A stretch of DNA of 64,000 nucleotides from positions 43,098-107,097 of the forward strand of contig CALRGV010000004.1 in the NCBI GenBank assembly GCA_943358175.1. The letters are read 5' to 3'. Position numbers and translations under genes: made by a program. The notes below the pieces were generated by a model. That model was given only the letters and a program-made list of their open reading frames with translations, did no database searches and was not told the DNA's origin. Numbering within the stretch: position 1 is the stretch's first letter; each line of letters opens with the position of its first letter. Shown one piece after another: positions 1 through 64,000 of the stretch. Source of the DNA: Candidatus Peribacteria bacterium. GTDB lineage: Bacteria; Patescibacteriota; Gracilibacteria; UBA1369; LOWO2-01-FULL-3.

Positions 1-2057
1 CCTTTCCAAGCCTTCTCGTCTGGACCTGCCAATAACTTCATGTTTTTTAACAAGCTCTTTTGCTCCGTTGAACCACCCTCCAGCTTACTGATTGTTTGCC
101 TATTACTACTATCCTTTAACCATTTTCCCATGGATTCACGATAACTTTTACTTGTCAGATCTTTGTTTCCATCTTTGGCATTCTTAAGCCAATTTGTAAG
201 ACCGGCCTGATCATGCATATCCCGAAGATTCTCATCAGTGGCGGTTTTTTTGTTTCCGGCATTTGTTGCCAATTTATTGTCATCTGATCTGCCAATGTTT
301 TCAATATAGTGACCCAATTGGGAGAAGGTGTAGTGGTCGTGTGGATGATCCGGTAAGGCGATTGGAATGACCGGCATGTGCTTCAATGGTATGCTGCCAA
401 GGAATTTTCCTGCTGTTTCGACGTGTCCTTTTATCCAATCCGTAGCACCCTCGGCGATAGTACCCTTTGCGGCGGAGAACACTCCAATCCAGACTACGGC
501 GATTACACCAAGGGCCACCATAAAGTCCTGAAGAGTATCAAAACCGGCTATAGGCACACCGTTACTTGGATTCAGCTTGAAGGCTGTCTCAGAACCGATT
601 TCCAATCCCTGCACGGCTTTCAACATGATCCAGCCTACGGTCAATGATAGGGATATGAGCAGAGGCGCGATGGCATTCTTGGTGAATTTGTCGGCAAGTT
701 CGCCAAAACCACCCATCTTTTCCTTTACCTGAGATGAGGCCATCATGAGTAATAAAATTGGCGAGACGGCAATACACAGCCACATCACGACTAATCTTCC
801 GAGCAATACTATGAAAAGGGCAATAAATGAAACGCAGTAAATCACATACAAAATCATGGAGAATAAAGCGTTGGTAAAAAGTTTTTCGAAGCCAGCATCA
901 AGAGTCATGGATTTCGTATCGACTTCGTTGTAGAAGACGATTTTTCCCATGTTTAAGGCGAGAGCAAAAGCGGCATTGCGGGAATTGTAATGTTGGAGAA
1001 AGATTACGCCCTGGTCGTTGAGTTCTTTGCCGGTGCAGAGGTCTTGATTCTGTGCGTTGGCTAATTTTTTTTCAAAATTCGCTTTGTCCGCCTCATTAAG
1101 TATGGTTACTTTTTTCTTTATATCATCTATGGAATCAGTGTCTGTAATCGGTGAACCTTTTTCCAGAATTATGGCTGTGTTAAAACTTTTACCCACCATT
1201 CGATAAATCTCCAATTCCTTGGCCTTAATCATAACCACATCCACTTTCTCCTTAAATTGAGAAAAAGGAGTGCCTTCAAAGGCGGCACAAAGTCTGGCTT
1301 GCTGATCTTTAGGAATGCTGCTGTCGCTCAGTCCTTGACTCACCTGATCCGGCAGCGCAAAAACGGCGGTGGTCATGACGTTGATACCATCGAGTACCAC
1401 CTTTATAGCTAAAAATGAGAAATTTACAGCGATAATACCGATGACAATTTTTGGCAACATGGCTTTAATTGAGGTGGTGTCTTCACTGAGACCGAGGACG
1501 TTGTAAAGGGCGAGACCTACGAGGACCACGACAAATAAAATATTCACCAAATTACGAATTGGAATCCAGATATCACGTAATTTCTCTTCCATGCCGTTGC
1601 CGAAAAGCAGGTCATTGCCCATCAAACTTCCGGTCATTACCAATACCGGCCAAATCAATCTATTCAAAGTCTTCTGTACGCCGGCGATAATAAAAATACC
1701 GTTGGTGATGGCTTTGTTGTCTATTTGAGTGGTAGATATTGCGTCTTGAGCACAATAGAGGACGCCCTCTTTAGGAGTAGCAGTTGCTGAGGCCACAACG
1801 CTGTTAGTTTTATCCACATGAAAACCGGTGGTGCATAGGGCCTTCTCCTTCTCTTCTCCTTTATATCCATTTATAAAACAACTGCCTCCGGTAGGAGCTG
1901 GTGTAAGACCTGCCGGACAGGTAATTCCCGGGCTTGCCTTAGGCTTTTCCGCTTCCGCGTAGGCCACACGAGCCGCACCGACGTTTGCAAGCAGAACCAA
2001 TGGTAGTATGAGACCACAGATTATTCGGGAAACTATTTTTTGTTTTTGTTTGTTCAT
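1..2057 (-). CDS. Large multi-TM membrane protein with signal peptide, TrbL/VirB6-like (partial, runs off the left edge)
   Basis: Open minus-strand frame from ATG at 2057 (MNKQKQKIVSRIICGLILPLVLLANVGAARVAYAEAEKPK...) to the window edge; absent from the ORF track because it is truncated. Multiple hydrophobic segments. Confidence 0.75.
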   Translation of the reverse strand, partial: MNKQKQKIVSRIICGLILPLVLLANVGAARVAYAEAEKPKASPGITCPAGLTPAPTGGSCFINGYKGEEKEKALCTTGFHVDKTNSVVASATATPKEGVLYCAQDAISTTQIDNKAITNGIFIIAGVQKTLNRLIWPVLVMTGSLMGNDLLFGNGMEEKLRDIWIPIRNLVNILFVVVLVGLALYNVLGLSEDTTSIKAMLPKIVIGIIAVNFSFLAIKVVLDGINVMTTAVFALPDQVSQGLSDSSIPKDQQARLCAAFEGTPFSQFKEKVDVVMIKAKELEIYRMVGKSFNTAIILEKGSPITDTDSIDDIKKKVTILNEADKANFEKKLANAQNQDLCTGKELNDQGVIFLQHYNSRNAAFALALNMGKIVFYNEVDTKSMTLDAGFEKLFTNALFSMILYVIYCVSFIALFIVLLGRLVVMWLCIAVSPILLLMMASSQVKEKMGGFGELADKFTKNAIAPLLISLSLTVGWIMLKAVQGLEIGSETAFKLNPSNGVPIAGFDTLQDFMVALGVIAVVWIGVFSAAKGTIAEGATDWIKGHVETAGKFLGSIPLKHMPVIPIALPDHPHDHYTFSQLGHYIENIGRSDDNKLATNAGNKKTATDENLRDMHDQAGLTNWLKNAKDGNKDLTSKSYRESMGKWLKDSSNRQTISKLEGGSTEQKSLLKNMKLLAGPDEKAWK

Positions 2058-2058
2058 T

Positions 2059-3429
2059 TTATTTTAGAAACAGTTGAATGATGGTGGATGCGTGATAAAT
2101 CGCAAAGGTGGCGGCTTCAGCTGAGTCGCCGGAAGCGGAAAAAAGCGCAAGAAATGTGCCTCCCCCTACTCCGACACCGGCCAATTTTGCCAATTTGCCG
2201 GCCAAAGAGCCTTTGTCTTGGCTTCCCCTGCGTTGACGAGAGGACTGCTCACTACGAGAGGATTGGTTGTTGCCTTGGGCCGGTTGGTCCGGTTGGGCTG
2301 TCTGGGTAGGCGTAGCTTGTCTATTTCTGGTCGATTGTTTTGGATCATTAATTCTTTGTATGGTTGAATTTTTGCTAGTAGGCTGACGTAAGATTTCTCC
2401 GTTTTTTCCGGAACGTCTTTGCACTCTTTTAGCGCTGCGTGGAGCGGTGGTCGATGCTGATGTAAGTCTAGTCTGTGGCAATGATATTCTACCCGAAGTT
2501 TCCCCAAGGGATGCTTCGGCTTCGCTATCACCGGTGAAACTTTGGGTGGAAGATGCGGGATGGGAACTTGCGTGAATTCGAGATGTATCCGGAATTCGAG
2601 AAATATTAGGTATCTGAATTTTTCCCGGAATTGTGATTGGGGCCGGAGCTGGCTCCGGAATTACCGAATTCAGCTTTTGAGTTTCTGATTGAGGTAGCTT
2701 ATCTTTCGGTTCTTCGGCTGGGATTTCTACTGATTTCTCGGCAGATTTTTCGGTCGCTTCTCTAGAAATTTCCTTCTTAGTTTCTGTTTCAGACTTAGAG
2801 TCTATTTTTAAATTGGTGGCATCAGAAGCAAGTTTAGCTTCAGTTGAATTGGTTTCACGAGTTTCGCCATCAGTTTTCGGTTCAATTTTCTGAGTTGGTG
2901 CCGGGGTGGAATTGACGGGCGTGGATTTTGCCGGAGTCGGAGTCGGAGTTGCAATCGTAGCCGTGGTTGGAGTCGGAGTTGTAACAGTAGCAGTAGCAGC
3001 CTGAAGCGGCGCAAGTGAAAGCGCCCCCAACATTGCCTTGTCATAGTTCACGACAGTCAATCCTTCGTCGTCCATTATTATGTCCAATTTATTAATCTCA
3101 TTGGCCAGCTTCAGTAAAATATTATTTTGAACTGTTTCCTTCTGTAAAATTGGTAGTCCTTTTACCATGGCAATCAGATCTTTGTTTCCTTCTTTATCTT
3201 CTCTTTCCAAAAAATTAATGAATTTGTCTTTGTTGATAGCATAGTAAGCAAGTTCCGCTCTGTTTTCATTGTTTTTGTTTTCACCATCAATCCAATCGGC
3301 AAAAAGCTTGAAGCCTCTGTGATCGCTTCCCGCTCCACCAAAAAGCCCTTCTTTACCAAAAAGCTCACCGTTGATATCGGTTTTTACTATTTCGTATAGT
3401 CCTCTATATTTTTCGAGATTTTCAGCCAT
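2059..3429 (-). CDS. Hypothetical protein with Pro/Thr- and Ser/Gln-rich low-complexity middle and hydrophobic C-terminus
   Basis: 456 aa ORF, start 2 nt after the upstream gene; TPTPTTATIATPTPTPAKSTP tract. Confidence 0.75.
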   Translation of the reverse strand: MAENLEKYRGLYEIVKTDINGELFGKEGLFGGAGSDHRGFKLFADWIDGENKNNENRAELAYYAINKDKFINFLEREDKEGNKDLIAMVKGLPILQKETVQNNILLKLANEINKLDIIMDDEGLTVVNYDKAMLGALSLAPLQAATATVTTPTPTTATIATPTPTPAKSTPVNSTPAPTQKIEPKTDGETRETNSTEAKLASDATNLKIDSKSETETKKEISREATEKSAEKSVEIPAEEPKDKLPQSETQKLNSVIPEPAPAPITIPGKIQIPNISRIPDTSRIHASSHPASSTQSFTGDSEAEASLGETSGRISLPQTRLTSASTTAPRSAKRVQRRSGKNGEILRQPTSKNSTIQRINDPKQSTRNRQATPTQTAQPDQPAQGNNQSSRSEQSSRQRRGSQDKGSLAGKLAKLAGVGVGGGTFLALFSASGDSAEAATFAIYHASTIIQLFLK

Positions 3430-3430
3430 T

Positions 3431-4948
3431 TTATTTTGGTTCCTTTAAATGTTTTTCATATTCATCCTTGGCGTTTTTGCCGCCAATGTTCAAAGTGTCA
3501 AAAATTTTAGCAAAACTCATAATCTCTTCCGGCTTTATTTTGTCGAAAGCCAGTTTGAGAGCTGCATAATCGACATTATCATCATCACCCTTTCCAATTT
3601 TTTTCCTTTCTATCATTCCTTCCAAATATTTTCCGAACTGCGAAGGAATGATATTGCCTGCGGCTTTGTCGATGTCACCACCACCTATTTTGCTTTTATT
3701 GATTGAAACAAAATCAAAAAACACTCTCGCGCCGGCAAAGTCCCCCGCTCTGAAAAAGCTATCCCACTTAGTCCATTTACCATTTCCTTTTTTCTCTTTT
3801 CTGAGCTTCACGGCAGCTTCTTCCTGATCCTTATTGCCATATAATAGTTGATCGAAAGTTTTTTTACTTTCAAAAACCGTTACGGCTGTCAATAGGCCGA
3901 GCGCGCCGAGAGATTGAGGATTGGTTACACGTTTTACCGCTTTGCCAAAACCTTGAAATTTGCCTCCCTGCCAAGCTCCGGTCATAAAATTACCGATGAC
4001 GGTGGCACCGGCACCCAGTTTTACAAAAAGTAGGATGGCATTGCGTATAGTAATCATTTTGCCGGCGGCATTTTCCGTACCATATGGCGTGATACCCAAT
4101 GCGGCAGCCTGTTTTTTGAAATCATTCTGAGCCGCCCAATTTATTTGCTGATCTTTGACGTCCTGTTCGGTGTATTTCTTCGTCGGATTCAATTCCTTCA
4201 TTTCCTCTCCGCTGAATACACCCATGGCGTTACCACGCTGCAAAAATTCTTCCACTTTGGCGGCTGGTTTTCCTTTGAGGTAGGCCTTGGTAATAGCAAT
4301 TTTCGGATCTTTTTCCATAAAGGAAAGAATACTCCAGACGAAAGGCATGAGGTCGCTATTTGGCTTATCAAAGTCTGATTTTAGATATTTCAAAATTGTT
4401 TTTTCAGCTTTTGGCTGAGCACCCGCAGTGAGGGAAGAACTTTCGCCAGTATGTCCCAGTGAAAACAACATCGCGTCCACGAGATCGTCATATTTTCCAT
4501 CTTTATTTAAAATTAATAAATCGGCAGCACGACTGGCTTTGCGATTTTGATCACTGACCATTCTGGAGACTGCCTCGGCATTGAGACCACCTTCGGAGGC
4601 CATTTTTTTGATATAAAAGATTGCTGTATCTACAGCCGCTTTACGACGTTTTTCATGTTTAGTCATAATATCTTCACTCAGGAGTTTGTCCTTGGCATCC
4701 AGCATATCTTGCCAAATTTCTTCTCCCAATTTTTTCAATGGTAGGGTTAAAACACTCAGTAAATTTGCCGCCTGATAATCAGCCATCGGTGTACGAATTT
4801 TTCTTGCTTCTGTGTCATAAGCAGCTTCGATCTCCTTCATTGATTTTTCTGTACGATCCTGCTGATCTAAAATCTGAACTTTGGTATCAGCATATTTCGG
4901 GTCGTTAACCTTTTTAAGAGGGTCCGGTTTTTCCGCTGGATTACTCAT
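3431..4948 (-). CDS. Hypothetical protein, same operon
   Basis: 505 aa ORF, tight spacing with neighbours. Confidence 0.8.
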   Translation of the reverse strand: MSNPAEKPDPLKKVNDPKYADTKVQILDQQDRTEKSMKEIEAAYDTEARKIRTPMADYQAANLLSVLTLPLKKLGEEIWQDMLDAKDKLLSEDIMTKHEKRRKAAVDTAIFYIKKMASEGGLNAEAVSRMVSDQNRKASRAADLLILNKDGKYDDLVDAMLFSLGHTGESSSLTAGAQPKAEKTILKYLKSDFDKPNSDLMPFVWSILSFMEKDPKIAITKAYLKGKPAAKVEEFLQRGNAMGVFSGEEMKELNPTKKYTEQDVKDQQINWAAQNDFKKQAAALGITPYGTENAAGKMITIRNAILLFVKLGAGATVIGNFMTGAWQGGKFQGFGKAVKRVTNPQSLGALGLLTAVTVFESKKTFDQLLYGNKDQEEAAVKLRKEKKGNGKWTKWDSFFRAGDFAGARVFFDFVSINKSKIGGGDIDKAAGNIIPSQFGKYLEGMIERKKIGKGDDDNVDYAALKLAFDKIKPEEIMSFAKIFDTLNIGGKNAKDEYEKHLKEPK

Positions 4949-4950
4949 AT

Positions 4951-5505
4951 TTAAATCTTAAATAATTTTAAAAGTATATCGCTTAGTTTTTCTGTCTGAC
5001 CTTCGAGTTCGGGAATTTTTGTCATCAAAAAGTCACGCACTTCCGCGGGAGACTGATTGCCAAGCTGAATTGTAATATCGTCAATTACCTTACCGTTTAC
5101 ACGAATATTCATGGTCTGCACGTATGGTGGATCGTATAAAATCCAAAAAGCCCTGATCTGGCTATAGGAATATTTGCGATAACCGACTCGAATTCCAATA
5201 TCGGAAATTTTGATCTCCACCGCACGTGGATGCTCCAAATGGACCAGGCTATAAGTGACGGCCAAAGCCGCTACGGCAAGAGAAAAAGTCCAGGCGTCAT
5301 AATAAATTCCGCCAACGATGGCTAAGAGAATTACTATTCCCATTACTACTTTCCAGATCGTTCCGCGCTGATGATAAACGGCTTCGTAAGCAATCCAGGA
5401 AATATGAGCTTCGTCATAAGCGGAAGGAGTATTCCTGATCTGCTCGAGCTGACGGGCTCTTTTCAATCTGTGCTCCTGATATTTTGTTTTTATTTTGTGA
5501 AGCAT
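4951..5505 (-). CDS. Small membrane protein (two TM, PrgI/DUF5673-like)
   Basis: 184 aa ORF, two hydrophobic helices followed by a soluble domain; operonic with T4SS-like proteins. Confidence 0.7.
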   Translation of the reverse strand: MLHKIKTKYQEHRLKRARQLEQIRNTPSAYDEAHISWIAYEAVYHQRGTIWKVVMGIVILLAIVGGIYYDAWTFSLAVAALAVTYSLVHLEHPRAVEIKISDIGIRVGYRKYSYSQIRAFWILYDPPYVQTMNIRVNGKVIDDITIQLGNQSPAEVRDFLMTKIPELEGQTEKLSDILLKLFKI

Positions 5506-5524
5506 TGGGTGGGACTTATTTTAT

Positions 5525-5593
5525 AAGCTTGCTGCGCTCAACAGTGGCAAAGCCACATGTTTCGCTTGCTGCGCGCTCGGACCGTGTCCTCGC
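5525..5593. repeat. GC-rich intergenic repeat, copy R1 (GTGGCAAAGCCACA core)
   Basis: Aligns over about 70 nt to 27321..27390. Confidence 0.6.
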
Positions 5594-5618
5594 TTTTTGT
5601 ATCTAGTAACTATAGCAT

Positions 5619-5644
5619 AAAAAGACCCTCTTTTGAAGGGTCTT
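5619..5644 (-). terminator. Intrinsic terminator of the rpsF-ssb-rpsR operon
   Basis: AAGACCC...GGGTCTT hairpin followed on the minus strand by a T-run. Confidence 0.75.
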
Positions 5645-5679
5645 GGTACAAATCGATGGACAAACTCTTGAAAGATTTT

Positions 5680-5892
5680 CTACTTCGTATGTGGGACTAG
5701 GGCCATGAAACGAGCGTTTTTGATAGCCTGAGCTATTCTTTTTTGGTGTTTCATGCAATTTCCGTTGTAGTATCTTGGAACAATTTTGAAGTACTGAGTG
5801 GTGTATTTGCGCAAAATTGTAAGATTTTTGTAATCAATTTCATTCATCTGATCAATACAGCATTGGCATTTTCTTCCTTTATAACTTGGCAT
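5680..5892 (-). CDS. rpsR: 30S ribosomal protein S18
   Basis: IDYKNLTILRKYTTQYFKIVPRYYNGNCMKHQKRIAQAIKNARFMALVP. Confidence 0.93.
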   Translation of the reverse strand: MPSYKGRKCQCCIDQMNEIDYKNLTILRKYTTQYFKIVPRYYNGNCMKHQKRIAQAIKNARFMALVPHTK

Positions 5893-5930
5893 AAATTTTC
5901 AATTATTAATTATTAATTATCAATGTACAA

Positions 5931-6371
5931 TTAGAACATATTCTCACCTGTACTGGCCTCACCTTCATCCGGGTAGGAGTCGATACCTGCAGCATTCGGT
6001 TCGGATTGAGGAGTGGCTTCCGGTGTGTGGTCATCACCGCTACGTTTTTCCAGCATAATCATATCTTGTAGAACAATTTCTGTGCGGAATCGTTTTTCAC
6101 CATTATCACCTTCCCAACTTCTGGTTTTCAAATAACCTTCCAGGTAAACCAATTTACCTTTTCTGAGATACTGATGGCAAATTTCGGCCAAACGAGCCCA
6201 AGCCACCACTTCATGAAATTCCGTAGACTTCTTTTTCTCCTGAGCGGTTGTCACCCACTCTCTGTTTGTGGCGATGCCAAATGTAGCAACAGCCTGACCA
6301 CTTTGAGTTTGTTTCAATTCAGGATCGCGAGTCAAATTGCCGATAATAATTACTTTATTTACTGATCTCAT
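5931..6371 (-). CDS. ssb: Single-stranded DNA-binding protein
   Basis: MRSVNKVIIIGNLTRDPELKQTQSGQAVATFGIATNREW; between rpsF and rpsR. Confidence 0.95.
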   Translation of the reverse strand: MRSVNKVIIIGNLTRDPELKQTQSGQAVATFGIATNREWVTTAQEKKKSTEFHEVVAWARLAEICHQYLRKGKLVYLEGYLKTRSWEGDNGEKRFRTEIVLQDMIMLEKRSGDDHTPEATPQSEPNAAGIDSYPDEGEASTGENMF

Positions 6372-6381
6372 AGTTTGGGAA

Positions 6382-7023
6382 TTATAGGGTTATATCCGGA
6401 TCGTCGATAATACTTTTCAATTTAGCATCAACTTCTTCGAGGTTGATCTTTGAAGGAGCCGCTTTCTCAACTTTTTTTATCTTTTTCTCAACCGCTTCTA
6501 CTTTTGGGGCCTCTGCTTTAGCGCCTCGCGGCGTGCTCTGCTGAGCATCTACTTTTTTTGGAGCAGGCGCGGGAACTGGAGCAGGTGCAGGACTCTTTGC
6601 CTCAGGTTTTGCCATTCTTGGCTTAGGACCGGATTGAGTTTTCTTGGCTTCCTTTTCTTTCTTGGCTTCTTCTTTGGCAACTTTTGCTTTTTCTTCCTCG
6701 TCCTGATATTCAGCAAAAGTTCTGAAAAGATATTTTTCAGGTGTTTTCACAATAAGAGAACGAATCACAATAGGATTGAGAACCAAACTTCTCTGCATTT
6801 CCGCTATTTTGGCAGCATCAATTGAAAAGCTCAGGACATAATAAAATCCCTGATCCTGTTTTTTGATGCGGAAAGATAGATCTCGGATACCCCAAGTATC
6901 TTCCTGTATTACAGCTCCCCCACTGGAGGAAATGTGTTTTCTGAGCTCATCGAGCTCCTTATTAATGGAGGCCTCTCCAATGTCGTGGAGGAAAATCACC
7001 ATTAATTCATAATTCTGTACCAT
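6382..7023 (-). CDS. rpsF: 30S ribosomal protein S6 with Ala/Lys/Pro-rich C-terminal extension
   Basis: MVQNYELMVIFLHDIGEASINKELDELRKHI...; synteny with ssb and rpsR. Confidence 0.9.
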   Translation of the reverse strand: MVQNYELMVIFLHDIGEASINKELDELRKHISSSGGAVIQEDTWGIRDLSFRIKKQDQGFYYVLSFSIDAAKIAEMQRSLVLNPIVIRSLIVKTPEKYLFRTFAEYQDEEEKAKVAKEEAKKEKEAKKTQSGPKPRMAKPEAKSPAPAPVPAPAPKKVDAQQSTPRGAKAEAPKVEAVEKKIKKVEKAAPSKINLEEVDAKLKSIIDDPDITL

Positions 7024-7308
7024 AATTTTCTTTGGATTAAGATCTAAAAGTGGAGCGTAACGCTCCTGGATCTAAGCTCTGTTTAAAGCAACAGAGCAGA
7101 AATTGCAGACGGACATTAACAAAGAGGTCCTTTTTTTGCAATAGATAAAGACAATGTTTTGGTTAAAAGGTCAAGTTCTTATTTTTTTTGCATACTGATA
7201 GGCGTGGATTAACCAATGCTGATTTCTTGGCTTACAAAAGCTATCTTTCGTTATCACTCTTGACTTAAATACTTTATTTTGGCAATATGAATCACGATTT
7301 GTCAATGT

Positions 7309-8592
7309 ATGGGGCTTGATAGAGCCACCTGTTTCGAGAGATACTTAAGAGAGTTAGTGGCTAAAAATAATCTTATGGAGACACTAGAACAGACATTACA
7401 GGTAAATGAATTTGCGCGTAAATGTAGACACTTAAAGAACTTCTCCAGAGGAGGTCTGGTAAGAATGAATATTGGTTATTTGTTTTCCAGTGCTTGGAAT
7501 TCAACCAAGAGGCTCGTAAACAATCCTCTTTTTGCTGTTGCGGTAAAAACATTTGGAGTGGCAAAAGAGGCGTGCACAAGCGCTTTACCGGCTTCACCAC
7601 AGAGGAGATTATTGGCTCAATCAATTTTTATTGCCGGTACAGCTTTAATTGTTACTTCTCTCAGTTCCGGCGCTACTTTCACACCTGCTGAGATGAGTTA
7701 TTCCAGCGATTATCTTTCCGCTTACACTTTGCCGGGTGATGTATTGGTTAGTGACGACTCAGGTTACCTTGTAAAGGTGAATCCACCTACCGATGAATCA
7801 AACAGAATTGGCTTAACCGATTATGCCGTACACACGGTTCAGGGTGGAGAAACGATGTCGGCTATCGCGAAAAAATATAGTGTGAAGGTGGAAACAGTAA
7901 TGTGGGAAAACAATATAGTTAATTCAAACACTTTGAGGACCGGCCAAAAACTTCTGATACCACCTGTTGATGGAGTGAGCTATAAAGTGGCCAATGGTGA
8001 AAATATTGAAAAAATTGCAAAAAAATATAGCATTTCAGCAGATTCAATCATCGCGCAGAATGGATTAGATAAAAATTTAGTATACAAGGGACAGGAGTTG
8101 TTCTTGCCTGGTGCTAAGCCTATTCAGACTCCAAACCTGGTAATCGGGCGTAATCCTGTGGCTAGCAGGAGTTACAGAAGTACTGTCAGCGCCACTTCTT
8201 CCACAGCTACTCCGGATATTGGTAAGATGTTTATTTTCCCTACTCTTGGTTCTACCACTCAAGGATTCCGTTCCGGACATTACGCTTTGGATATCGGTAA
8301 TCGTGCGATGCCTCCTATTTGGGCTGCTTCGGGTGGTACAGTGGTTAAGGCTTCCTCAGGCACTTGGGGTGGTGGCTACGGTACTCACGTGATTGTTGAC
8401 CATGGAAACGGCGTGAAGTCTCTTTATGCACATATGGATTCCCTGAATGTCTCTGAAGGTCAGTGGATAAACCAGGGTGACGTAATCGGCGTGATGGGTA
8501 ACACAGGGCGTGTATACGGTGCTACTGGTATCCATTTGCACTGGGAAGTTATCGTCAACGGCGTGAAAGTAAATCCGAATAATTACTTCTAG
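7309..8592 (+). CDS. LysM-domain M23 family metallopeptidase
   Basis: Two LysM motifs (VQGGETMSAIAKKYSV; VANGENIEKIAKKYSI) and M23 motif HYALDIGNRAMPPIWAASGG...VIVDHGNGVKSLYAHM. An internal ATG at 7465 is a plausible alternative start. Confidence 0.92.
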   Translation: MGLDRATCFERYLRELVAKNNLMETLEQTLQVNEFARKCRHLKNFSRGGLVRMNIGYLFSSAWNSTKRLVNNPLFAVAVKTFGVAKEACTSALPASPQRRLLAQSIFIAGTALIVTSLSSGATFTPAEMSYSSDYLSAYTLPGDVLVSDDSGYLVKVNPPTDESNRIGLTDYAVHTVQGGETMSAIAKKYSVKVETVMWENNIVNSNTLRTGQKLLIPPVDGVSYKVANGENIEKIAKKYSISADSIIAQNGLDKNLVYKGQELFLPGAKPIQTPNLVIGRNPVASRSYRSTVSATSSTATPDIGKMFIFPTLGSTTQGFRSGHYALDIGNRAMPPIWAASGGTVVKASSGTWGGGYGTHVIVDHGNGVKSLYAHMDSLNVSEGQWINQGDVIGVMGNTGRVYGATGIHLHWEVIVNGVKVNPNNYF

Positions 8593-8736
8593 AGTGATTA
8601 ATTAAGCTCGTCTACTTCGTTGCCGGTAAACTCCGGTCGAAGTTTTACCGACGCCTCGTAGCTGGCATAAATGTGACACTCTACATTTATACTATCTACT
8701 TTGTTGACAATCTTGCCGAGCTCACTTAATCACTCT
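8591..8736. repeat. Composite stem-loop element 1 (20 nt terminal inverted repeats, internal hairpins)
   Basis: AGAGTGATTAATTAAGCTCG (8591-8610) versus CGAGCTCACTTAATCACTCT (8717-8736), 18/20 complementary; core shared with 49612..49735. Confidence 0.75.
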
Positions 8737-8788
8737 ACTGCAAAGGTATACGCATGGAGTCCGGATTTGTAACAAGAAAATTTTGATC

Positions 8789-9061
8789 ATGAAATCTCTT
8801 AAATATATAGCATCTTGCATCTGGCATTTACCGCGACGTGTAGCGGTTTTTTTTGTGACGGTATATCAGAAAACTTTGTCACCGGACCATGGCTGGCTGA
8901 AAAAGTTTTACCCATATGGATACTGTAAATTCACTCCTTCCTGTTCGGAATATGCGAAGTTGAGTATTAAAAAGTATGGGGTGCTGCGGGGTGGCCTGAA
9001 GTCCGTGTGGCGAATCTGCAGGTGCAATCCATGGAGTAATGGTGGCGAGGACGGGGTGTGA
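8789..9061 (+). CDS. yidD: Membrane protein insertion efficiency factor YidD
   Basis: YQKTLSPDHG...CKFTPSCSEYAKLSIKKYGVLRGGLKSVWRICRCNPWSNGGEDGV. Confidence 0.95.
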   Translation: MKSLKYIASCIWHLPRRVAVFFVTVYQKTLSPDHGWLKKFYPYGYCKFTPSCSEYAKLSIKKYGVLRGGLKSVWRICRCNPWSNGGEDGV

Positions 9062-9196
9062 TTGCCAATCGCTTGCGTCGTCACTCGAGGGCAGGCACGC
9101 TCTAGCGCCTAACCGGTACTTTCCTAGTAAATTCTTGGCTCAATCAAGCCGTAATCCCTCACCACGAACCACCGCGTGCGCGATCTCACGCCGCCA

Positions 9197-10381
9197 TCAC
9201 GCCCTCACCCACCGCTTTTTCACCTCATGACATCTCACATCCACCGCGTGCGCGATCTCATGATGCTCCTTGCAAAGTGGCGCTAGATAGTGCGGATCGT
9301 GGCTTCCGGACAGTGCAAATCTTTGCGTATGATGAATAGTCTCCGCCAGCTTTTGGCAATTTTTTATCGAACATTTCGTCCCGTGTTCGTCGTGAAGAAT
9401 TTTTTTCACGGCGACGGGAATGTGAGGTCGTGGCTGCACCACCACACCGCCCTTCAATTCTCCTTTCGGCGAACTTTTCAAAATCTCCTCCTCGATTTGC
9501 GCTTTCTTCTGTGCCTTTTCCTCTTCCTTTTGCAAAACTTTTTCCGCGATTTTTTCTTTCCTTTGCGCAATTTCTTCCTCACGCTTCTTCAGAAATTCCA
9601 GCAGAATTTGATTGAGATCGAGGCCTTTTTGTTGAAGCTCCAGAAGTTTTTTGTGAACTTCGGGGGAAAGATTTACCGCCTGACTCATCCACCCATTCCA
9701 CACAACCTTGTTTTTTTCGTCACTTGACGCAGCGGAAATAGATTGTGCAGACTTGTGCGCGCGCACAAATTTAGCGCCATTTTCTGGCTCAAGTAAGCCG
9801 TTTGAGTTTTTACCGCGCAGCCCGGAAAGGTCGCCAAAATTGCCAAATAAATCAGCGCTCGCACCCCCGACAATTCCACCACAATTTTCCCTCGCCCACT
9901 TTTCATCCCTCACCAAAGTTTCCACCGCGCCCTTCGACAAAATTTGCACCTGTTCCGCCAAAAATTCCTGATTTTCTGGATTAGCAATCGCCGCGACTCT
10001 CGCCAACTTATTCACACTCACTTCCCCATTCACCAAAAGAGTTTGCAACGCCGGCACATTCTCAAATCTTTTTTCCAAATTCAACACCAATCTCACCTGT
10101 TCTTCGCTCAACCCAGCCAATTTTTTTGCAAAAACAAAAACCGAATCAAAGCCTTTTTTCTCATACAATTTTCGCTTAAAAACCTCCGGCAAAAGTCCAG
10201 TAAATTTTCGTCGCCACTCGAGCGCACGCGCGCCGTATGTTCTACAAAGTTGATAGAGATTTTCATCGCTGAGGGATTGCGGATTGGAGGATGAATTTTG
10301 GCAAAGATTGAAATTTGGATTGTGATTGGAAACTGAATTAACAGACTGATTTTGATCACCATTCACTTGCGGATTATTCAT
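9197..10381 (-). CDS. HNH endonuclease domain protein
   Basis: C-terminal CSIKNCQKLAETIHHTQRFALSGSHDPHYLAPLCKEHHEIAHAVD HNH fold; long Glu/Lys coiled coil before it. Confidence 0.85.
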   Translation of the reverse strand: MNNPQVNGDQNQSVNSVSNHNPNFNLCQNSSSNPQSLSDENLYQLCRTYGARALEWRRKFTGLLPEVFKRKLYEKKGFDSVFVFAKKLAGLSEEQVRLVLNLEKRFENVPALQTLLVNGEVSVNKLARVAAIANPENQEFLAEQVQILSKGAVETLVRDEKWARENCGGIVGGASADLFGNFGDLSGLRGKNSNGLLEPENGAKFVRAHKSAQSISAASSDEKNKVVWNGWMSQAVNLSPEVHKKLLELQQKGLDLNQILLEFLKKREEEIAQRKEKIAEKVLQKEEEKAQKKAQIEEEILKSSPKGELKGGVVVQPRPHIPVAVKKILHDEHGTKCSIKNCQKLAETIHHTQRFALSGSHDPHYLAPLCKEHHEIAHAVDVRCHEVKKRWVRA

Positions 10382-10413
10382 ATTTTAAAGTTTAAATTGT
10401 ATGCTTTGATTGT

Positions 10414-10433
10414 AGGTGAGCATGCACTCACCT
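10414..10433. promoter_or_regulatory. Palindromic LexA-type operator upstream of the HNH gene
   Basis: AGGTGAGCATGCACTCACCT; same 7+7 flanks as the lexA upstream operator at 35937-35954. Confidence 0.7.
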
Positions 10434-10788
10434 TCAAGGCTGAATTCTCTTTTCTACTAGCCAAAAGATCAGAAATGACTCGAAGTGAAACTCGTGTTTA
10501 CCTCTATTTTAAGCCGTAATTGCAACATTGCCACAATCGTGAAATTTTATAAGATAACCCACAGCCAACAATTTAAAGTTCCGGGTAGGCGCTAGGGTGT
10601 GCCCGGGGAAGGTCGCCCAAAGCACCATGGTCAATTCATCCGCCGCGCTATTGACATTTCCTTTGATATAATTAGAATTCACAAGGGCCGGCCGAGAAGG
10701 AAGCACGTGCTGTAAAGCGCAAAGTGGTGCGGAAATCGACGAATATGGCCGCAGCAGAGCAAGATTCAATCTATTAATCCAATTCACT

Positions 10789-12300
10789 ATGCCGATTCAA
10801 CGCGCTTTGATCAGTGTGTCTGACAAAACCGGAATAGTTGATTTCGCGAAAAAGCTGGCCGAAAAAAACATCGAAATCCTCTCTACCGGTGGTACCGCCA
10901 AAGCGCTCAAAGACGCCGGTATAAAAGTCACCGACGTGTCTGAATACACAGGATTCCCCGAGATGATGGATGGCAGAGTGAAAACTTTGCATCCGAAAAT
11001 TCACGGAGGGATTTTGGCTATTCGGGATAACCCAGAACATAGAAAACAGGCGGAAGATGCCGGAATAAAGATGATTGATCTGGTTGTGATTAATTTTTAT
11101 CCTTTTTTGGAAAAACCGGGAATTGAGAATATAGATATAGGCGGGCCGAGTATGGTGAGAAGTGCGGCGAAAAACTTCGAACACGTAACGATAGTCACTA
11201 GTCCGGCCGATTATGATGAAGTGATGAACGAAATTGAGCAGAATGGAGAGAGTAGTTTGGAGACACGAAAAAAATTGGCGAGAAAAGCTTTTACGGCGAC
11301 CAGTCATTATGACTCGGCAATTGAACAATACTTTAGAGAACTTTTGGATGAACCGGAACTTTTGGAATTACATTACGAAAAAGTTTCCAGCTTGAGATAT
11401 GGTGAAAATCCGCATCAGAAAGCCGCTTTTTTCCGCAATCCGGAGAATACTGACGCCAATATTACCAATTCGAGGGTTCTCCATGGCAAGCAGCTGTCTT
11501 TCAATAATCTGGTGGATGGTGATAGCGCGCTGGAGCTTGTGAAGGAATTCAAAGAGCCTACGGCGGTTTTTGTGAAACATAATAATCCGTGTGGTGTGGC
11601 AAGTGCCGCGACAATAGAGGAGGCCTTCAAAAAGGCCTACGACGTCGATCCCCTTTCAGCTTTTGGTTGTGTGATTGCCCTGAATTGCGAGGTGAATGAT
11701 GCGGTGGTGGATTACATGAAGGAAAAAAAGATGTTTGTGGAAATGATTATCGCGCCGAGTTATGAAGAAAATGCTTTGAAGCGCCTGATGACGAGAGAAA
11801 ATTTGCGTATTTTGGAAACGGGACCGCTGAAATTGGATTTACTTAAAACCGATATCAAAAAAGTGGCCGGAGGTTTGTTGATTCAGACCAAAGATGCTTA
11901 TGAATTAACGCGCGCGGATCTACAGGTGGTAAGCAAGAAACAGCCTACGGAAGAGGAAATCGACTCTATGCTCTTTGCCACGAAAGTCGTGAAGCATGTG
12001 ATGTCGAACGCGATCGTGATGGCAAAAGGGACGATGGTGACAGGCGTTGGCGCAGGCCAGATGTCGCGTGTGGATAGCGTGTTCATTGCCGGACATAAAG
12101 GTGGTGAGAACGTCCGCGGTTCGATGATGTCATCGGATGCTTTCTTTCCTTTTCCGGACGCGGTGGAATTGGCTCACAAGTTTGGCGTGACAGGGGTGAT
12201 TCATCCCGGTGGCTCAATAAATGACGCACAAGTCATAGAGGCGGCCGACAAGCTCGGCATGGTCATGGTGGTGACCGGTAGGAGGTATTTTAGGCATTGA
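10789..12300 (+). CDS. purH: Bifunctional AICAR transformylase / IMP cyclohydrolase
   Basis: ALISVSDKTGIVDFAKKL...STGGTAKALKDAG...GMVMVVTGRRYFRH C-terminus. Confidence 0.96.
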   Translation: MPIQRALISVSDKTGIVDFAKKLAEKNIEILSTGGTAKALKDAGIKVTDVSEYTGFPEMMDGRVKTLHPKIHGGILAIRDNPEHRKQAEDAGIKMIDLVVINFYPFLEKPGIENIDIGGPSMVRSAAKNFEHVTIVTSPADYDEVMNEIEQNGESSLETRKKLARKAFTATSHYDSAIEQYFRELLDEPELLELHYEKVSSLRYGENPHQKAAFFRNPENTDANITNSRVLHGKQLSFNNLVDGDSALELVKEFKEPTAVFVKHNNPCGVASAATIEEAFKKAYDVDPLSAFGCVIALNCEVNDAVVDYMKEKKMFVEMIIAPSYEENALKRLMTRENLRILETGPLKLDLLKTDIKKVAGGLLIQTKDAYELTRADLQVVSKKQPTEEEIDSMLFATKVVKHVMSNAIVMAKGTMVTGVGAGQMSRVDSVFIAGHKGGENVRGSMMSSDAFFPFPDAVELAHKFGVTGVIHPGGSINDAQVIEAADKLGMVMVVTGRRYFRH

Positions 12301-12338
12301 TTCGACAAACTAGTTAAAGTATTTGACCGAAACTGCAC

Positions 12339-12356
12339 TTTTAAGTATACTTAAAA
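12339..12356. promoter_or_regulatory. Perfect 18-nt palindrome, candidate operator of the ATPase gene
   Basis: TTTTAAGTATACTTAAAA; near-copy TTTTAAGTATGATTAAAA at 12379-12396 overlaps the start codon at 12387. Confidence 0.55.
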
Positions 12357-12386
12357 CAAGCAAGGAAAAGTATTTAACTTTTAAGT

Positions 12387-13592
12387 ATGATTAAAACATA
12401 TATACCAAGGAATATTTATTTAAAGCGTATCAAGCCATTCATTGATAAAGATATTATAAAAGTATTGGTAGGTCAGCGCAGGGTAGGCAAGAGCTACTTA
12501 TTATTTCAAATAATGGATTTGATAAGAGAGCAATATGAGAGCCCAAACATTATCTACATAAATAAGGAATTGAACGAATTTGCAAGTATAACAAATTCCA
12601 AAGAACTGTTGAATTATATTGAAGGTAAAGTGATGAAAAATAAGAAGACTTACGTTTTTATAGATGAAATTCAAGAGATAGATCAATTTGAAAAAGCACT
12701 CAGAAGCCTTCAGGCGGATGGTTCATATGACATTTATTGTACAGGAAGTAATGCAAATTTACTCTCCGGCGAACTCGCGACGTATTTAAGTGGACGGCAC
12801 ATCGAGATAAAAATTTACGGCCTTTCCTATGAAGAATTTTTGAGGTTCAAAAAGTTGGATAACAACAAAGATTCTTTATTGAAATTCATCAAATTCGGAG
12901 GGCTACCCTATTTAATACATCTCCCACTTGAGGATGAAGTAATTTATGACTATTTGAGTAATATCTATTCTACTATTCTCTTCAAGGATATAGTAAAAAG
13001 ACACAGTATCAGAAATGCAGCCATACTCGAAAGGCTGATAGAGTTCTTGGCGGATAATGTTGGGAGTTTTGTTACAGCAAAACGCATAAGCGATTTTCTG
13101 AAGTCCCAAAGGATAAAAATATCACCAAGCGTAATTTTAAATTATCTTCAGTATCTTGCGGCATCATTTTTTATATTTAAGGTTCAGAGATCCGGTATTG
13201 GAGGTAAAAAAATATTTGAAATAAATGAAAAATATTATTTCGAGGATTTAGGATTGAAACACTCAATACATAGATATGAAAACAATGATATTAACAAGGT
13301 TTTGGAAAATTTAGTTTTTATGCACATGAAAATATGCGGATATTCCATCACGGTTGGACAGCTTGGATCGAAAGAAATTGATTTCGTTTGCAGTAGAGGT
13401 GATGAAAAACTCTATATTCAGGTTGCATACATCATCAATGATAATCGCACCAAAGAAAGAGAATTCGGGAATTTACTTTTAATAAAGGATAATTACAAGA
13501 AAATCGTCGTTTCAATGGACGAAATGGTAGAAGGCAACTTTGAGGGGATTAAGCAGATCAATATCCTTGATTTTTTAAGTACTTATTTGTAG
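12387..13592 (+). CDS. AAA ATPase with DUF4143-type C-terminal domain
   Basis: Walker A GQRRVGKSYLL, Walker B YVFIDEIQEI, C-terminal ENLVFMHMKICG...KEIDFVCSRGDEKLYIQVAY. Confidence 0.9.
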   Translation: MIKTYIPRNIYLKRIKPFIDKDIIKVLVGQRRVGKSYLLFQIMDLIREQYESPNIIYINKELNEFASITNSKELLNYIEGKVMKNKKTYVFIDEIQEIDQFEKALRSLQADGSYDIYCTGSNANLLSGELATYLSGRHIEIKIYGLSYEEFLRFKKLDNNKDSLLKFIKFGGLPYLIHLPLEDEVIYDYLSNIYSTILFKDIVKRHSIRNAAILERLIEFLADNVGSFVTAKRISDFLKSQRIKISPSVILNYLQYLAASFFIFKVQRSGIGGKKIFEINEKYYFEDLGLKHSIHRYENNDINKVLENLVFMHMKICGYSITVGQLGSKEIDFVCSRGDEKLYIQVAYIINDNRTKEREFGNLLLIKDNYKKIVVSMDEMVEGNFEGIKQINILDFLSTYL

Positions 13593-13648
13593 ATACCAAC
13601 CAAAGTCGTTGCTAAGGAAAACAGCCGCTTCACCGCGAGTGATATTTT

Positions 13649-13711
13649 CATCAGGACGGCTCAATAAATGATGCACAGGTCATTGAGGCCGCCGATAAGC
13701 TCGGCATGGTC
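13649..13711 (+). pseudogene. purH 3'-end remnant
   Basis: 54/63 nt identical to purH 12202-12264; encodes HQDGSINDAQVIEAADKLGMV. Confidence 0.85.
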
Positions 13712-13780
13712 TTAGAAAAGCCTCATGTGTGATCTGTACCCTTACCGTTTTAATTGGAGATCCCGCGTTGATGTAGTGTC

Positions 13781-13845
13781 TTTTATTTCGGAAATGAGAC
13801 TAAAAAATGTCCTATTTCCGGAATAGAATGCCGTCCTGGAAAATG
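13781..13845 (+). repeat. Dispersed intergenic repeat, copy A
   Basis: TTTATTTCGGAAATGAGACTAAAAAATGTCCTATTTCCGGAATAGAATGCCGTCCTGGAAAA. Confidence 0.75.
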
Positions 13846-13882
13846 AGTTAATTGGGCGGAGAATATTTAACGGCTTATCATG

Positions 13883-13917
13883 CTTGTATTTTACAACCTA
13901 GGCTTTAAAAATACAAG
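13883..13917. repeat. Inverted repeat CTTGTATTTT...AAAAATACAAG
   Basis: Arms read directly from sequence. Confidence 0.6.
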
Positions 13918-13964
13918 GTTTGATTAATGCGGCAAGATTTTTTTTCATAGAATTTACCGGCACT

Positions 13965-14007
13965 AAAAAAGCCCCTCCGTGAACTGATCTAGCGAGAGGC
14001 TTTTTTT
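13965..14007 (-). terminator. Intrinsic terminator of the SLH protein gene
   Basis: AAAAAAGCCcCTC...GAGAGGCTTTTTTT hairpin immediately downstream of the minus-strand stop. Confidence 0.75.
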
Positions 14008-14011
14008 GAAT

Positions 14012-16825
14012 TTATCTGGTCATTACGTAAAGATAGTTGGAGAGGTAAGCGGCAGCGGCGCTCCTATCCAGAATTTCATCACCACGGAAGTAGTATTTAC
14101 CCCCAACAAGCTGGCCCACCACGAGATCACTGCATGCGGCATTGTGGATTAAGGTGGCATTTTTGTCGTTTTTTGGAACATCCTCAAAGTTGCCTTTTGT
14201 ACAATCTTTTGCAGCTGTTTTTATATTGGCAAATTTGGAAGTTATAATCAAAGCATCAATTCTTTTGACCTTTTCGTTAGGATAAAAATTGTCTCCCACC
14301 TCCGCGATAAACCCTTTGGCTACAGCTGAATTTATATATTTCGCAAACCATTCATCTTTCACATCATCAAAGAACCCTTTACCACTACTCTCCTTCAAAC
14401 CTGCAAGCACAGAGATCATTTTAACAAATTCCCCCCTGGTAACCTCCTTGCTTCCCTTGAATAAAACACTGCCTTCTTCAATATAACCGCGAATTACCGG
14501 TTCTTTAAAATATTCACTGAGCCATTTATTCAAGTACAAGGCAGCGGGATCTGTGCTGTCATCAAAGCTTTTGACCGCATCTGGATTAAGTACCAACCCC
14601 GGGAATTTGGCTTTTATTTCTTTCTCGGTAGCGGCACCGGCTTTAATTTCCTGAGGTTTAGAAAAACGGGAAACCGGTGGGGTGGCCTTGTCAGTGGCAG
14701 CTTTGTCGGCAATGGCTTTGTCTGTGATAGCCTTATCCGCTGCTGCTTTGTCTGTCAGAGCTTTTGCGGCGGCGGCGGCTTTGTCCGCAGTGGCTTTATC
14801 GGCTGCTGCTTTGTCCGCCGCAGCCTTATCGGCAAGAATCTTTACAGCGGCAATTTGCTCAGGTGAGGACGGATTAGTAACGTAGGTGACGTAAGTGTTT
14901 CCACCACCGCTGGAGGCTGTTTTTTCGGTGGGGGCAACAATGTTAAAATCTACCGATTGAGGTATTGATTGAAAGCCTGGTGTACCATCAGGGTTAGTGC
15001 TGGTAGCAATCAGCTCAAGTGTAACATGATGACTACCGGCAGTTTGGTATCTATAAGTTATAGGAGAGATTTTTTTAGTTTTTTCATCGACCGTTGGCTC
15101 AATATTTGTCTTTTTCGGCTCATCAAACATCCATTGATTTGCGCTAAAGTCTCCTTTATTTACCTTCAGGTTTATTACAGAACAGGTTGCGTCCCAAGTA
15201 TCTTTGATTTGCTTACACTCAATCTTAAAAGTCAACGGACTATCGGGCGACAGTCCGTTTTCATCTTTAGTTATTAACGGAGCTACTCTTGGCAGGTCAA
15301 AATCCCATCGACTACCATTGGCCAAGAAGTTCAGAGCATCTTTCACAACTGGTTTATTATTGTCGATAATAATCATAAATCCATCACCGTAGTTGATTGT
15401 TTCGTAGCCTGCGCTAGGTGTTCCTTCTTGTATAGCACTAAAAACATCGGCGGAGAGGAAGGCGGAGGCGGAGGCGGCTGGTACTACCACTTCTACGGTT
15501 TTTTCGAAAGTTACGCCTATGTACCCGTTCTTCTCGGCATGAAAAATTGCATATACACTATAAGTACCTGCATTATCATAGGTATTGTAACTAATATGAG
15601 GATTCGGAAGATTATCATAAGTTGGCATTGAATTAGCTCCAATATATTGCCAGGATGGATCATTTTCAGAAAATGTTACACCACTTTCCGCTTTTAAATT
15701 CTTTATTTCGCATTTTACCTTAATCAAAGCATCATCTTTAAATTGACTACAATTGATATCAAAACTTACTTCATCTTTTCCAATTTCTTCAGTTGGGGTA
15801 GACCCTACTACTCCGGTGATAACCACCTTCTTAACAGCACTCCCTAGTGGTGAATTATTTGCATCCAATGCTGAATAGGAAATATTAAAAGTACCATTTT
15901 TATCATACTTACAGATTTTAGACATTGCACTTTTTATTTCATCATTTGATACGGAAATAGTTCCTTTTCCATTATCACAGTCAATAATACCATGATATTC
16001 ACCTTTCTGGTTTGATTTATCTTTTACATTAACGCTATTAGTACCATTGGGATCGCTTACCTCTATGTTTGGAACAAAGTCCACTGCTAGTTCGACTGCA
16101 ATCACCGTTATTGCCTTCGTGGCGGTGAGGTAAAGTTGTTTGTCATCTTTATCTTTCATGCCGGCTACTGCTTCCTTTACGGCTACTGTGTAAGGACCAT
16201 CTTTTGAGTAAGCGTGTTTAATGACCAGCTCGCCGTTATCTTCTATACTGTGGTCATCACTAGGTTCTGTTAAAGAAAGTGTTTTCACATCAGTTCCATC
16301 TCCAAAATCAAATATTGCGTCTCCACTGCTTGCACTTGGCTTATAGACAAAAATATAATTCTTTCCTTCTGAATTAGCAGAAACACTAATCGATGAATGA
16401 AAAATCTTTCCAACTGCATTATTTATGGAAACCTGGAGACCATTTGGACCACATTTATCCTTGATAAGTTTAAGTTCCACGGCAGTCTTTTTCTGGCTGT
16501 CCAGATCATAATTTTGACTGACATTAAAATCAATACATTTACCAAGTTCAGTTATATTGGCCTCAGTTAGTTTTGATGCATCATTAGTTGTCAGCTTTAT
16601 TTGTCCTTTGAATGTTCCGCCGCCGGACATGAAGTAGCTGAAAATTCCTATGAGAAGAAGGCCTCCGCCGATGATGATGCTCATCTTCATGCTTTTGTCA
16701 TGAGGAGCGGGAGGTACGGGCGCAGGTACGGGACTTTGATCATTCCCGGGAATTACAGGTACGTTTGGCGTTTCCATGATTTGAAAAGTTATGTTTTTGT
16801 TTTTGACTTTAGGCTTTTTGCCCAT
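14012..16825 (-). CDS. Large surface protein: N-terminal TM anchor, PKD-like repeats, (ADK)n linker, C-terminal SLH-like domains
   Basis: 937 aa; IFDFGDGTDVKTLSL PKD-like; AADKAAADKATADKAAA linker; VTRGEFVKMISVLAGL...FFDDVKDEWFAKYINSAVAKGFI SLH motifs. Confidence 0.85.
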   Translation of the reverse strand: MGKKPKVKNKNITFQIMETPNVPVIPGNDQSPVPAPVPPAPHDKSMKMSIIIGGGLLLIGIFSYFMSGGGTFKGQIKLTTNDASKLTEANITELGKCIDFNVSQNYDLDSQKKTAVELKLIKDKCGPNGLQVSINNAVGKIFHSSISVSANSEGKNYIFVYKPSASSGDAIFDFGDGTDVKTLSLTEPSDDHSIEDNGELVIKHAYSKDGPYTVAVKEAVAGMKDKDDKQLYLTATKAITVIAVELAVDFVPNIEVSDPNGTNSVNVKDKSNQKGEYHGIIDCDNGKGTISVSNDEIKSAMSKICKYDKNGTFNISYSALDANNSPLGSAVKKVVITGVVGSTPTEEIGKDEVSFDINCSQFKDDALIKVKCEIKNLKAESGVTFSENDPSWQYIGANSMPTYDNLPNPHISYNTYDNAGTYSVYAIFHAEKNGYIGVTFEKTVEVVVPAASASAFLSADVFSAIQEGTPSAGYETINYGDGFMIIIDNNKPVVKDALNFLANGSRWDFDLPRVAPLITKDENGLSPDSPLTFKIECKQIKDTWDATCSVINLKVNKGDFSANQWMFDEPKKTNIEPTVDEKTKKISPITYRYQTAGSHHVTLELIATSTNPDGTPGFQSIPQSVDFNIVAPTEKTASSGGGNTYVTYVTNPSSPEQIAAVKILADKAAADKAAADKATADKAAAAAKALTDKAAADKAITDKAIADKAATDKATPPVSRFSKPQEIKAGAATEKEIKAKFPGLVLNPDAVKSFDDSTDPAALYLNKWLSEYFKEPVIRGYIEEGSVLFKGSKEVTRGEFVKMISVLAGLKESSGKGFFDDVKDEWFAKYINSAVAKGFIAEVGDNFYPNEKVKRIDALIITSKFANIKTAAKDCTKGNFEDVPKNDKNATLIHNAACSDLVVGQLVGGKYYFRGDEILDRSAAAAYLSNYLYVMTR

Positions 16826-16900
16826 TTAACTAGTTATACTATACATCCTTTTGTCGGTTTTTGCAATGCTAAGTGTGAGGCAAAGTGCTACGCAGCTCCG

Positions 16901-17323
16901 CTAAAACTTACTAAGCCACTTTTCGATAAAAACCAAATATTTTTTGTAGTCCCTAAAACCAATTTTTAAAGCTTCTTTGAATTTTGACTCATCTACAGAT
17001 TGATATTCGTGAACCAGTAAATTTCTTAAGGTGGTGGAAAGCGCAATGTTCTTGGCAAAGGCCAATGGTAAAATCTTGTATTTCGCCAATTCTGTAAACG
17101 AAGTGTGGTAATCCCTTGGCACTTCCCCTCCCAAATCCGAGATAATATGCATGTTCATGTCTATAGCTGCTCCAATCATTCTTTCCATCACGCGCTCAGC
17201 AAAATAAAAATTATTAGCTTTGCCAAAAAGCTCAGCGGACTTAAGTTCTTTCAAAGTTTTTAAGTGCTCAAGCTGCTTAAGAATTTCCGCAATCTTCCTG
17301 TTCAATAAATTTTTATCAGGCAT
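16901..17323 (-). CDS. HepT-like ribonuclease toxin (DUF86 / HEPN)
   Basis: HEPN RX4-6H motif RNLLVHEY; overlaps the MNT partner gene. Confidence 0.88.
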   Translation of the reverse strand: MPDKNLLNRKIAEILKQLEHLKTLKELKSAELFGKANNFYFAERVMERMIGAAIDMNMHIISDLGGEVPRDYHTSFTELAKYKILPLAFAKNIALSTTLRNLLVHEYQSVDESKFKEALKIGFRDYKKYLVFIEKWLSKF

Positions 17324-17696
17324 GTTTCAGTTTATATCGATTAATTTTCTCCTGTAGTTTAAAATACGGTTCAAAGTCCAAATAAGATTTCATGGCGCTA
17401 ATTCTAATGGAGTCGAAATCTCTCTTCTTGCCGAATAAAAGCTTTCCTTCTTTGGCAATTTGTCCCAGTAAAAGCGGTCCGGCATCCCGTAAGAAAACCA
17501 AATCAACTTCTCTCTTGAACAAATTTTGCAGCTGATATCTCAACTCAAGCTCTTTCCTTAGCGTAAGTTTCGAAGAAGATAAAATCGCCAAATCAATGTC
17601 GCTATCTTTTTTAGCTCTGTTGTTTGCAACAGATCCAAATACAATAACCACTTTGAGATCATACTTTTTGGCTAAATCGTCAAGGACGTTTTTCAT
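17316..17696 (-). CDS. MntA-like nucleotidyltransferase antitoxin
   Basis: GSVANNRAKKDSDIDLAI (GSX10DXD). Confidence 0.9.
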   Translation of the reverse strand: MKNVLDDLAKKYDLKVVIVFGSVANNRAKKDSDIDLAILSSSKLTLRKELELRYQLQNLFKREVDLVFLRDAGPLLLGQIAKEGKLLFGKKRDFDSIRISAMKSYLDFEPYFKLQEKINRYKLKHA

Positions 17697-17874
17697 GGTT
17701 CCATTGTATTACACTTCGCTAATAACGTCGAATCCTTTGAAACTTCCGGGAATGGTTGATGGTTGACTATCAACTATCAATCATCAACCATGATAAGATA
17801 AAACTGCAGTTGACTATCTCGTTAAACTTAGCTGTACTGTTTCTATAAATATACAATTTTGTTAATTTATTAAA

Positions 17875-18687
17875 ATGACTTTTCTAGATGCTGCCATTCT
17901 GGGTGCTTTGCAGGGTGTTACTGAGTTTTTGCCTATTTCTTCGAGTGGACATCTGATTTTGGCGGAGAAATTTTTGAAATTGGATGTGGAGGGTTTGAAA
18001 ACTTTTGATGTGATGCTTAACTTGGGGACACTTTTGGCGGTGCTGATTTATTTTTGGAAGGAAGTGTCGGGGATGCTGGTGGCGCTGTGGAAATTTGTGA
18101 CGAGAAAATTGCCGGCGAATGATCCTTATGCAAAATTGATTGTATATCTGATTATTGGCACTATTCCGGCGGTGGTTCTCGGACTTTTTGGGGATACGAT
18201 TGACGCACATTTTAGAAATGCAAAATCGGTGACGGTGATGATGTTGGTGGTGGCGGGTGTATTTATCTTGGCGGAATTGTTCTACAAAAAGGTCGAGGTG
18301 AAAAAACGGGAAGTGGGCTCATGGAGACAAGCTTTGATAATTGGCATGGCCCAATCTCTGGCACTGATTCCGGGAATTTCCAGATCGGGATCTACTATTG
18401 TGGCGGGGCTTTTCCAGGGAATTGAAAGGGAAAGTGTTGCTAAATTTTCTTTCTTATTGAGCATACCGGTGATTGGCGGAGCACTGACTTTGACCGGTTT
18501 AAAAATATTTAAAGATGGGGCGGTGAACGTGGAAATTGGTCAATTACTAATAGGCTTTCTGACTTCTTTTATTTTTGGAATTTTGAGCGTTGCTTTCTTA
18601 ATGAAGTTTTTGAAAAAGCATTCGCTGGGTGTTTTCGCGGCGTACAGAATTATTTTTGCAATACTTCTTTTTAGTTATTTCCTCTAG
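17875..18687 (+). CDS. uppP: Undecaprenyl-diphosphatase
   Basis: LGALQGVTEFLPISSSGHLIL and PGISRSGSTIVAGL. Confidence 0.96.
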   Translation: MTFLDAAILGALQGVTEFLPISSSGHLILAEKFLKLDVEGLKTFDVMLNLGTLLAVLIYFWKEVSGMLVALWKFVTRKLPANDPYAKLIVYLIIGTIPAVVLGLFGDTIDAHFRNAKSVTVMMLVVAGVFILAELFYKKVEVKKREVGSWRQALIIGMAQSLALIPGISRSGSTIVAGLFQGIERESVAKFSFLLSIPVIGGALTLTGLKIFKDGAVNVEIGQLLIGFLTSFIFGILSVAFLMKFLKKHSLGVFAAYRIIFAILLFSYFL

Positions 18688-18740
18688 ACATAGGCGGCTT
18701 ATGTTTTGTATGATGGCCAAAAGCACAACTTTTTCAATTT

Positions 18741-19766
18741 ATGGGAAACATCAAAGATTACAAAATAGCGACTCTCGGCAGCCACACCGCTTTGCAAATT
18801 CTCAAAGGCGCGAAGGATGAAGGTTTTCAGACTATTTGCATTTGTGAAAAAGGTCGTGACAGACCATACATAAGTTACGGAGTGGCCGACGAAATCATGT
18901 ATGTGGATTCGTTCAAAGACTTTTTCAAAATCGAAGAGGAGCTGATTAAAAAAAATGCGATTATTATTCCGCATGGATCTTTTGTGGCCTACATAGGCGC
19001 GGATAAAGTTCCAAGCATTAAAGCGATGCACTATGGCGCGAAAGGAATTCTCGAATGGGAATCAAACCGCAACAAGGAAAGAATATGGCTTGATGATGCG
19101 AAAATAAAGATGCCAGCATTACTAAAGAGTCCGGAAGAAATTGATAGGCCGGTGATTATCAAATTTCATGGAGCTTCAGGCGGAAAAGGCTATTTCCTGG
19201 CCAACAGTCCGGCGGAATTTTACGAACGTTTCAAAATTTACGAAGGCAAGGCGGATCACAATGATTACGTAATTCAGGAATATATTGTCGGAGTACCGGT
19301 TTATACGCACTATTTTTACAGCAAATTGACCGGCGAGCTGGAAGTAATGGGCTTTGATAAACGTTATGAATCAAATGCGGATTCCATTGGCCGTATCGCC
19401 GCAAAAGATCAGGTGGATGCAGATATTCGCACGACTTATACTATTACTGGAAACGTGCCTTTGGTGGTGCGCGAATCGATTTTACCTCAAATTTTCGAGA
19501 TGGGAGACAGGGTGGTGGAATCTTCGAAAAAATTTACGGAGGGTGGGCTTTTTGGGCCGTTCTGTCTGGAAGGAATTATTGATCCGGAATTGAATTATTA
19601 TATTTTTGAAATTTCTGCGAGAATTGTGGCGGGGACGAATCCTTACGTGAATGGTTCTCCATATACTTGGCTGAGATATAACGAACCGATGAGCACGGGA
19701 CGCAGATTGGCGCGGGATATAAAAATGGCGATAGAGGGTGATAAACTCGATAAGGTGCTGGGGTAG
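18741..19766 (+). CDS. purP: Archaeal-type formate-dependent phosphoribosylaminoimidazole carboxamide ligase (PurP)
   Basis: IATLGSHTALQILKGAKDEGFQTICICEKGRDRPY...IIPHGSFVAYIGADKVPS...MGFDKRYESNADSIGRIAAKDQ...FCLEGII...FEISARIVAGTN. Confidence 0.92.
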   Translation: MGNIKDYKIATLGSHTALQILKGAKDEGFQTICICEKGRDRPYISYGVADEIMYVDSFKDFFKIEEELIKKNAIIIPHGSFVAYIGADKVPSIKAMHYGAKGILEWESNRNKERIWLDDAKIKMPALLKSPEEIDRPVIIKFHGASGGKGYFLANSPAEFYERFKIYEGKADHNDYVIQEYIVGVPVYTHYFYSKLTGELEVMGFDKRYESNADSIGRIAAKDQVDADIRTTYTITGNVPLVVRESILPQIFEMGDRVVESSKKFTEGGLFGPFCLEGIIDPELNYYIFEISARIVAGTNPYVNGSPYTWLRYNEPMSTGRRLARDIKMAIEGDKLDKVLG

Positions 19767-19836
19767 TGGCTTTTAAAATCTATTGTAATATTGCTTAATT
19801 CAATGTAGATTCAGAGTAATCACGACGAGAGGAGGT

Positions 19837-20379
19837 TCATAAGGTTTTGTCCTTATGCAATTGCCTCTCATTTTTGTATTCCAATTTATTCTTTAAATTG
19901 TTCATGAAGTCAATTTTGCCGGCAGCCACTGATTTTAGCAGTGCAGAATATTTATGAACATTCGGAATTAGTAGTTTCAAAAATTTTTCTTTACTATTTA
20001 AATACTCAAGAAGGCAATAAAAATCACCATCCCCAGTTATGATTACAGCCTGATCAAAATTTGGATATTCAATCATGGTATGCAAAACTAATTCAGCATC
20101 TATATTCCCCTTAATTTTTCCAGTTCTACTTCTTAAAATTGGCTTGAAAATCAACTTGTAACCGATTTGACTTAAAAAATCATACATTGATTTGTTTTCC
20201 TTCAAGTAACCAAGGAATAAATACGCCTCAGTGATCTTATATTTATCTTTCAAATATATTCTGAATTTTTTAAAATCCAACTTCCATCCGGAGTCCAAAA
20301 TGGCCAAATTTAAGTTTTGGCTGTCAATAAAGGCAAAATGATTACTTTTCTCCATATTATTTGTATTAAAAATAAACAA
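19837..20379 (-). CDS. NYN (PIN-like) domain protein, LabA-type
   Basis: FAFIDSQNLNLAILDSGWKLDFKKFRIYLKDKYKITEAYLFLGY...VIITGDGDFYCLLEYL. Confidence 0.88.
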   Translation of the reverse strand: MFIFNTNNMEKSNHFAFIDSQNLNLAILDSGWKLDFKKFRIYLKDKYKITEAYLFLGYLKENKSMYDFLSQIGYKLIFKPILRSRTGKIKGNIDAELVLHTMIEYPNFDQAVIITGDGDFYCLLEYLNSKEKFLKLLIPNVHKYSALLKSVAAGKIDFMNNLKNKLEYKNERQLHKDKTL

Positions 20380-20500
20380 TAAAGAACAAACTTAAAATTT
20401 TTCTAAATTAATTACGGATAGACTTGCGCGAATCTAGAAAATGTTTTGTTCACTTCTGCCCGGGCAGATCCCTCGTGACAACACGCCTTAATGAGGATTG

Positions 20501-20567
20501 CAGTTTCCCAGGAATGCGTTTTATTCTAGAATTAGGACGTTTTTTAGTCTCATTACTGAAATAAACT
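20501..20567 (-). repeat. Dispersed intergenic repeat, copy B (reverse orientation), upstream of the NYN gene
   Basis: Reverse complement GTTTATTTCAGTAATGAGACTAAAAAACGTCCTAATTCTAGAATAAAACGCATTCCTGGGAAA aligns with copies A and C. Confidence 0.75.
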
Positions 20568-20752
20568 GCCGTTTCGTTATAAAATCATTTGTGAGATTTT
20601 TTATGATTGAGATGGTTACAGATGCTATACAGCCAGGGACTTTTTAGCTCCCCTATTGGCTTAAGCAAGCCGTTTCTATTTTAATTCATGCTCGACAAAG
20701 TTGTTGGAAAATTTCCGGCTTTGCTATATAATGGGCGCATTAAACTATTCCC

Positions 20753-21886
20753 ATGAATCTAAAAGACGTTCTAAAAAAGTACGATAAGAAAAAAATCACC
20801 ATCGGTGTGCTGGGTGGTCACAGCGCCTTAGATGTGTGTCATGGAGCCACTAAATATGGTTTTGATACGGTGGTAGTGTGTCAGAAAGGGCGCGAAAAAA
20901 CTTATGAAAAATATTATCGTAGAAGAAGTGATGGGATGGGTGGGGAAAAAGGTAGCGTGGGAAATATCATTCTAGTAGATAAATTTTCAGATATCGTAAA
21001 GCCTAGCGTGCAGAATGAATTGCGCGCTTTAAACACAGTCTTTATTCACAACAGATATTTCTGGGTTTATTGCGATTTTGCGAAGATTGAAAAAGATTTC
21101 AAAGTACCTATTTTTGGCTTAAGAGAGGGTGTAAAACTGGAAGAACGCGATCATCCGAATAACCAGTATGTGCTTTTAAAGAAGGCCGGGATTCGCATTC
21201 CAAAGATTTTTAAGTCTGCAAAAGAAATTGATCGTTTGGTAATTATAAAAGTGAATGAGGCGGAACGGAGATACGAGAGAGCTTTCTTTTTTGCTAATAG
21301 CGAGAAAACATATAAAGAAGAGGGCGCAAAGAGAGTTAAATCCGGTTTGATTCGTGAAGCCGATTTAAAAAAAGCGGTGATCGAAGAATATATCGTGGGC
21401 GCTCATATTAATTTAAATTATTTCTATTCCGCTTTGACTGACGAAGTTGAATTGATGGGAACTGATACGCGTAGGCAGACGAACTTGGATGGATTTTTGA
21501 GGCTGACAGCAAAGGAACAACTCGAATTAATTGCCGGAGGATTCAGCCCAAAGATGATTGAGACAGGCCATTATGCCGTCACAATGAAAGAATCTTTGGT
21601 GGAAAAAGCTTTAGCCTTGGGCGAGAAATTCGTGAAGACGATGAAAAAGGAAGTGGCGCCAGGAATCATTGGACCATTTGCTTTGCAAGGAGCGGTGGTG
21701 GCGGAAGATGGCAAAGAAGATTTCATAATCTTTGATGTGAGCATGAGAATTCCCGGATCACCAGGGACAAAATTCACTCCATACTCAGGCTATTTATATG
21801 GCGAATCCATGAGCTATGGCGAAAGAATTGCGATGGAAATAGAAATGGCGATTGAAGAAAATAAATTAGGAGATATTTTGACTTAA
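20753..21886 (+). CDS. Second PurP-family ATP-grasp paralog
   Basis: ITIGVLGGHSALDVCHGATKYGFDTVVVCQKGREKTYEKYY...IEEYIVGAHINLNYFYSALTDEVELMGTDTRRQTNLDGFLRLTAKEQL; HGSF motif altered to HNRYF. Confidence 0.88.
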   Translation: MNLKDVLKKYDKKKITIGVLGGHSALDVCHGATKYGFDTVVVCQKGREKTYEKYYRRRSDGMGGEKGSVGNIILVDKFSDIVKPSVQNELRALNTVFIHNRYFWVYCDFAKIEKDFKVPIFGLREGVKLEERDHPNNQYVLLKKAGIRIPKIFKSAKEIDRLVIIKVNEAERRYERAFFFANSEKTYKEEGAKRVKSGLIREADLKKAVIEEYIVGAHINLNYFYSALTDEVELMGTDTRRQTNLDGFLRLTAKEQLELIAGGFSPKMIETGHYAVTMKESLVEKALALGEKFVKTMKKEVAPGIIGPFALQGAVVAEDGKEDFIIFDVSMRIPGSPGTKFTPYSGYLYGESMSYGERIAMEIEMAIEENKLGDILT

Positions 21887-21942
21887 TTGTAGCCTGAAGT
21901 TATTAGCTTCACTTATTTGAGATTTCCATATAGATTGTATGT

Positions 21943-23259
21943 ATGAAAGTGCTAATGCTGGCTGCCGGACGCAGTAAAAGGATGAAACCGATTGAGGATA
22001 AAAATTTCCTAAGTTTTCTGGGAAAGCCTTTGATTGTGCATCAATTAGAAATACTGAAAAAGGCCGGAATTAATGAAGTGATTTTAGTGGGCGGAAAACA
22101 TAATTTGGAAAAGATATCTGCGATGGCCGGGAGTTTGAAAATGAAAATAGTGGTGCGCGAGCAAAAAAACCTGGAATTGGGAATGTGTGGAGCGATTTTG
22201 GCAGCGAAGGATTTGCTGAGTGGCGAGGCGGTGATGGTTCTAAGCAGTAATGATGTGGTGGAGGTAAAGGCGTTTAAAGCTGTGATGAAGGCGGCCGCGT
22301 CAAAGGTCGGGCAGGCGGAAAGTTTTATTCTTGGCAAAAAAGTTACTACTTATTTCCCCGGCGGCTATTTGGAAACCGATAAAACCGGTTATATTAAAAA
22401 TATTGTGGAAAAACCAGAACCAGGCACCGAGCCAAGTGATCTCGTAAATCTGGTTGTGCATATTCATAAGGATGCCGACAAGCTCGTGAAATATCTAGAA
22501 AAAGCAGATAGCAAAAAAGACGATCTCTATGAGCAGGCTTTGAGCCGCATGATGAAAGATGGAGTGAAAATGCTGGCGGTGGAATACGATGGCTTCTGGC
22601 AGCCGCTGAAGTTTCCTTGGCATGTGCATAATGTTTTCAAATATCTATTTAGCCAGGCCGAGAAAAAGATTGCGAAGTCAGCACAAATTGCAAAAAGGGC
22701 TATCGTGAATGGAGAAGTGATTATTGGCGAGAACGTAAAAGTGTTTGATGGGGCTGTGATCAATGGACCATGTTATATCGGCGATGACAGCGTTGTTGCC
22801 ACAAATGCGCTGGTACGCGACAGTAATGTGGGCAAGAATTGCGTCATTGGCTTTAGTACTGAAGTGGCGAGGAGCGTGCTGGGTGACGAAGTTTGGACTC
22901 ATTCCAATTATATAGGCGATAGCGTGATTGGAAATAACGTGTCTTTTGGCGCCGGAACTGTGACTGGAAATTTGAGACTGGATGAAAAAAACGTGCAAGT
23001 TTATTACGACGGCAAAAAAATTGACGCACATACAAATAAATTTGGCGCGGTGATTGGTGATAACGTGAGAGTGGGCGTAAATACCAGCCTGATGCCGGGA
23101 GTCAGGATTGGTGGAGGTAGCTTTATCGGTGCGGGAATTGTGGTGCCGGAAGATGTGTCTGAAAATAGTTTTGTGCGTGGTGAATGGAAATTAAAAGTTT
23201 CGGAAAATCGTGAGAATATAGGTGGGATGGATAGAGGGGATTTCAAAAATAAATTATAA
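21943..23259 (+). CDS. Bifunctional sugar-1-phosphate nucleotidylyltransferase / left-handed beta-helix acyltransferase (GlmU-like)
   Basis: MLAAGRSKRMKPIEDKNFLSFLGKPLIVHQ; C-terminal hexapeptide repeats. Confidence 0.88.
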   Translation: MKVLMLAAGRSKRMKPIEDKNFLSFLGKPLIVHQLEILKKAGINEVILVGGKHNLEKISAMAGSLKMKIVVREQKNLELGMCGAILAAKDLLSGEAVMVLSSNDVVEVKAFKAVMKAAASKVGQAESFILGKKVTTYFPGGYLETDKTGYIKNIVEKPEPGTEPSDLVNLVVHIHKDADKLVKYLEKADSKKDDLYEQALSRMMKDGVKMLAVEYDGFWQPLKFPWHVHNVFKYLFSQAEKKIAKSAQIAKRAIVNGEVIIGENVKVFDGAVINGPCYIGDDSVVATNALVRDSNVGKNCVIGFSTEVARSVLGDEVWTHSNYIGDSVIGNNVSFGAGTVTGNLRLDEKNVQVYYDGKKIDAHTNKFGAVIGDNVRVGVNTSLMPGVRIGGGSFIGAGIVVPEDVSENSFVRGEWKLKVSENRENIGGMDRGDFKNKL

Positions 23260-23265
23260 AAAAAC

Positions 23266-24057
23266 ATGAAACTTTCGATAACAATCGTCAATTATAATCA
23301 GAAATATTTCCCAAAACTTTGCGTAGAGGCTTTGAGAAAGAGCAAAACCGATTTTGAATTTGAAATTATAATTTGTGATAACAACTCTACCGACGAGAGC
23401 CTGGCATATCTAAAAATGGTGGCGGGAAAGGGAGAAATTAAATTAGTGGAACCAGGTAAAAATCTGGGCTATGGTAGCGGTCATAATTTCGCAGCACGAG
23501 AAGCTAAAGGGAAATATATTTTGATTTTAAATACCGACATCACGGTCGAACACGACACCTTGCAGAAATTGGTGGATTACCTTGAGCAGCATCATGATGT
23601 TGGCATGGTGGGGCCGAAATTGATGTATCACAATGGTACGGTGCAGCAATCTTGCAGGAGGAATGCCGGCCTTTTTGATCTTTTTATTAAACGCACTTTC
23701 CTGAAAAGAATTTGGCCCTTCAAGTCTCGTTATCAGCAATATATTATGGAGGATTTTAATCATGCCAGCACGCAGAATGTGGATCTAATTACCGGCGCAT
23801 TTATGGTGATGCCAAAGAAATTATTCGATGATATTCGCGGTTTTGACGAGAGATATTTTCTCTTTATGGAGGACTTTGATTTATGTCGAAAAACTCACGA
23901 AGCGGGCTATAAAGTGGTTTATTATCCTGAAGCCGTGGCGACGCATTACCACAAAAGATTGAGCGAGGGTTCGTTCTTCAAGCTTTTGTTCAACAAAATC
24001 TCCTGGTGGCATTTGGCCAGCGCTATTAAGTATCACTGGAAGTGGAGGGGGAGATAG
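23266..24057 (+). CDS. Family 2 glycosyltransferase
   Basis: LSITIVNYNQKYFPKLCVEAL...ICDNNSTDESL...ILNTDITVE. Confidence 0.92.
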   Translation: MKLSITIVNYNQKYFPKLCVEALRKSKTDFEFEIIICDNNSTDESLAYLKMVAGKGEIKLVEPGKNLGYGSGHNFAAREAKGKYILILNTDITVEHDTLQKLVDYLEQHHDVGMVGPKLMYHNGTVQQSCRRNAGLFDLFIKRTFLKRIWPFKSRYQQYIMEDFNHASTQNVDLITGAFMVMPKKLFDDIRGFDERYFLFMEDFDLCRKTHEAGYKVVYYPEAVATHYHKRLSEGSFFKLLFNKISWWHLASAIKYHWKWRGR

Positions 24058-24081
24058 GCTTCCTGCCTACGGCAGGCAGGC

Positions 24082-24684
24082 CTAGGAAATTCTGTGATCT
24101 TGAGAGTTGCGAGCAATTTCCTTAATTACTTCAGGGTACCATTTTTTCTCAAGGGCCTGCACTTTTTCTTTGAGGGCTTCGGCTGTGTCCGCTGTGTCTA
24201 CCGGACAAGTTTTTTGGAGAATTATTTTGCCGGTATCGACGCCTTCATCGACGTAATGAATGGTCATCCCAGTTTCTTTTTCGTGAGCGGCAATGACGGC
24301 TTCGTGGACGTTTGAGCCGAAGAATTGTGGGCCGCAGAATTTTGGAATGAGGGCTGGATGAACGTTGATGATTTTGTTGGGGAATTTTTTGATGAATGGC
24401 GAGCTGAGAATACGCATGTAGCCGACGAGGACTATGAGGTCGATATTCTCGGCGGCGAGGGCGGCGGCCATTTCTTGATCGAATTCTTCGCGGGATTTAT
24501 TTTTTGGATTGATGAAAATTGTATTGTAGCCCTGTTCCTTGGCGCGTTGAAGGGCGTAGCAATTTTCTTTATTGCTTGCGACTAGAGCGAGCTCGATGCC
24601 TGGCATTTTTCCAGCCTTCATTTCATCAATTATGGCTTGAAGATCGGTACCGTTGGTGGAGGCTAAGACGGCGATTTTGAACAT
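24082..24684 (-). CDS. purN: Phosphoribosylglycinamide formyltransferase
   Basis: FKIAVLASTNGTDLQAIID...NKIINVHPALIPKFCG...GMTIHYVDEGVDTGKII. Confidence 0.94.
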   Translation of the reverse strand: MFKIAVLASTNGTDLQAIIDEMKAGKMPGIELALVASNKENCYALQRAKEQGYNTIFINPKNKSREEFDQEMAAALAAENIDLIVLVGYMRILSSPFIKKFPNKIINVHPALIPKFCGPQFFGSNVHEAVIAAHEKETGMTIHYVDEGVDTGKIILQKTCPVDTADTAEALKEKVQALEKKWYPEVIKEIARNSQDHRIS

Positions 24685-24720
24685 GTTTTTATTATATTGA
24701 AAATTTCGAAGAATTGCATC

Positions 24721-24758
24721 TTGACTTTTTGCCGTTAGTTACGTATTATTGTTACGTA
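24721..24758 (+). promoter_or_regulatory. Sigma70-like promoter with overlapping GTTACGTA direct repeats, probable VapBC autoregulatory site
   Basis: TTGACT-N17-TATTAT; GTTACGTA at 24738 and 24751. Confidence 0.6.
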
Positions 24759-24772
24759 AGTAATTAATACAT

Positions 24773-25051
24773 ATGGCTCGTATAAAACAGATTGATTTCA
24801 GAAGAGTTACTATTTCCCTTCCATCTGCTACCGTGGATAAGCTAAAAATTAATAAAAATAAAGGTGAAGTAAGCCAATATATTAATGATTTAATCGAAGA
24901 AGATATGGCCTCAACAAACGAAAAACAGGAAACTACGGAAGAATTTATTGAATCTTCAAGAAAATTTCGTGAAGAGAATGAAGCTTTTATTAAAGATAAG
25001 AGGAGTAGTTTGGAAATATTAAGAGAAATACGTTACCATGGAAAATATTAA
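24773..25051 (+). CDS. VapB-like antitoxin
   Basis: Small ORF overlapping a PIN-domain gene; RVTISLPSATVDKLKINKN DNA-binding N-terminus. Confidence 0.8.
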   Translation: MARIKQIDFRRVTISLPSATVDKLKINKNKGEVSQYINDLIEEDMASTNEKQETTEEFIESSRKFREENEAFIKDKRSSLEILREIRYHGKY

Positions 25052-25493
25052 ATTATCAGCTCGAGCAAAAAAACTAATACACACTGTAATAATCGTGGAC
25101 ACATCAGTGTTAATTAAAAATTTCATTAAAGAAGAAGATAGCGATTTCGTTGACGAATTGATAAGCCTCCATCAAAGAAAGGAACTAACATTATTATCAA
25201 CTCCACTTTTACAGTTTGAATTTTTCAACGTGCTATCTAATAAATTTAAAGATAAAGCAAGAGTACGACAGTCCCTAAAAAGGTTTTTAAGCTTCGGTAT
25301 TGGAATAATTGATGCAAAATATGGCTATCTGGAAAAAGCCATTGAAAACGCTTGCGAGGCCCGGGTTTCTTACTACGACAGCTCCTATCATGCTCTGGCA
25401 AAGGATATGGATGGCGTTTTTCTAACTGCTGATAAAAAATATTTTGATATAACTGAAAATCAAGGAAATATCTTGCTACTATCAAACCCTTGA
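25038..25493 (+). CDS. PIN-domain toxin (VapC-like)
   Basis: IVDTSVLIKNFIKEEDSDFVDEL...YYDSSYHALAKDMDGVFLTADKKYFD. Confidence 0.88.
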   Translation: MENIKLSARAKKLIHTVIIVDTSVLIKNFIKEEDSDFVDELISLHQRKELTLLSTPLLQFEFFNVLSNKFKDKARVRQSLKRFLSFGIGIIDAKYGYLEKAIENACEARVSYYDSSYHALAKDMDGVFLTADKKYFDITENQGNILLLSNP

Positions 25494-25496
25494 TCT

Positions 25497-26402
25497 CTAC
25501 AAATCCATCGGCGTAATTTTCATACCCAGTTTTCGCTTAATCATGTTGCCGGTTTTGGTGACGGCTAGGCCGCCTAGAGCTGTTTCACGGAGCTTTGGAG
25601 ACATGATTTTGGCGATGTTTTTCATGGCCAGCACCACTTCATCAAATGGAATAAAACTTTTTACACCTGCAATAGACAGATCAGATGCGCCAATAGCAAC
25701 CATGCAGCCCAAAGCATTGCGCTTGATGCACGGTACTTCTACGAGACCACCAAGCGGATCACAAGCGAGACCCAAATAGCTTTTCAGGGCCATGGCAGAA
25801 GAGTGAAAACACTGTTCAGGTGTACCACCACGCATTTCGGTAAGGCCGGCGGCAGCCATAGCTACTCCTGCACCGACTTCGGCCTGGCAACCACCTTTGG
25901 CGGCGGACAAAGTAGCCCCTTCAGCAATAATGAGACCAACGGCAGAAGCACAAAACATTCCATTCAAAAGTTTCCTTTTTCCGGCTTTGAAATGTTCAGC
26001 CGAACTGAACAAAACGCCCGGTACAACACCTGCTCCTCCAGCAGTGGGGAAAGCCACAATTCTGCCCATACAGGCATTCTGTTCACCCACAGCTACGGCG
26101 TAGGCCATAGCCCTGACCGTGACCTTGTTTCCCATCATATCGGCGGTATTTCCTAGGGCTTTGTAAATCTTGTAGGCGTCTCCCCCAACCATACCCATCT
26201 TGGACTTCTGGGTTGAATGAATCCCCTTTTTTACCGCTTCATACATAACGTCTCTGGTTTGCTTCATTTTATTGCGAACGGCGGGCATGCTTTTTCCGGA
26301 TCTTTCGGCCTCATAACGCTTGGCAATTTCGCCAATCGAAAGCTTGTGCTTGCGGCAGAGGTGGATGATGTCTTCGGCGGTGTGAAATTCGTAGATATTC
26401 AT
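25497..26402 (-). CDS. sdaAA: L-serine dehydratase, alpha subunit
   Basis: GRIVAFPTAGGAGVVPGVLFSSAEHF; GGCQAEVGAGVAMAAAGLTEMRGGTPEQ; CDPLGGLVEVPCIKRN. Confidence 0.94.
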   Translation of the reverse strand: MNIYEFHTAEDIIHLCRKHKLSIGEIAKRYEAERSGKSMPAVRNKMKQTRDVMYEAVKKGIHSTQKSKMGMVGGDAYKIYKALGNTADMMGNKVTVRAMAYAVAVGEQNACMGRIVAFPTAGGAGVVPGVLFSSAEHFKAGKRKLLNGMFCASAVGLIIAEGATLSAAKGGCQAEVGAGVAMAAAGLTEMRGGTPEQCFHSSAMALKSYLGLACDPLGGLVEVPCIKRNALGCMVAIGASDLSIAGVKSFIPFDEVVLAMKNIAKIMSPKLRETALGGLAVTKTGNMIKRKLGMKITPMDL

Positions 26403-26459
26403 GTGGTGTGGTGTTCCGCTTTGCGGAACGTTATTTTATATTAGAGCGCAAGCGCTCTG

Positions 26460-27146
26460 TCAGCTCTTCTGTAATTTAGAAAGTGACCGAATGAAATCTA
26501 TGCCCGGAGTGTTCTTTTCCAGTTCCATTACTTCCTCAACAGTGATGCGACGCCCCTCCAGGCTCAAAACGCTGAGTCTTTCATCTCTAAAAGCACTTTC
26601 AACACTTTCGACAATTTTTATTCCAAGTTTATTTATTTTTCCTTCCAAATCCTTGAGCACTTTTGGATTTTTTTGATGACAAACTACGAGAGAGAGATGC
26701 TTACCTGCCGACCCCTGGAGGTACACCTCAAATTCGTCTATTTTCACAATTTCTATCATTCCCCCACCAACGGATGAACCAATGACTGACATTTTGTTTT
26801 TACCTTTTTCAAGCACAATTTTAACAGTATTCGGATGATATTTTTCGCCCAAGTCTGTAGTGATAAATTTAAATTCCAAATGATTTTCCCGGGCAATTTT
26901 GAAAGATTCTTTGATGCGCGGATCGCTTGTTTGAAATTTCATAACGCCGGCAAGCAGGGCTAAATCGGTGGCGTGACCTTTGTAGACCTCAGCAAAAGAA
27001 CCGTGCAAATAAAAGGTCACCTTTTTTGGAGTGTGATGAAAAAGTGCTCGAGCGAATTGGCCGATCTTGCAGGCACCGGCAGTGTGTGAGCTGGAAGGCC
27101 CGACCATTATTGGTCCCGCGATGTCGAAAATTGAAAGATTCGTCAC
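26460..27146 (-). CDS. sdaAB: L-serine dehydratase, beta subunit
   Basis: SIFDIAGPIMVGPSSSHTAGACKIGQFARALF; C-terminal ACT-like region. Confidence 0.93.
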   Translation of the reverse strand: MTNLSIFDIAGPIMVGPSSSHTAGACKIGQFARALFHHTPKKVTFYLHGSFAEVYKGHATDLALLAGVMKFQTSDPRIKESFKIARENHLEFKFITTDLGEKYHPNTVKIVLEKGKNKMSVIGSSVGGGMIEIVKIDEFEVYLQGSAGKHLSLVVCHQKNPKVLKDLEGKINKLGIKIVESVESAFRDERLSVLSLEGRRITVEEVMELEKNTPGIDFIRSLSKLQKS

Positions 27147-27289
27147 TTTTAGTTGCTTTAGGAAATTGCAAACCGGTAATTTACACCAGTTTACAGAAAC
27201 CTTGAGATTTGTCCAGGGTTATTGGAATCGCTTCGCGATTGGTGTTGCTATGCCTGCTTTGGGCAGGCGCGGAAATTTGCCAGGCAAAT

Positions 27290-27308
27290 TTTACTGAACC
27301 TGATCATA
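27290..27308. repeat. 19-nt direct repeat, left copy (duplicate of the mscS 3' end)
   Basis: TTTACTGAACCTGATCATA identical to 27392-27410. Confidence 0.9.
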
Positions 27309-27320
27309 GCTTTTCTTTGT

Positions 27321-27390
27321 AGGCTCGCTTCGCTCAGCGGTGGCAAAGCCACACGCTTCGCTTCACTGCGCGCTCGCGCCGTGCGCTCGC
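27321..27390. repeat. GC-rich intergenic repeat, copy R2
   Basis: GCTCAGCGGTGGCAAAGCCACACGCTTCGCTTCACTGCGCGCTCGCGCCGTGCGCTCGC; aligns to 5525..5593. Confidence 0.65.
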
Positions 27391-27392
27391 CT

Positions 27393-28445
27393 TTACTGAA
27401 CCTGATCATACTGTTGCTCCGCCAGAGGTTTTAATTCTTGCCCGTCGTCTAGATCGATGGCGATGGCGCCGGGGGCGGTAGCGATGGTGGGCTCCGGTTT
27501 ATCGGAAATTTTTATGCTGCTGAATTCATTTTCAAATTCTTTGCCTTCGACTTTCTTATCAATTTTATCACCATGAGTAATATCCTTATCGTAGATGACT
27601 TGGCTAATTGGGAATGAACAATCCACACCGAATTCATCGAAGGATTCCTTGATATTCATAAATAAGCGACTCTGTATTTTTTTAAAACCGGCACGGGATT
27701 CCACCCATACTCTTATAGAAATTCCCACAGCACTGTCACCAAATTCAGTAACCAAAACCGCAGGCTTTGGCTCTAAAAGAACTCCCTTGGTTTTTTTGGC
27801 CGCAAGAAGACAAACTTTGAGAGCATTTTTTAAATCGGAACGGTAATCTACGCTGGTTGCCACCTCTATTCTACGGAAGGGGTTGCTGGTATAACTCGTA
27901 ACCTGCTTATTAAAAAGCTGAGCATTTGGTACCACAACTTTTGTACCATCTACGGCCTGCAAAACGGTTACGCGAGATTGAATTTCAATAATTCTTCCCA
28001 TAGTTCCTTCCACAACAATAAAATCTCCAATGCTAAAATTTTTGCTTAACAAAATCATAATACCAGCAAGAAAATTCGTAATTATATCCTTGAGCGCGAA
28101 ACCAATACCAAAGGCCACAGCGGCAATAATCGTAGTCAAATCTATACCGGCAATTTTTAAACCGGTCGTAAAACCTATAGTAAGAATCACCACATAACTG
28201 ATACGGCCACCAAGAATTTGAATTTCCTTATGTTCATCTTCTATTCCCTTCTCAGCCATCTTGTTTTCCACAATGCTGCGAACTATCTTCGCCGCTAAAA
28301 AGGAGAGGATTATCACGACAAAAGCCGCTATCCAAAATGGAACCTTTTCAATTATAGCGGTAACCAATCCGGCCAACTGCCCCGAAGTCTGGCTTGCTGC
28401 TTTATCTGCTGTATTTGTAGCGGCTGCTGCGTAAGCTGTAGGCAT
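27393..28445 (-). CDS. Small-conductance mechanosensitive channel family protein
   Basis: FGIGFALKDIITNFLAGIMILLSKNFSIGDFIVVEGTMGRIIEIQSRVTVLQAVDGTKVVVPNAQLFNKQVTSYTS. Confidence 0.94.
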   Translation of the reverse strand: MPTAYAAAATNTADKAASQTSGQLAGLVTAIIEKVPFWIAAFVVIILSFLAAKIVRSIVENKMAEKGIEDEHKEIQILGGRISYVVILTIGFTTGLKIAGIDLTTIIAAVAFGIGFALKDIITNFLAGIMILLSKNFSIGDFIVVEGTMGRIIEIQSRVTVLQAVDGTKVVVPNAQLFNKQVTSYTSNPFRRIEVATSVDYRSDLKNALKVCLLAAKKTKGVLLEPKPAVLVTEFGDSAVGISIRVWVESRAGFKKIQSRLFMNIKESFDEFGVDCSFPISQVIYDKDITHGDKIDKKVEGKEFENEFSSIKISDKPEPTIATAPGAIAIDLDDGQELKPLAEQQYDQVQ

Positions 28446-28563
28446 GGGAAATATTATTATCTGTATATAGTAACATTTTTCAGCCTTTTTCTCAAGTACT
28501 AAATATGGGATTTTTCGCTTCCTCTTGATACTGTCTTACCTAGTATTTTTAATTCTCAAATTT

Positions 28564-29331
28564 ATGGAAGATTTAATCTCTTTACTGATACCTGGAGGCA
28601 TTGCTTTGTTTATATTGATAATTAGCAGTGTTCGCGAAGTAAAACAGTATGAACGCGGAGTAAAATTCACTATGGGTAAATTCACATGCCTTTCTGAACC
28701 GGGATGGAGATTGGTTGTACCTGTTTTTCAGAAAATGGCGAAGGTGGATATACGCGTAAAAGCAGTGGATGTTCCTGATCAGGAAGCCATAACCGCGGAC
28801 AATATTTCCGTAACACTTAATGCTGTTATTTATTACAAAGTTGATGACGCCTCCAAAGCTATTTTGAGCGTAGAAAATTTCTATTATGCTGTCAGTCAGC
28901 TGGCTCAGACTACTATGCGTAATGCGGTGGGCGAAGTGAATCTGGATGATCTTTTAAAAAATCGTGAAAAAATTGCGGCCGGTATTAAAGAGGTTGTAGA
29001 TGCGGCTAGTCAGCCATGGGGCATAGATGTTTCTTCCGTAGAATTGAAAGATATCGTCATCTCCCCAGATCTAAAGAGAACAATGGCGAAAGTAGCTGAA
29101 GCGGAAAGAGAAAAACGTGCGGTTATTATTAATTCCGAAGGTGAAGTGGCAGCCTCAGAAAATTTGGCAAAAGCTGCGGCGACTCTTTCCAAATCTCCGG
29201 GAGCAATGCATTTGAGAACTTTGTCTTCGATTAACGATATTTCCTCCGATCAATCAAATACCACCGTCTGGATGGTCCCAATAGAGGTATTGCGTGCGGT
29301 GGAAGCGATTGGTGATAAACTGAAAAAATAG
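28564..29331 (+). CDS. SPFH/slipin family protein
   Basis: REVKQYERGVKFTMGKFTCLSEPGWRLVVPVFQKMAKVDIRVKAVDVPDQEAITADNISVTLNAVIYYKV. Confidence 0.93.
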   Translation: MEDLISLLIPGGIALFILIISSVREVKQYERGVKFTMGKFTCLSEPGWRLVVPVFQKMAKVDIRVKAVDVPDQEAITADNISVTLNAVIYYKVDDASKAILSVENFYYAVSQLAQTTMRNAVGEVNLDDLLKNREKIAAGIKEVVDAASQPWGIDVSSVELKDIVISPDLKRTMAKVAEAEREKRAVIINSEGEVAASENLAKAAATLSKSPGAMHLRTLSSINDISSDQSNTTVWMVPIEVLRAVEAIGDKLKK

Positions 29332-29332
29332 C

Positions 29333-30178
29333 ATGAAAAGATACGGAATTTTAGCTAATCCGGCAAAGCATTCTTTGTCGCCTGCAATACATAATGCGGC
29401 TTTCAAAAAGCTGCATATGCAGGCGCAATATGAGATTTTCGAAATACCGGAAAATGAACTGGCTAAATTTATTAAATCCGTAAGGAATCAGACTATAGAA
29501 GGATTGTCTGTTTCTTTGCCTTATAAAGAAAGTGTGATGCAATATCTGGATAAAGTCGATAAGGATGCAATGAAAATCGGGGCGGTAAATACAATCATAA
29601 ACAAGGAGGGTTTTCTGCACGGCTTTAATACCGATTATGTGGCTTCTAATAAAGCTCTCTTCCTCGATCAGAAAGTGATAGATATTGAAAAAAAATCTTT
29701 GGCGATAGTAATTGGTGGTGGTGGGGCGGCCAGAGCTGTTTGCTACGGATTATTAAAACTGGGAATGAATGTCGTGGTGGCCAATAGAACCAAGGAAAAG
29801 GCCGATGCGATTGCCATGGAATTTGCAGAAATTTTTCATAAAAGTGAAATCCATAGTAGCAGCCTTTATCAGCTGAGAACCGGAGATATTTTGATTAACA
29901 CAAGCTCTATTTGGACAAAGGCACCGGAATTCGGAGCGGGTATTTTACCTGATTTTTGCAAACCGGAATACGTGAGAGATTTTCAATTAGTAATGGATAT
30001 TTCTTATAAACCTTTGGAAACACCTTTGATAAAAACTGCGAAAAGAATGGGCAAAGCTTTTATTACCGGTGACAAAATGCTTTTGTATCAGGCCATAGAT
30101 CAATTTGAATTTTGGACTGGTAAAAAGGCTCCGGAGGATGTGATGAGAGAGGCTTTGGAGGCTGAGTTGAATAAATAA
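29333..30178 (+). CDS. aroE: Shikimate dehydrogenase
   Basis: YGILANPAKHSLSPAIHNAAFKKL...GGGGAARAVCYGLLKLGMNVVVANRT. Confidence 0.92.
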   Translation: MKRYGILANPAKHSLSPAIHNAAFKKLHMQAQYEIFEIPENELAKFIKSVRNQTIEGLSVSLPYKESVMQYLDKVDKDAMKIGAVNTIINKEGFLHGFNTDYVASNKALFLDQKVIDIEKKSLAIVIGGGGAARAVCYGLLKLGMNVVVANRTKEKADAIAMEFAEIFHKSEIHSSSLYQLRTGDILINTSSIWTKAPEFGAGILPDFCKPEYVRDFQLVMDISYKPLETPLIKTAKRMGKAFITGDKMLLYQAIDQFEFWTGKKAPEDVMREALEAELNK

Positions 30179-30220
30179 ATAAATAAATAAAACAATGCAC
30201 ACTCGCTTTGCTCGTGTCTG

Positions 30221-31018
30221 CTAATTATGTCTCAAAAAGTTTGCGCCTTCTTCGTCTTTTACTTTTGGAGTTTCCGGTTCTTCTTGGACTTCCACTTCTT
30301 TGCCATAATCGCTACCGTAAACGGTTTGAGTGGAAAGGAAGTCTTTATCATAGGTACGGGCGATCCAGCCGTAAATCATTGTAAAAATGCTTTGTACGAA
30401 GGCGATAGAGCCCCAAACGATAGGCAGAGCCACGAAGAGTAAAACCTGAGGGCTGCTGACAATTCCCGCAAGACCGAACATAATTCCGGCACTTACTAAA
30501 ATTGAAAAAGTAATACCGTAAACTCCCACCAAAGCGTAGCGATAGTTTGAAACAATTTCGAGGATTAAAGCACTAACCTGTGCGGAAATAATGATATGCA
30601 AAGCAACAGCGTAAGCGGTAATGGTAATATTTGTTGCGGAAGTAATAAAATAGACCGGGACCATTAACACGAAAATGATCATGCTGATAATAAACACCTG
30701 AGAAATAGCCGAAGCTACTCTGGTGTACTTACCTCTTTCTGTCAGAGCGATAAGCCAGGTACTGATAATATTTCCTACAGTAGAAGAGAGGAAAATCATC
30801 ATCATTAGAATAAATGTGAAAATTGGACTCACTTGAATTGCTTCTCCTTCCTGTGCACCTGTTAGTGGGCTAAGAACGGAAGAAGCGAGGACGAAAATCA
30901 CCACTAAAATAAGGCTGCCTCCGATACCACCGGCTCCACCGGCCAGTATTTTTAAAAGGAAGGTACCAAAGGAAACTCTTCCGGGGCCAAGTTCTTGTAC
31001 TTTTACTTCTTCAGCCAT
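30221..31018 (-). CDS. Hypothetical multi-TM membrane protein (Yip1-like topology)
   Basis: 265 aa, five or more hydrophobic segments. Confidence 0.7.
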   Translation of the reverse strand: MAEEVKVQELGPGRVSFGTFLLKILAGGAGGIGGSLILVVIFVLASSVLSPLTGAQEGEAIQVSPIFTFILMMMIFLSSTVGNIISTWLIALTERGKYTRVASAISQVFIISMIIFVLMVPVYFITSATNITITAYAVALHIIISAQVSALILEIVSNYRYALVGVYGITFSILVSAGIMFGLAGIVSSPQVLLFVALPIVWGSIAFVQSIFTMIYGWIARTYDKDFLSTQTVYGSDYGKEVEVQEEPETPKVKDEEGANFLRHN

Positions 31019-31022
31019 TTAA

Positions 31023-31511
31023 TTATTTGTTAGTTCCCTTTAGTTTACCATAAAATACAATCATTAACAAGATCCCGCAACTAATATAAGTATCAGCGAG
31101 GTTGAAATTCGGCCAGCGCCAAATGCCAATGAAATCTATTACAAAGCCTCTGGTAATCCTATCAATGACATTTCCAACGGCTCCACTTATAATCAAAATT
31201 AAAGCTGCTTTTCCTATAGGCTGCTCCATATCAAACTCCTTATTTATAATCCAAATAATTAAGCCCATTAGCAAAATATTACTGATAATCAAGAGCGTGT
31301 ATGGAACCGGAATTCCGAAAGCCATGCCGGTGTTTTGACTATATTCAAGGCGGAAAAATTTCCCAAATAACTCCGTAGTTCCCGGAAAATAGTTATGGAT
31401 GAAATACTTGGTCAACTGATCCAAAATAATCAGAAAGAGGCACCACATCCCAAATTTTAAAAATTTATTTCTCATTGCCAATAATAGACCATAAAAAGCT
31501 TGAAAAAACAA
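31023..31511 (-). CDS. lspA: Signal peptidase II
   Basis: LDQLTKYFIHNYFPGTTELFGKFFRLEYSQNTGMAFGIP...GAVGNVIDRITRGFVIDFI. Confidence 0.94.
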   Translation of the reverse strand: MFFQAFYGLLLAMRNKFLKFGMWCLFLIILDQLTKYFIHNYFPGTTELFGKFFRLEYSQNTGMAFGIPVPYTLLIISNILLMGLIIWIINKEFDMEQPIGKAALILIISGAVGNVIDRITRGFVIDFIGIWRWPNFNLADTYISCGILLMIVFYGKLKGTNK

Positions 31512-31547
31512 TGCGATAGGTAGAATATCACACTACTAAAAAGATTT

Positions 31548-32756
31548 ATGCGAAAACCTTTTAAATTTGATACGATTTTGGCCTTAACAGTACTGTTTTT
31601 GCTAATTTTCGGTTTAATAATGATCACCAGCATCGGTGTGCCAAAATCCATACAGCTCTCGGCACCCGGAGTGCAGTACCCGAACTGCAGTGACGCGAAC
31701 GTGGATTGTTATCTGCTTTTCAAAAAGCATTTGGTAAGATTGGGATTGGGAATTGTGATGTTCTTTTTAGCCTGGAAGTTGCCAATGAAATTCTGGAAAA
31801 AAATAGCACCACTGTTTTTTGGCCTAATTGTCATACTGCTATTTATGGTAATTACTATGGGAAACGACTTTGGAACCATTGCTACAAACTGGATTCTGGT
31901 TTTCAATACTTCTCTGCAACCTTCGGAATTTGCGAGATTAGCTTTGATTCTCTATCTTTCTTATTGGTTCAGCAAGCGGCGCGATTCGGTGGGGAGTTTT
32001 CACGATGGCTTCCTGCCATTCTGTTTTATCTGTGGAATGGTTCTTCTTCCTGTAGTATTGGGAAATGACTATGGCTCTATAGCTGTAATGAGTTTAGTCG
32101 CGGTAAGTATTTATTTTATCGCAGGGGCGCGTTTGAGGCACCTCGGTTTAGGGTTTATGATAGCATTGGGCGCGGCCATTATCGTAGTGTCGTTTGTGCC
32201 TCATGTAAGAGAAAGATTTCAGGGTTTTATGAGCGTTGATCAGGATTGTTTGGAAGATTATTGTTGGCAATCTCAGCAAGCAAATATTGCCGTGGGAAGT
32301 GGTGGCTTGATGGGGAAGGGCCTCACTCAAGGTGTACAAAAATCTTATTGGCTTCCTCAGGCTTCTGATGACTTTATTTTTGCGGCATCTTCGGAGGAGT
32401 TAGGGTTTTTGAGAATTATTTTTGTGGTTTTGGCTTATCTTATAATTGCTTTAAGAGGTTACAATATAGCAAATAAGGCCAATGGTAGCTTTGAAATGTT
32501 TGTGGCGGTGGGAATTACAACTTGGATTACGGTGCAGGCTTTTGTGAACATCGCGGTGAATACGGCGCTTTTCCCTGTGACTGGAATTACTTTACCTTTC
32601 GTAAGCTATGGAGGATCTTCTTTGGTAGCTGATTTAATGGCTATTGCCATTCTTTTAAATATATCCGAAAATACAACTACTTATGCGACTAGTCTTAACA
32701 GGTGGGGGGACAGGCGGTCACGTCATCCCGAACTTCGCCGTTATCGAAGAGCTTAA
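31548..32756 (+). CDS. ftsW: FtsW/RodA/SpoVE family cell-cycle protein
   Basis: GNDYGSIAVMSLVAVSIYFIAGARLRHL...PQASDDFIFAASSEELGFL...GITLPFVSYGGSSLVADLMAIAILLNIS. Confidence 0.93.
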   Translation: MRKPFKFDTILALTVLFLLIFGLIMITSIGVPKSIQLSAPGVQYPNCSDANVDCYLLFKKHLVRLGLGIVMFFLAWKLPMKFWKKIAPLFFGLIVILLFMVITMGNDFGTIATNWILVFNTSLQPSEFARLALILYLSYWFSKRRDSVGSFHDGFLPFCFICGMVLLPVVLGNDYGSIAVMSLVAVSIYFIAGARLRHLGLGFMIALGAAIIVVSFVPHVRERFQGFMSVDQDCLEDYCWQSQQANIAVGSGGLMGKGLTQGVQKSYWLPQASDDFIFAASSEELGFLRIIFVVLAYLIIALRGYNIANKANGSFEMFVAVGITTWITVQAFVNIAVNTALFPVTGITLPFVSYGGSSLVADLMAIAILLNISENTTTYATSLNRWGDRRSRHPELRRYRRA

Positions 32757-33744
32757 CAGGCCTAGAGGCCTAACAAATAAGAAAACGGAAATTCTCTACA
32801 TTGGCTCAGCTAATGGCGTGGAGAAAAGTATGGTGGAAAAGATTGGCATTCCCTATAAGTCCGTGGCATGTGGAAAATTACGAAGATATTTTTCGGTGGA
32901 GAATTTGATAGATATTTTCAAAGTTCCTGTCGGAATTTTTCAGGCGTGGAGAATTTTGAGAAAATTCAGACCGGATGTGACGTTTAGCAAAGGTGGATTC
33001 GTCAGCGTGCCGGTGGTGATCGCGGCAAGCTGGCTGAAGGTGCCGGTGATTATTCATGAGTCGGATGTAAGACCGGGATTGGCGAATAGAATTTGCGCGA
33101 GATACGCGGATAAAATTTGTGTGAGTTTCGAAGAGACGAGAAAATATTTTGCAAAATATTCACGGAAAATTATTTATACCGGCAATCCGGTGAGAAAAAG
33201 TGTTTTGGATGGGAATGTGGCGGATGGTTACAAATTCACAGGATTGGATAAACACAGACCTATTATTTTAGTAATGGGAGGAAGTCAGGGAGCTCAGCAG
33301 ATCAATGAATTAGTGCGTGGTGGAATGGAGGAACTTTTGAAAAGATTTCAAATTGTGCATATATGTGGACGTGGAAATCTGGATATTAGTTTGCATAAAA
33401 AGGGCTATGTTCAATATGAATTCTTGAATGAGCAAATGAAGGACGTGTATGCTGTTTCGGAGTTGGTGATTTCGCGTGGTGGGGCGAATAGTTTGGCGGA
33501 GCTTGCGGCTTTGAAAAAGAAGACTTTGGTGATTCCTTTGGGTACGGCGGCGAGTCGTGGTGATCAGATAGAAAATGCGCAGATCTTTGCGAGAAAATTG
33601 GGCTGGGGCGTGATGGTGGGAGACGTACAAGTGGTGGATTTCGTGAAATCGGTGGAAATGGTTTATAAAAATAAATTGAATACGAATGAGAAGTTTAAGA
33701 ATGGGGTTTATGATATTGTGAAGATGATTTTGAAGTATAAATAG
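32683..33744 (+). CDS. murG: UDP-GlcNAc--(pentapeptide)pyrophosphoryl-undecaprenol GlcNAc transferase
   Basis: MRLVLTGGGTGGHVIPNFAVIEEL...FSKGGFVSVPVVIAA...IHESDVRPGLANR; N-terminus overlaps ftsW by 74 nt. Confidence 0.95.
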   Translation: MRLVLTGGGTGGHVIPNFAVIEELNRPRGLTNKKTEILYIGSANGVEKSMVEKIGIPYKSVACGKLRRYFSVENLIDIFKVPVGIFQAWRILRKFRPDVTFSKGGFVSVPVVIAASWLKVPVIIHESDVRPGLANRICARYADKICVSFEETRKYFAKYSRKIIYTGNPVRKSVLDGNVADGYKFTGLDKHRPIILVMGGSQGAQQINELVRGGMEELLKRFQIVHICGRGNLDISLHKKGYVQYEFLNEQMKDVYAVSELVISRGGANSLAELAALKKKTLVIPLGTAASRGDQIENAQIFARKLGWGVMVGDVQVVDFVKSVEMVYKNKLNTNEKFKNGVYDIVKMILKYK

Positions 33745-33759
33745 GGTAAATTTGGGCAG

Positions 33760-33789
33760 GTGTTGAACGTGGTTCGTCAACACTTTTTT
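33760..33789 (+). terminator. Intrinsic terminator of murG
   Basis: GTGTTGA...TCAACAC followed by TTTTTT. Confidence 0.8.
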
Positions 33790-33803
33790 GGTGGTGGTGG
33801 GTC

Positions 33804-33833
33804 TTGATTTTTTAGGCGGTTTCTTGGTATAGT
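33804..33833 (+). promoter_or_regulatory. Sigma70-like promoter of the small RNA candidate
   Basis: TTGATT-N18-TATAGT. Confidence 0.55.
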
Positions 33834-33839
33834 GTAAAC

Positions 33840-33912
33840 GAAAGCGTAGGCGCTGTAAGTTACAGTTCTCTCGGGTGTTACATTGGATCCTTCGACAAAG
33901 AAGGATCTTTTT
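33840..33912 (+). ncRNA. Candidate small RNA/leader upstream of an atypical tRNA, ending in an intrinsic terminator
   Basis: Promoter upstream; GATCCTTC-GACAAA-GAAGGATC-TTTTT terminator (33886-33912); 33867-33880 TCTCTCGGGTGTTA is the exact reverse complement of tRNA 33974-33987. Confidence 0.5.
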
Positions 33913-33940
33913 GTATGATTAAAATGCCTGGTGGAGTTAT

Positions 33941-34016
33941 GGGGCTGTAGCTTAACGGTAAAGCGCTCGCGCTTAACACCCGAGAGATGCGGGTTCGATC
34001 CCCGTCAGCTCCACCA
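33941..34016 (+). tRNA. Atypical tRNA: Ala-like acceptor (G3:U70, encoded CCA), irregular anticodon arm, anticodon by position UAA (uncertain)
   Basis: GGGGCTG-TA-GCTT-AACGGTA-AAGC-G-CTCGCG-CTTAACA-CCCGAG-AGAT-GCGGG-TTCGATC-CCCGT-CAGCTCC-A-CCA; anticodon stem needs 6 pairs with a C.C mismatch, one nt more than standard between D and T stems. Confidence 0.75.
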
Positions 34017-34182
34017 TGGCGCAAAATATGGTGTACATGCAGTGTAGTCTGGAAGAATTGGTTACTACAATTGATGAAGCTTTTAAAAGAGATTGTTTAA
34101 ATGATCTCCAAGGAGGCGGATAATGAAGCAGAATAATTCTCGGTGCATTGAAGAAGTCGCTCAAGGCTGGTAAACTTGGCTC

Positions 34183-35319
34183 ATGAAAATCGGAGTAAAT
34201 GCCAGACTGCTTACGAAGCCTTTTACGGGGATTGGGCAGTATACCCGTAATCTTTTGGCGGAGTTGGCGAGGGATGATGCGGAGACGCAGTATATTTTGG
34301 TGGTGCCGGAAGAAATTCCTCATAAATTGGTCGGAGAATTCCCAAAAAATGTGGAGATAAAAATTTTAAGGGAGAAGAAGTTTCCCAGTGGCGGGATGCG
34401 AAAAACCTGGTGGGAACAAATTCAGGTTCCGGAGTTTTTCATGAGGGAAAAAGTGGATGTGGCGTTCTTTACTTATCCTTCAAATCCGTGGACTAGTGAC
34501 TGGTATAGGCAAGGGCCAAAAACCGCGGTTACAGTGCATGATTGCATTCCGTGGATGAATAAAAGTTATCGCAAAGGAATTTTGTCGAAGCTTTATCATT
34601 CACAGACAAGAAAGGCTGTAGCAAAAGCGGATTTAGTGCTGACGGTTTCTGGAAGTTCGAAAAAGGATATTGAAAAAGTTTGTAAAGTGGACGCAGCGAA
34701 AATCGAAGTTGTTTACAATGATGTCTCCCCTGTTTACAAAGAGGACCCTCATCAGGCTTTCGTGACAGAAGTTTTGGGTAGATATAGTCTGAAAAGTGAA
34801 AAATATTTTTTGTATGTTGGCGGCTATGATGAGCGCAAAAATGTGAATCATCTGGTGGAAGAATATTTGAAATTTGCGGAAAACCACAAGGGCACGCCAT
34901 TAGTTTTAGCCGGTGGAAAATTGTTCAACGGGAAACTTTATAAGAGTTTTGATAAATTGAATAACCTGGGAAATATCGTAAAAACAGGTTTTTTGGGTGA
35001 AGAGGAATTGGCTTGTTTATATAGAAATTCATTGGCCTTCGTAAATCTATCACAGCATGAAGGATTCAATTTAACTATTCTGGAAGCGGCAAATTCAGGT
35101 GCGGCAATGATTTTGTCTAATATTCCGGTGCACAGGGAGGTGGCGGAGGATAGTGCGATGTTTGTTGGCTTTGGGGGTGGTGAAGTGGTAAAGGCAATGG
35201 AGCAGATGCTTAATGAAAAAAAGCGCAGTGAATGGCAAAGAAAGGCTGAGGAACTTTCAAAAAAGTATTCCTGGAAAAAATATGCACATATAGTCAAAGA
35301 TATGCTACATTCTCTTTAG
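34183..35319 (+). CDS. Glycosyltransferase family 1/4
   Basis: MKIGVNARLLTKPFTGIGQYTRNLLAEL...YVGGYDERKNVNHLVEEYLKF...SQHEGFNLTILEAANSGAAMILSNIPVHREVAED. Confidence 0.93.
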   Translation: MKIGVNARLLTKPFTGIGQYTRNLLAELARDDAETQYILVVPEEIPHKLVGEFPKNVEIKILREKKFPSGGMRKTWWEQIQVPEFFMREKVDVAFFTYPSNPWTSDWYRQGPKTAVTVHDCIPWMNKSYRKGILSKLYHSQTRKAVAKADLVLTVSGSSKKDIEKVCKVDAAKIEVVYNDVSPVYKEDPHQAFVTEVLGRYSLKSEKYFLYVGGYDERKNVNHLVEEYLKFAENHKGTPLVLAGGKLFNGKLYKSFDKLNNLGNIVKTGFLGEEELACLYRNSLAFVNLSQHEGFNLTILEAANSGAAMILSNIPVHREVAEDSAMFVGFGGGEVVKAMEQMLNEKKRSEWQRKAEELSKKYSWKKYAHIVKDMLHSL

Positions 35320-35333
35320 AATAAATTTTCACT

Positions 35334-35879
35334 ATGTTAAGTTTTGGTACTGAAGTAAATATTTCGATTATCGTTGGAGCAGTGTTTTTTTTGTGTGTGC
35401 TTTGGGCTGTCGTGGCGGTGCGCCATTTGAAAGTTTTGAAAAAACAAGTGGATGAACAGTGGGAATTAATTGATGAAGAATTGCGCAAGAGACATAATAT
35501 TTTGCCGAATTTAATTGAGACGGTGAGGGTTTACTTTAAAGACAAAGAAGATCTGGTTAAAAAGATGATTTTGGTGCGTATGGCAGCGGCAAAAGAGTAT
35601 TTCCCGGGGATAAAAAAGATCGAACACGAACATGATCTGAGCATAGTGATTAATGAAATATTTGCTTTGGGAAAAGAAAATTCCGGGCTGGGGAAAGATA
35701 CAAATTTTTTGGAATTAAAAACGGAAATTGATGAAATCGGCAATGATTTGGAGGAGAAAGTAAAGCAATATAACGAGATGGTAAGGTATCACAATAAACA
35801 CCGAAATTTCGCACTTCTAAGGCCTATTGCGAGTGTGTATAAATTTGGCATGTTGAATATTTTCGAAGTGGAGAGATAG
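35334..35879 (+). CDS. LemA family protein
   Basis: VDEQWELIDEELRKRHNILPNLIETVRVYFKDKEDLVKKMILVRMAA. Confidence 0.88.
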   Translation: MLSFGTEVNISIIVGAVFFLCVLWAVVAVRHLKVLKKQVDEQWELIDEELRKRHNILPNLIETVRVYFKDKEDLVKKMILVRMAAAKEYFPGIKKIEHEHDLSIVINEIFALGKENSGLGKDTNFLELKTEIDEIGNDLEEKVKQYNEMVRYHNKHRNFALLRPIASVYKFGMLNIFEVER

Positions 35880-35931
35880 AGATGCTTTTACGTTTGGCGG
35901 GGTTTTATCAAACACGTCAAGCGTATTCAGC

Positions 35932-35978
35932 TTGACGGTGAGCGCGTACTCACCTACTATAGTGAGCGTACGCTTACC
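35932..35978 (+). promoter_or_regulatory. lexA promoter with two LexA-type operators
   Basis: TTGACG (35932-35937)-N17-TACTAT (35955-35960); GGTGAGCGCGTACTCACC 35937-35954 fills the spacer; AGTGAGCGTACGCTTACC 35961-35978 lies just downstream. Confidence 0.75.
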
Positions 35979-35994
35979 TATTAAAAATAATTCT

Positions 35995-36609
35995 ATGTCT
36001 GACGCCTTAACAGAAAAACAAGAAGCCGTGCTGAAATTCATTGGTGAATATCAAATGGCTTATGGTAAATCTCCTACTTTACGTGAAATGCGTGAGCACT
36101 TTGGAGTGAGCTCCGACAATAGTATTTTGAAGCATTTGAAGGCTTTGCAGGAAAAAGGAGTGATAAGCAAAGATGATACACCTAGAGGGATTGCTTTACT
36201 AAATAGTGTGAAAGAAAAACTGGAGAGTACTGGTGTGAAGCTGCCGGTTTTGGGATTTATTCCTGCCGGTGGGCCTGTTTTGACTGACGAATATGTTGAA
36301 AGCTGGATGGGTGTGGGTGAAGAGTTGGCTAAAAATGCAAATGACTATTTTATCCTTAGAGTTACCGGTAACAGTATGATTGATGCTGGAATTTTCGAAG
36401 GAGACCTTGTTGTGATTAACGCTAAAAAGGAGCCTCGTCATGAGGACATCGTCGTGGCGTTGGTCGACAATCACAACACTTTGAAGCGATTCATAAAAAA
36501 AGATGGTAAGGTCTACTTGAAGGCTGAAAATAAAGCCTACAAGGATATCTATCCTGAAAATGAATTACAGACTCAAGGCGTGGTCACGGCGTTGATCAGG
36601 CAATATTAA
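35995..36609 (+). CDS. lexA: LexA repressor
   Basis: LTEKQEAVLKFIGEYQMAYGKSPTLREMREHFGVSSDNSILKHLKALQEKGVI...VTGNSMIDAGIFEGDLVVINAKKEPRHEDIVVALVDNHNTLKRFIKKDGKVYLKAEN; ATG at 35995 chosen because the ORF-track start (TTG, 35932) lies in the promoter. Confidence 0.95.
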   Translation: MSDALTEKQEAVLKFIGEYQMAYGKSPTLREMREHFGVSSDNSILKHLKALQEKGVISKDDTPRGIALLNSVKEKLESTGVKLPVLGFIPAGGPVLTDEYVESWMGVGEELAKNANDYFILRVTGNSMIDAGIFEGDLVVINAKKEPRHEDIVVALVDNHNTLKRFIKKDGKVYLKAENKAYKDIYPENELQTQGVVTALIRQY

Positions 36610-36727
36610 AGGGAAGAGCAGAGTTTGAATTTCAAGAAACAGTTTTTGCCGGGTGTTTTAATCGATGCCGTAGTTTGCTGAGAATTCACCTATCAAAAGT
36701 TTATTTATCTCCCTAACCCCAACCAAC

Positions 36728-36928
36728 ATGTTCATCACATTCACAATCGACACACACAAGAAGAAAAATAGAATCATTAGATTTAATACAAAAAGATTCA
36801 ATCCTGCAAATGGCTGGCAGAAAGCGCTTAATGCTAAGAAAAGAAGTTTTTGGCAGAAGGCAGTGGCGTGGAGACGCTCAATGAGAGAGAGCGCATACAA
36901 GTTGGGAGGCCAAATTGCAATGTTTTAA
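36728..36928 (+). CDS. Small, very basic protein of unknown function
   Basis: 66 aa, rich in Lys/Arg/Trp; between lexA and the toxin-antitoxin/dinB operon. Confidence 0.45.
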   Translation: MFITFTIDTHKKKNRIIRFNTKRFNPANGWQKALNAKKRSFWQKAVAWRRSMRESAYKLGGQIAMF

Positions 36929-37010
36929 AACAATAGCAAAACGATTATCTGCTTCGTTGAAAAATAGATAAATATAGTGTACAATTAAAGTATCATCTAA
37001 TTATACATCT

Positions 37011-37301
37011 ATGTTTCATATTAATGACAAAATAACTTTAATTAGCATGGCGGAATTGCGAAAAGAAGCTCCCGAGATAGCAAAGGATCTTAAATATAGA
37101 ACTGTAATTGTAACTAAAAGAGGTAAGCCTGTTGCCGTACTTGAGGATTATCAAACTTATCAGGAAAAAGAAAAATTGGTGGAAGAATTTGAGGATATTA
37201 TTCTTGGCAATATTGCTAAGGAAAGGGCAAAAAATAGTAAGCCTGAGGATTTTATTCCGATGGAGGTTGTGGCTAAAAAACTGGGTATTAAATTAGAATA
37301 A
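37011..37301 (+). CDS. Phd/YefM-type antitoxin
   Basis: LISMAELRKEAPEIAKDLKYRTVIVTKRGKPVAVLEDYQTYQEKEKL. Confidence 0.85.
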   Translation: MFHINDKITLISMAELRKEAPEIAKDLKYRTVIVTKRGKPVAVLEDYQTYQEKEKLVEEFEDIILGNIAKERAKNSKPEDFIPMEVVAKKLGIKLE

Positions 37302-37311
37302 ACATTTCATT

Positions 37312-37611
37312 ATGTATAAGATTGTTTTGCATAAAATTGTTGTTGAAAACGACTTGCCTAACATGAATAAGACGGATCAGGACAAGGTTTTCAATGCAAT
37401 GTATAAAAAATTAACAGTAGCTCCTGAGAAGTTAGGAAAGCCTTTACACGGTAAACTGAAGGGCTACTTTAAACTTAGGGTTGATGAATACAGAGTAGTG
37501 TATCAAATAAAAAAAGATGAAGTAGTGATTTTTGTTTTCAAAATAGGTCAGAGGAAGGATTCTATTGTTTACGAAGAAGCAATTAAGAGGCTTGGACGAA
37601 TTGATTTCTAA
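37312..37611 (+). CDS. RelE/ParE-type toxin
   Basis: KPLHGKLKGYFKLRVDEYRVVYQIKKDEVVIFVFKIGQRKDSIVYEEA. Confidence 0.87.
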   Translation: MYKIVLHKIVVENDLPNMNKTDQDKVFNAMYKKLTVAPEKLGKPLHGKLKGYFKLRVDEYRVVYQIKKDEVVIFVFKIGQRKDSIVYEEAIKRLGRIDF

Positions 37612-37613
37612 CC

Positions 37614-38834
37614 ATGTTTAACTTACCACTCAATCAGAAAAGGCGTCACATATTACACATAGACGCAGATGCTTTTTTCGCCTCGGTGGAGCAGATTTTG
37701 AATCCGAAATTGAAAGGTAAAGCGGTTTTAGTGGGTGGTCCGAGTGGGACCAGAGGGATAGTTTCGGCGGCGAGTTATGAGGCTAGAAAGTTTGGGGTAC
37801 ATGCCGGGATGGCGATGTATATGGCTAGGAGAAAATGTCCGCATGGCATTGTGGTGGCGGGGAATTTCGAGGAATATAGAAAATTCTCCAATGGAATGTA
37901 CTCAGTTTTTACCAAGTATACACCGGACGTGGAGATGGCCTCGATTGATGAGGCTTATCTGGATATCACCGGTTGTACGAGCCTGCATAAATTGGATTAT
38001 CCTGAAATTGCCAGAAATATTTTAATGGAAGTTTATAAAAAACTTGGTTTATCGGTTTCGTGTGGCATGGCCAGTAGCAAGGTGGTTTCAAAAGTGGCCT
38101 CAAGCCAGAATAAACCGCATAAACTAACCATTGTTCCCTATGGGAGTGAAGCTAGATTTTTGGCACCTTTACCTCTAAGAGCTATGCCGGGGATTGGTCC
38201 AAAAACTTTTGAGGTTTTAGAAAGATGTGGATTACAGACTTTGGGAGAATTGGCGGCTTTGAGTCTGAATGAAGTGATGGAAAAATTTGGTGTCCATGGC
38301 ATTCCACTCTGGAAACGTGCACAAGGAATTGATGATAGTGAAGTAGTAGCGGCGCATGCGTTGCCGAAATCAATTTCCAAGGAAAATACCTTTTATGAAA
38401 ATGCCGTGGGCAAAGATGTTGCTTTAAAAGAGCTGCAAGGATTGGCTGGAACGGTTTTTGAAAAACTGAGGGCATCCGGACTAAGGGCGCGTACAATTTG
38501 CATTAAAATAAGATATAAAAATAATGATCCAGTGAATGATGGCATGTCGGCTGGTGATCGCCATCGAGCCATTTTCAAGGACTTTGCTTTTCAACAAAAT
38601 TTGGACTTCCCTACTTCGTTAGACACAAAACTTTGGCTACCGATAAAAAAGCTTTTCCTTAAAAATCTGGATAGAAATGAGCAACTAAGATTGATCGGCG
38701 TTGGCGTGACGAATTTGATTCAAAATTACAATCTAAATCTTTTTGATAATGACGAGGGGCAGGAAAAATTGTTCACACAGATAGATGCGATGAAGAAAAT
38801 GTATGGCGAGGATAGTGTGAGACATGGAATTTAG
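37614..38834 (+). CDS. dinB: DNA polymerase IV
   Basis: ILHIDADAFFASVEQILNPKLKGKAVLVGG...ASIDEAYLDITG...SCGMASSKVVSKVASSQNKP; starts 2 nt after the toxin stop. Confidence 0.95.
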   Translation: MFNLPLNQKRRHILHIDADAFFASVEQILNPKLKGKAVLVGGPSGTRGIVSAASYEARKFGVHAGMAMYMARRKCPHGIVVAGNFEEYRKFSNGMYSVFTKYTPDVEMASIDEAYLDITGCTSLHKLDYPEIARNILMEVYKKLGLSVSCGMASSKVVSKVASSQNKPHKLTIVPYGSEARFLAPLPLRAMPGIGPKTFEVLERCGLQTLGELAALSLNEVMEKFGVHGIPLWKRAQGIDDSEVVAAHALPKSISKENTFYENAVGKDVALKELQGLAGTVFEKLRASGLRARTICIKIRYKNNDPVNDGMSAGDRHRAIFKDFAFQQNLDFPTSLDTKLWLPIKKLFLKNLDRNEQLRLIGVGVTNLIQNYNLNLFDNDEGQEKLFTQIDAMKKMYGEDSVRHGI

Positions 38835-38869
38835 TGCTATTATGGGCAACGGTATAAGTCCAGAAAAAT

Positions 38870-38945
38870 GCCGATGTAGCTCAGCTGGTAGAGCAATACT
38901 TTCGTAAAGTAGAGATCATGGGTTCGAATCCCATCATCGGCTCCA
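38870..38945 (+). tRNA. tRNA-Thr (CGT)
   Basis: GCCGATG...loop TTCGTAA...GGGTTCGAATCCC...CATCGGC-T-CCA, full cloverleaf. Confidence 0.92.
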
Positions 38946-38946
38946 T

Positions 38947-39069
38947 ATGCATTACATTACCAGATTTAAAAAACAATTCGGGGGTAAACAAATAGACCTT
39001 GTCGGAGCGTATGACTACGTGATCCAAAAAGGTCTATATGAGGAATTTATCAAGAAGCACGAATCTTAG
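38947..39069 (+). CDS. Micro-ORF immediately after tRNA-Thr
   Basis: MHYITRFKKQFGGKQIDLVGAYDYVIQKGLYEEFIKKHES, 40 aa, ATG 2 nt after CCA. Confidence 0.35.
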   Translation: MHYITRFKKQFGGKQIDLVGAYDYVIQKGLYEEFIKKHES

Positions 39070-39075
39070 TAAGAT

Positions 39076-39579
39076 TTATTGCATTTGGACTCCACCGCAT
39101 TTTTTAAATGCTTCCATTACGAGAAGCTCAGGATTAACAGTATCTTTGTATTTGGCTTCCAGAGCATCCATAGATTTCTGATCGGTTTTGAATCCATATT
39201 TTTTCAAAGCCTCTTTTACAATTTTTTCTCCTTTTGCCGGATCAGTGAGTTCATTAACATTTCCCTTGGCAAGGGTACAACCAATTTCTTTGATTGCACT
39301 AAGTACTCGCTGTTTCTCCGAAGCGTTTCCTTTTGATGAAACCGGTACTTCCATACCATCTACCAGAACCTTAGAGTATTTGGAAGACTTATTGGAAGAT
39401 TTAGAATTTACTACTACGGAGTTTTTACCATTTTCAGAAGTGTAGACCTTCGTATCTTTGTAAGATTTTGGTGGAATATAACCCATATCTCCACCGCAAG
39501 CTGAAGCTGTCGCAGATGAGAATATTGAAGCAATTAAGCTTATTGTTGTCCCTAAAAGATAAGAAATTTTCTTTTTCAT
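39076..39579 (-). CDS. Secreted protein with one copy of a Cys-containing KKYGF domain
   Basis: Signal peptide; KQRVLSAIKEIGCTL...KEALKKYGFKTDQKSMDALEAKYKD...EAFKKCGG. Confidence 0.75.
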   Translation of the reverse strand: MKKKISYLLGTTISLIASIFSSATASACGGDMGYIPPKSYKDTKVYTSENGKNSVVVNSKSSNKSSKYSKVLVDGMEVPVSSKGNASEKQRVLSAIKEIGCTLAKGNVNELTDPAKGEKIVKEALKKYGFKTDQKSMDALEAKYKDTVNPELLVMEAFKKCGGVQMQ

Positions 39580-39599
39580 GAGATTTAAAATTTAAAAAA

Positions 39600-40304
39600 T
39601 TATTTTTTGCAAGAAGTCAGAACGTGCACCAAATCATACATAAAACCTTCTTCATTAAAATATTTCGTCATTAAGGCCTCCATTATCGTATTATCATCCG
39701 CTTGAAAACCATATTTTTTGAAAACTTTTATAGCCATTTTTTCAAATACTTTAAATTCTTTAGATTCCTCATATTTTGAAAGATTAGGCAAAGATGTCGA
39801 ATTAAAATCCAGGGTTTTAAGGTACTTTTTAAAATCACAACTTACGTCTTTATAGGCACTAAGAAGGCGTTCTTTCTCTGATTTTTCGCTATTTTTGGAA
39901 GATTTTGTCGGATTTTGCTGATTCCCGCATGAGGTTAAAGCATTTGCTAATTCGAAAACAAAACCAATATCACCATCATATTTTTCACCTAAAACTTTCA
40001 TTGATTTTTCATCTATTTTAAAGCCGTATTTTTTAAAAACTGTTTCAGCCTCTACTTTTATTTTTTCCAAAGCTTTAATATCAAGTTTAGAAGGATCCCC
40101 AAAATACTCCTTAGCAGTACAGCTCATTGCTTTTACAGCACTGAGAATACGCTGTCTTTCAGTTTGCTTTGATTGCTTTGGAGCTTCCTTACCATCTATA
40201 AAAATTTTGCTTTCTTTAACACCGGCAATGGCTACGGAGGTATTAAATACTGAAAAAACCAGCATAGTTGCGACTAGAAACAGAGAAGTAATTTTCTTTT
40301 GCAT
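39600..40304 (-). CDS. Secreted protein with two copies of the same KKYGF domain
   Basis: RQRILSAVKAMSCTAKEYF...FKKYGFKIDEKSMKVLGEKYDG...ALTSCGN and ERLLSAYKDVSCDFKKYL...FKKYGFQADDNTIMEALMTKY...VLTSCKK. Confidence 0.77.
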   Translation of the reverse strand: MQKKITSLFLVATMLVFSVFNTSVAIAGVKESKIFIDGKEAPKQSKQTERQRILSAVKAMSCTAKEYFGDPSKLDIKALEKIKVEAETVFKKYGFKIDEKSMKVLGEKYDGDIGFVFELANALTSCGNQQNPTKSSKNSEKSEKERLLSAYKDVSCDFKKYLKTLDFNSTSLPNLSKYEESKEFKVFEKMAIKVFKKYGFQADDNTIMEALMTKYFNEEGFMYDLVHVLTSCKK

Positions 40305-40418
40305 GGGGTGAATTTATAAATAAGTTTTAATTATGACCATAATTTCTATTTTGTCAAATTTCGATTGACTATTTAATTAAATGATCTATAGTTCTACTTC
40401 ACTTCTTGAAATTTATTT

Positions 40419-41006
40419 ATGGCTTTTGAAAAAATGGAAGTTCTGGAAAATCAAGAAATTACTCCTGAAGTGATTGTTGCAAAAATAAGGGGGATGATAG
40501 ACGAGGCGGCAAGAGTGGTTCTTGATAAGCGCGTGAAAAAACTTGTGACTTGGGTTAAGGAAAGAATCTCCAATTTAGAGGCAGAGGATAATCCAAAAAT
40601 AGATCGCGTAGAGTTGGGACTTAATGCTTACAATAGAACTGACGGATTAGGCATCCAAAGTGTTGCCGTGGGTTTTAGAAGTGGTAGGGAGGTTCGATTA
40701 TCTCGAGGTGATAAAAAGGATCCAACTATTGGAGTGGTGGCAAAAGGTTTGGTTGAGGAAGATGCTCCATGGGCAACAGTAAAATTTCCTGTCGCAGAAG
40801 GAGAGATTGAGATGATTTATCCGGATGACAGATTAAGATTTGATGATAATGATAAGTATGGAAAAATACCTCAGAGGGGAGCGCCAGTAGTGTTCGTAAA
40901 TGGACCAAAAAAAACTAGAACGATTGCGCAGGTTAGCGGTGATGTCACACCCGAGTCAGTGGTAGGGATCCAAAATGAAGGTGTTTACGTTTGTGAGTAC
41001 GCTTGA
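40419..41006 (+). CDS. Hypothetical protein
   Basis: 195 aa ORF, no family recognised. Confidence 0.7.
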   Translation: MAFEKMEVLENQEITPEVIVAKIRGMIDEAARVVLDKRVKKLVTWVKERISNLEAEDNPKIDRVELGLNAYNRTDGLGIQSVAVGFRSGREVRLSRGDKKDPTIGVVAKGLVEEDAPWATVKFPVAEGEIEMIYPDDRLRFDDNDKYGKIPQRGAPVVFVNGPKKTRTIAQVSGDVTPESVVGIQNEGVYVCEYA

Positions 41007-41020
41007 GAGTGTAGTAATAT

Positions 41021-41350
41021 TTGGTGGTGGAATATAAATTTGTAAAAATTGCAGTCTTTGTACCGGTTACGCATGCGGCTAAAGTGCGTGTGGCTTTGAC
41101 TGAGGCGGGAGCCGGGCATATTGGTAATTATGATTGTTGTAGTTTTAGCGTGAAAGGAATTGGTAGGTTTCGAGGACTGGATGGGAGCAAGCCTTTTATT
41201 GGTGAGGTTGGGAAAATAGAAGAAGTGGAGGAGGAAAGAATTGAGATAATTTGTCCAAGTGAAAAATTGCAGGAAACTTTGGCGGCCGTGAAGGCGGTGC
41301 ATCCTTATGAGGAGCCGGCGATAGATGTGTATCCGTTGTTGAATGAATGA
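41021..41350 (+). CDS. NIF3/YqfO insert (CutA-like) domain protein
   Basis: FVKIAVFVPVTHAAKVRVALTEAGAGHIGNYDCCSFSVKGIGRFRGLDGSKPFIGEVGKIEEVEEERIEIICP...VHPYEEPAIDVYPL. Confidence 0.82.
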   Translation: MVVEYKFVKIAVFVPVTHAAKVRVALTEAGAGHIGNYDCCSFSVKGIGRFRGLDGSKPFIGEVGKIEEVEEERIEIICPSEKLQETLAAVKAVHPYEEPAIDVYPLLNE

Positions 41351-41494
41351 CGATTCCAATTTTATTAAAAAATTCAGGGAACTTTTCTTAAAATCACCGC
41401 AGTGTGGATCGTGGACTCGTGCCAGTGAGAATTGTGATTTTTGATTAGTGGTTTACTGTTTGAGGTGTTGGCATGAAAATTTAGTTTAAAAAGT

Positions 41495-41545
41495 TGCAGT
41501 GAAAAATGTCCTATTTCTAGAATAAATTACCGTCCTGGGAATGAA
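41495..41545 (+). repeat. Dispersed intergenic repeat, copy C
   Basis: GTGAAAAATGTCCTATTTCTAGAATAAATTACCGTCCTGGGAAT aligns with copies A and B. Confidence 0.75.
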
Positions 41546-41624
41546 AGCCTGTTGTAAAATTTATAGATTAAAACTGGAACACAAAAACGAGAGGCAATTG
41601 GATTCTCGTTTGCTACCATCTTAG
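41546..41624 (+). pseudogene. NYN-gene 3'-end remnant
   Basis: Encodes KLEHKNERQLDSRLLPS*, matching KLEYKNERQLHKDKTL* at the C-terminus of the intact NYN protein (19837..20379); nucleotide match TGGAACACAAAAACGAGAGGCAATTG. Confidence 0.7.
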
Positions 41625-41659
41625 CCTTGGTTTAGAATGTGGGCCTTGATTAAGCAAGT

Positions 41660-44224
41660 ATGACAAAGCTAACGCCGATGATGGCGCAGTATAGAGAGAT
41701 AAAAGAGAAATATCAGGATTGTATTCTGATGTATAGGCTTGGGGATTTTTACGAGATGTTTTTTGAGGATGCTTTGGAAGCTTCGAAGATTTTGCAGATT
41801 ACGCTGACGGCGAGAAATAAAAATGGGGAGAATAGCGCGCCTATGTGTGGAATCCCTTTTCATGCTTTGGAAGGGTATTTGTGTAAGCTGACGAGAGCGG
41901 GTAGGAAAGTGGCTTTGTGCGATCAAATGACTCAGCCGGATGGCAAAGGAATTGTGCAGAGAGAAGTGGTGCGAGTGGTTACTCCCGGTACGACTTTTGA
42001 TGAAAATATTATTGATCAAAAGGCCAATAACTATGTGGCGGCGATAGTGACAGATAAAAGCCGATTTGCTCTAGCTTATGCCGATGTTACTACCGGTGAA
42101 TTTCGGGTAAGCGAGATGGAAAATTATAAAAAACTGGAAGAGGAGCTGATGAGAATTGGGCCGGCGGAATGTATTTTGAACGCGGAACTTTTGGAAGTGA
42201 TTAATCCCCTTTTGCAGGGCAAGAATATTTATTTATTTCCCTTTAATTATTTCAAAGAGGCTGAAAGTGAATTGAAAAATCATTTTGGTGTGAAGTCATT
42301 GCAGGGATTTGGATTGGAAGGAAAAAAATTGGCGATTGGGGCGGCAGGCATGCTTTTTGAATATCTTCGTGAGACGCAAAAAACTGAGCTGACGCATATT
42401 GGAAAAATAAGTTATTACGAGGTGTCGGAATTTATGGCGATGGATGGAGCTTTGATTAGAAATCTGGAACTTTTTTATACCAGCCAGGGGAAAAAAGAAG
42501 GCAGTTTGATAAGTATTCTAGATCAAACGGTGAGCCCAATGGGCGGACGGATGTTGAGAAATTGGCTGCTGCATCCGCTGCTAGAGAAGACTGCGGTTGA
42601 AAAGCGTTTAGGTAATGTGGAAAAAATTGCGAAGAATTCCAGTCTACTACGCGAGCTGAGAGATAGTCTCGGTAGAATTTATGACATAGAAAGATTGCTG
42701 AGTCGTTTGAGTCTTGGCAGTGGAAATGCGAGAGATCTAATTGCGATGAAGGAATCGCTGAAAATCATTCCGGGTTTGAAGAATTTAATTCGTGATAATT
42801 TTTCGGAATATTTTGGGGAATTGGATGAGCTGAATGAGTTAGTAGAGCTGATCGAGAAGGCAATTTCAGAGGAGCCGCCGCATACAGTGCGTGAAGGAGG
42901 CATGATCAAAAAAGGTTATAATGCTGAGCTGGATGAGCTATTGGGAATTAGCACGGAGGGTAAAGGTTTCATCGCGGATTTGCAGCAAAAAGAAATAGAA
43001 AGAACCGGAATTAATTCTTTGAAAATAAGATTCAATAGTGTGTTTGGGTATTATATTGAGATCAGTAATACGAATCTGAGTGCGGTGCCGGCTGATTATA
43101 TTCGCAAACAAACTTTGGTAAATGCGGAGCGTTTTATTACGCCGGAGCTGAAAGAATTTGAGGATAAAGTTTTGAACGCGGAGACGAGAATTAAAGAATT
43201 GGAATATGAACTTTTCTATGGAGTGAGAATGGAAGTGGTGAAGGAAATTTTGAAAATTCAGACGAACGCGAGAGTTATTGCGGAATTGGATGTGTTGGCT
43301 AATTTGGCTTATATATCTGTTAAAAACAATTATTGTAAGCCGGAAATCACTGAGGACGTGATGGAAATAAAAAATAGTCGGCATCCGGTAATCGAGCAGT
43401 TAAGTTTCGCAAAAAACTTTGTGCCGAATGATTGTGTTTTCAATGATAGTAGAAAATTTGGTTTAATCACGGGCCCAAATATGGGTGGTAAATCCACTTA
43501 TCTCAGACAAGTGGCTTTGATTGTTTTGTTGGCGCAAATTGGAAGTTATGTGCCGGCGGAAAATGCAAAAATTTCGCTTGTGGATAGGATTTTCACGAGA
43601 GTTGGGGCAAGCGATAATCTCACACGTGGTGAGAGTACTTTTATGGTGGAAATGAATGAAACTGCTTTTATTTTGAATCATGCTACGGCAAAAAGTTTAA
43701 TTATTTTGGATGAAATCGGACGAGGTACTTCTACTTACGATGGCGTAAGCATTGCTTGGGCAATTATGGAATTCGTGCACGATAAAATTGGCGCGAAGAC
43801 ACTGTTTGCGACTCATTATCATGAATTAATAGAATTAGCGGAGAGGCTAGAGAAAGCTGTAAACCTGAGTGTGCTCGTAAGGGAAAACGAGAGAGAAGGC
43901 GTAGTATTTTTATACAAAATTGTGGAGGGCGGAGTGGATAAAAGTTATGGAATTGAAGTGGCAAAATTGGCGGGACTGCCGGTGGATTTAGTTTCCAGAG
44001 CGCGAGGCGTTTTGTCAGAATTGGAAAATAGGCATATTAAAAAGGGCCGCGTGAGTCCGGATCAAATAGAGCTTTTCGAAGATGCGGCTGAGCGTGAACA
44101 CAGAAAGGTGGAGAGTATGGACAGTAAAATTATGGAAGAATTAAAACAAATTGACTTGAATAGTATGACCCCAATTCAGGCGATGCAGAAGTTGTATGAT
44201 ATGAAAAAGAAGTCTGATCTGTGA
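41660..44224 (+). CDS. mutS: DNA mismatch repair protein MutS
   Basis: LTPMMAQYREIKEKYQDCILMYRLGDFYEMFFEDA; GPNMGGKSTYLRQVALIVLLAQIGSYVPA. Confidence 0.97.
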   Translation: MTKLTPMMAQYREIKEKYQDCILMYRLGDFYEMFFEDALEASKILQITLTARNKNGENSAPMCGIPFHALEGYLCKLTRAGRKVALCDQMTQPDGKGIVQREVVRVVTPGTTFDENIIDQKANNYVAAIVTDKSRFALAYADVTTGEFRVSEMENYKKLEEELMRIGPAECILNAELLEVINPLLQGKNIYLFPFNYFKEAESELKNHFGVKSLQGFGLEGKKLAIGAAGMLFEYLRETQKTELTHIGKISYYEVSEFMAMDGALIRNLELFYTSQGKKEGSLISILDQTVSPMGGRMLRNWLLHPLLEKTAVEKRLGNVEKIAKNSSLLRELRDSLGRIYDIERLLSRLSLGSGNARDLIAMKESLKIIPGLKNLIRDNFSEYFGELDELNELVELIEKAISEEPPHTVREGGMIKKGYNAELDELLGISTEGKGFIADLQQKEIERTGINSLKIRFNSVFGYYIEISNTNLSAVPADYIRKQTLVNAERFITPELKEFEDKVLNAETRIKELEYELFYGVRMEVVKEILKIQTNARVIAELDVLANLAYISVKNNYCKPEITEDVMEIKNSRHPVIEQLSFAKNFVPNDCVFNDSRKFGLITGPNMGGKSTYLRQVALIVLLAQIGSYVPAENAKISLVDRIFTRVGASDNLTRGESTFMVEMNETAFILNHATAKSLIILDEIGRGTSTYDGVSIAWAIMEFVHDKIGAKTLFATHYHELIELAERLEKAVNLSVLVRENEREGVVFLYKIVEGGVDKSYGIEVAKLAGLPVDLVSRARGVLSELENRHIKKGRVSPDQIELFEDAAEREHRKVESMDSKIMEELKQIDLNSMTPIQAMQKLYDMKKKSDL

Positions 44225-44366
44225 TAACTTCCCCAAGATTTGGGACCATCGCTGTTTTTGTTATAGACAAACCGTTATTTAAGACACGATGTATTTTTGT
44301 TGTCAATTTTATTGATTTTGAGCCACTAAGATGCTAGTGTTTTGGTTAATATAACCCTCGTTTTTT

Positions 44367-45608
44367 ATGAAGAAACTTTTAAGTATCTCTGTGATTGCCA
44401 GTGCGTTGTTTTTGTTTGTAGCATGCAATAAATCCGCAGATACTACGGTTACAGTTCAGCCGGACATGAAAACTGCCGAGTTACAAAAGCAGGTGGATGA
44501 TATGAAAAAGGAGCTTGAGGCGGTTAAGGCTAAGGAGGGTACTACAACGACTGTAAAAACCGACGAGGTGAAAACTGTCCCCGTAGAGGATAAAGCCGCG
44601 ATTGAGGCGAAAAAAGTGGCTGATGAAAAAGCGGCAGCTGAAGCAAAAAAGGTAGCACAACAAAAAGCCGATGACGATGTTGTAAAAAAGGTTAATGCCT
44701 ATACCGGTGCAAATTATATTACTTTAAATACTCCAAAAAATGAGGATAGCTTCCATGAAGATCCTATTGTTTTTACCGGGGTTGTTTCTCCGAATACGAA
44801 AAAAATAGTTGTGACGGCGAGCATTGGTCAGAAAAATTGTGACTTAGCTCCAGAAATGTGCATTTCCTATGTGGAAGATGTTTATCAATTGAGTGATTTT
44901 AATTTGGGTGATTCGAAATTCACCTATAGAGCTGCGGGAAAATGGGGAAATTTATGGAATACCGGTGGTGCTCATACTTTTAATTTCACGGCTACTTTTT
45001 GGGATGGAAAAACCAGTTCAACTTCTGTGAAAATATTTTATTCACAAGGTGGAGCTGAAATGGGCAAGCCGGTCATTTATCTCTATCCGATAGAAACTAC
45101 TCAAGTATCAGTAAATGTGGTTCCTACAAATGGTATTTCAATTTCAGAACCGGAGATTGGTCGTGGATGGAATGTGATCGCAAATGCGGCCGGACAGATT
45201 TACAATTTAGCTGACAATAAAACTTATCCATATCTTTTCTGGGAAGGTTTTGCGGCTAATTTCCGTACTCCTAGTGAAGGGTTTGTAGTGGCAAAAGCTG
45301 ATGTAAAAAAATTGTTTGAAGAAAAGTTGGCAATACTTGGTTTGAATGCTAGAGAGGTTGCTGATTTCGAAGAATATTGGTTGCCAAGGTTGAGTGAAAA
45401 ACCATATTACTTCATCACTTTTGTTCCACAAGCGGAGTTTGATAAATACGCTCCTCTGACTGTAAATCCAAAGCCTGATTCGGTAATTCGTGTCTTCTTT
45501 GATTATAAAGGATTGGATAAAAAGACCACTGTAGTTGAACAAAAATTGACTCGTGTGGTAAGAAGCGGTTTTGCCGTAGTGGAATGGGGCGGAAGGTTAT
45601 ATAGATAA
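44367..45608 (+). CDS. Lipoprotein with conserved GKPVIYLYP C-terminal domain of unknown function
   Basis: Lipobox FLFVAC; MGKPVIYLYPIETTQVSVNV...YLFWEGFAANF. Confidence 0.8.
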   Translation: MKKLLSISVIASALFLFVACNKSADTTVTVQPDMKTAELQKQVDDMKKELEAVKAKEGTTTTVKTDEVKTVPVEDKAAIEAKKVADEKAAAEAKKVAQQKADDDVVKKVNAYTGANYITLNTPKNEDSFHEDPIVFTGVVSPNTKKIVVTASIGQKNCDLAPEMCISYVEDVYQLSDFNLGDSKFTYRAAGKWGNLWNTGGAHTFNFTATFWDGKTSSTSVKIFYSQGGAEMGKPVIYLYPIETTQVSVNVVPTNGISISEPEIGRGWNVIANAAGQIYNLADNKTYPYLFWEGFAANFRTPSEGFVVAKADVKKLFEEKLAILGLNAREVADFEEYWLPRLSEKPYYFITFVPQAEFDKYAPLTVNPKPDSVIRVFFDYKGLDKKTTVVEQKLTRVVRSGFAVVEWGGRLYR

Positions 45609-45621
45609 AAAGATTTAAATC

Positions 45622-47211
45622 ATGAAACTACTACGATTAATTGGCCTTTCACTGGCGGTTGTCGTGGTAGTTTTTGGTTGTGGGAGAATCGGTGGCGAAG
45701 AAGAAAAACTGAAAATTACTTATACCTATCCGGGTGACGTGGAAATGTGGGATCATATTTTCAAAGTAAAGGATCCTTATAAATTTGAGAGCGTGCCGCT
45801 GGGTGTAATTTTGCCACACCATTTAATTGTGGCTGAAGAGCTGACTGAATTTTATTCGGGGCTTAGCGTTGTGACTAAACCAAAGCTGGTGGTTGTGATC
45901 AGTCCAAATCATTATCAAGATGGTGCTGCCGATATTCAAACCTGCCGGAATTGCGAATTCCAAACAACAAATGGATCGGTGGAGCTGGAGGATGGTTTTG
46001 GCAGAAGTTTAGTAGATGCTGGAATTGCCGATTTTGAAGATGAAACTTTTATTAAAGAGCATGGAGTTTATAATCATGCGCCATATATTAAGAAGTTTTT
46101 TCCGAAAGCTGAAATTGTACCCATTGTTTTAAAATGGAAAATGCCAAAAGAAAAGGTGGAGTCCCTGGCTGAATGGTTAAATGAAAATTTGCCGGTAGAT
46201 TCGTTAGTCGTGGCAAGCGTGGATTTTTCTCATTACATTCCCGTGGAAGCGGCGGATTTCCATGACCATTCGTCGTATGCGACAATTAAAAATTTTGATT
46301 ATGACAACGTGCATGATCTGGAAGTTGACTCCCCTTCTTCAATTTATGCCGTGCTAAAGTTTATGGAAAAGCGTGGCTATAAAAACGCGGAAAGATTTGC
46401 GCATACAAATTTGCAGGACTATGTGTCTCATCGTGAGTCTACTACCAGTCATCAATTTTTTAGTTTTACTAAAGGCGAGGTGGCTGGGGTGAAAAGTGTG
46501 ACTATAGGGAGCTTTGGAAATATGCCCGAAGACAACGAGTTAGGACTAAATAAAGGCTGGTTTTGGGATATTAATAAAAAAGATTTAGGAGGTGAAGGAA
46601 TTCTTAAATTTCTGAGAGATTTGAGAGGTGAAGAAGATAGATTTTTAGCTGGAAGTGATTTTCTGGTTTTTGATTTGGAAGACGAGAAATGCAGAGTGGA
46701 GGAACAAAATTATTTAAAAATTGCTTTCTGTGAATTCAGTGAAGTAGAGAGTGAGAAAAATTTAGCAGAGCAGTTGAAAAAAATTAAAAAGGAAAAAAAT
46801 ATGGCCGATGCGGTCTATGTACTATATCAATTTAAAGATGGAGATAGGCCAAGTTTAACTCAACAGGCTTTGGCTGAAAAATTCACCGAGGCGGGTGTGG
46901 ATATTTTTATTGGAAGAGGTTTGGAAGAAATTTCTCCAATTAAAATTTATAAAAAATCCTTGATTTTTTATTCCCTGGGAGATTTATTGAATAATGCCGC
47001 TGTCAAAACCAGTAATGGTCTGAGTACTGGAATTGTTGTTACGCCGAACAGTTTTTTTGTTTATTTATTTCCGCTAATAATTACAGACGGATATCCAAAA
47101 TTATTGGATTTTGAGCAGCGAGCGGATTTTCTGAAAAACTTTGTTAAAAATGTTTCTGCGGATTTGATTAAAGTGGATGAGAAAAAAATGCTGGTGGAAA
47201 TTAAAAGATAA
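45622..47211 (+). CDS. Lipoprotein: Memo-family domain fused to a CapA-like metallophosphatase domain
   Basis: VVVISPNHYQDGA...VVASVDFSHYI...HRESTTSHQFFSF (Memo/AmmeMemoRadiSam B); ADAVYVLYQFKDGDRPSLTQQALAEKFTEAGVDIFIGRGLEEISPIKIYKKSLIFYSLGDLL (CapA-like). Confidence 0.8.
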   Translation: MKLLRLIGLSLAVVVVVFGCGRIGGEEEKLKITYTYPGDVEMWDHIFKVKDPYKFESVPLGVILPHHLIVAEELTEFYSGLSVVTKPKLVVVISPNHYQDGAADIQTCRNCEFQTTNGSVELEDGFGRSLVDAGIADFEDETFIKEHGVYNHAPYIKKFFPKAEIVPIVLKWKMPKEKVESLAEWLNENLPVDSLVVASVDFSHYIPVEAADFHDHSSYATIKNFDYDNVHDLEVDSPSSIYAVLKFMEKRGYKNAERFAHTNLQDYVSHRESTTSHQFFSFTKGEVAGVKSVTIGSFGNMPEDNELGLNKGWFWDINKKDLGGEGILKFLRDLRGEEDRFLAGSDFLVFDLEDEKCRVEEQNYLKIAFCEFSEVESEKNLAEQLKKIKKEKNMADAVYVLYQFKDGDRPSLTQQALAEKFTEAGVDIFIGRGLEEISPIKIYKKSLIFYSLGDLLNNAAVKTSNGLSTGIVVTPNSFFVYLFPLIITDGYPKLLDFEQRADFLKNFVKNVSADLIKVDEKKMLVEIKR

Positions 47212-47286
47212 AAAGAAAATCAATGCCCCCTCGTTTGCACTCGGGGCTGAAATCTGCTAGATTTCCGTGGGCTTAACAATTTTAAA

Positions 47287-47820
47287 ATGAAGAAACTTTT
47301 AAATACTATTTTAATTATTTGTGCACTTTTTTCTTTAGCTGCCTGTAGCAATTCAGATAAGGCAGCTGAGGATGCTGAAAAACAGGCTGAGATTCAAAAA
47401 CAGGTAGATGAGTTGAAGGAACAAGTAAGTAAATTAAGGGATGAACAAGCTGGAGTGATTCACACACCACTGGCTGAGAAATTAGTAAAGAAGACAGAAA
47501 AAATTGAGGAAAAAACTGTCGTGAAAGATACCAATTTAATAACAATTGATACACCGAAAGATAAAGCTGATGTTTCCGGAAATTTGGTGAATTTCGAAGG
47601 GACTGTTACGGCGGGAGCTACCAAAATCGTGGCTAAATCAAGCGCTGATAATGATCCTTATACATTACAAAGTTTCAAGGCCGGTGCTACAAAATTTAAT
47701 TACAAGGCGAGTCTGAATTTCAAAAACTTAAAGTTGGGTCAGAATACTTTTGAGTTCACAGCCTACTTTAAAGATGGTTCTACAAAAATGGCAAATGTAG
47801 CGATCAATTTCTCTAAATAA
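47287..47820 (+). CDS. Lipoprotein sharing the LITIDTPKD beta domain with 44367..45608
   Basis: Lipobox FSLAAC; coiled-coil then LITIDTPKDKADVSGNLVNFEGTV. Confidence 0.78.
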   Translation: MKKLLNTILIICALFSLAACSNSDKAAEDAEKQAEIQKQVDELKEQVSKLRDEQAGVIHTPLAEKLVKKTEKIEEKTVVKDTNLITIDTPKDKADVSGNLVNFEGTVTAGATKIVAKSSADNDPYTLQSFKAGATKFNYKASLNFKNLKLGQNTFEFTAYFKDGSTKMANVAINFSK

Positions 47821-47825
47821 AACTC

Positions 47826-49613
47826 ATGTCGATTATAAAAGTTTTACCGGAGAGTCTGATCAATCAAATTGCGGCTGGAGAGGTTGTTGAAAGACCGGCC
47901 AGTGTAGTGAAGGAATTGGTGGAAAATAGCATTGATGCGGGCGCGAAAAATATTGTGGTAGAGCTGAAAGATGCTGGTAAAAGTTTCATAAAAATTATTG
48001 ATGATGGTTTTGGTATGACACCGGAAGACCTGGAGTTGGCTTTGCAAAGACATGCGACCAGTAAAATTCGTGACGAGTCTGATTTATGGAAAATTCGTAC
48101 AATGGGCTTTCGTGGCGAAGCCCTGGCGAGTATTTCCTCAGTGTCAAAAATGGTTATTCGCAGCAAAACGGCTGATGACCTATCCGGCATGGAGATTCAA
48201 ATAGTGGGCGGTGAAATAAAGGTAAAACAGGAAGTGGGAATGGCCTCCGGAACTCAAATAGAGGTCTATGATTTATTTTTTAATACTCCGGCGCGTCAGA
48301 AGTATTTGAAGCAAGAAAGCACTGAACTAAGCCATATTACGAGTACAGTGAACACCATTGCCCTGGCTCATCCGGAACTTTCTTTCAAGCTGGTGCATAA
48401 TGAAAAGGTAATTTTTGATTTGGTGAGAAGCAGTGACTTGATTTCAAGAGTGGCGGATATATTCGGCAAAGCTACGTCCGAGGCGATGCTACCGGTGTTT
48501 TATGGTGGTAGTGCCTTCCAAATTGAGGGATTTATCGGCAAACCTTTGCTGAGTCGCAGCACCACTCAGCACCAATATTTTTTCGTGAATGGCAGACCTA
48601 TTCAGCATTTTCTTTTGGCGAATACTATTAAGACCGCTTTTCATTCAATGTTGATGGAGAATAAGAAGCCGGTTTTTATTTTGAGTATTAAAATTGATCC
48701 CGCTTTGATTGACGTGAATGTGCATCCGAGAAAAACTGAAATTCGTTTTGAGGATCAACAAACTTTGATAAAGGTGGTTTATGGTTGCGTTAAAACCGCT
48801 TTGGAAAAAAATATTTTAATTCCAAAAGGGTTTACGGAATCGCAGAGATATATGTCGGATAGTTTTCCGAAGGACGCAGGGAATGGGCGGAATTTTGGAA
48901 TTAGTGGAGAACAAAACGAGCCACTTTTTGATAGTAGAAGTCTGCCTGGACAGACTTTTCAAAGTCAGGACATGGGACAAGTTTTATGGGATAAAAGAGA
49001 ACCCGGAGGAGTGAAGGAGAATCAGCCGGAGCAAAGATTCAACATGAAACCTATAGTACAAATATTTAATTCCTACATCGTTGCAGAAAATGAAAATGGA
49101 CTGGTTTTGATTGATCAGCACGCGGCACATGAGCGTGTGCGATATGAAGAATTGATTGCGCAATTTGAGAATCAGGAAAAATCCGTGCAGCCTTTATTGA
49201 TGGCTCTACAGATGGAATTGAGCAATGAAGAAGTGGCTTTGATTAAAGAAAATATGGATATTTTCAATGGACTGGGTTTTGAAATTGAGCCGTTTGGTGG
49301 AAATACTTTTGTGTTGCATGCCGTACCCGTGTTTTTGGCGAAAGAGAATATGGAAGAAGTGATAAAAGGTGTGCTTGATGACATTCTAAATCAAAAAAGT
49401 ACTTCAAAGATGCATGGGCGCAGAGAAGAAATGCTGACTTATATGTCCTGCAGAAGTGCTATAAAATTTGGCCAGAAGATAAGCCTCCTGGAAATGCAGG
49501 CACTACTTATGCAGATGGAAAAACTGGAAAGGCCATACACTTGCCCGCACGGTAGGCCGACAATGGTTTCCCTGACTCTAGACGAACTCGGAAAAATGTT
49601 TGGCAGAAAATAG
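47826..49613 (+). CDS. mutL: DNA mismatch repair protein MutL
   Basis: IKVLPESLINQIAAGEVVERPASVVKELVENSIDAGA; C-terminal YTCPHGRPTMVSLT. Confidence 0.97.
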   Translation: MSIIKVLPESLINQIAAGEVVERPASVVKELVENSIDAGAKNIVVELKDAGKSFIKIIDDGFGMTPEDLELALQRHATSKIRDESDLWKIRTMGFRGEALASISSVSKMVIRSKTADDLSGMEIQIVGGEIKVKQEVGMASGTQIEVYDLFFNTPARQKYLKQESTELSHITSTVNTIALAHPELSFKLVHNEKVIFDLVRSSDLISRVADIFGKATSEAMLPVFYGGSAFQIEGFIGKPLLSRSTTQHQYFFVNGRPIQHFLLANTIKTAFHSMLMENKKPVFILSIKIDPALIDVNVHPRKTEIRFEDQQTLIKVVYGCVKTALEKNILIPKGFTESQRYMSDSFPKDAGNGRNFGISGEQNEPLFDSRSLPGQTFQSQDMGQVLWDKREPGGVKENQPEQRFNMKPIVQIFNSYIVAENENGLVLIDQHAAHERVRYEELIAQFENQEKSVQPLLMALQMELSNEEVALIKENMDIFNGLGFEIEPFGGNTFVLHAVPVFLAKENMEEVIKGVLDDILNQKSTSKMHGRREEMLTYMSCRSAIKFGQKISLLEMQALLMQMEKLERPYTCPHGRPTMVSLTLDELGKMFGRK

Positions 49614-49735
49614 AGAGTGCCGGATTAGCACCATCTACTTCGTTGAAAGAAAAATTTTGATCCTCATTTACCTGCAGTAAACTCCGGTCAAAATTTTCCT
49701 TCCGCCTCGTATCTGGTACTAATCCGGCACTCTCT
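49612..49735. repeat. Composite stem-loop element 2 (22 nt terminal inverted repeats)
   Basis: AGAGAGTGCCGGATTAGCACCA (49612-49633) versus TGGTACTAATCCGGCACTCTCT (49714-49735), 21/22 complementary; core motifs shared with 8591..8736. Confidence 0.8.
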
Positions 49736-49752
49736 TCTGATTGCGGATTAAT

Positions 49753-51891
49753 TTATTTCTTCCAAATTCCTGAGAAGTAGCGATCGTAGACGAGATTTGT
49801 AGGATAGATAATCTCGGTAGCGGAATTGATTCTGGCTTCTTTTGGATAGACTGAAAGATTTTCAATTTCAGGATCGGTATGAACGGTTTTAGTGAAGATG
49901 CTGCCGCGACTGCCCGGCTGCTTGTCGGCGATTAATTTGTAATTGGCAGCGGCGTTGTTTAAATCTAAGAGAAAAGGTAGACGATACTTTAAACGCAAAT
50001 AGGCAGTCTTGCCGGCTGTTACTTCCATAGTTGTAAAAAAGTAGCTTTTCTTCACATCCTTATCGTATTCCAGCGAAAGATTTGGATCGGTGGAATTCAG
50101 CAAAATACTTCCCTCGGGGACATAAATTTTTATTAAATTTTTATTCCTTCCCCTACCTAAAATATCTATCAAATAATCAGGCATTTCACTAAAACCATAG
50201 CTCTGCAAAATCTTTTTCCATTGGCTGTAAACGGCATCAGTCCATTGATGCTTACGTTTGATAGTTACTTCATCCGTAAGGTTTCCACTCTTATCTATGT
50301 AGGTATCATGAAGAATATTTTCTTCCATAAAAAGATCCGACTTAGTGCCTCCGGCGGAAAAATTGATTACACTCAGATAGTCCTCATCCGGCTTGTTTTG
50401 GTACATGCGACCACTCACGCCCAAAGAGTCAAAAAATCCTTCTATCTCAGCGTCCGCGGAATACATCATGACGTGCTTTTGCTGAATAGCTTTATAAAGA
50501 TTTGAACCAACCTTGCTAATATTTTCCTCTTTCATTATTTCCTTTTGAAAAGCCGGAATAAAAACTTTTAAAATGTGTTTGGGATCTACAGGTCCCCAGA
50601 TTTTTCCTTCGATCACATAGCTCAAAAGGAGGTTATAATTTTCAGAATTTAATTTGCCAAAATTACCAACTTGGATAGGCCCAGTAATGTCCAACATACC
50701 CTGTAATAAGCCCTGATTGATAGCAATGACGGTATCTACCGTGGGACCTCCTTCCTTGGACAAAAACCACTTAGCCTTGGCAGCCGTAGTGGGAAAATCG
50801 GCGGAATAATTACTGTCGCGAAAACGCCAATTTCCTGTGAATTTTTTCATATAATCCGGTGGTTCAATAACCTGTTTATATGAGCCATCAATATCGTACA
50901 CATCATGAATGCTTGTTGTTTTGATAATTCCCTTATCAACATCTATAATCGCATAACTGCCAATGAACCCCCCCGAAGGCCTTATCTCATTATTATTCTG
51001 CAAAAGGATGAGGTAGCGATGTGGGGATTGATCGCCGAGAAGCTTTAGCAAAGCAGGGAAATGACTAGCTGTCGCGTTCAAAGTATCGGCAACGGATTGC
51101 ACCTGACTTTTCACAGCTGAGACGCGTGGAGCTATTTCGCCGGGGAGATTGCTTTCTTTCACCGTAGCCAATTCCTGAGAGGCCAAATTTATTTCCTCAA
51201 TGGCAAAATTTGTTTTATTCAAGCCATCTCTGAGTGTATCCGTGAGAGAGGGGCCGGTGCCGGTGGGATTATTGTTTTTGGAAACAAAATAAAGTGGAAT
51301 TTTATTAAATTCTTCCAGAGCTTCTAAAAAATAGCTACCCGCCAATGTAAAATGTTCGCCGCCAACTATTAGGGCTTTTACGCTGGAGCCGATGTTGTTT
51401 TGAGTGCTGTAGTAGGATTTATCCGTACTTAGAAACCAGAGTTCGGTTTTGACTTCATCAAAGTTTTTGATAGCTTTTTTAAAGGCCTCCGAAGCATTAT
51501 CGAACTGAGTTTTACTCGCGCTTTTACCGGCATCCATTAGCAAAGAATATCCTTGATAAGCTTCGCTGGAAATATTTTTTTCTATCCTTTTGGTTGTGTA
51601 ATAAACGTTTACAGTATTTACTAATAAGATTATCAGAAAGCCAAAAAAACCAATTTTTAAAAGATTTCCAAGGTGTTTTGGTGGATGAAAATTTTCTCCT
51701 CTGACGTAAATAAAATGTTTTTCGCTGCTTGATTTTAGATCGCGGACTTCATTGATCGGAGTGTGTTTTTTGTAGAGTTTATGCTGTTTTTCTTTCAAAA
51801 TCTCACCTTCCAAGTGACTCTTTTTATGAGCTTTCAAATTAATATCGTTGATTTGATTTTCCGACTTTATGTCCTGAAGTTTTTTGGACAT
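49753..51891 (-). CDS. DUF4012 domain membrane protein
   Basis: HRYLILLQNNNEIRPSGGFIGSYAIIDVDKGIIKTTSIHDVYDIDG. Confidence 0.88.
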   Translation of the reverse strand: MSKKLQDIKSENQINDINLKAHKKSHLEGEILKEKQHKLYKKHTPINEVRDLKSSSEKHFIYVRGENFHPPKHLGNLLKIGFFGFLIILLVNTVNVYYTTKRIEKNISSEAYQGYSLLMDAGKSASKTQFDNASEAFKKAIKNFDEVKTELWFLSTDKSYYSTQNNIGSSVKALIVGGEHFTLAGSYFLEALEEFNKIPLYFVSKNNNPTGTGPSLTDTLRDGLNKTNFAIEEINLASQELATVKESNLPGEIAPRVSAVKSQVQSVADTLNATASHFPALLKLLGDQSPHRYLILLQNNNEIRPSGGFIGSYAIIDVDKGIIKTTSIHDVYDIDGSYKQVIEPPDYMKKFTGNWRFRDSNYSADFPTTAAKAKWFLSKEGGPTVDTVIAINQGLLQGMLDITGPIQVGNFGKLNSENYNLLLSYVIEGKIWGPVDPKHILKVFIPAFQKEIMKEENISKVGSNLYKAIQQKHVMMYSADAEIEGFFDSLGVSGRMYQNKPDEDYLSVINFSAGGTKSDLFMEENILHDTYIDKSGNLTDEVTIKRKHQWTDAVYSQWKKILQSYGFSEMPDYLIDILGRGRNKNLIKIYVPEGSILLNSTDPNLSLEYDKDVKKSYFFTTMEVTAGKTAYLRLKYRLPFLLDLNNAAANYKLIADKQPGSRGSIFTKTVHTDPEIENLSVYPKEARINSATEIIYPTNLVYDRYFSGIWKK

Positions 51892-51894
51892 GCA

Positions 51895-53661
51895 TCACTT
51901 GATATGCAAATAATTTATCGTCACTATTCCGTCGTTAAAATAATTTTTACCTGAGCTGAAAGAAGATATTATTCCAAGAGCCTTTGGCAAGCTGTCCTTT
52001 TTAAATACGAGAGGCAAAATTCCATCAAGATCGAAGAAGCTAACTTCATCCGAACCTTTAATTACAGGCTGTATATCGTTGATAAATCTTTCGGTTGAAC
52101 TCAAACTTTCTCCCTGACCTTTCATTAAATCAATGGTTGATTTGATAGAATCCAAGTCATTACAAACAACCGCCAAGTTATCTACAATGGAGTAGTAAAT
52201 ACTTCTGTTTTGTTTGCCCATTTTTAATTCGTAAACAATGGTATTTTTGTAAGTACTTTCTGTTTTCGTAATTTCTTCCGGAGCGGCTACAATCTCTTTT
52301 CCCACGGTACCATCAGGTAAAGTGTGCTCAACAACTTTTGGCTCAAAAACTCCGCCATATCTGGCAAAATTGGTGGCAAGCTGTTGGATTTTAATGGCAT
52401 CTGTTTGGGTAGGTTCTAAGCCAAAAACCAGCTTATAAATACTTTTATCGTTTGGTTTTTCAATAGAGAGGGCAAGTTCATTTTTGAAAAGAGGCAGAAT
52501 GTCGTCTTTAAAATCAGTGTCCTTGCCAAAATATTTTTGAGTGGAACTTTGTAAAAGCTGATCCACGAGTATACGGCCGGAATCATCTACCCCGGTAAAA
52601 GTGGAAAGTATTTTTTGCAATTCGGTTTCGAGATTTTGGCCACCCCAGAATGCCAAGGTGTTCTTTGGTAAATAAGCCGCGAGACCGGCATTATATTTTT
52701 TCTCAAAAGAAAGGTAAGAGGCATTATTGGAATTATCCCCATCAAGCGTGAGAAAAGTCTGGATGGCAAAATTCTTATCCAGCGCGATCAAGGCTGCCCC
52801 CTCGGAATCAAAGGCTTTGAGTAGTGGCTTAACCATGGCGATAGAAACGCCGGATTGATTCAAAAATGGCAACTTGTGCAAGAAATTGTCGCTGAGCTGA
52901 TCAAAATTAACATATAAAAAAGCTGTGCGATTTAAAGGAAGATTATTGTCAACTTTGCGATATTGAGGAGTGGAGTAAAGTTTTTGATTAGCGCTGCTTT
53001 GCACGTCAATAAGCTGAAAAATCGCCTGCTCGCTCGGACTGGCAATAAGATAATTATTGAGGAAAGTTATGTATTTATCGCCTCCTGGAAGTTTGACGTT
53101 ATAGGTTTTGTGACCGGTGTAAATGTTTTCGATAGGATTATATCTTTGCAGAAATTTTTCAACATTGGTTTGACTCAAAACTTCGGCAAAATATAATTCA
53201 TAAACAATATTTGTCTCTTTTGAGGAATTCATATAAGCAATACCAGCCTCTCTACCAAGCCAAGGTTTCGCATCCGTCTCATAAACCAAACTGAAAAAAG
53301 TTTCAGCGAATTTAATCAGACTCTCCTTGCTATAGTCGGGATGATTTTTCAAAAGTTCGAAAGTTTTATTGAGCTGGGTGTGATCAAAATTAGTATTGAT
53401 TTCAATCAAAGCAACTGTGGAATCGGCTGGTAATAATTTGGCTATAGGCTCAGCACGAAAGGCTCTCTCGAAAATCAAATAACCTGCGGCACTCAAAATC
53501 GCCAACATAATAAAAGCCAAAACGCCGCCAAAAAGTTTCCTTTTATTTATTTTGAAACGAGGAGTTTGAGGCTTTTTATTACCTGTTTTAAGCTCTTTTT
53601 CCGACTCACCGGCTTCCACCTGCTGGCGAATTATTTTTTTGGCTTTTGATTTTCTTCCCAT
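51895..53661 (-). CDS. DUF3352-like membrane-anchored protein
   Basis: N-terminal TM; AKLLPADSTVALIEINTNFDHTQLNKTFELL; paired with the DUF4012 gene. Confidence 0.72.
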   Translation of the reverse strand: MGRKSKAKKIIRQQVEAGESEKELKTGNKKPQTPRFKINKRKLFGGVLAFIMLAILSAAGYLIFERAFRAEPIAKLLPADSTVALIEINTNFDHTQLNKTFELLKNHPDYSKESLIKFAETFFSLVYETDAKPWLGREAGIAYMNSSKETNIVYELYFAEVLSQTNVEKFLQRYNPIENIYTGHKTYNVKLPGGDKYITFLNNYLIASPSEQAIFQLIDVQSSANQKLYSTPQYRKVDNNLPLNRTAFLYVNFDQLSDNFLHKLPFLNQSGVSIAMVKPLLKAFDSEGAALIALDKNFAIQTFLTLDGDNSNNASYLSFEKKYNAGLAAYLPKNTLAFWGGQNLETELQKILSTFTGVDDSGRILVDQLLQSSTQKYFGKDTDFKDDILPLFKNELALSIEKPNDKSIYKLVFGLEPTQTDAIKIQQLATNFARYGGVFEPKVVEHTLPDGTVGKEIVAAPEEITKTESTYKNTIVYELKMGKQNRSIYYSIVDNLAVVCNDLDSIKSTIDLMKGQGESLSSTERFINDIQPVIKGSDEVSFFDLDGILPLVFKKDSLPKALGIISSFSSGKNYFNDGIVTINYLHIK

Positions 53662-53852
53662 GGTTCGATTATTGCATATTTAATGGTGGGAGGCAAAGCT
53701 AAGGCGTGTGCCGAGTGGAGTGCGAGGCAAAAGCTTGTATCCTGAAGTTTTTTCTCGTAGAATAAGCCAGCTTAGTAAATTTAATATGATTTCGCTTCGC
53801 TCACTTAGCTCGCCCTTAGGCTCGCTTGAGCGCAAAGCGCTCTGCTGAAAAT

Positions 53853-55712
53853 ATGAAAATTACAGCTAATGAACTCCGCCATTTATTTATAGAATTTTTC
53901 GTAAAAAAGAATGGACATAAAGAAATTCGTGGTTCTTCCTTAATTCCGGAAAATGATCCTACGGTTTTATTTACAACCGCTGGTATGCATCCCTTGGTGC
54001 CATTTTTAATGGGGGAAAAACATCCTTCAGGCACTCGTTTAACTGATGTACAAAAATGTATTCGCACAGATGACATTGAGGAGGTGGGAGACAAGAGTCA
54101 TTTGAGTTTTTTCGAAATGTTGGGAAATTGGTCCCTGGGAGATTATTTCAAAGAGGGGGCGATAAAAATGAGTTTTGATTTTCTGACCAGCGCTAGAGAA
54201 GATGGCGGACTTGGCTTACCCTTAAGTAAATTGGCTTTTACCTGTTTTGCCGGAGATGCGGATGCTCCACGTGATGAAGAGTCTTTTAATATTTGGCGTG
54301 GGCTGGGAGTGAGTGCAGATCGAATCGCGTTTTTACCAAAAAAAGATAACTGGTGGGGACCCGCAGGAAAAACCGGCCCATGCGGTCCGGATACAGAAAT
54401 GTTTTATTGGACAGGAAGTGAGCCGGCACCGGAAAAACATGATCCATCAGACAAGAGATGGGTGGAGATTTGGAATGATGTGTTCATGCAATACAATAAG
54501 CAGGAAGATGGAAGCTTTGTACCTTTAAAACAGCAAAACGTAGATACCGGAATGGGACTGGAAAGAGTTTTGGGAATTATGAATGGTCTGAATTCACCTT
54601 TTGAGACTGAATTATTTGTAGATGTGATTGCGGAAATTAGAACATTGGCAGGATATGGTGAAGCAGATGAATCCAAAATGGTTTCTGAAAAAATTATTGC
54701 GGATCATTTGCGCGCGGCTACTTTTATTTTGGGTGATCCAAGTACCGTAACTCCTTCAAATACAGATCAGGGATATATTCTCCGCAGGCTGATTCGTAGA
54801 GCGATTAGGAATGCTAAAAAATTGGGAATCGCAGGTGAGTTTGCGAGAAAAATTGCCGGAATTGTTGTGAAAAATCATAGCGATTACTACAAAGAATTAG
54901 AAATGAACGCGGAAAGAATTTATGAAGAAATGAGCAAAGAGGAAATTCAATTTGGTCATACTTTGGATAAGGGCTTGGCGATGATTCATAGGGAGTTGGG
55001 AAGAAAGGCTGATCAAAAGGAAAAAGGGGCAAGCGGCCTGGGTGAGGATTTTTGCTTCGAGATGTTTGCCACTTATGGATTCCCAATTGAAATGACGATT
55101 GAGGAATTACAGGAAGCAGGTTGGATTCGTGATGCTGCCGAGAAGGCGATGTTGATCAAGAATTTCGAAGACAATTTCAAAAAACATCAGGAATTATCGC
55201 GAGCCGGTGCGGAAAAAAAGTTTGCCGGAGGGCTTTCCGATCACAGCGAGGAAGTGACAAGATTGCATACGGCTACTCATTTATTGCACAAGGCTTTACG
55301 TAATGTTTTGGGTACGCATGTGGAACAAAGAGGTTCAAATATTACGGCGGAAAGATTGCGCTTCGACTTCTCTCATGGTGAAAAAATGACTGATGCACAA
55401 AAAGCTGAAGTTGAAAGAATTGTGAACGATCAAATCCGCGCAGCTTTACCGGTAAGTTTTGCGGAAATGAGTGTGGCCGAAGCAAAGGCAAAGGGTGCGA
55501 TTGGCTTGTTTGAATCAAAATACGGTGATGTGGTGAAAGTATATACGATGGGTGAGCCGGACAAAAGTACCGTCTTTAGCATGGAAATTTGCGGTGGCCC
55601 ACATGTGAAAAATACATCCGAACTTGGCAGCTTCAAACTCTTGAAAGAAGAAGCTTGTTCAAGCGGAATCAGAAGGATAAAGGCGGTGGTGGGGGCGAAC
55701 CTGCCTGCCTAA
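53853..55712 (+). CDS. alaS: Alanyl-tRNA synthetase, short form lacking the C-Ala region
   Basis: LRHLFIEFFVKKNGHKEIRGSSLIPENDPTVLFTTAGMHPLVPFL; HTATHLLHKALR; ends right after SSGIRRIKAVVG. Confidence 0.93.
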   Translation: MKITANELRHLFIEFFVKKNGHKEIRGSSLIPENDPTVLFTTAGMHPLVPFLMGEKHPSGTRLTDVQKCIRTDDIEEVGDKSHLSFFEMLGNWSLGDYFKEGAIKMSFDFLTSAREDGGLGLPLSKLAFTCFAGDADAPRDEESFNIWRGLGVSADRIAFLPKKDNWWGPAGKTGPCGPDTEMFYWTGSEPAPEKHDPSDKRWVEIWNDVFMQYNKQEDGSFVPLKQQNVDTGMGLERVLGIMNGLNSPFETELFVDVIAEIRTLAGYGEADESKMVSEKIIADHLRAATFILGDPSTVTPSNTDQGYILRRLIRRAIRNAKKLGIAGEFARKIAGIVVKNHSDYYKELEMNAERIYEEMSKEEIQFGHTLDKGLAMIHRELGRKADQKEKGASGLGEDFCFEMFATYGFPIEMTIEELQEAGWIRDAAEKAMLIKNFEDNFKKHQELSRAGAEKKFAGGLSDHSEEVTRLHTATHLLHKALRNVLGTHVEQRGSNITAERLRFDFSHGEKMTDAQKAEVERIVNDQIRAALPVSFAEMSVAEAKAKGAIGLFESKYGDVVKVYTMGEPDKSTVFSMEICGGPHVKNTSELGSFKLLKEEACSSGIRRIKAVVGANLPA

Positions 55713-55898
55713 AGAAACTAAAGTAAAACAATCATGCTTGTTTGCAAGTTCTGTTTTTACGAATTTAGAATTAATTTAGGAAAATTTTAACTTTGGTTGC
55801 TATGGTCTAAGCAATCGCTGATTTTTGTCATACAATTGTTGTACTTTTAACAGATTTATGTTAAACTTAAGATAATCTTAAGATTAACATTAAACTCT

Positions 55899-56201
55899 AT
55901 GACCAAAACCATATCTGTAAAAGAATTGCGCATGAATTTTCCAAAAATAAAGAAAGAATTAGATAGTGGAGTTAGTTTTGTAATTATTTATAGATCAAAA
56001 CCTCTGGCAAATCTTACTCCTCTTAAATTTTATTCAAAACCATTTGGTGAGGATAAGATAAGTGATAAAAAATATAATTTCCCAAAAACTATGCAAGAAT
56101 GGCTGAAAGATTGGGATAAGCATGCTTTTCAAATTCCAGGCATTAAAACCACTGACGATATAGTTAAATTAATTCGTAAAGAACGCGGCTATGATGATTG
56201 A
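55899..56201 (+). CDS. Phd-like antitoxin
   Basis: MTKTISVKELRMNFPKIKKELDSGVSFVIIYRSKPLANLTPL; overlaps a PIN gene. Confidence 0.82.
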   Translation: MTKTISVKELRMNFPKIKKELDSGVSFVIIYRSKPLANLTPLKFYSKPFGEDKISDKKYNFPKTMQEWLKDWDKHAFQIPGIKTTDDIVKLIRKERGYDD

Positions 56202-56625
56202 ACATTTAACATTAGATTCTAGTTTTTTAGTTTCATTCTTTGCAAAGAATGAATTTGGACTTGAAAATGCAAAAAAACTGATTGATTTCGCCAACAAAAA
56301 CAAAATAATTTTTCTGGTGCCAATGATTGTATTGATTGAAGTTTTTCATACGTTGAGAAGAACTGGAATTTTTGATAATGATCATGAATATGAAAAGTTT
56401 CAGGATTTCTTGAACTCCAATGAAATAAAGTATTTTGATTTGGATATGGACTTTTTCAACATGTTCAGGGAATTTCCGTTTTTCAATAAACTAAAAACTT
56501 CCGATGCCATAATTGCCGCTTCGGCTTTTATTAATAAATCAATTTTGATCAGTTGGGATAAACGCTTACTGGAAAATTCTTGGCAGGGTTATACACCCGA
56601 TGAATTTTTGAAAAAGTTTGGATGA
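56191..56625 (+). CDS. PIN-domain toxin
   Basis: LTLDSSFLVSFFAKNEFGLENAKKLIDF...LKTSDAIIAASAFINKSILISWDKRLLENS. Confidence 0.88.
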   Translation: MMIEHLTLDSSFLVSFFAKNEFGLENAKKLIDFANKNKIIFLVPMIVLIEVFHTLRRTGIFDNDHEYEKFQDFLNSNEIKYFDLDMDFFNMFREFPFFNKLKTSDAIIAASAFINKSILISWDKRLLENSWQGYTPDEFLKKFG

Positions 56626-56665
56626 AGTGGGTGGTGCCAAGATTTGGGGCGCCCCGAGAAATTCG

Positions 56666-58045
56666 TTAGGCCAGCTCCCCTTCCAGAATCCACTCCATTG
56701 CTTTGGTGATCCGAACCGGAACTATTTCGCCGAGAAGATTGCTGCCGGATGCTGCCGCAAATTGTACCGTTTTGTAATGTTCGCTGCGGCCGAGGCATTT
56801 TTTTCCTTCCTGATTTTCCACTAATACGTGGACGATTTTTCCTAAAAATCTTTCGTGAGCCTTTTTGGATTTCGCGCGTAAAAGTCCGTCGTTCAATTTA
56901 TTCCAACGCTCCTGTTTCGTCTGATCAGTGATATCGTCCTTGATGAATTTAGCGGCAGTCGTGCCGCTGCGTTCGGAATATTGGGAAATGTAGCCGTGCT
57001 CGAAATCCATTTCATTAAAAAAATTATAAGTGTTTTCAAATTCCTCCTCAGTTTCACCGCAAAAACCAACAATAATATCAGTGGAAATGGAAATTCCCGG
57101 AATTGCTGAGCGAAGTTTTGCCATAATTTTGCGATAATGCTCTACGGTATAAGTACGATTCATGCGCTTCAGGGTGCGATTATCGCCGGCTTGTACCGGG
57201 AGATGCAAATAAGGCATATGTGTCTTGAGAGTCGCCATCGCGTGAATGAGCTGATCGGACATATCTTTCGGATGTGGCGAAGTGAAGCGGGTGCGCACAA
57301 GCCCTTTCTCATGCAGTTTATCTACTTCTTCCAATAAATAAATGAAAGGCTCTTTTTCGCCCAGAAATTCAAAAGTTTTTTCTTCTTTGTCATATTGGCT
57401 GAGGCCGTAAGAATTTACAGTTTGTCCGATGAGAGTGATTTCTTTGCAGCCGTTTTCTACAAGTTTTTCGCATTCCTTGAGAATATCCTGAACGTCACGA
57501 CTTTTCTCGCGACCACGACTATAGGGCACGATGCAATAAGTGCAAAATTTGTCGCAACCATTGGAGATAGCCACGAAAGCCTGGGCTTTCGACTGATGGG
57601 AACTATGAGTGGGATCAATTTTAAAATAATCTTCCAGAGACTCTTCTTTGATTTCTGGAATCTTACTTTCCGGATCAATTTCACGAGCGAGAGTAGCGAG
57701 TTTTGGTAATTCTTCCGTGCGGAGAGCAATGTCTAATTCGCGCATAGTGCCAAAAAGTTTGTCGCGTTGTGAAGAATAACGAGAGCTGGATTTGCGCACC
57801 ATGCAGCCGGTAACGACTACGGTAATTTTTCTATGTTTGCGGCGCATTTGCTCGATAGTGCGCATGTGGCCGTAGACACGATCTTCGGCGGACTGGCGAA
57901 TGCTGCAAGTATTAAACATTATCAAATCAGCTTCATCGAAGGTCGCGGATTTATCATAACCCAGCGCCTGGAGATAAGCCTCCATGCGTTCCGTGTCAGA
58001 ATAATTCATCTGACAGCCGTAGGTTTGGATGTGGTAGGTGGACAT
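56666..58045 (-). CDS. miaB: tRNA-2-methylthio-N6-dimethylallyladenosine synthase
   Basis: YHIQTYGCQMNYSDTERMEAYL; radical SAM CDKFCTYC; C-terminal TRAM. Confidence 0.95.
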   Translation of the reverse strand: MSTYHIQTYGCQMNYSDTERMEAYLQALGYDKSATFDEADLIMFNTCSIRQSAEDRVYGHMRTIEQMRRKHRKITVVVTGCMVRKSSSRYSSQRDKLFGTMRELDIALRTEELPKLATLAREIDPESKIPEIKEESLEDYFKIDPTHSSHQSKAQAFVAISNGCDKFCTYCIVPYSRGREKSRDVQDILKECEKLVENGCKEITLIGQTVNSYGLSQYDKEEKTFEFLGEKEPFIYLLEEVDKLHEKGLVRTRFTSPHPKDMSDQLIHAMATLKTHMPYLHLPVQAGDNRTLKRMNRTYTVEHYRKIMAKLRSAIPGISISTDIIVGFCGETEEEFENTYNFFNEMDFEHGYISQYSERSGTTAAKFIKDDITDQTKQERWNKLNDGLLRAKSKKAHERFLGKIVHVLVENQEGKKCLGRSEHYKTVQFAAASGSNLLGEIVPVRITKAMEWILEGELA

Positions 58046-58057
58046 GTGTTTTTATAC

Positions 58058-58132
58058 TGGTGCTCTCGGCAGGAATTGAACCTGCATCTAAGGTTTAGGA
58101 AACCCCTATTCTATCCATTGAAATACGAGAGC
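58058..58132 (-). tRNA. tRNA-Arg (CCT)
   Basis: GCTCTCG-TA-TTTC...GGGGT-TTCCTAA-ACCTT...GCAGGTTCAATTCCTGC-CGAGAGC-A-CCA. Confidence 0.9.
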
Positions 58133-58140
58133 TTGTAGCA

Positions 58141-58749
58141 CTAATCGGCCTTACTCAGAACTATGCACCTGGTCTTATCTTCCGGTAAATCAGCCTTGGA
58201 CTTAATTACAAGTTTATCCATGATTTCCACTTTGTCAGACCAGACGCCCTTGAGCGCGCTTTCAAGATCTTCGTCTCCCATTGGGATAATAATTCTTGGT
58301 TCGATTCCTTCGATAATCTCACTGGCCTTTTTGGCTTCGAGATTGCTACTTTTACCAACTTTAATCATCAAAACATCCACATCTCCAATCTCTTTCAGCA
58401 TTTCGCTGGTGAGCGTGTGACCGAGTTCTCCGAGATGACAGATTTTAATGCCATCTACTTGGAAACGGAATATAATAGTAGATTCACCTGCGTCGCCAGC
58501 TTCTTCCTTGGCTTTAGACTTTGTCCAAGCCTGAAAACCAATAATTGGTACGTCTTTGATCTCATATTCACCCGGCCAATCGAAAATTCTTGTGGCTCCT
58601 TCCACTTCGCTCAATTTCTCATTTTCACCAAGACTGGAAAGTACGAAATCTCCTTTGAGTTTGCCGCATTTGGAATCCGGATTGATCACCAAAGTGGCTC
58701 CTTTATCCTTAATTGTGAAACAAGTGTTATTGTGCCAGGTAATTTCCAT
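58141..58749 (-). CDS. Metallo-beta-lactamase fold protein (COG2220-like)
   Basis: MEITWHNNTCFTIKDKGATLVINP...ATRIFDWPGEYEIKDVPIIGFQAW...KICHLGELGHTLTSEML. Confidence 0.8.
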   Translation of the reverse strand: MEITWHNNTCFTIKDKGATLVINPDSKCGKLKGDFVLSSLGENEKLSEVEGATRIFDWPGEYEIKDVPIIGFQAWTKSKAKEEAGDAGESTIIFRFQVDGIKICHLGELGHTLTSEMLKEIGDVDVLMIKVGKSSNLEAKKASEIIEGIEPRIIIPMGDEDLESALKGVWSDKVEIMDKLVIKSKADLPEDKTRCIVLSKAD

Positions 58750-58861
58750 ATTATTTAGTTAAATTGCTCTGGCAGCCTATCAAAAAATGATGGTTGAAGC
58801 AAGCTAAGGGCGTGGACTTGTCATATCCCCAGCTTGTTGCTAGCATGTGTGCGGTTTTTAA

Positions 58862-61053
<2,192 letters not shown>

Positions 61054-61062
61054 AAAACACAG

Positions 61063-62184
61063 CTATCTCTTCAGATATTTTGACTGTTTCTTGAACCATT
61101 TGCGCATTTCCTTGGCGGAGATTTTGCGCTTTTTCATGATGAGGCGGCGTTTTTTTAGGGCGCGAGGAAGCTGTTTCAAATAATCAAAATATGAGCCCCA
61201 TAAATATGGTTCTCTGAAAGTAATGTAAGTAAACATCGCTAATTTCTTGAACATAATCGGAAAGAAATCGGCAAAATAATTTAGCCAGAGTTCGTTTTTT
61301 CTCTCCATCAAATGTTGATTCTTAAAAGAATATTTCTTTTGAAATTTGCTCAGACTCTTGCGATTGGCCACAATTTCCTTATTGAAAAATCTGCGTTGCA
61401 CGCCGGTGCCGCGGCCGTGATAAGCCAGCGCTTCCGGATAATACAAATTCTTCCAACCACAAAGTAAAAATCTCCAAGAAAGATCCACGTCTTCCTTGTA
61501 CATAAAAAAATCTTCGTCTAAATATTCACCGAGAATTTTCACATCTTCCAGAGCTTTGGTGCGATACAAAGGACAAGCCCCGGATACGCCAAAAACTTCA
61601 CATTCTTCATCGAATTGACCTTCATCAATCAGACCTTGTCCATCGTCAATAATGCGACGGTTTTTGTAGGCAAAAAGCCCAACGGTATCAACAATATTCG
61701 TAGGCTGTAAGCGGTCAAAATCATATTTGTAAACTTTACCTGTGAGGGCGGCGATTTTCACATCCTGCTCTATGCGGGAGATGGCTTTTTCAAAATAAGT
61801 CGGAGTGTAAACAATGTCGGGATTGGTGATGACCACGTAATCGGCTTTTTCAAAATTTGAATGGCTGGGCGCAGGACTTTCAGAAAGATCCGCAACCAGG
61901 GCCTCTTCTTGATCTTTGCCCTCAATCGCCATTCTGATTCCCTGATTCGCCGCACGGGCGTAGCCGAGATTTTCGCTATTTGGCACGATAATCAAATCTT
62001 CCCTGTGTCCAAAAGCTTTTTTCACATATTCGAGACCGCTTTTGTCGGGAGAATTATTATCAATAAAAATCACTTCAATATTTTTGTAAGTCTGCGCGAA
62101 AATCGCCGTCAGACAAGACTCCAGATAGTGCGGAGTATTGAAATGAATAATTACCAGTGAGATTTTTGGCTGCGGATCAATCAT
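61063..62184 (-). CDS. Family 2 glycosyltransferase
   Basis: ISLVIIHFNTPHYLESCLTAIFAQTYKNIEVIFIDNNSPD. Confidence 0.92.
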   Translation of the reverse strand: MIDPQPKISLVIIHFNTPHYLESCLTAIFAQTYKNIEVIFIDNNSPDKSGLEYVKKAFGHREDLIIVPNSENLGYARAANQGIRMAIEGKDQEEALVADLSESPAPSHSNFEKADYVVITNPDIVYTPTYFEKAISRIEQDVKIAALTGKVYKYDFDRLQPTNIVDTVGLFAYKNRRIIDDGQGLIDEGQFDEECEVFGVSGACPLYRTKALEDVKILGEYLDEDFFMYKEDVDLSWRFLLCGWKNLYYPEALAYHGRGTGVQRRFFNKEIVANRKSLSKFQKKYSFKNQHLMERKNELWLNYFADFFPIMFKKLAMFTYITFREPYLWGSYFDYLKQLPRALKKRRLIMKKRKISAKEMRKWFKKQSKYLKR

Positions 62185-62240
62185 AATTTTGCATTAGTAT
62201 AGTGAAAAATGTGACATTTGCAAATGTGACAGCTAGCACT

Positions 62241-62283
62241 CACCGTGCGAATGTATAGCGTGGTGCTATACATTCGCACGGTG
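62241..62283. other. Perfect 19-bp hairpin with 5-nt loop between divergent promoters
   Basis: CACCGTGCGAATGTATAGC-GTGGT-GCTATACATTCGCACGGTG. Confidence 0.9.
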
Positions 62284-62352
62284 GTTTCAAAATTGATTTG
62301 AATGCCTGTTATTTGATTTGCCTGCAAAATCATATGCTAGTATAGTGGCACC

Positions 62353-63486
62353 ATGTCTACACATCACCTTTTTACATCTGAATCGGTAACAGAAGGGCAT
62401 CCGGATAAAATGGCCGACCAAATTTCCGATGCGATTCTGGATGATTTACTGCGTCAAGATCCTCAAAGTCGCGTAGCCTGTGAGACGATGGTGACTACCG
62501 GACTGGTGTTTGTGGCGGGAGAAATTAAGACGAAAGCCTATACAGATATTCCCCGCGTAGTGCGTGAAACAATAAAAAATATTGGTTACAGTGATTCCGC
62601 TTATGGCTTTGATTATAAGGCCTGTAGCGTGATAACGGCGATTGATGAACAGAGTCCGGATATTGCGCTGGGGGTGGATACCGGAGGAGCCGGAGACCAA
62701 GGAATGATGTTTGGATTTGCCTGTAATGAGACTGAAGAGTTGATGCCAATGCCGATTATGCTCGCGCATAAAATGGCTCGCAAGTTGTCTGAATTGCGCA
62801 AAAAAGGTGTGCTAAAATATCTTCGTCCGGATGGGAAAACTCAAGTGACTGTAGAATACGACGGCTTCAAACCGGTGCGTGTGCATACCGTGGTGGTGTC
62901 TACTCAGCATGGTCCGGAAGTGACTCAAGCGAAGATTAAAAAAGATATGATAGAAAAAGTGATTAAGCCGATTTGTGGAGATTTGGTGGACAAGCTGACG
63001 GTTTTTCATGTGAACCCGACCGGGCGCTTTATTATTGGCGGACCTCCGGGTGATTGTGGCCTGACCGGACGCAAGATTATTGTGGATACTTACGGTGGAA
63101 TGGGGCATCACGGTGGTGGCTGTTTTTCCGGTAAGGATGCTACAAAAGTCGATAGAAGTGGAGCTTACATGGCGCGTTATGTGGCGAAGAATGTGGTAGC
63201 TGCCGGCTTGGCGGAAAGGTGCGAAGTACAGGTGGCTTATGCTATTGGCGTGAAGGATCCGGTTTCGATTTATGTGAATACTTTTGGCACGGCGAGTTTG
63301 AGCGACGTCGCCCTGGTGGCACTGATTAAAAAGAATTTTGACTTTTCTCCGCGTGGAATCATCGAGCATCTGGGCTTGAGACGTCCTATATTTAGTTCTA
63401 CGGCCGCTTACGGACATTTTGGACGTGATGGCGAGGAATTCAGCTGGGAGAAGACGGATATGGCGGAGAAGCTTAAAAAGGGCTAA
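62353..63486 (+). CDS. metK: S-adenosylmethionine synthetase
   Basis: [50 protein letters not shown]. Confidence 0.97.
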
Positions 63487-63515
63487 GGAACGCTACGAAA
63501 AGTAATTAAAGAATT

Positions 63516-64000
63516 ATGTATAAAATTAAAGATATTGGCTTAGCACCACAAGGACTCAAAAATATCGAACTTGCCGAGAGAGATATGGGCGCACTTTTGG
63601 AGGTGCGGGAAAAATTCAAAAAGAGTCAGGTTTTCAAAGGTCTCCGCATCGGCATGGCTTTGCATGTGACGAAAGAGACGGCGGTGCTGGTGCGCACTTT
63701 GCGGGCCGGTGGCGCGGAAGTGTGGCTGGCATCCTGCAATCCCCTTTCAACTCAAGATGATGTGGCCGCGGCGTTGGCGCAGGAAGGCGTGCATGTGTAT
63801 GGACATAAAGGTGAGAGTGATGAGGATTATTATAAATTTCTCAAGTGTGTAATTGAGGCGAAACCAAATTTGACGATTGATGATGGTTGCGATTTGGTTG
63901 CGGAAATTCACAAAAACTATCCGGAACTTTTGGCGGGAATTATTGGTGGTTGCGAGGAAACGACTACCGGGATTATTCGCTTGAAATCAATGGAAAAGGC
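63516..64000 (+). CDS. ahcY: Adenosylhomocysteinase (partial, runs off the right edge)
   Basis: MYKIKDIGLAPQGLKNIELAERDMGALLEVREKF...GLRIGMALHVTKETAVLVRTLRAGGAEVWLASCNPLSTQDDVAAALA...TIDDGCDLV...GGCEETTTGI. Confidence 0.93.
   Translation, partial: MYKIKDIGLAPQGLKNIELAERDMGALLEVREKFKKSQVFKGLRIGMALHVTKETAVLVRTLRAGGAEVWLASCNPLSTQDDVAAALAQEGVHVYGHKGESDEDYYKFLKCVIEAKPNLTIDDGCDLVAEIHKNYPELLAGIIGGCEETTTGIIRLKSMEK

Follow-up and report, generated by a model that had tools for sequence, protein, structure and literature searches.

Predicted LexA control of an HNH nuclease gene, and signs of mobility in its family, in a Candidatus Peribacteria genome

A gene for an HNH nuclease lies under the same kind of palindrome as lexA in the window analysed here (a stretch of 64,000 nucleotides from a Candidatus Peribacteria contig). 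This raises two questions: whether the gene belongs to the SOS regulon, and what a nuclease induced by DNA damage would do in a genome that carries 14 paralogs of it. Our best reading is that the family consists of SOS-induced, single-gene, mobile (homing-like) nucleases resembling the 13E12 genes of mycobacteria. Below we treat the operator, the protein and its relatives, the insertion sites, and finally the explanations that compete for the role of the family.

The LexA box and the predicted SOS regulon

The HNH gene (9197..10381, minus strand) was recognised by its open reading frame, PHROG matches and an AlphaFold model, and encodes 394 aa from an ATG start. The palindrome AGGTGAGCATGCACTCACCT occupies 10414-10433, which places it 33-52 nt 5' of the start codon, in agreement with an earlier note on this DNA. 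Its core, GGTGAGCATGCACTCACC (10415..10432), is the predicted LexA box. All 14 outer bases (GGTGAGC....ACTCACC) are shared with the first lexA operator, GGTGAGCGCGTACTCACC (35937..35954, recognised by box match and promoter geometry), 25.5 kb away; the earlier note had correctly reported this 7+7 identity and the distance of 25 kb. A second, weaker lexA operator, AGTGAGCGTACGCTTACC, matches the box at 35961..35978. The lexA gene itself (35995..36609, plus strand), the presumed regulator of the HNH gene, was identified through TIGR00498 (E 1.2e-49) and the Pfam families Peptidase_S24 and LexA_DNA_bind. Between lexA and a dinB-type polymerase gene (37614-38834) the window also holds a Phd/YefM-like and ParE-like toxin-antitoxin pair (37011-37611).

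The box of the HNH gene makes up the 17-bp spacer of a predicted sigma-70 promoter on the minus strand, TTGAAG-box-TACAAT, with the predicted -35 element at 10432..10437 and the predicted -10 element downstream of the box at 10409..10414. The same geometry is seen at lexA, recA, radA and the Bro-N genes: 10 of the 15 genome boxes, including that of the HNH gene, fill a promoter spacer, with the consensus TTGACG-GTGAGYRYRYRCTCACC-TATAAT. Given this position, bound LexA would block RNA polymerase at the promoter. Five boxed HNH genes have a different leader, in which the box precedes the ATG by 83-110 nt and is free of a flanking sigma-70 promoter; further downstream, ~45-70 bp from the box, many such leaders have a candidate -10-like stretch. 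The leaders that we label type A (window 10450-10530, L050 and L060) have an additional conserved CGAGTTTNACTTCGAG-like stretch, which might be a second binding site, at a distance of 35-100 bp on the upstream side of the box.

Boxes are far more frequent than chance would allow. A scan of the window with at most 3 mismatches gave 10 matches, a count that all of 100 shuffles (mean 1.69) fell short of. Across the genome (1.376 Mb, 45 contigs) the pattern GGTGAGN6CTCACC with at most 1 mismatch occurs at 16 sites (against 1 for a reversed control pattern), 15 of which, of the form GGTGAGYRYRYRCTCACC (again with at most 1 mismatch), head recognisable genes: lexA, recA, radA, 5 Bro-N (DinD-like) genes and 7 HNH paralogs. 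The central six bases of these 15 real sites alternate between pyrimidine and purine (YRYRYR). Seven of the 14 HNH paralogs thus carry a box, 33-110 bp ahead of their ATG, and the other seven are unboxed. A Poisson estimate predicts only ~0.02 boxes within 150 bp upstream of all 14. The five Bro-N genes (L002, L003, L007, L008 and L013) have perfect predicted LexA boxes in the promoter spacer, and one of them is a decayed fragment.

In relatives the same box precedes lexA, recA, radA, Bro-N, RhuM, AntA, DUF763 and HNH genes. With an upstream operator of the same type as that of the genome's lexA, and with this conservation and the lexA, recA and radA boxes of relatives behind it, the proposal that the HNH gene belongs to the SOS regulon has been strengthened: judged from sequence, the gene is very probably under LexA control. 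LexA regulons and the SOS network in Patescibacteria were reportedly the subject of work by Sanchez-Osuna et al. in 2017 (Environ Microbiol 19:3465), and the regulon described here may be partly known already.

The protein and its relatives

In the AlphaFold model of the HNH protein (mean pLDDT 82.6, pTM 0.75) residues 34-166 form a helical domain; a disordered linker follows, then a long helix at 256-303 and, at 323-393, an HNH fold. The N-terminal helical domain, encoded at 9884..10282 on the minus strand, has a predicted ParB/Noc-like DNA-binding fold: the top Foldseek matches in the PDB are ParB, Noc and Spo0J, with high probability but E-values of 0.16-0.8, and the TM-score on the Noc domain 6y93 is 0.67. 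The modelled resemblance to ParB is suggestive, the E-values not being significant; the present protein is devoid of the ParB CTPase domain. The C-terminal domain (9203..9415, minus strand) has EcoKMcrA, IscB and Cas5-HNH as its Foldseek neighbours. Seven residues are invariant in 65 homologs, namely P110, C337, C342, H350, H351, C370 and H373, of which all except P110 are HNH catalytic or zinc residues. The predicted HNH (beta-beta-alpha metal) fold with its conserved His and Cys residues places the protein in the HNH superfamily, and PHROG HNH families match the same C-terminal part (best E 1.4e-4 for the window protein, down to ~5e-6 for relatives).

Family databases are less informative. 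Pfam and NCBIfam have no family for the whole protein, and Pfam HNH itself was not reached. Below the Pfam cut-offs, the HNH part shows weak similarity to RecA_dep_nuc and DUF968, that is, to proteins such as the RecA-dependent nuclease Ref of phage P1, from which the present protein differs in its N-terminal part. The 13E12 family of mycobacteria carries Pfam DUF222. Membership in this DUF222-HNH group was considered and rejected: PF02720 has no match in the own genome (a control genome was positive) and none among the Pfam matches of the 65 homologs. Collections of plasmids and phages yielded no homolog of the full-length protein.

The copies are conserved as proteins. In 15 copy pairs dN/dS ranges from 0.12 to 0.27 (a sixteenth pair is saturated), with 0.24 for the window gene and its nearest paralog; on these ratios the HNH copies are under purifying selection.

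The family occurs in 32 of 41 genomes (the own genome plus 40 relatives) with very uneven numbers of matches, and boxes were found in all. Copy numbers among the relatives run from 0 to dozens, 9 of the 41 genomes being without the family; copies are frequently located at contig ends, and some are truncated or decayed. The HNH loci from genome contigs come nearly all from Candidatus Peregrinibacteria/Peribacteria, together with a few from Gracilibacteria and one Patescibacteria record. Among 191 sampled genomes of the phylum, strong matches were confined to the own order, with 3 weak matches elsewhere. By these searches the family appears almost restricted to its own order.

The box accompanies part of this family, and does so by lineage. 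Using a threshold of at least 11 of 12 bases, an upstream box was called at 30 of 98 HNH genes (3 loci being duplicated between collections) against 13 of 498 control genes, and most of the boxed controls are divergent neighbours of an HNH box. Among 125 sampled HNH homologs 43 are boxed, grouped by clade: on a tree of the 125 N-terminal domains the box state requires 13 changes and is strongly clustered, and group labels change 18 times for boxed and 14 times for unboxed rows (31 and 39 when shuffled). Since this tree is built from few columns and has many open forks, we use the clustering alone and leave the deep order aside. The clade of the window gene (with two other own paralogs and one gene each from two congeners) is boxed in 5/5 cases, clade B, which spans many families, in 19/20, and a Peribacteria clade in 8/8.

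The earlier note had tied its claim to conservation of the palindrome upstream of HNH orthologs. Checked in this way, the claim was not refuted: such conservation holds within these three clades, but other large clades and 7 of the 14 own paralogs are unboxed. Since the box is missing from half of the own paralogs and from most homologs, SOS control is evidently not required for the family to persist. In the unboxed paralogs L044 (near 2131), L045 and L046 we observed an in-frame, REP-like CCTGCCGGCGGGC palindrome within the coding region.

Insertion sites and gene neighbourhoods

The HNH gene and its promoter are the sole content of a lineage-specific insertion between yidD and purH (outer limits 9053..10649): the gap between these genes measures tens of bp in the congeners G002 and G003 against ~1.6 kb in the window. 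A second empty site was found for the HNH copy on contig C23, which G003 lacks; on both flanks the homology picks up again after no more than a few bases. This unit of ~1.13 kb runs from just past the upstream gene's stop codon to ~10 bp beyond that of the HNH gene. At two HNH loci, congeners thus have clean empty sites, a presence/absence pattern of the homing type. For the C1 copy the empty-site comparison gave no match in congeners to the adjoining gene.

In the more distant G005, which belongs to another genus, an HNH gene is also present between yidD and purH, this time from a different, unboxed clade. As the copies in G000 and G005 are of different clades, the site has apparently been occupied twice, barring gene conversion. 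Flanking genes differ between most HNH copies. Two HNH loci nonetheless look vertically inherited within the genus, and here the box has been kept while the surrounding DNA diverged. At the orthologous loci L049 and L194 (in G000 and G002) one copy has a type-B leader and the other a promoter-spacer box, as if leader and gene had recombined.

The window unit is bordered by an inverted repeat: its left arm (9094..9122), just inside the insertion, is 86% complementary to the right arm of 29 nt (10575..10603). The pair has a local-alignment score of 42, whereas shuffles gave no more than 26, and it is unique in the genome. Terminal inverted repeats as a general feature of the copies were rejected, as relatives have them no more often than controls, with one exception. 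The repeats that flank copies L044 and L092 are unrelated to those of the window unit, and no recognisable ends common to all HNH copies were found; the shared terminal repeats of a transposon or insertion sequence were thus not recovered. Some ~75 bp of the purH leader (window 10690-10775) are also absent from G002 and G003, and Rfam has no family in 8500-11000.

The earlier note had left the options of effector, repair nuclease, mobile component and defence component side by side. The empty sites now favour the mobile component, because they show that the unit is gained or lost between genomes.

What the nuclease might do

We hold with moderate confidence that the gene encodes a LexA-repressed, damage-induced HNH endonuclease with its own ParB/Noc-like recognition domain, and that it belongs to a mobile, single-gene, homing-like family. 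In such a scheme LexA would sit in the promoter spacer and repress the gene until damage-activated RecA brings about LexA self-cleavage, upon which the nuclease would be produced along with RecA and RadA. The N-terminal domain would then pick sites at which the HNH protein cuts the DNA, and recombinational repair would copy the gene to new or empty sites. Taken together, the boxed sister copies and the mobile-like gain and loss suggest that a family of spreading, DNA-cutting enzymes is probably switched on by DNA damage. For the mobile, homing-like role as such we see an about even chance; strict homing predicts recurrent sites, and the mostly different neighbours found here are a point against it, as are the lack of ends shared by all copies or of a defined site motif and the two loci that look vertically inherited. 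More tentatively, and with somewhat poorer prospects, it might be argued that order-specific, self-spreading HNH nucleases, each encoded by a single gene and targeted by a ParB-like domain, have come to hold a large share of the Peregrinibacteria SOS regulon, such that damage licenses homing with LexA as gatekeeper and RecA and RadA finishing the move.

Two known systems invite comparison. Phages carry free-standing (intergenic) HNH homing endonucleases, which likewise combine a single nuclease gene and a DNA-binding domain with clean intergenic insertion and presence/absence polymorphism, whereas the present family is chromosomal, under predicted LexA control and found at many unrelated sites per genome. 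The 13E12 family of mycobacteria consists of LexA-controlled, multi-copy HNH genes (PMC5005354, PMC4181829, PMC8151990): 10 HNH-domain 13E12 genes of Mycobacterium tuberculosis have been discussed as LexA-controlled (PMC4181829), and 5 putative HNH endonucleases are among the RecA-dependent genes that respond to mitomycin C (PMC8151990). The present family is similar in its copy number, HNH domain and predicted LexA boxes (here 14 copies, 7 boxed), but it stems from another phylum, has another LexA motif and forms single-gene units with empty sites. In a literature search we found no paper joining Peregrinibacteria with HNH endonucleases.

Two points make this relevant. The genome offers a well-delimited predicted SOS regulon from an uncultured lineage of Patescibacteria, and a single nuclease family accounts for about half of its operators. 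In addition, many HNH genes under predicted LexA control, the same outcome as in mycobacteria, are reached through a protein family without recognisable DUF222. This apparently convergent recruitment of HNH genes under LexA would open a second, independent system for testing 13E12 function.

One alternative is that the nuclease is a host SOS effector, domesticated to take part in recombination or repair, a role also proposed for 13E12 genes or RecA-dependent nucleases of the phage P1 Ref type. The box retained in the vertically inherited copies of the genus, the purifying selection, the box shared with recA and radA (co-regulation) and the weak RecA_dep_nuc and DUF968 matches are all consistent with it, and a repair role has been suggested for the LexA-controlled 13E12 HNH genes (PMC4181829). 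We nevertheless regard it as unlikely: the swings in copy number among close relatives, the relatives without the family, the clean empty sites and the decayed copies make the family unlike a core repair enzyme.

Defence or altruistic death, to which we attach a similarly low probability, would have damage (for example by phage) induce a DNase that destroys the DNA of the phage or of the cell itself. An HNH DNase can indeed trigger programmed death in a mycobacterium (PMC9416677), an SOS-boxed nuclease alone in its unit and a patchy multi-copy distribution (typical for defence genes) would fit, and many regulon partners are of phage type (Bro-N/AntA/RhuM). Against this, PADLOC gave no meaningful match for the HNH protein, the unit has no immunity or sensor partner, and in the neighbourhoods examined the copies are scattered rather than clustered.

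That the LexA site is genuine and the gene an inert passenger, left by a prophage or older element with a LexA-controlled promoter, might be suggested by the truncated or decayed copies and the phage-type Bro-N genes. It is highly improbable in view of dN/dS values far under 1, catalytic residues that are invariant in 65 homologs and a box kept across many families. Least credible of all is that the palindrome is unrelated to LexA and serves the HNH protein itself, for autoregulation or as its target: a predicted DNA-binding domain would suit this, but the box stands ahead of lexA, recA, radA and Bro-N in many genomes, some of them with few or no HNH copies.
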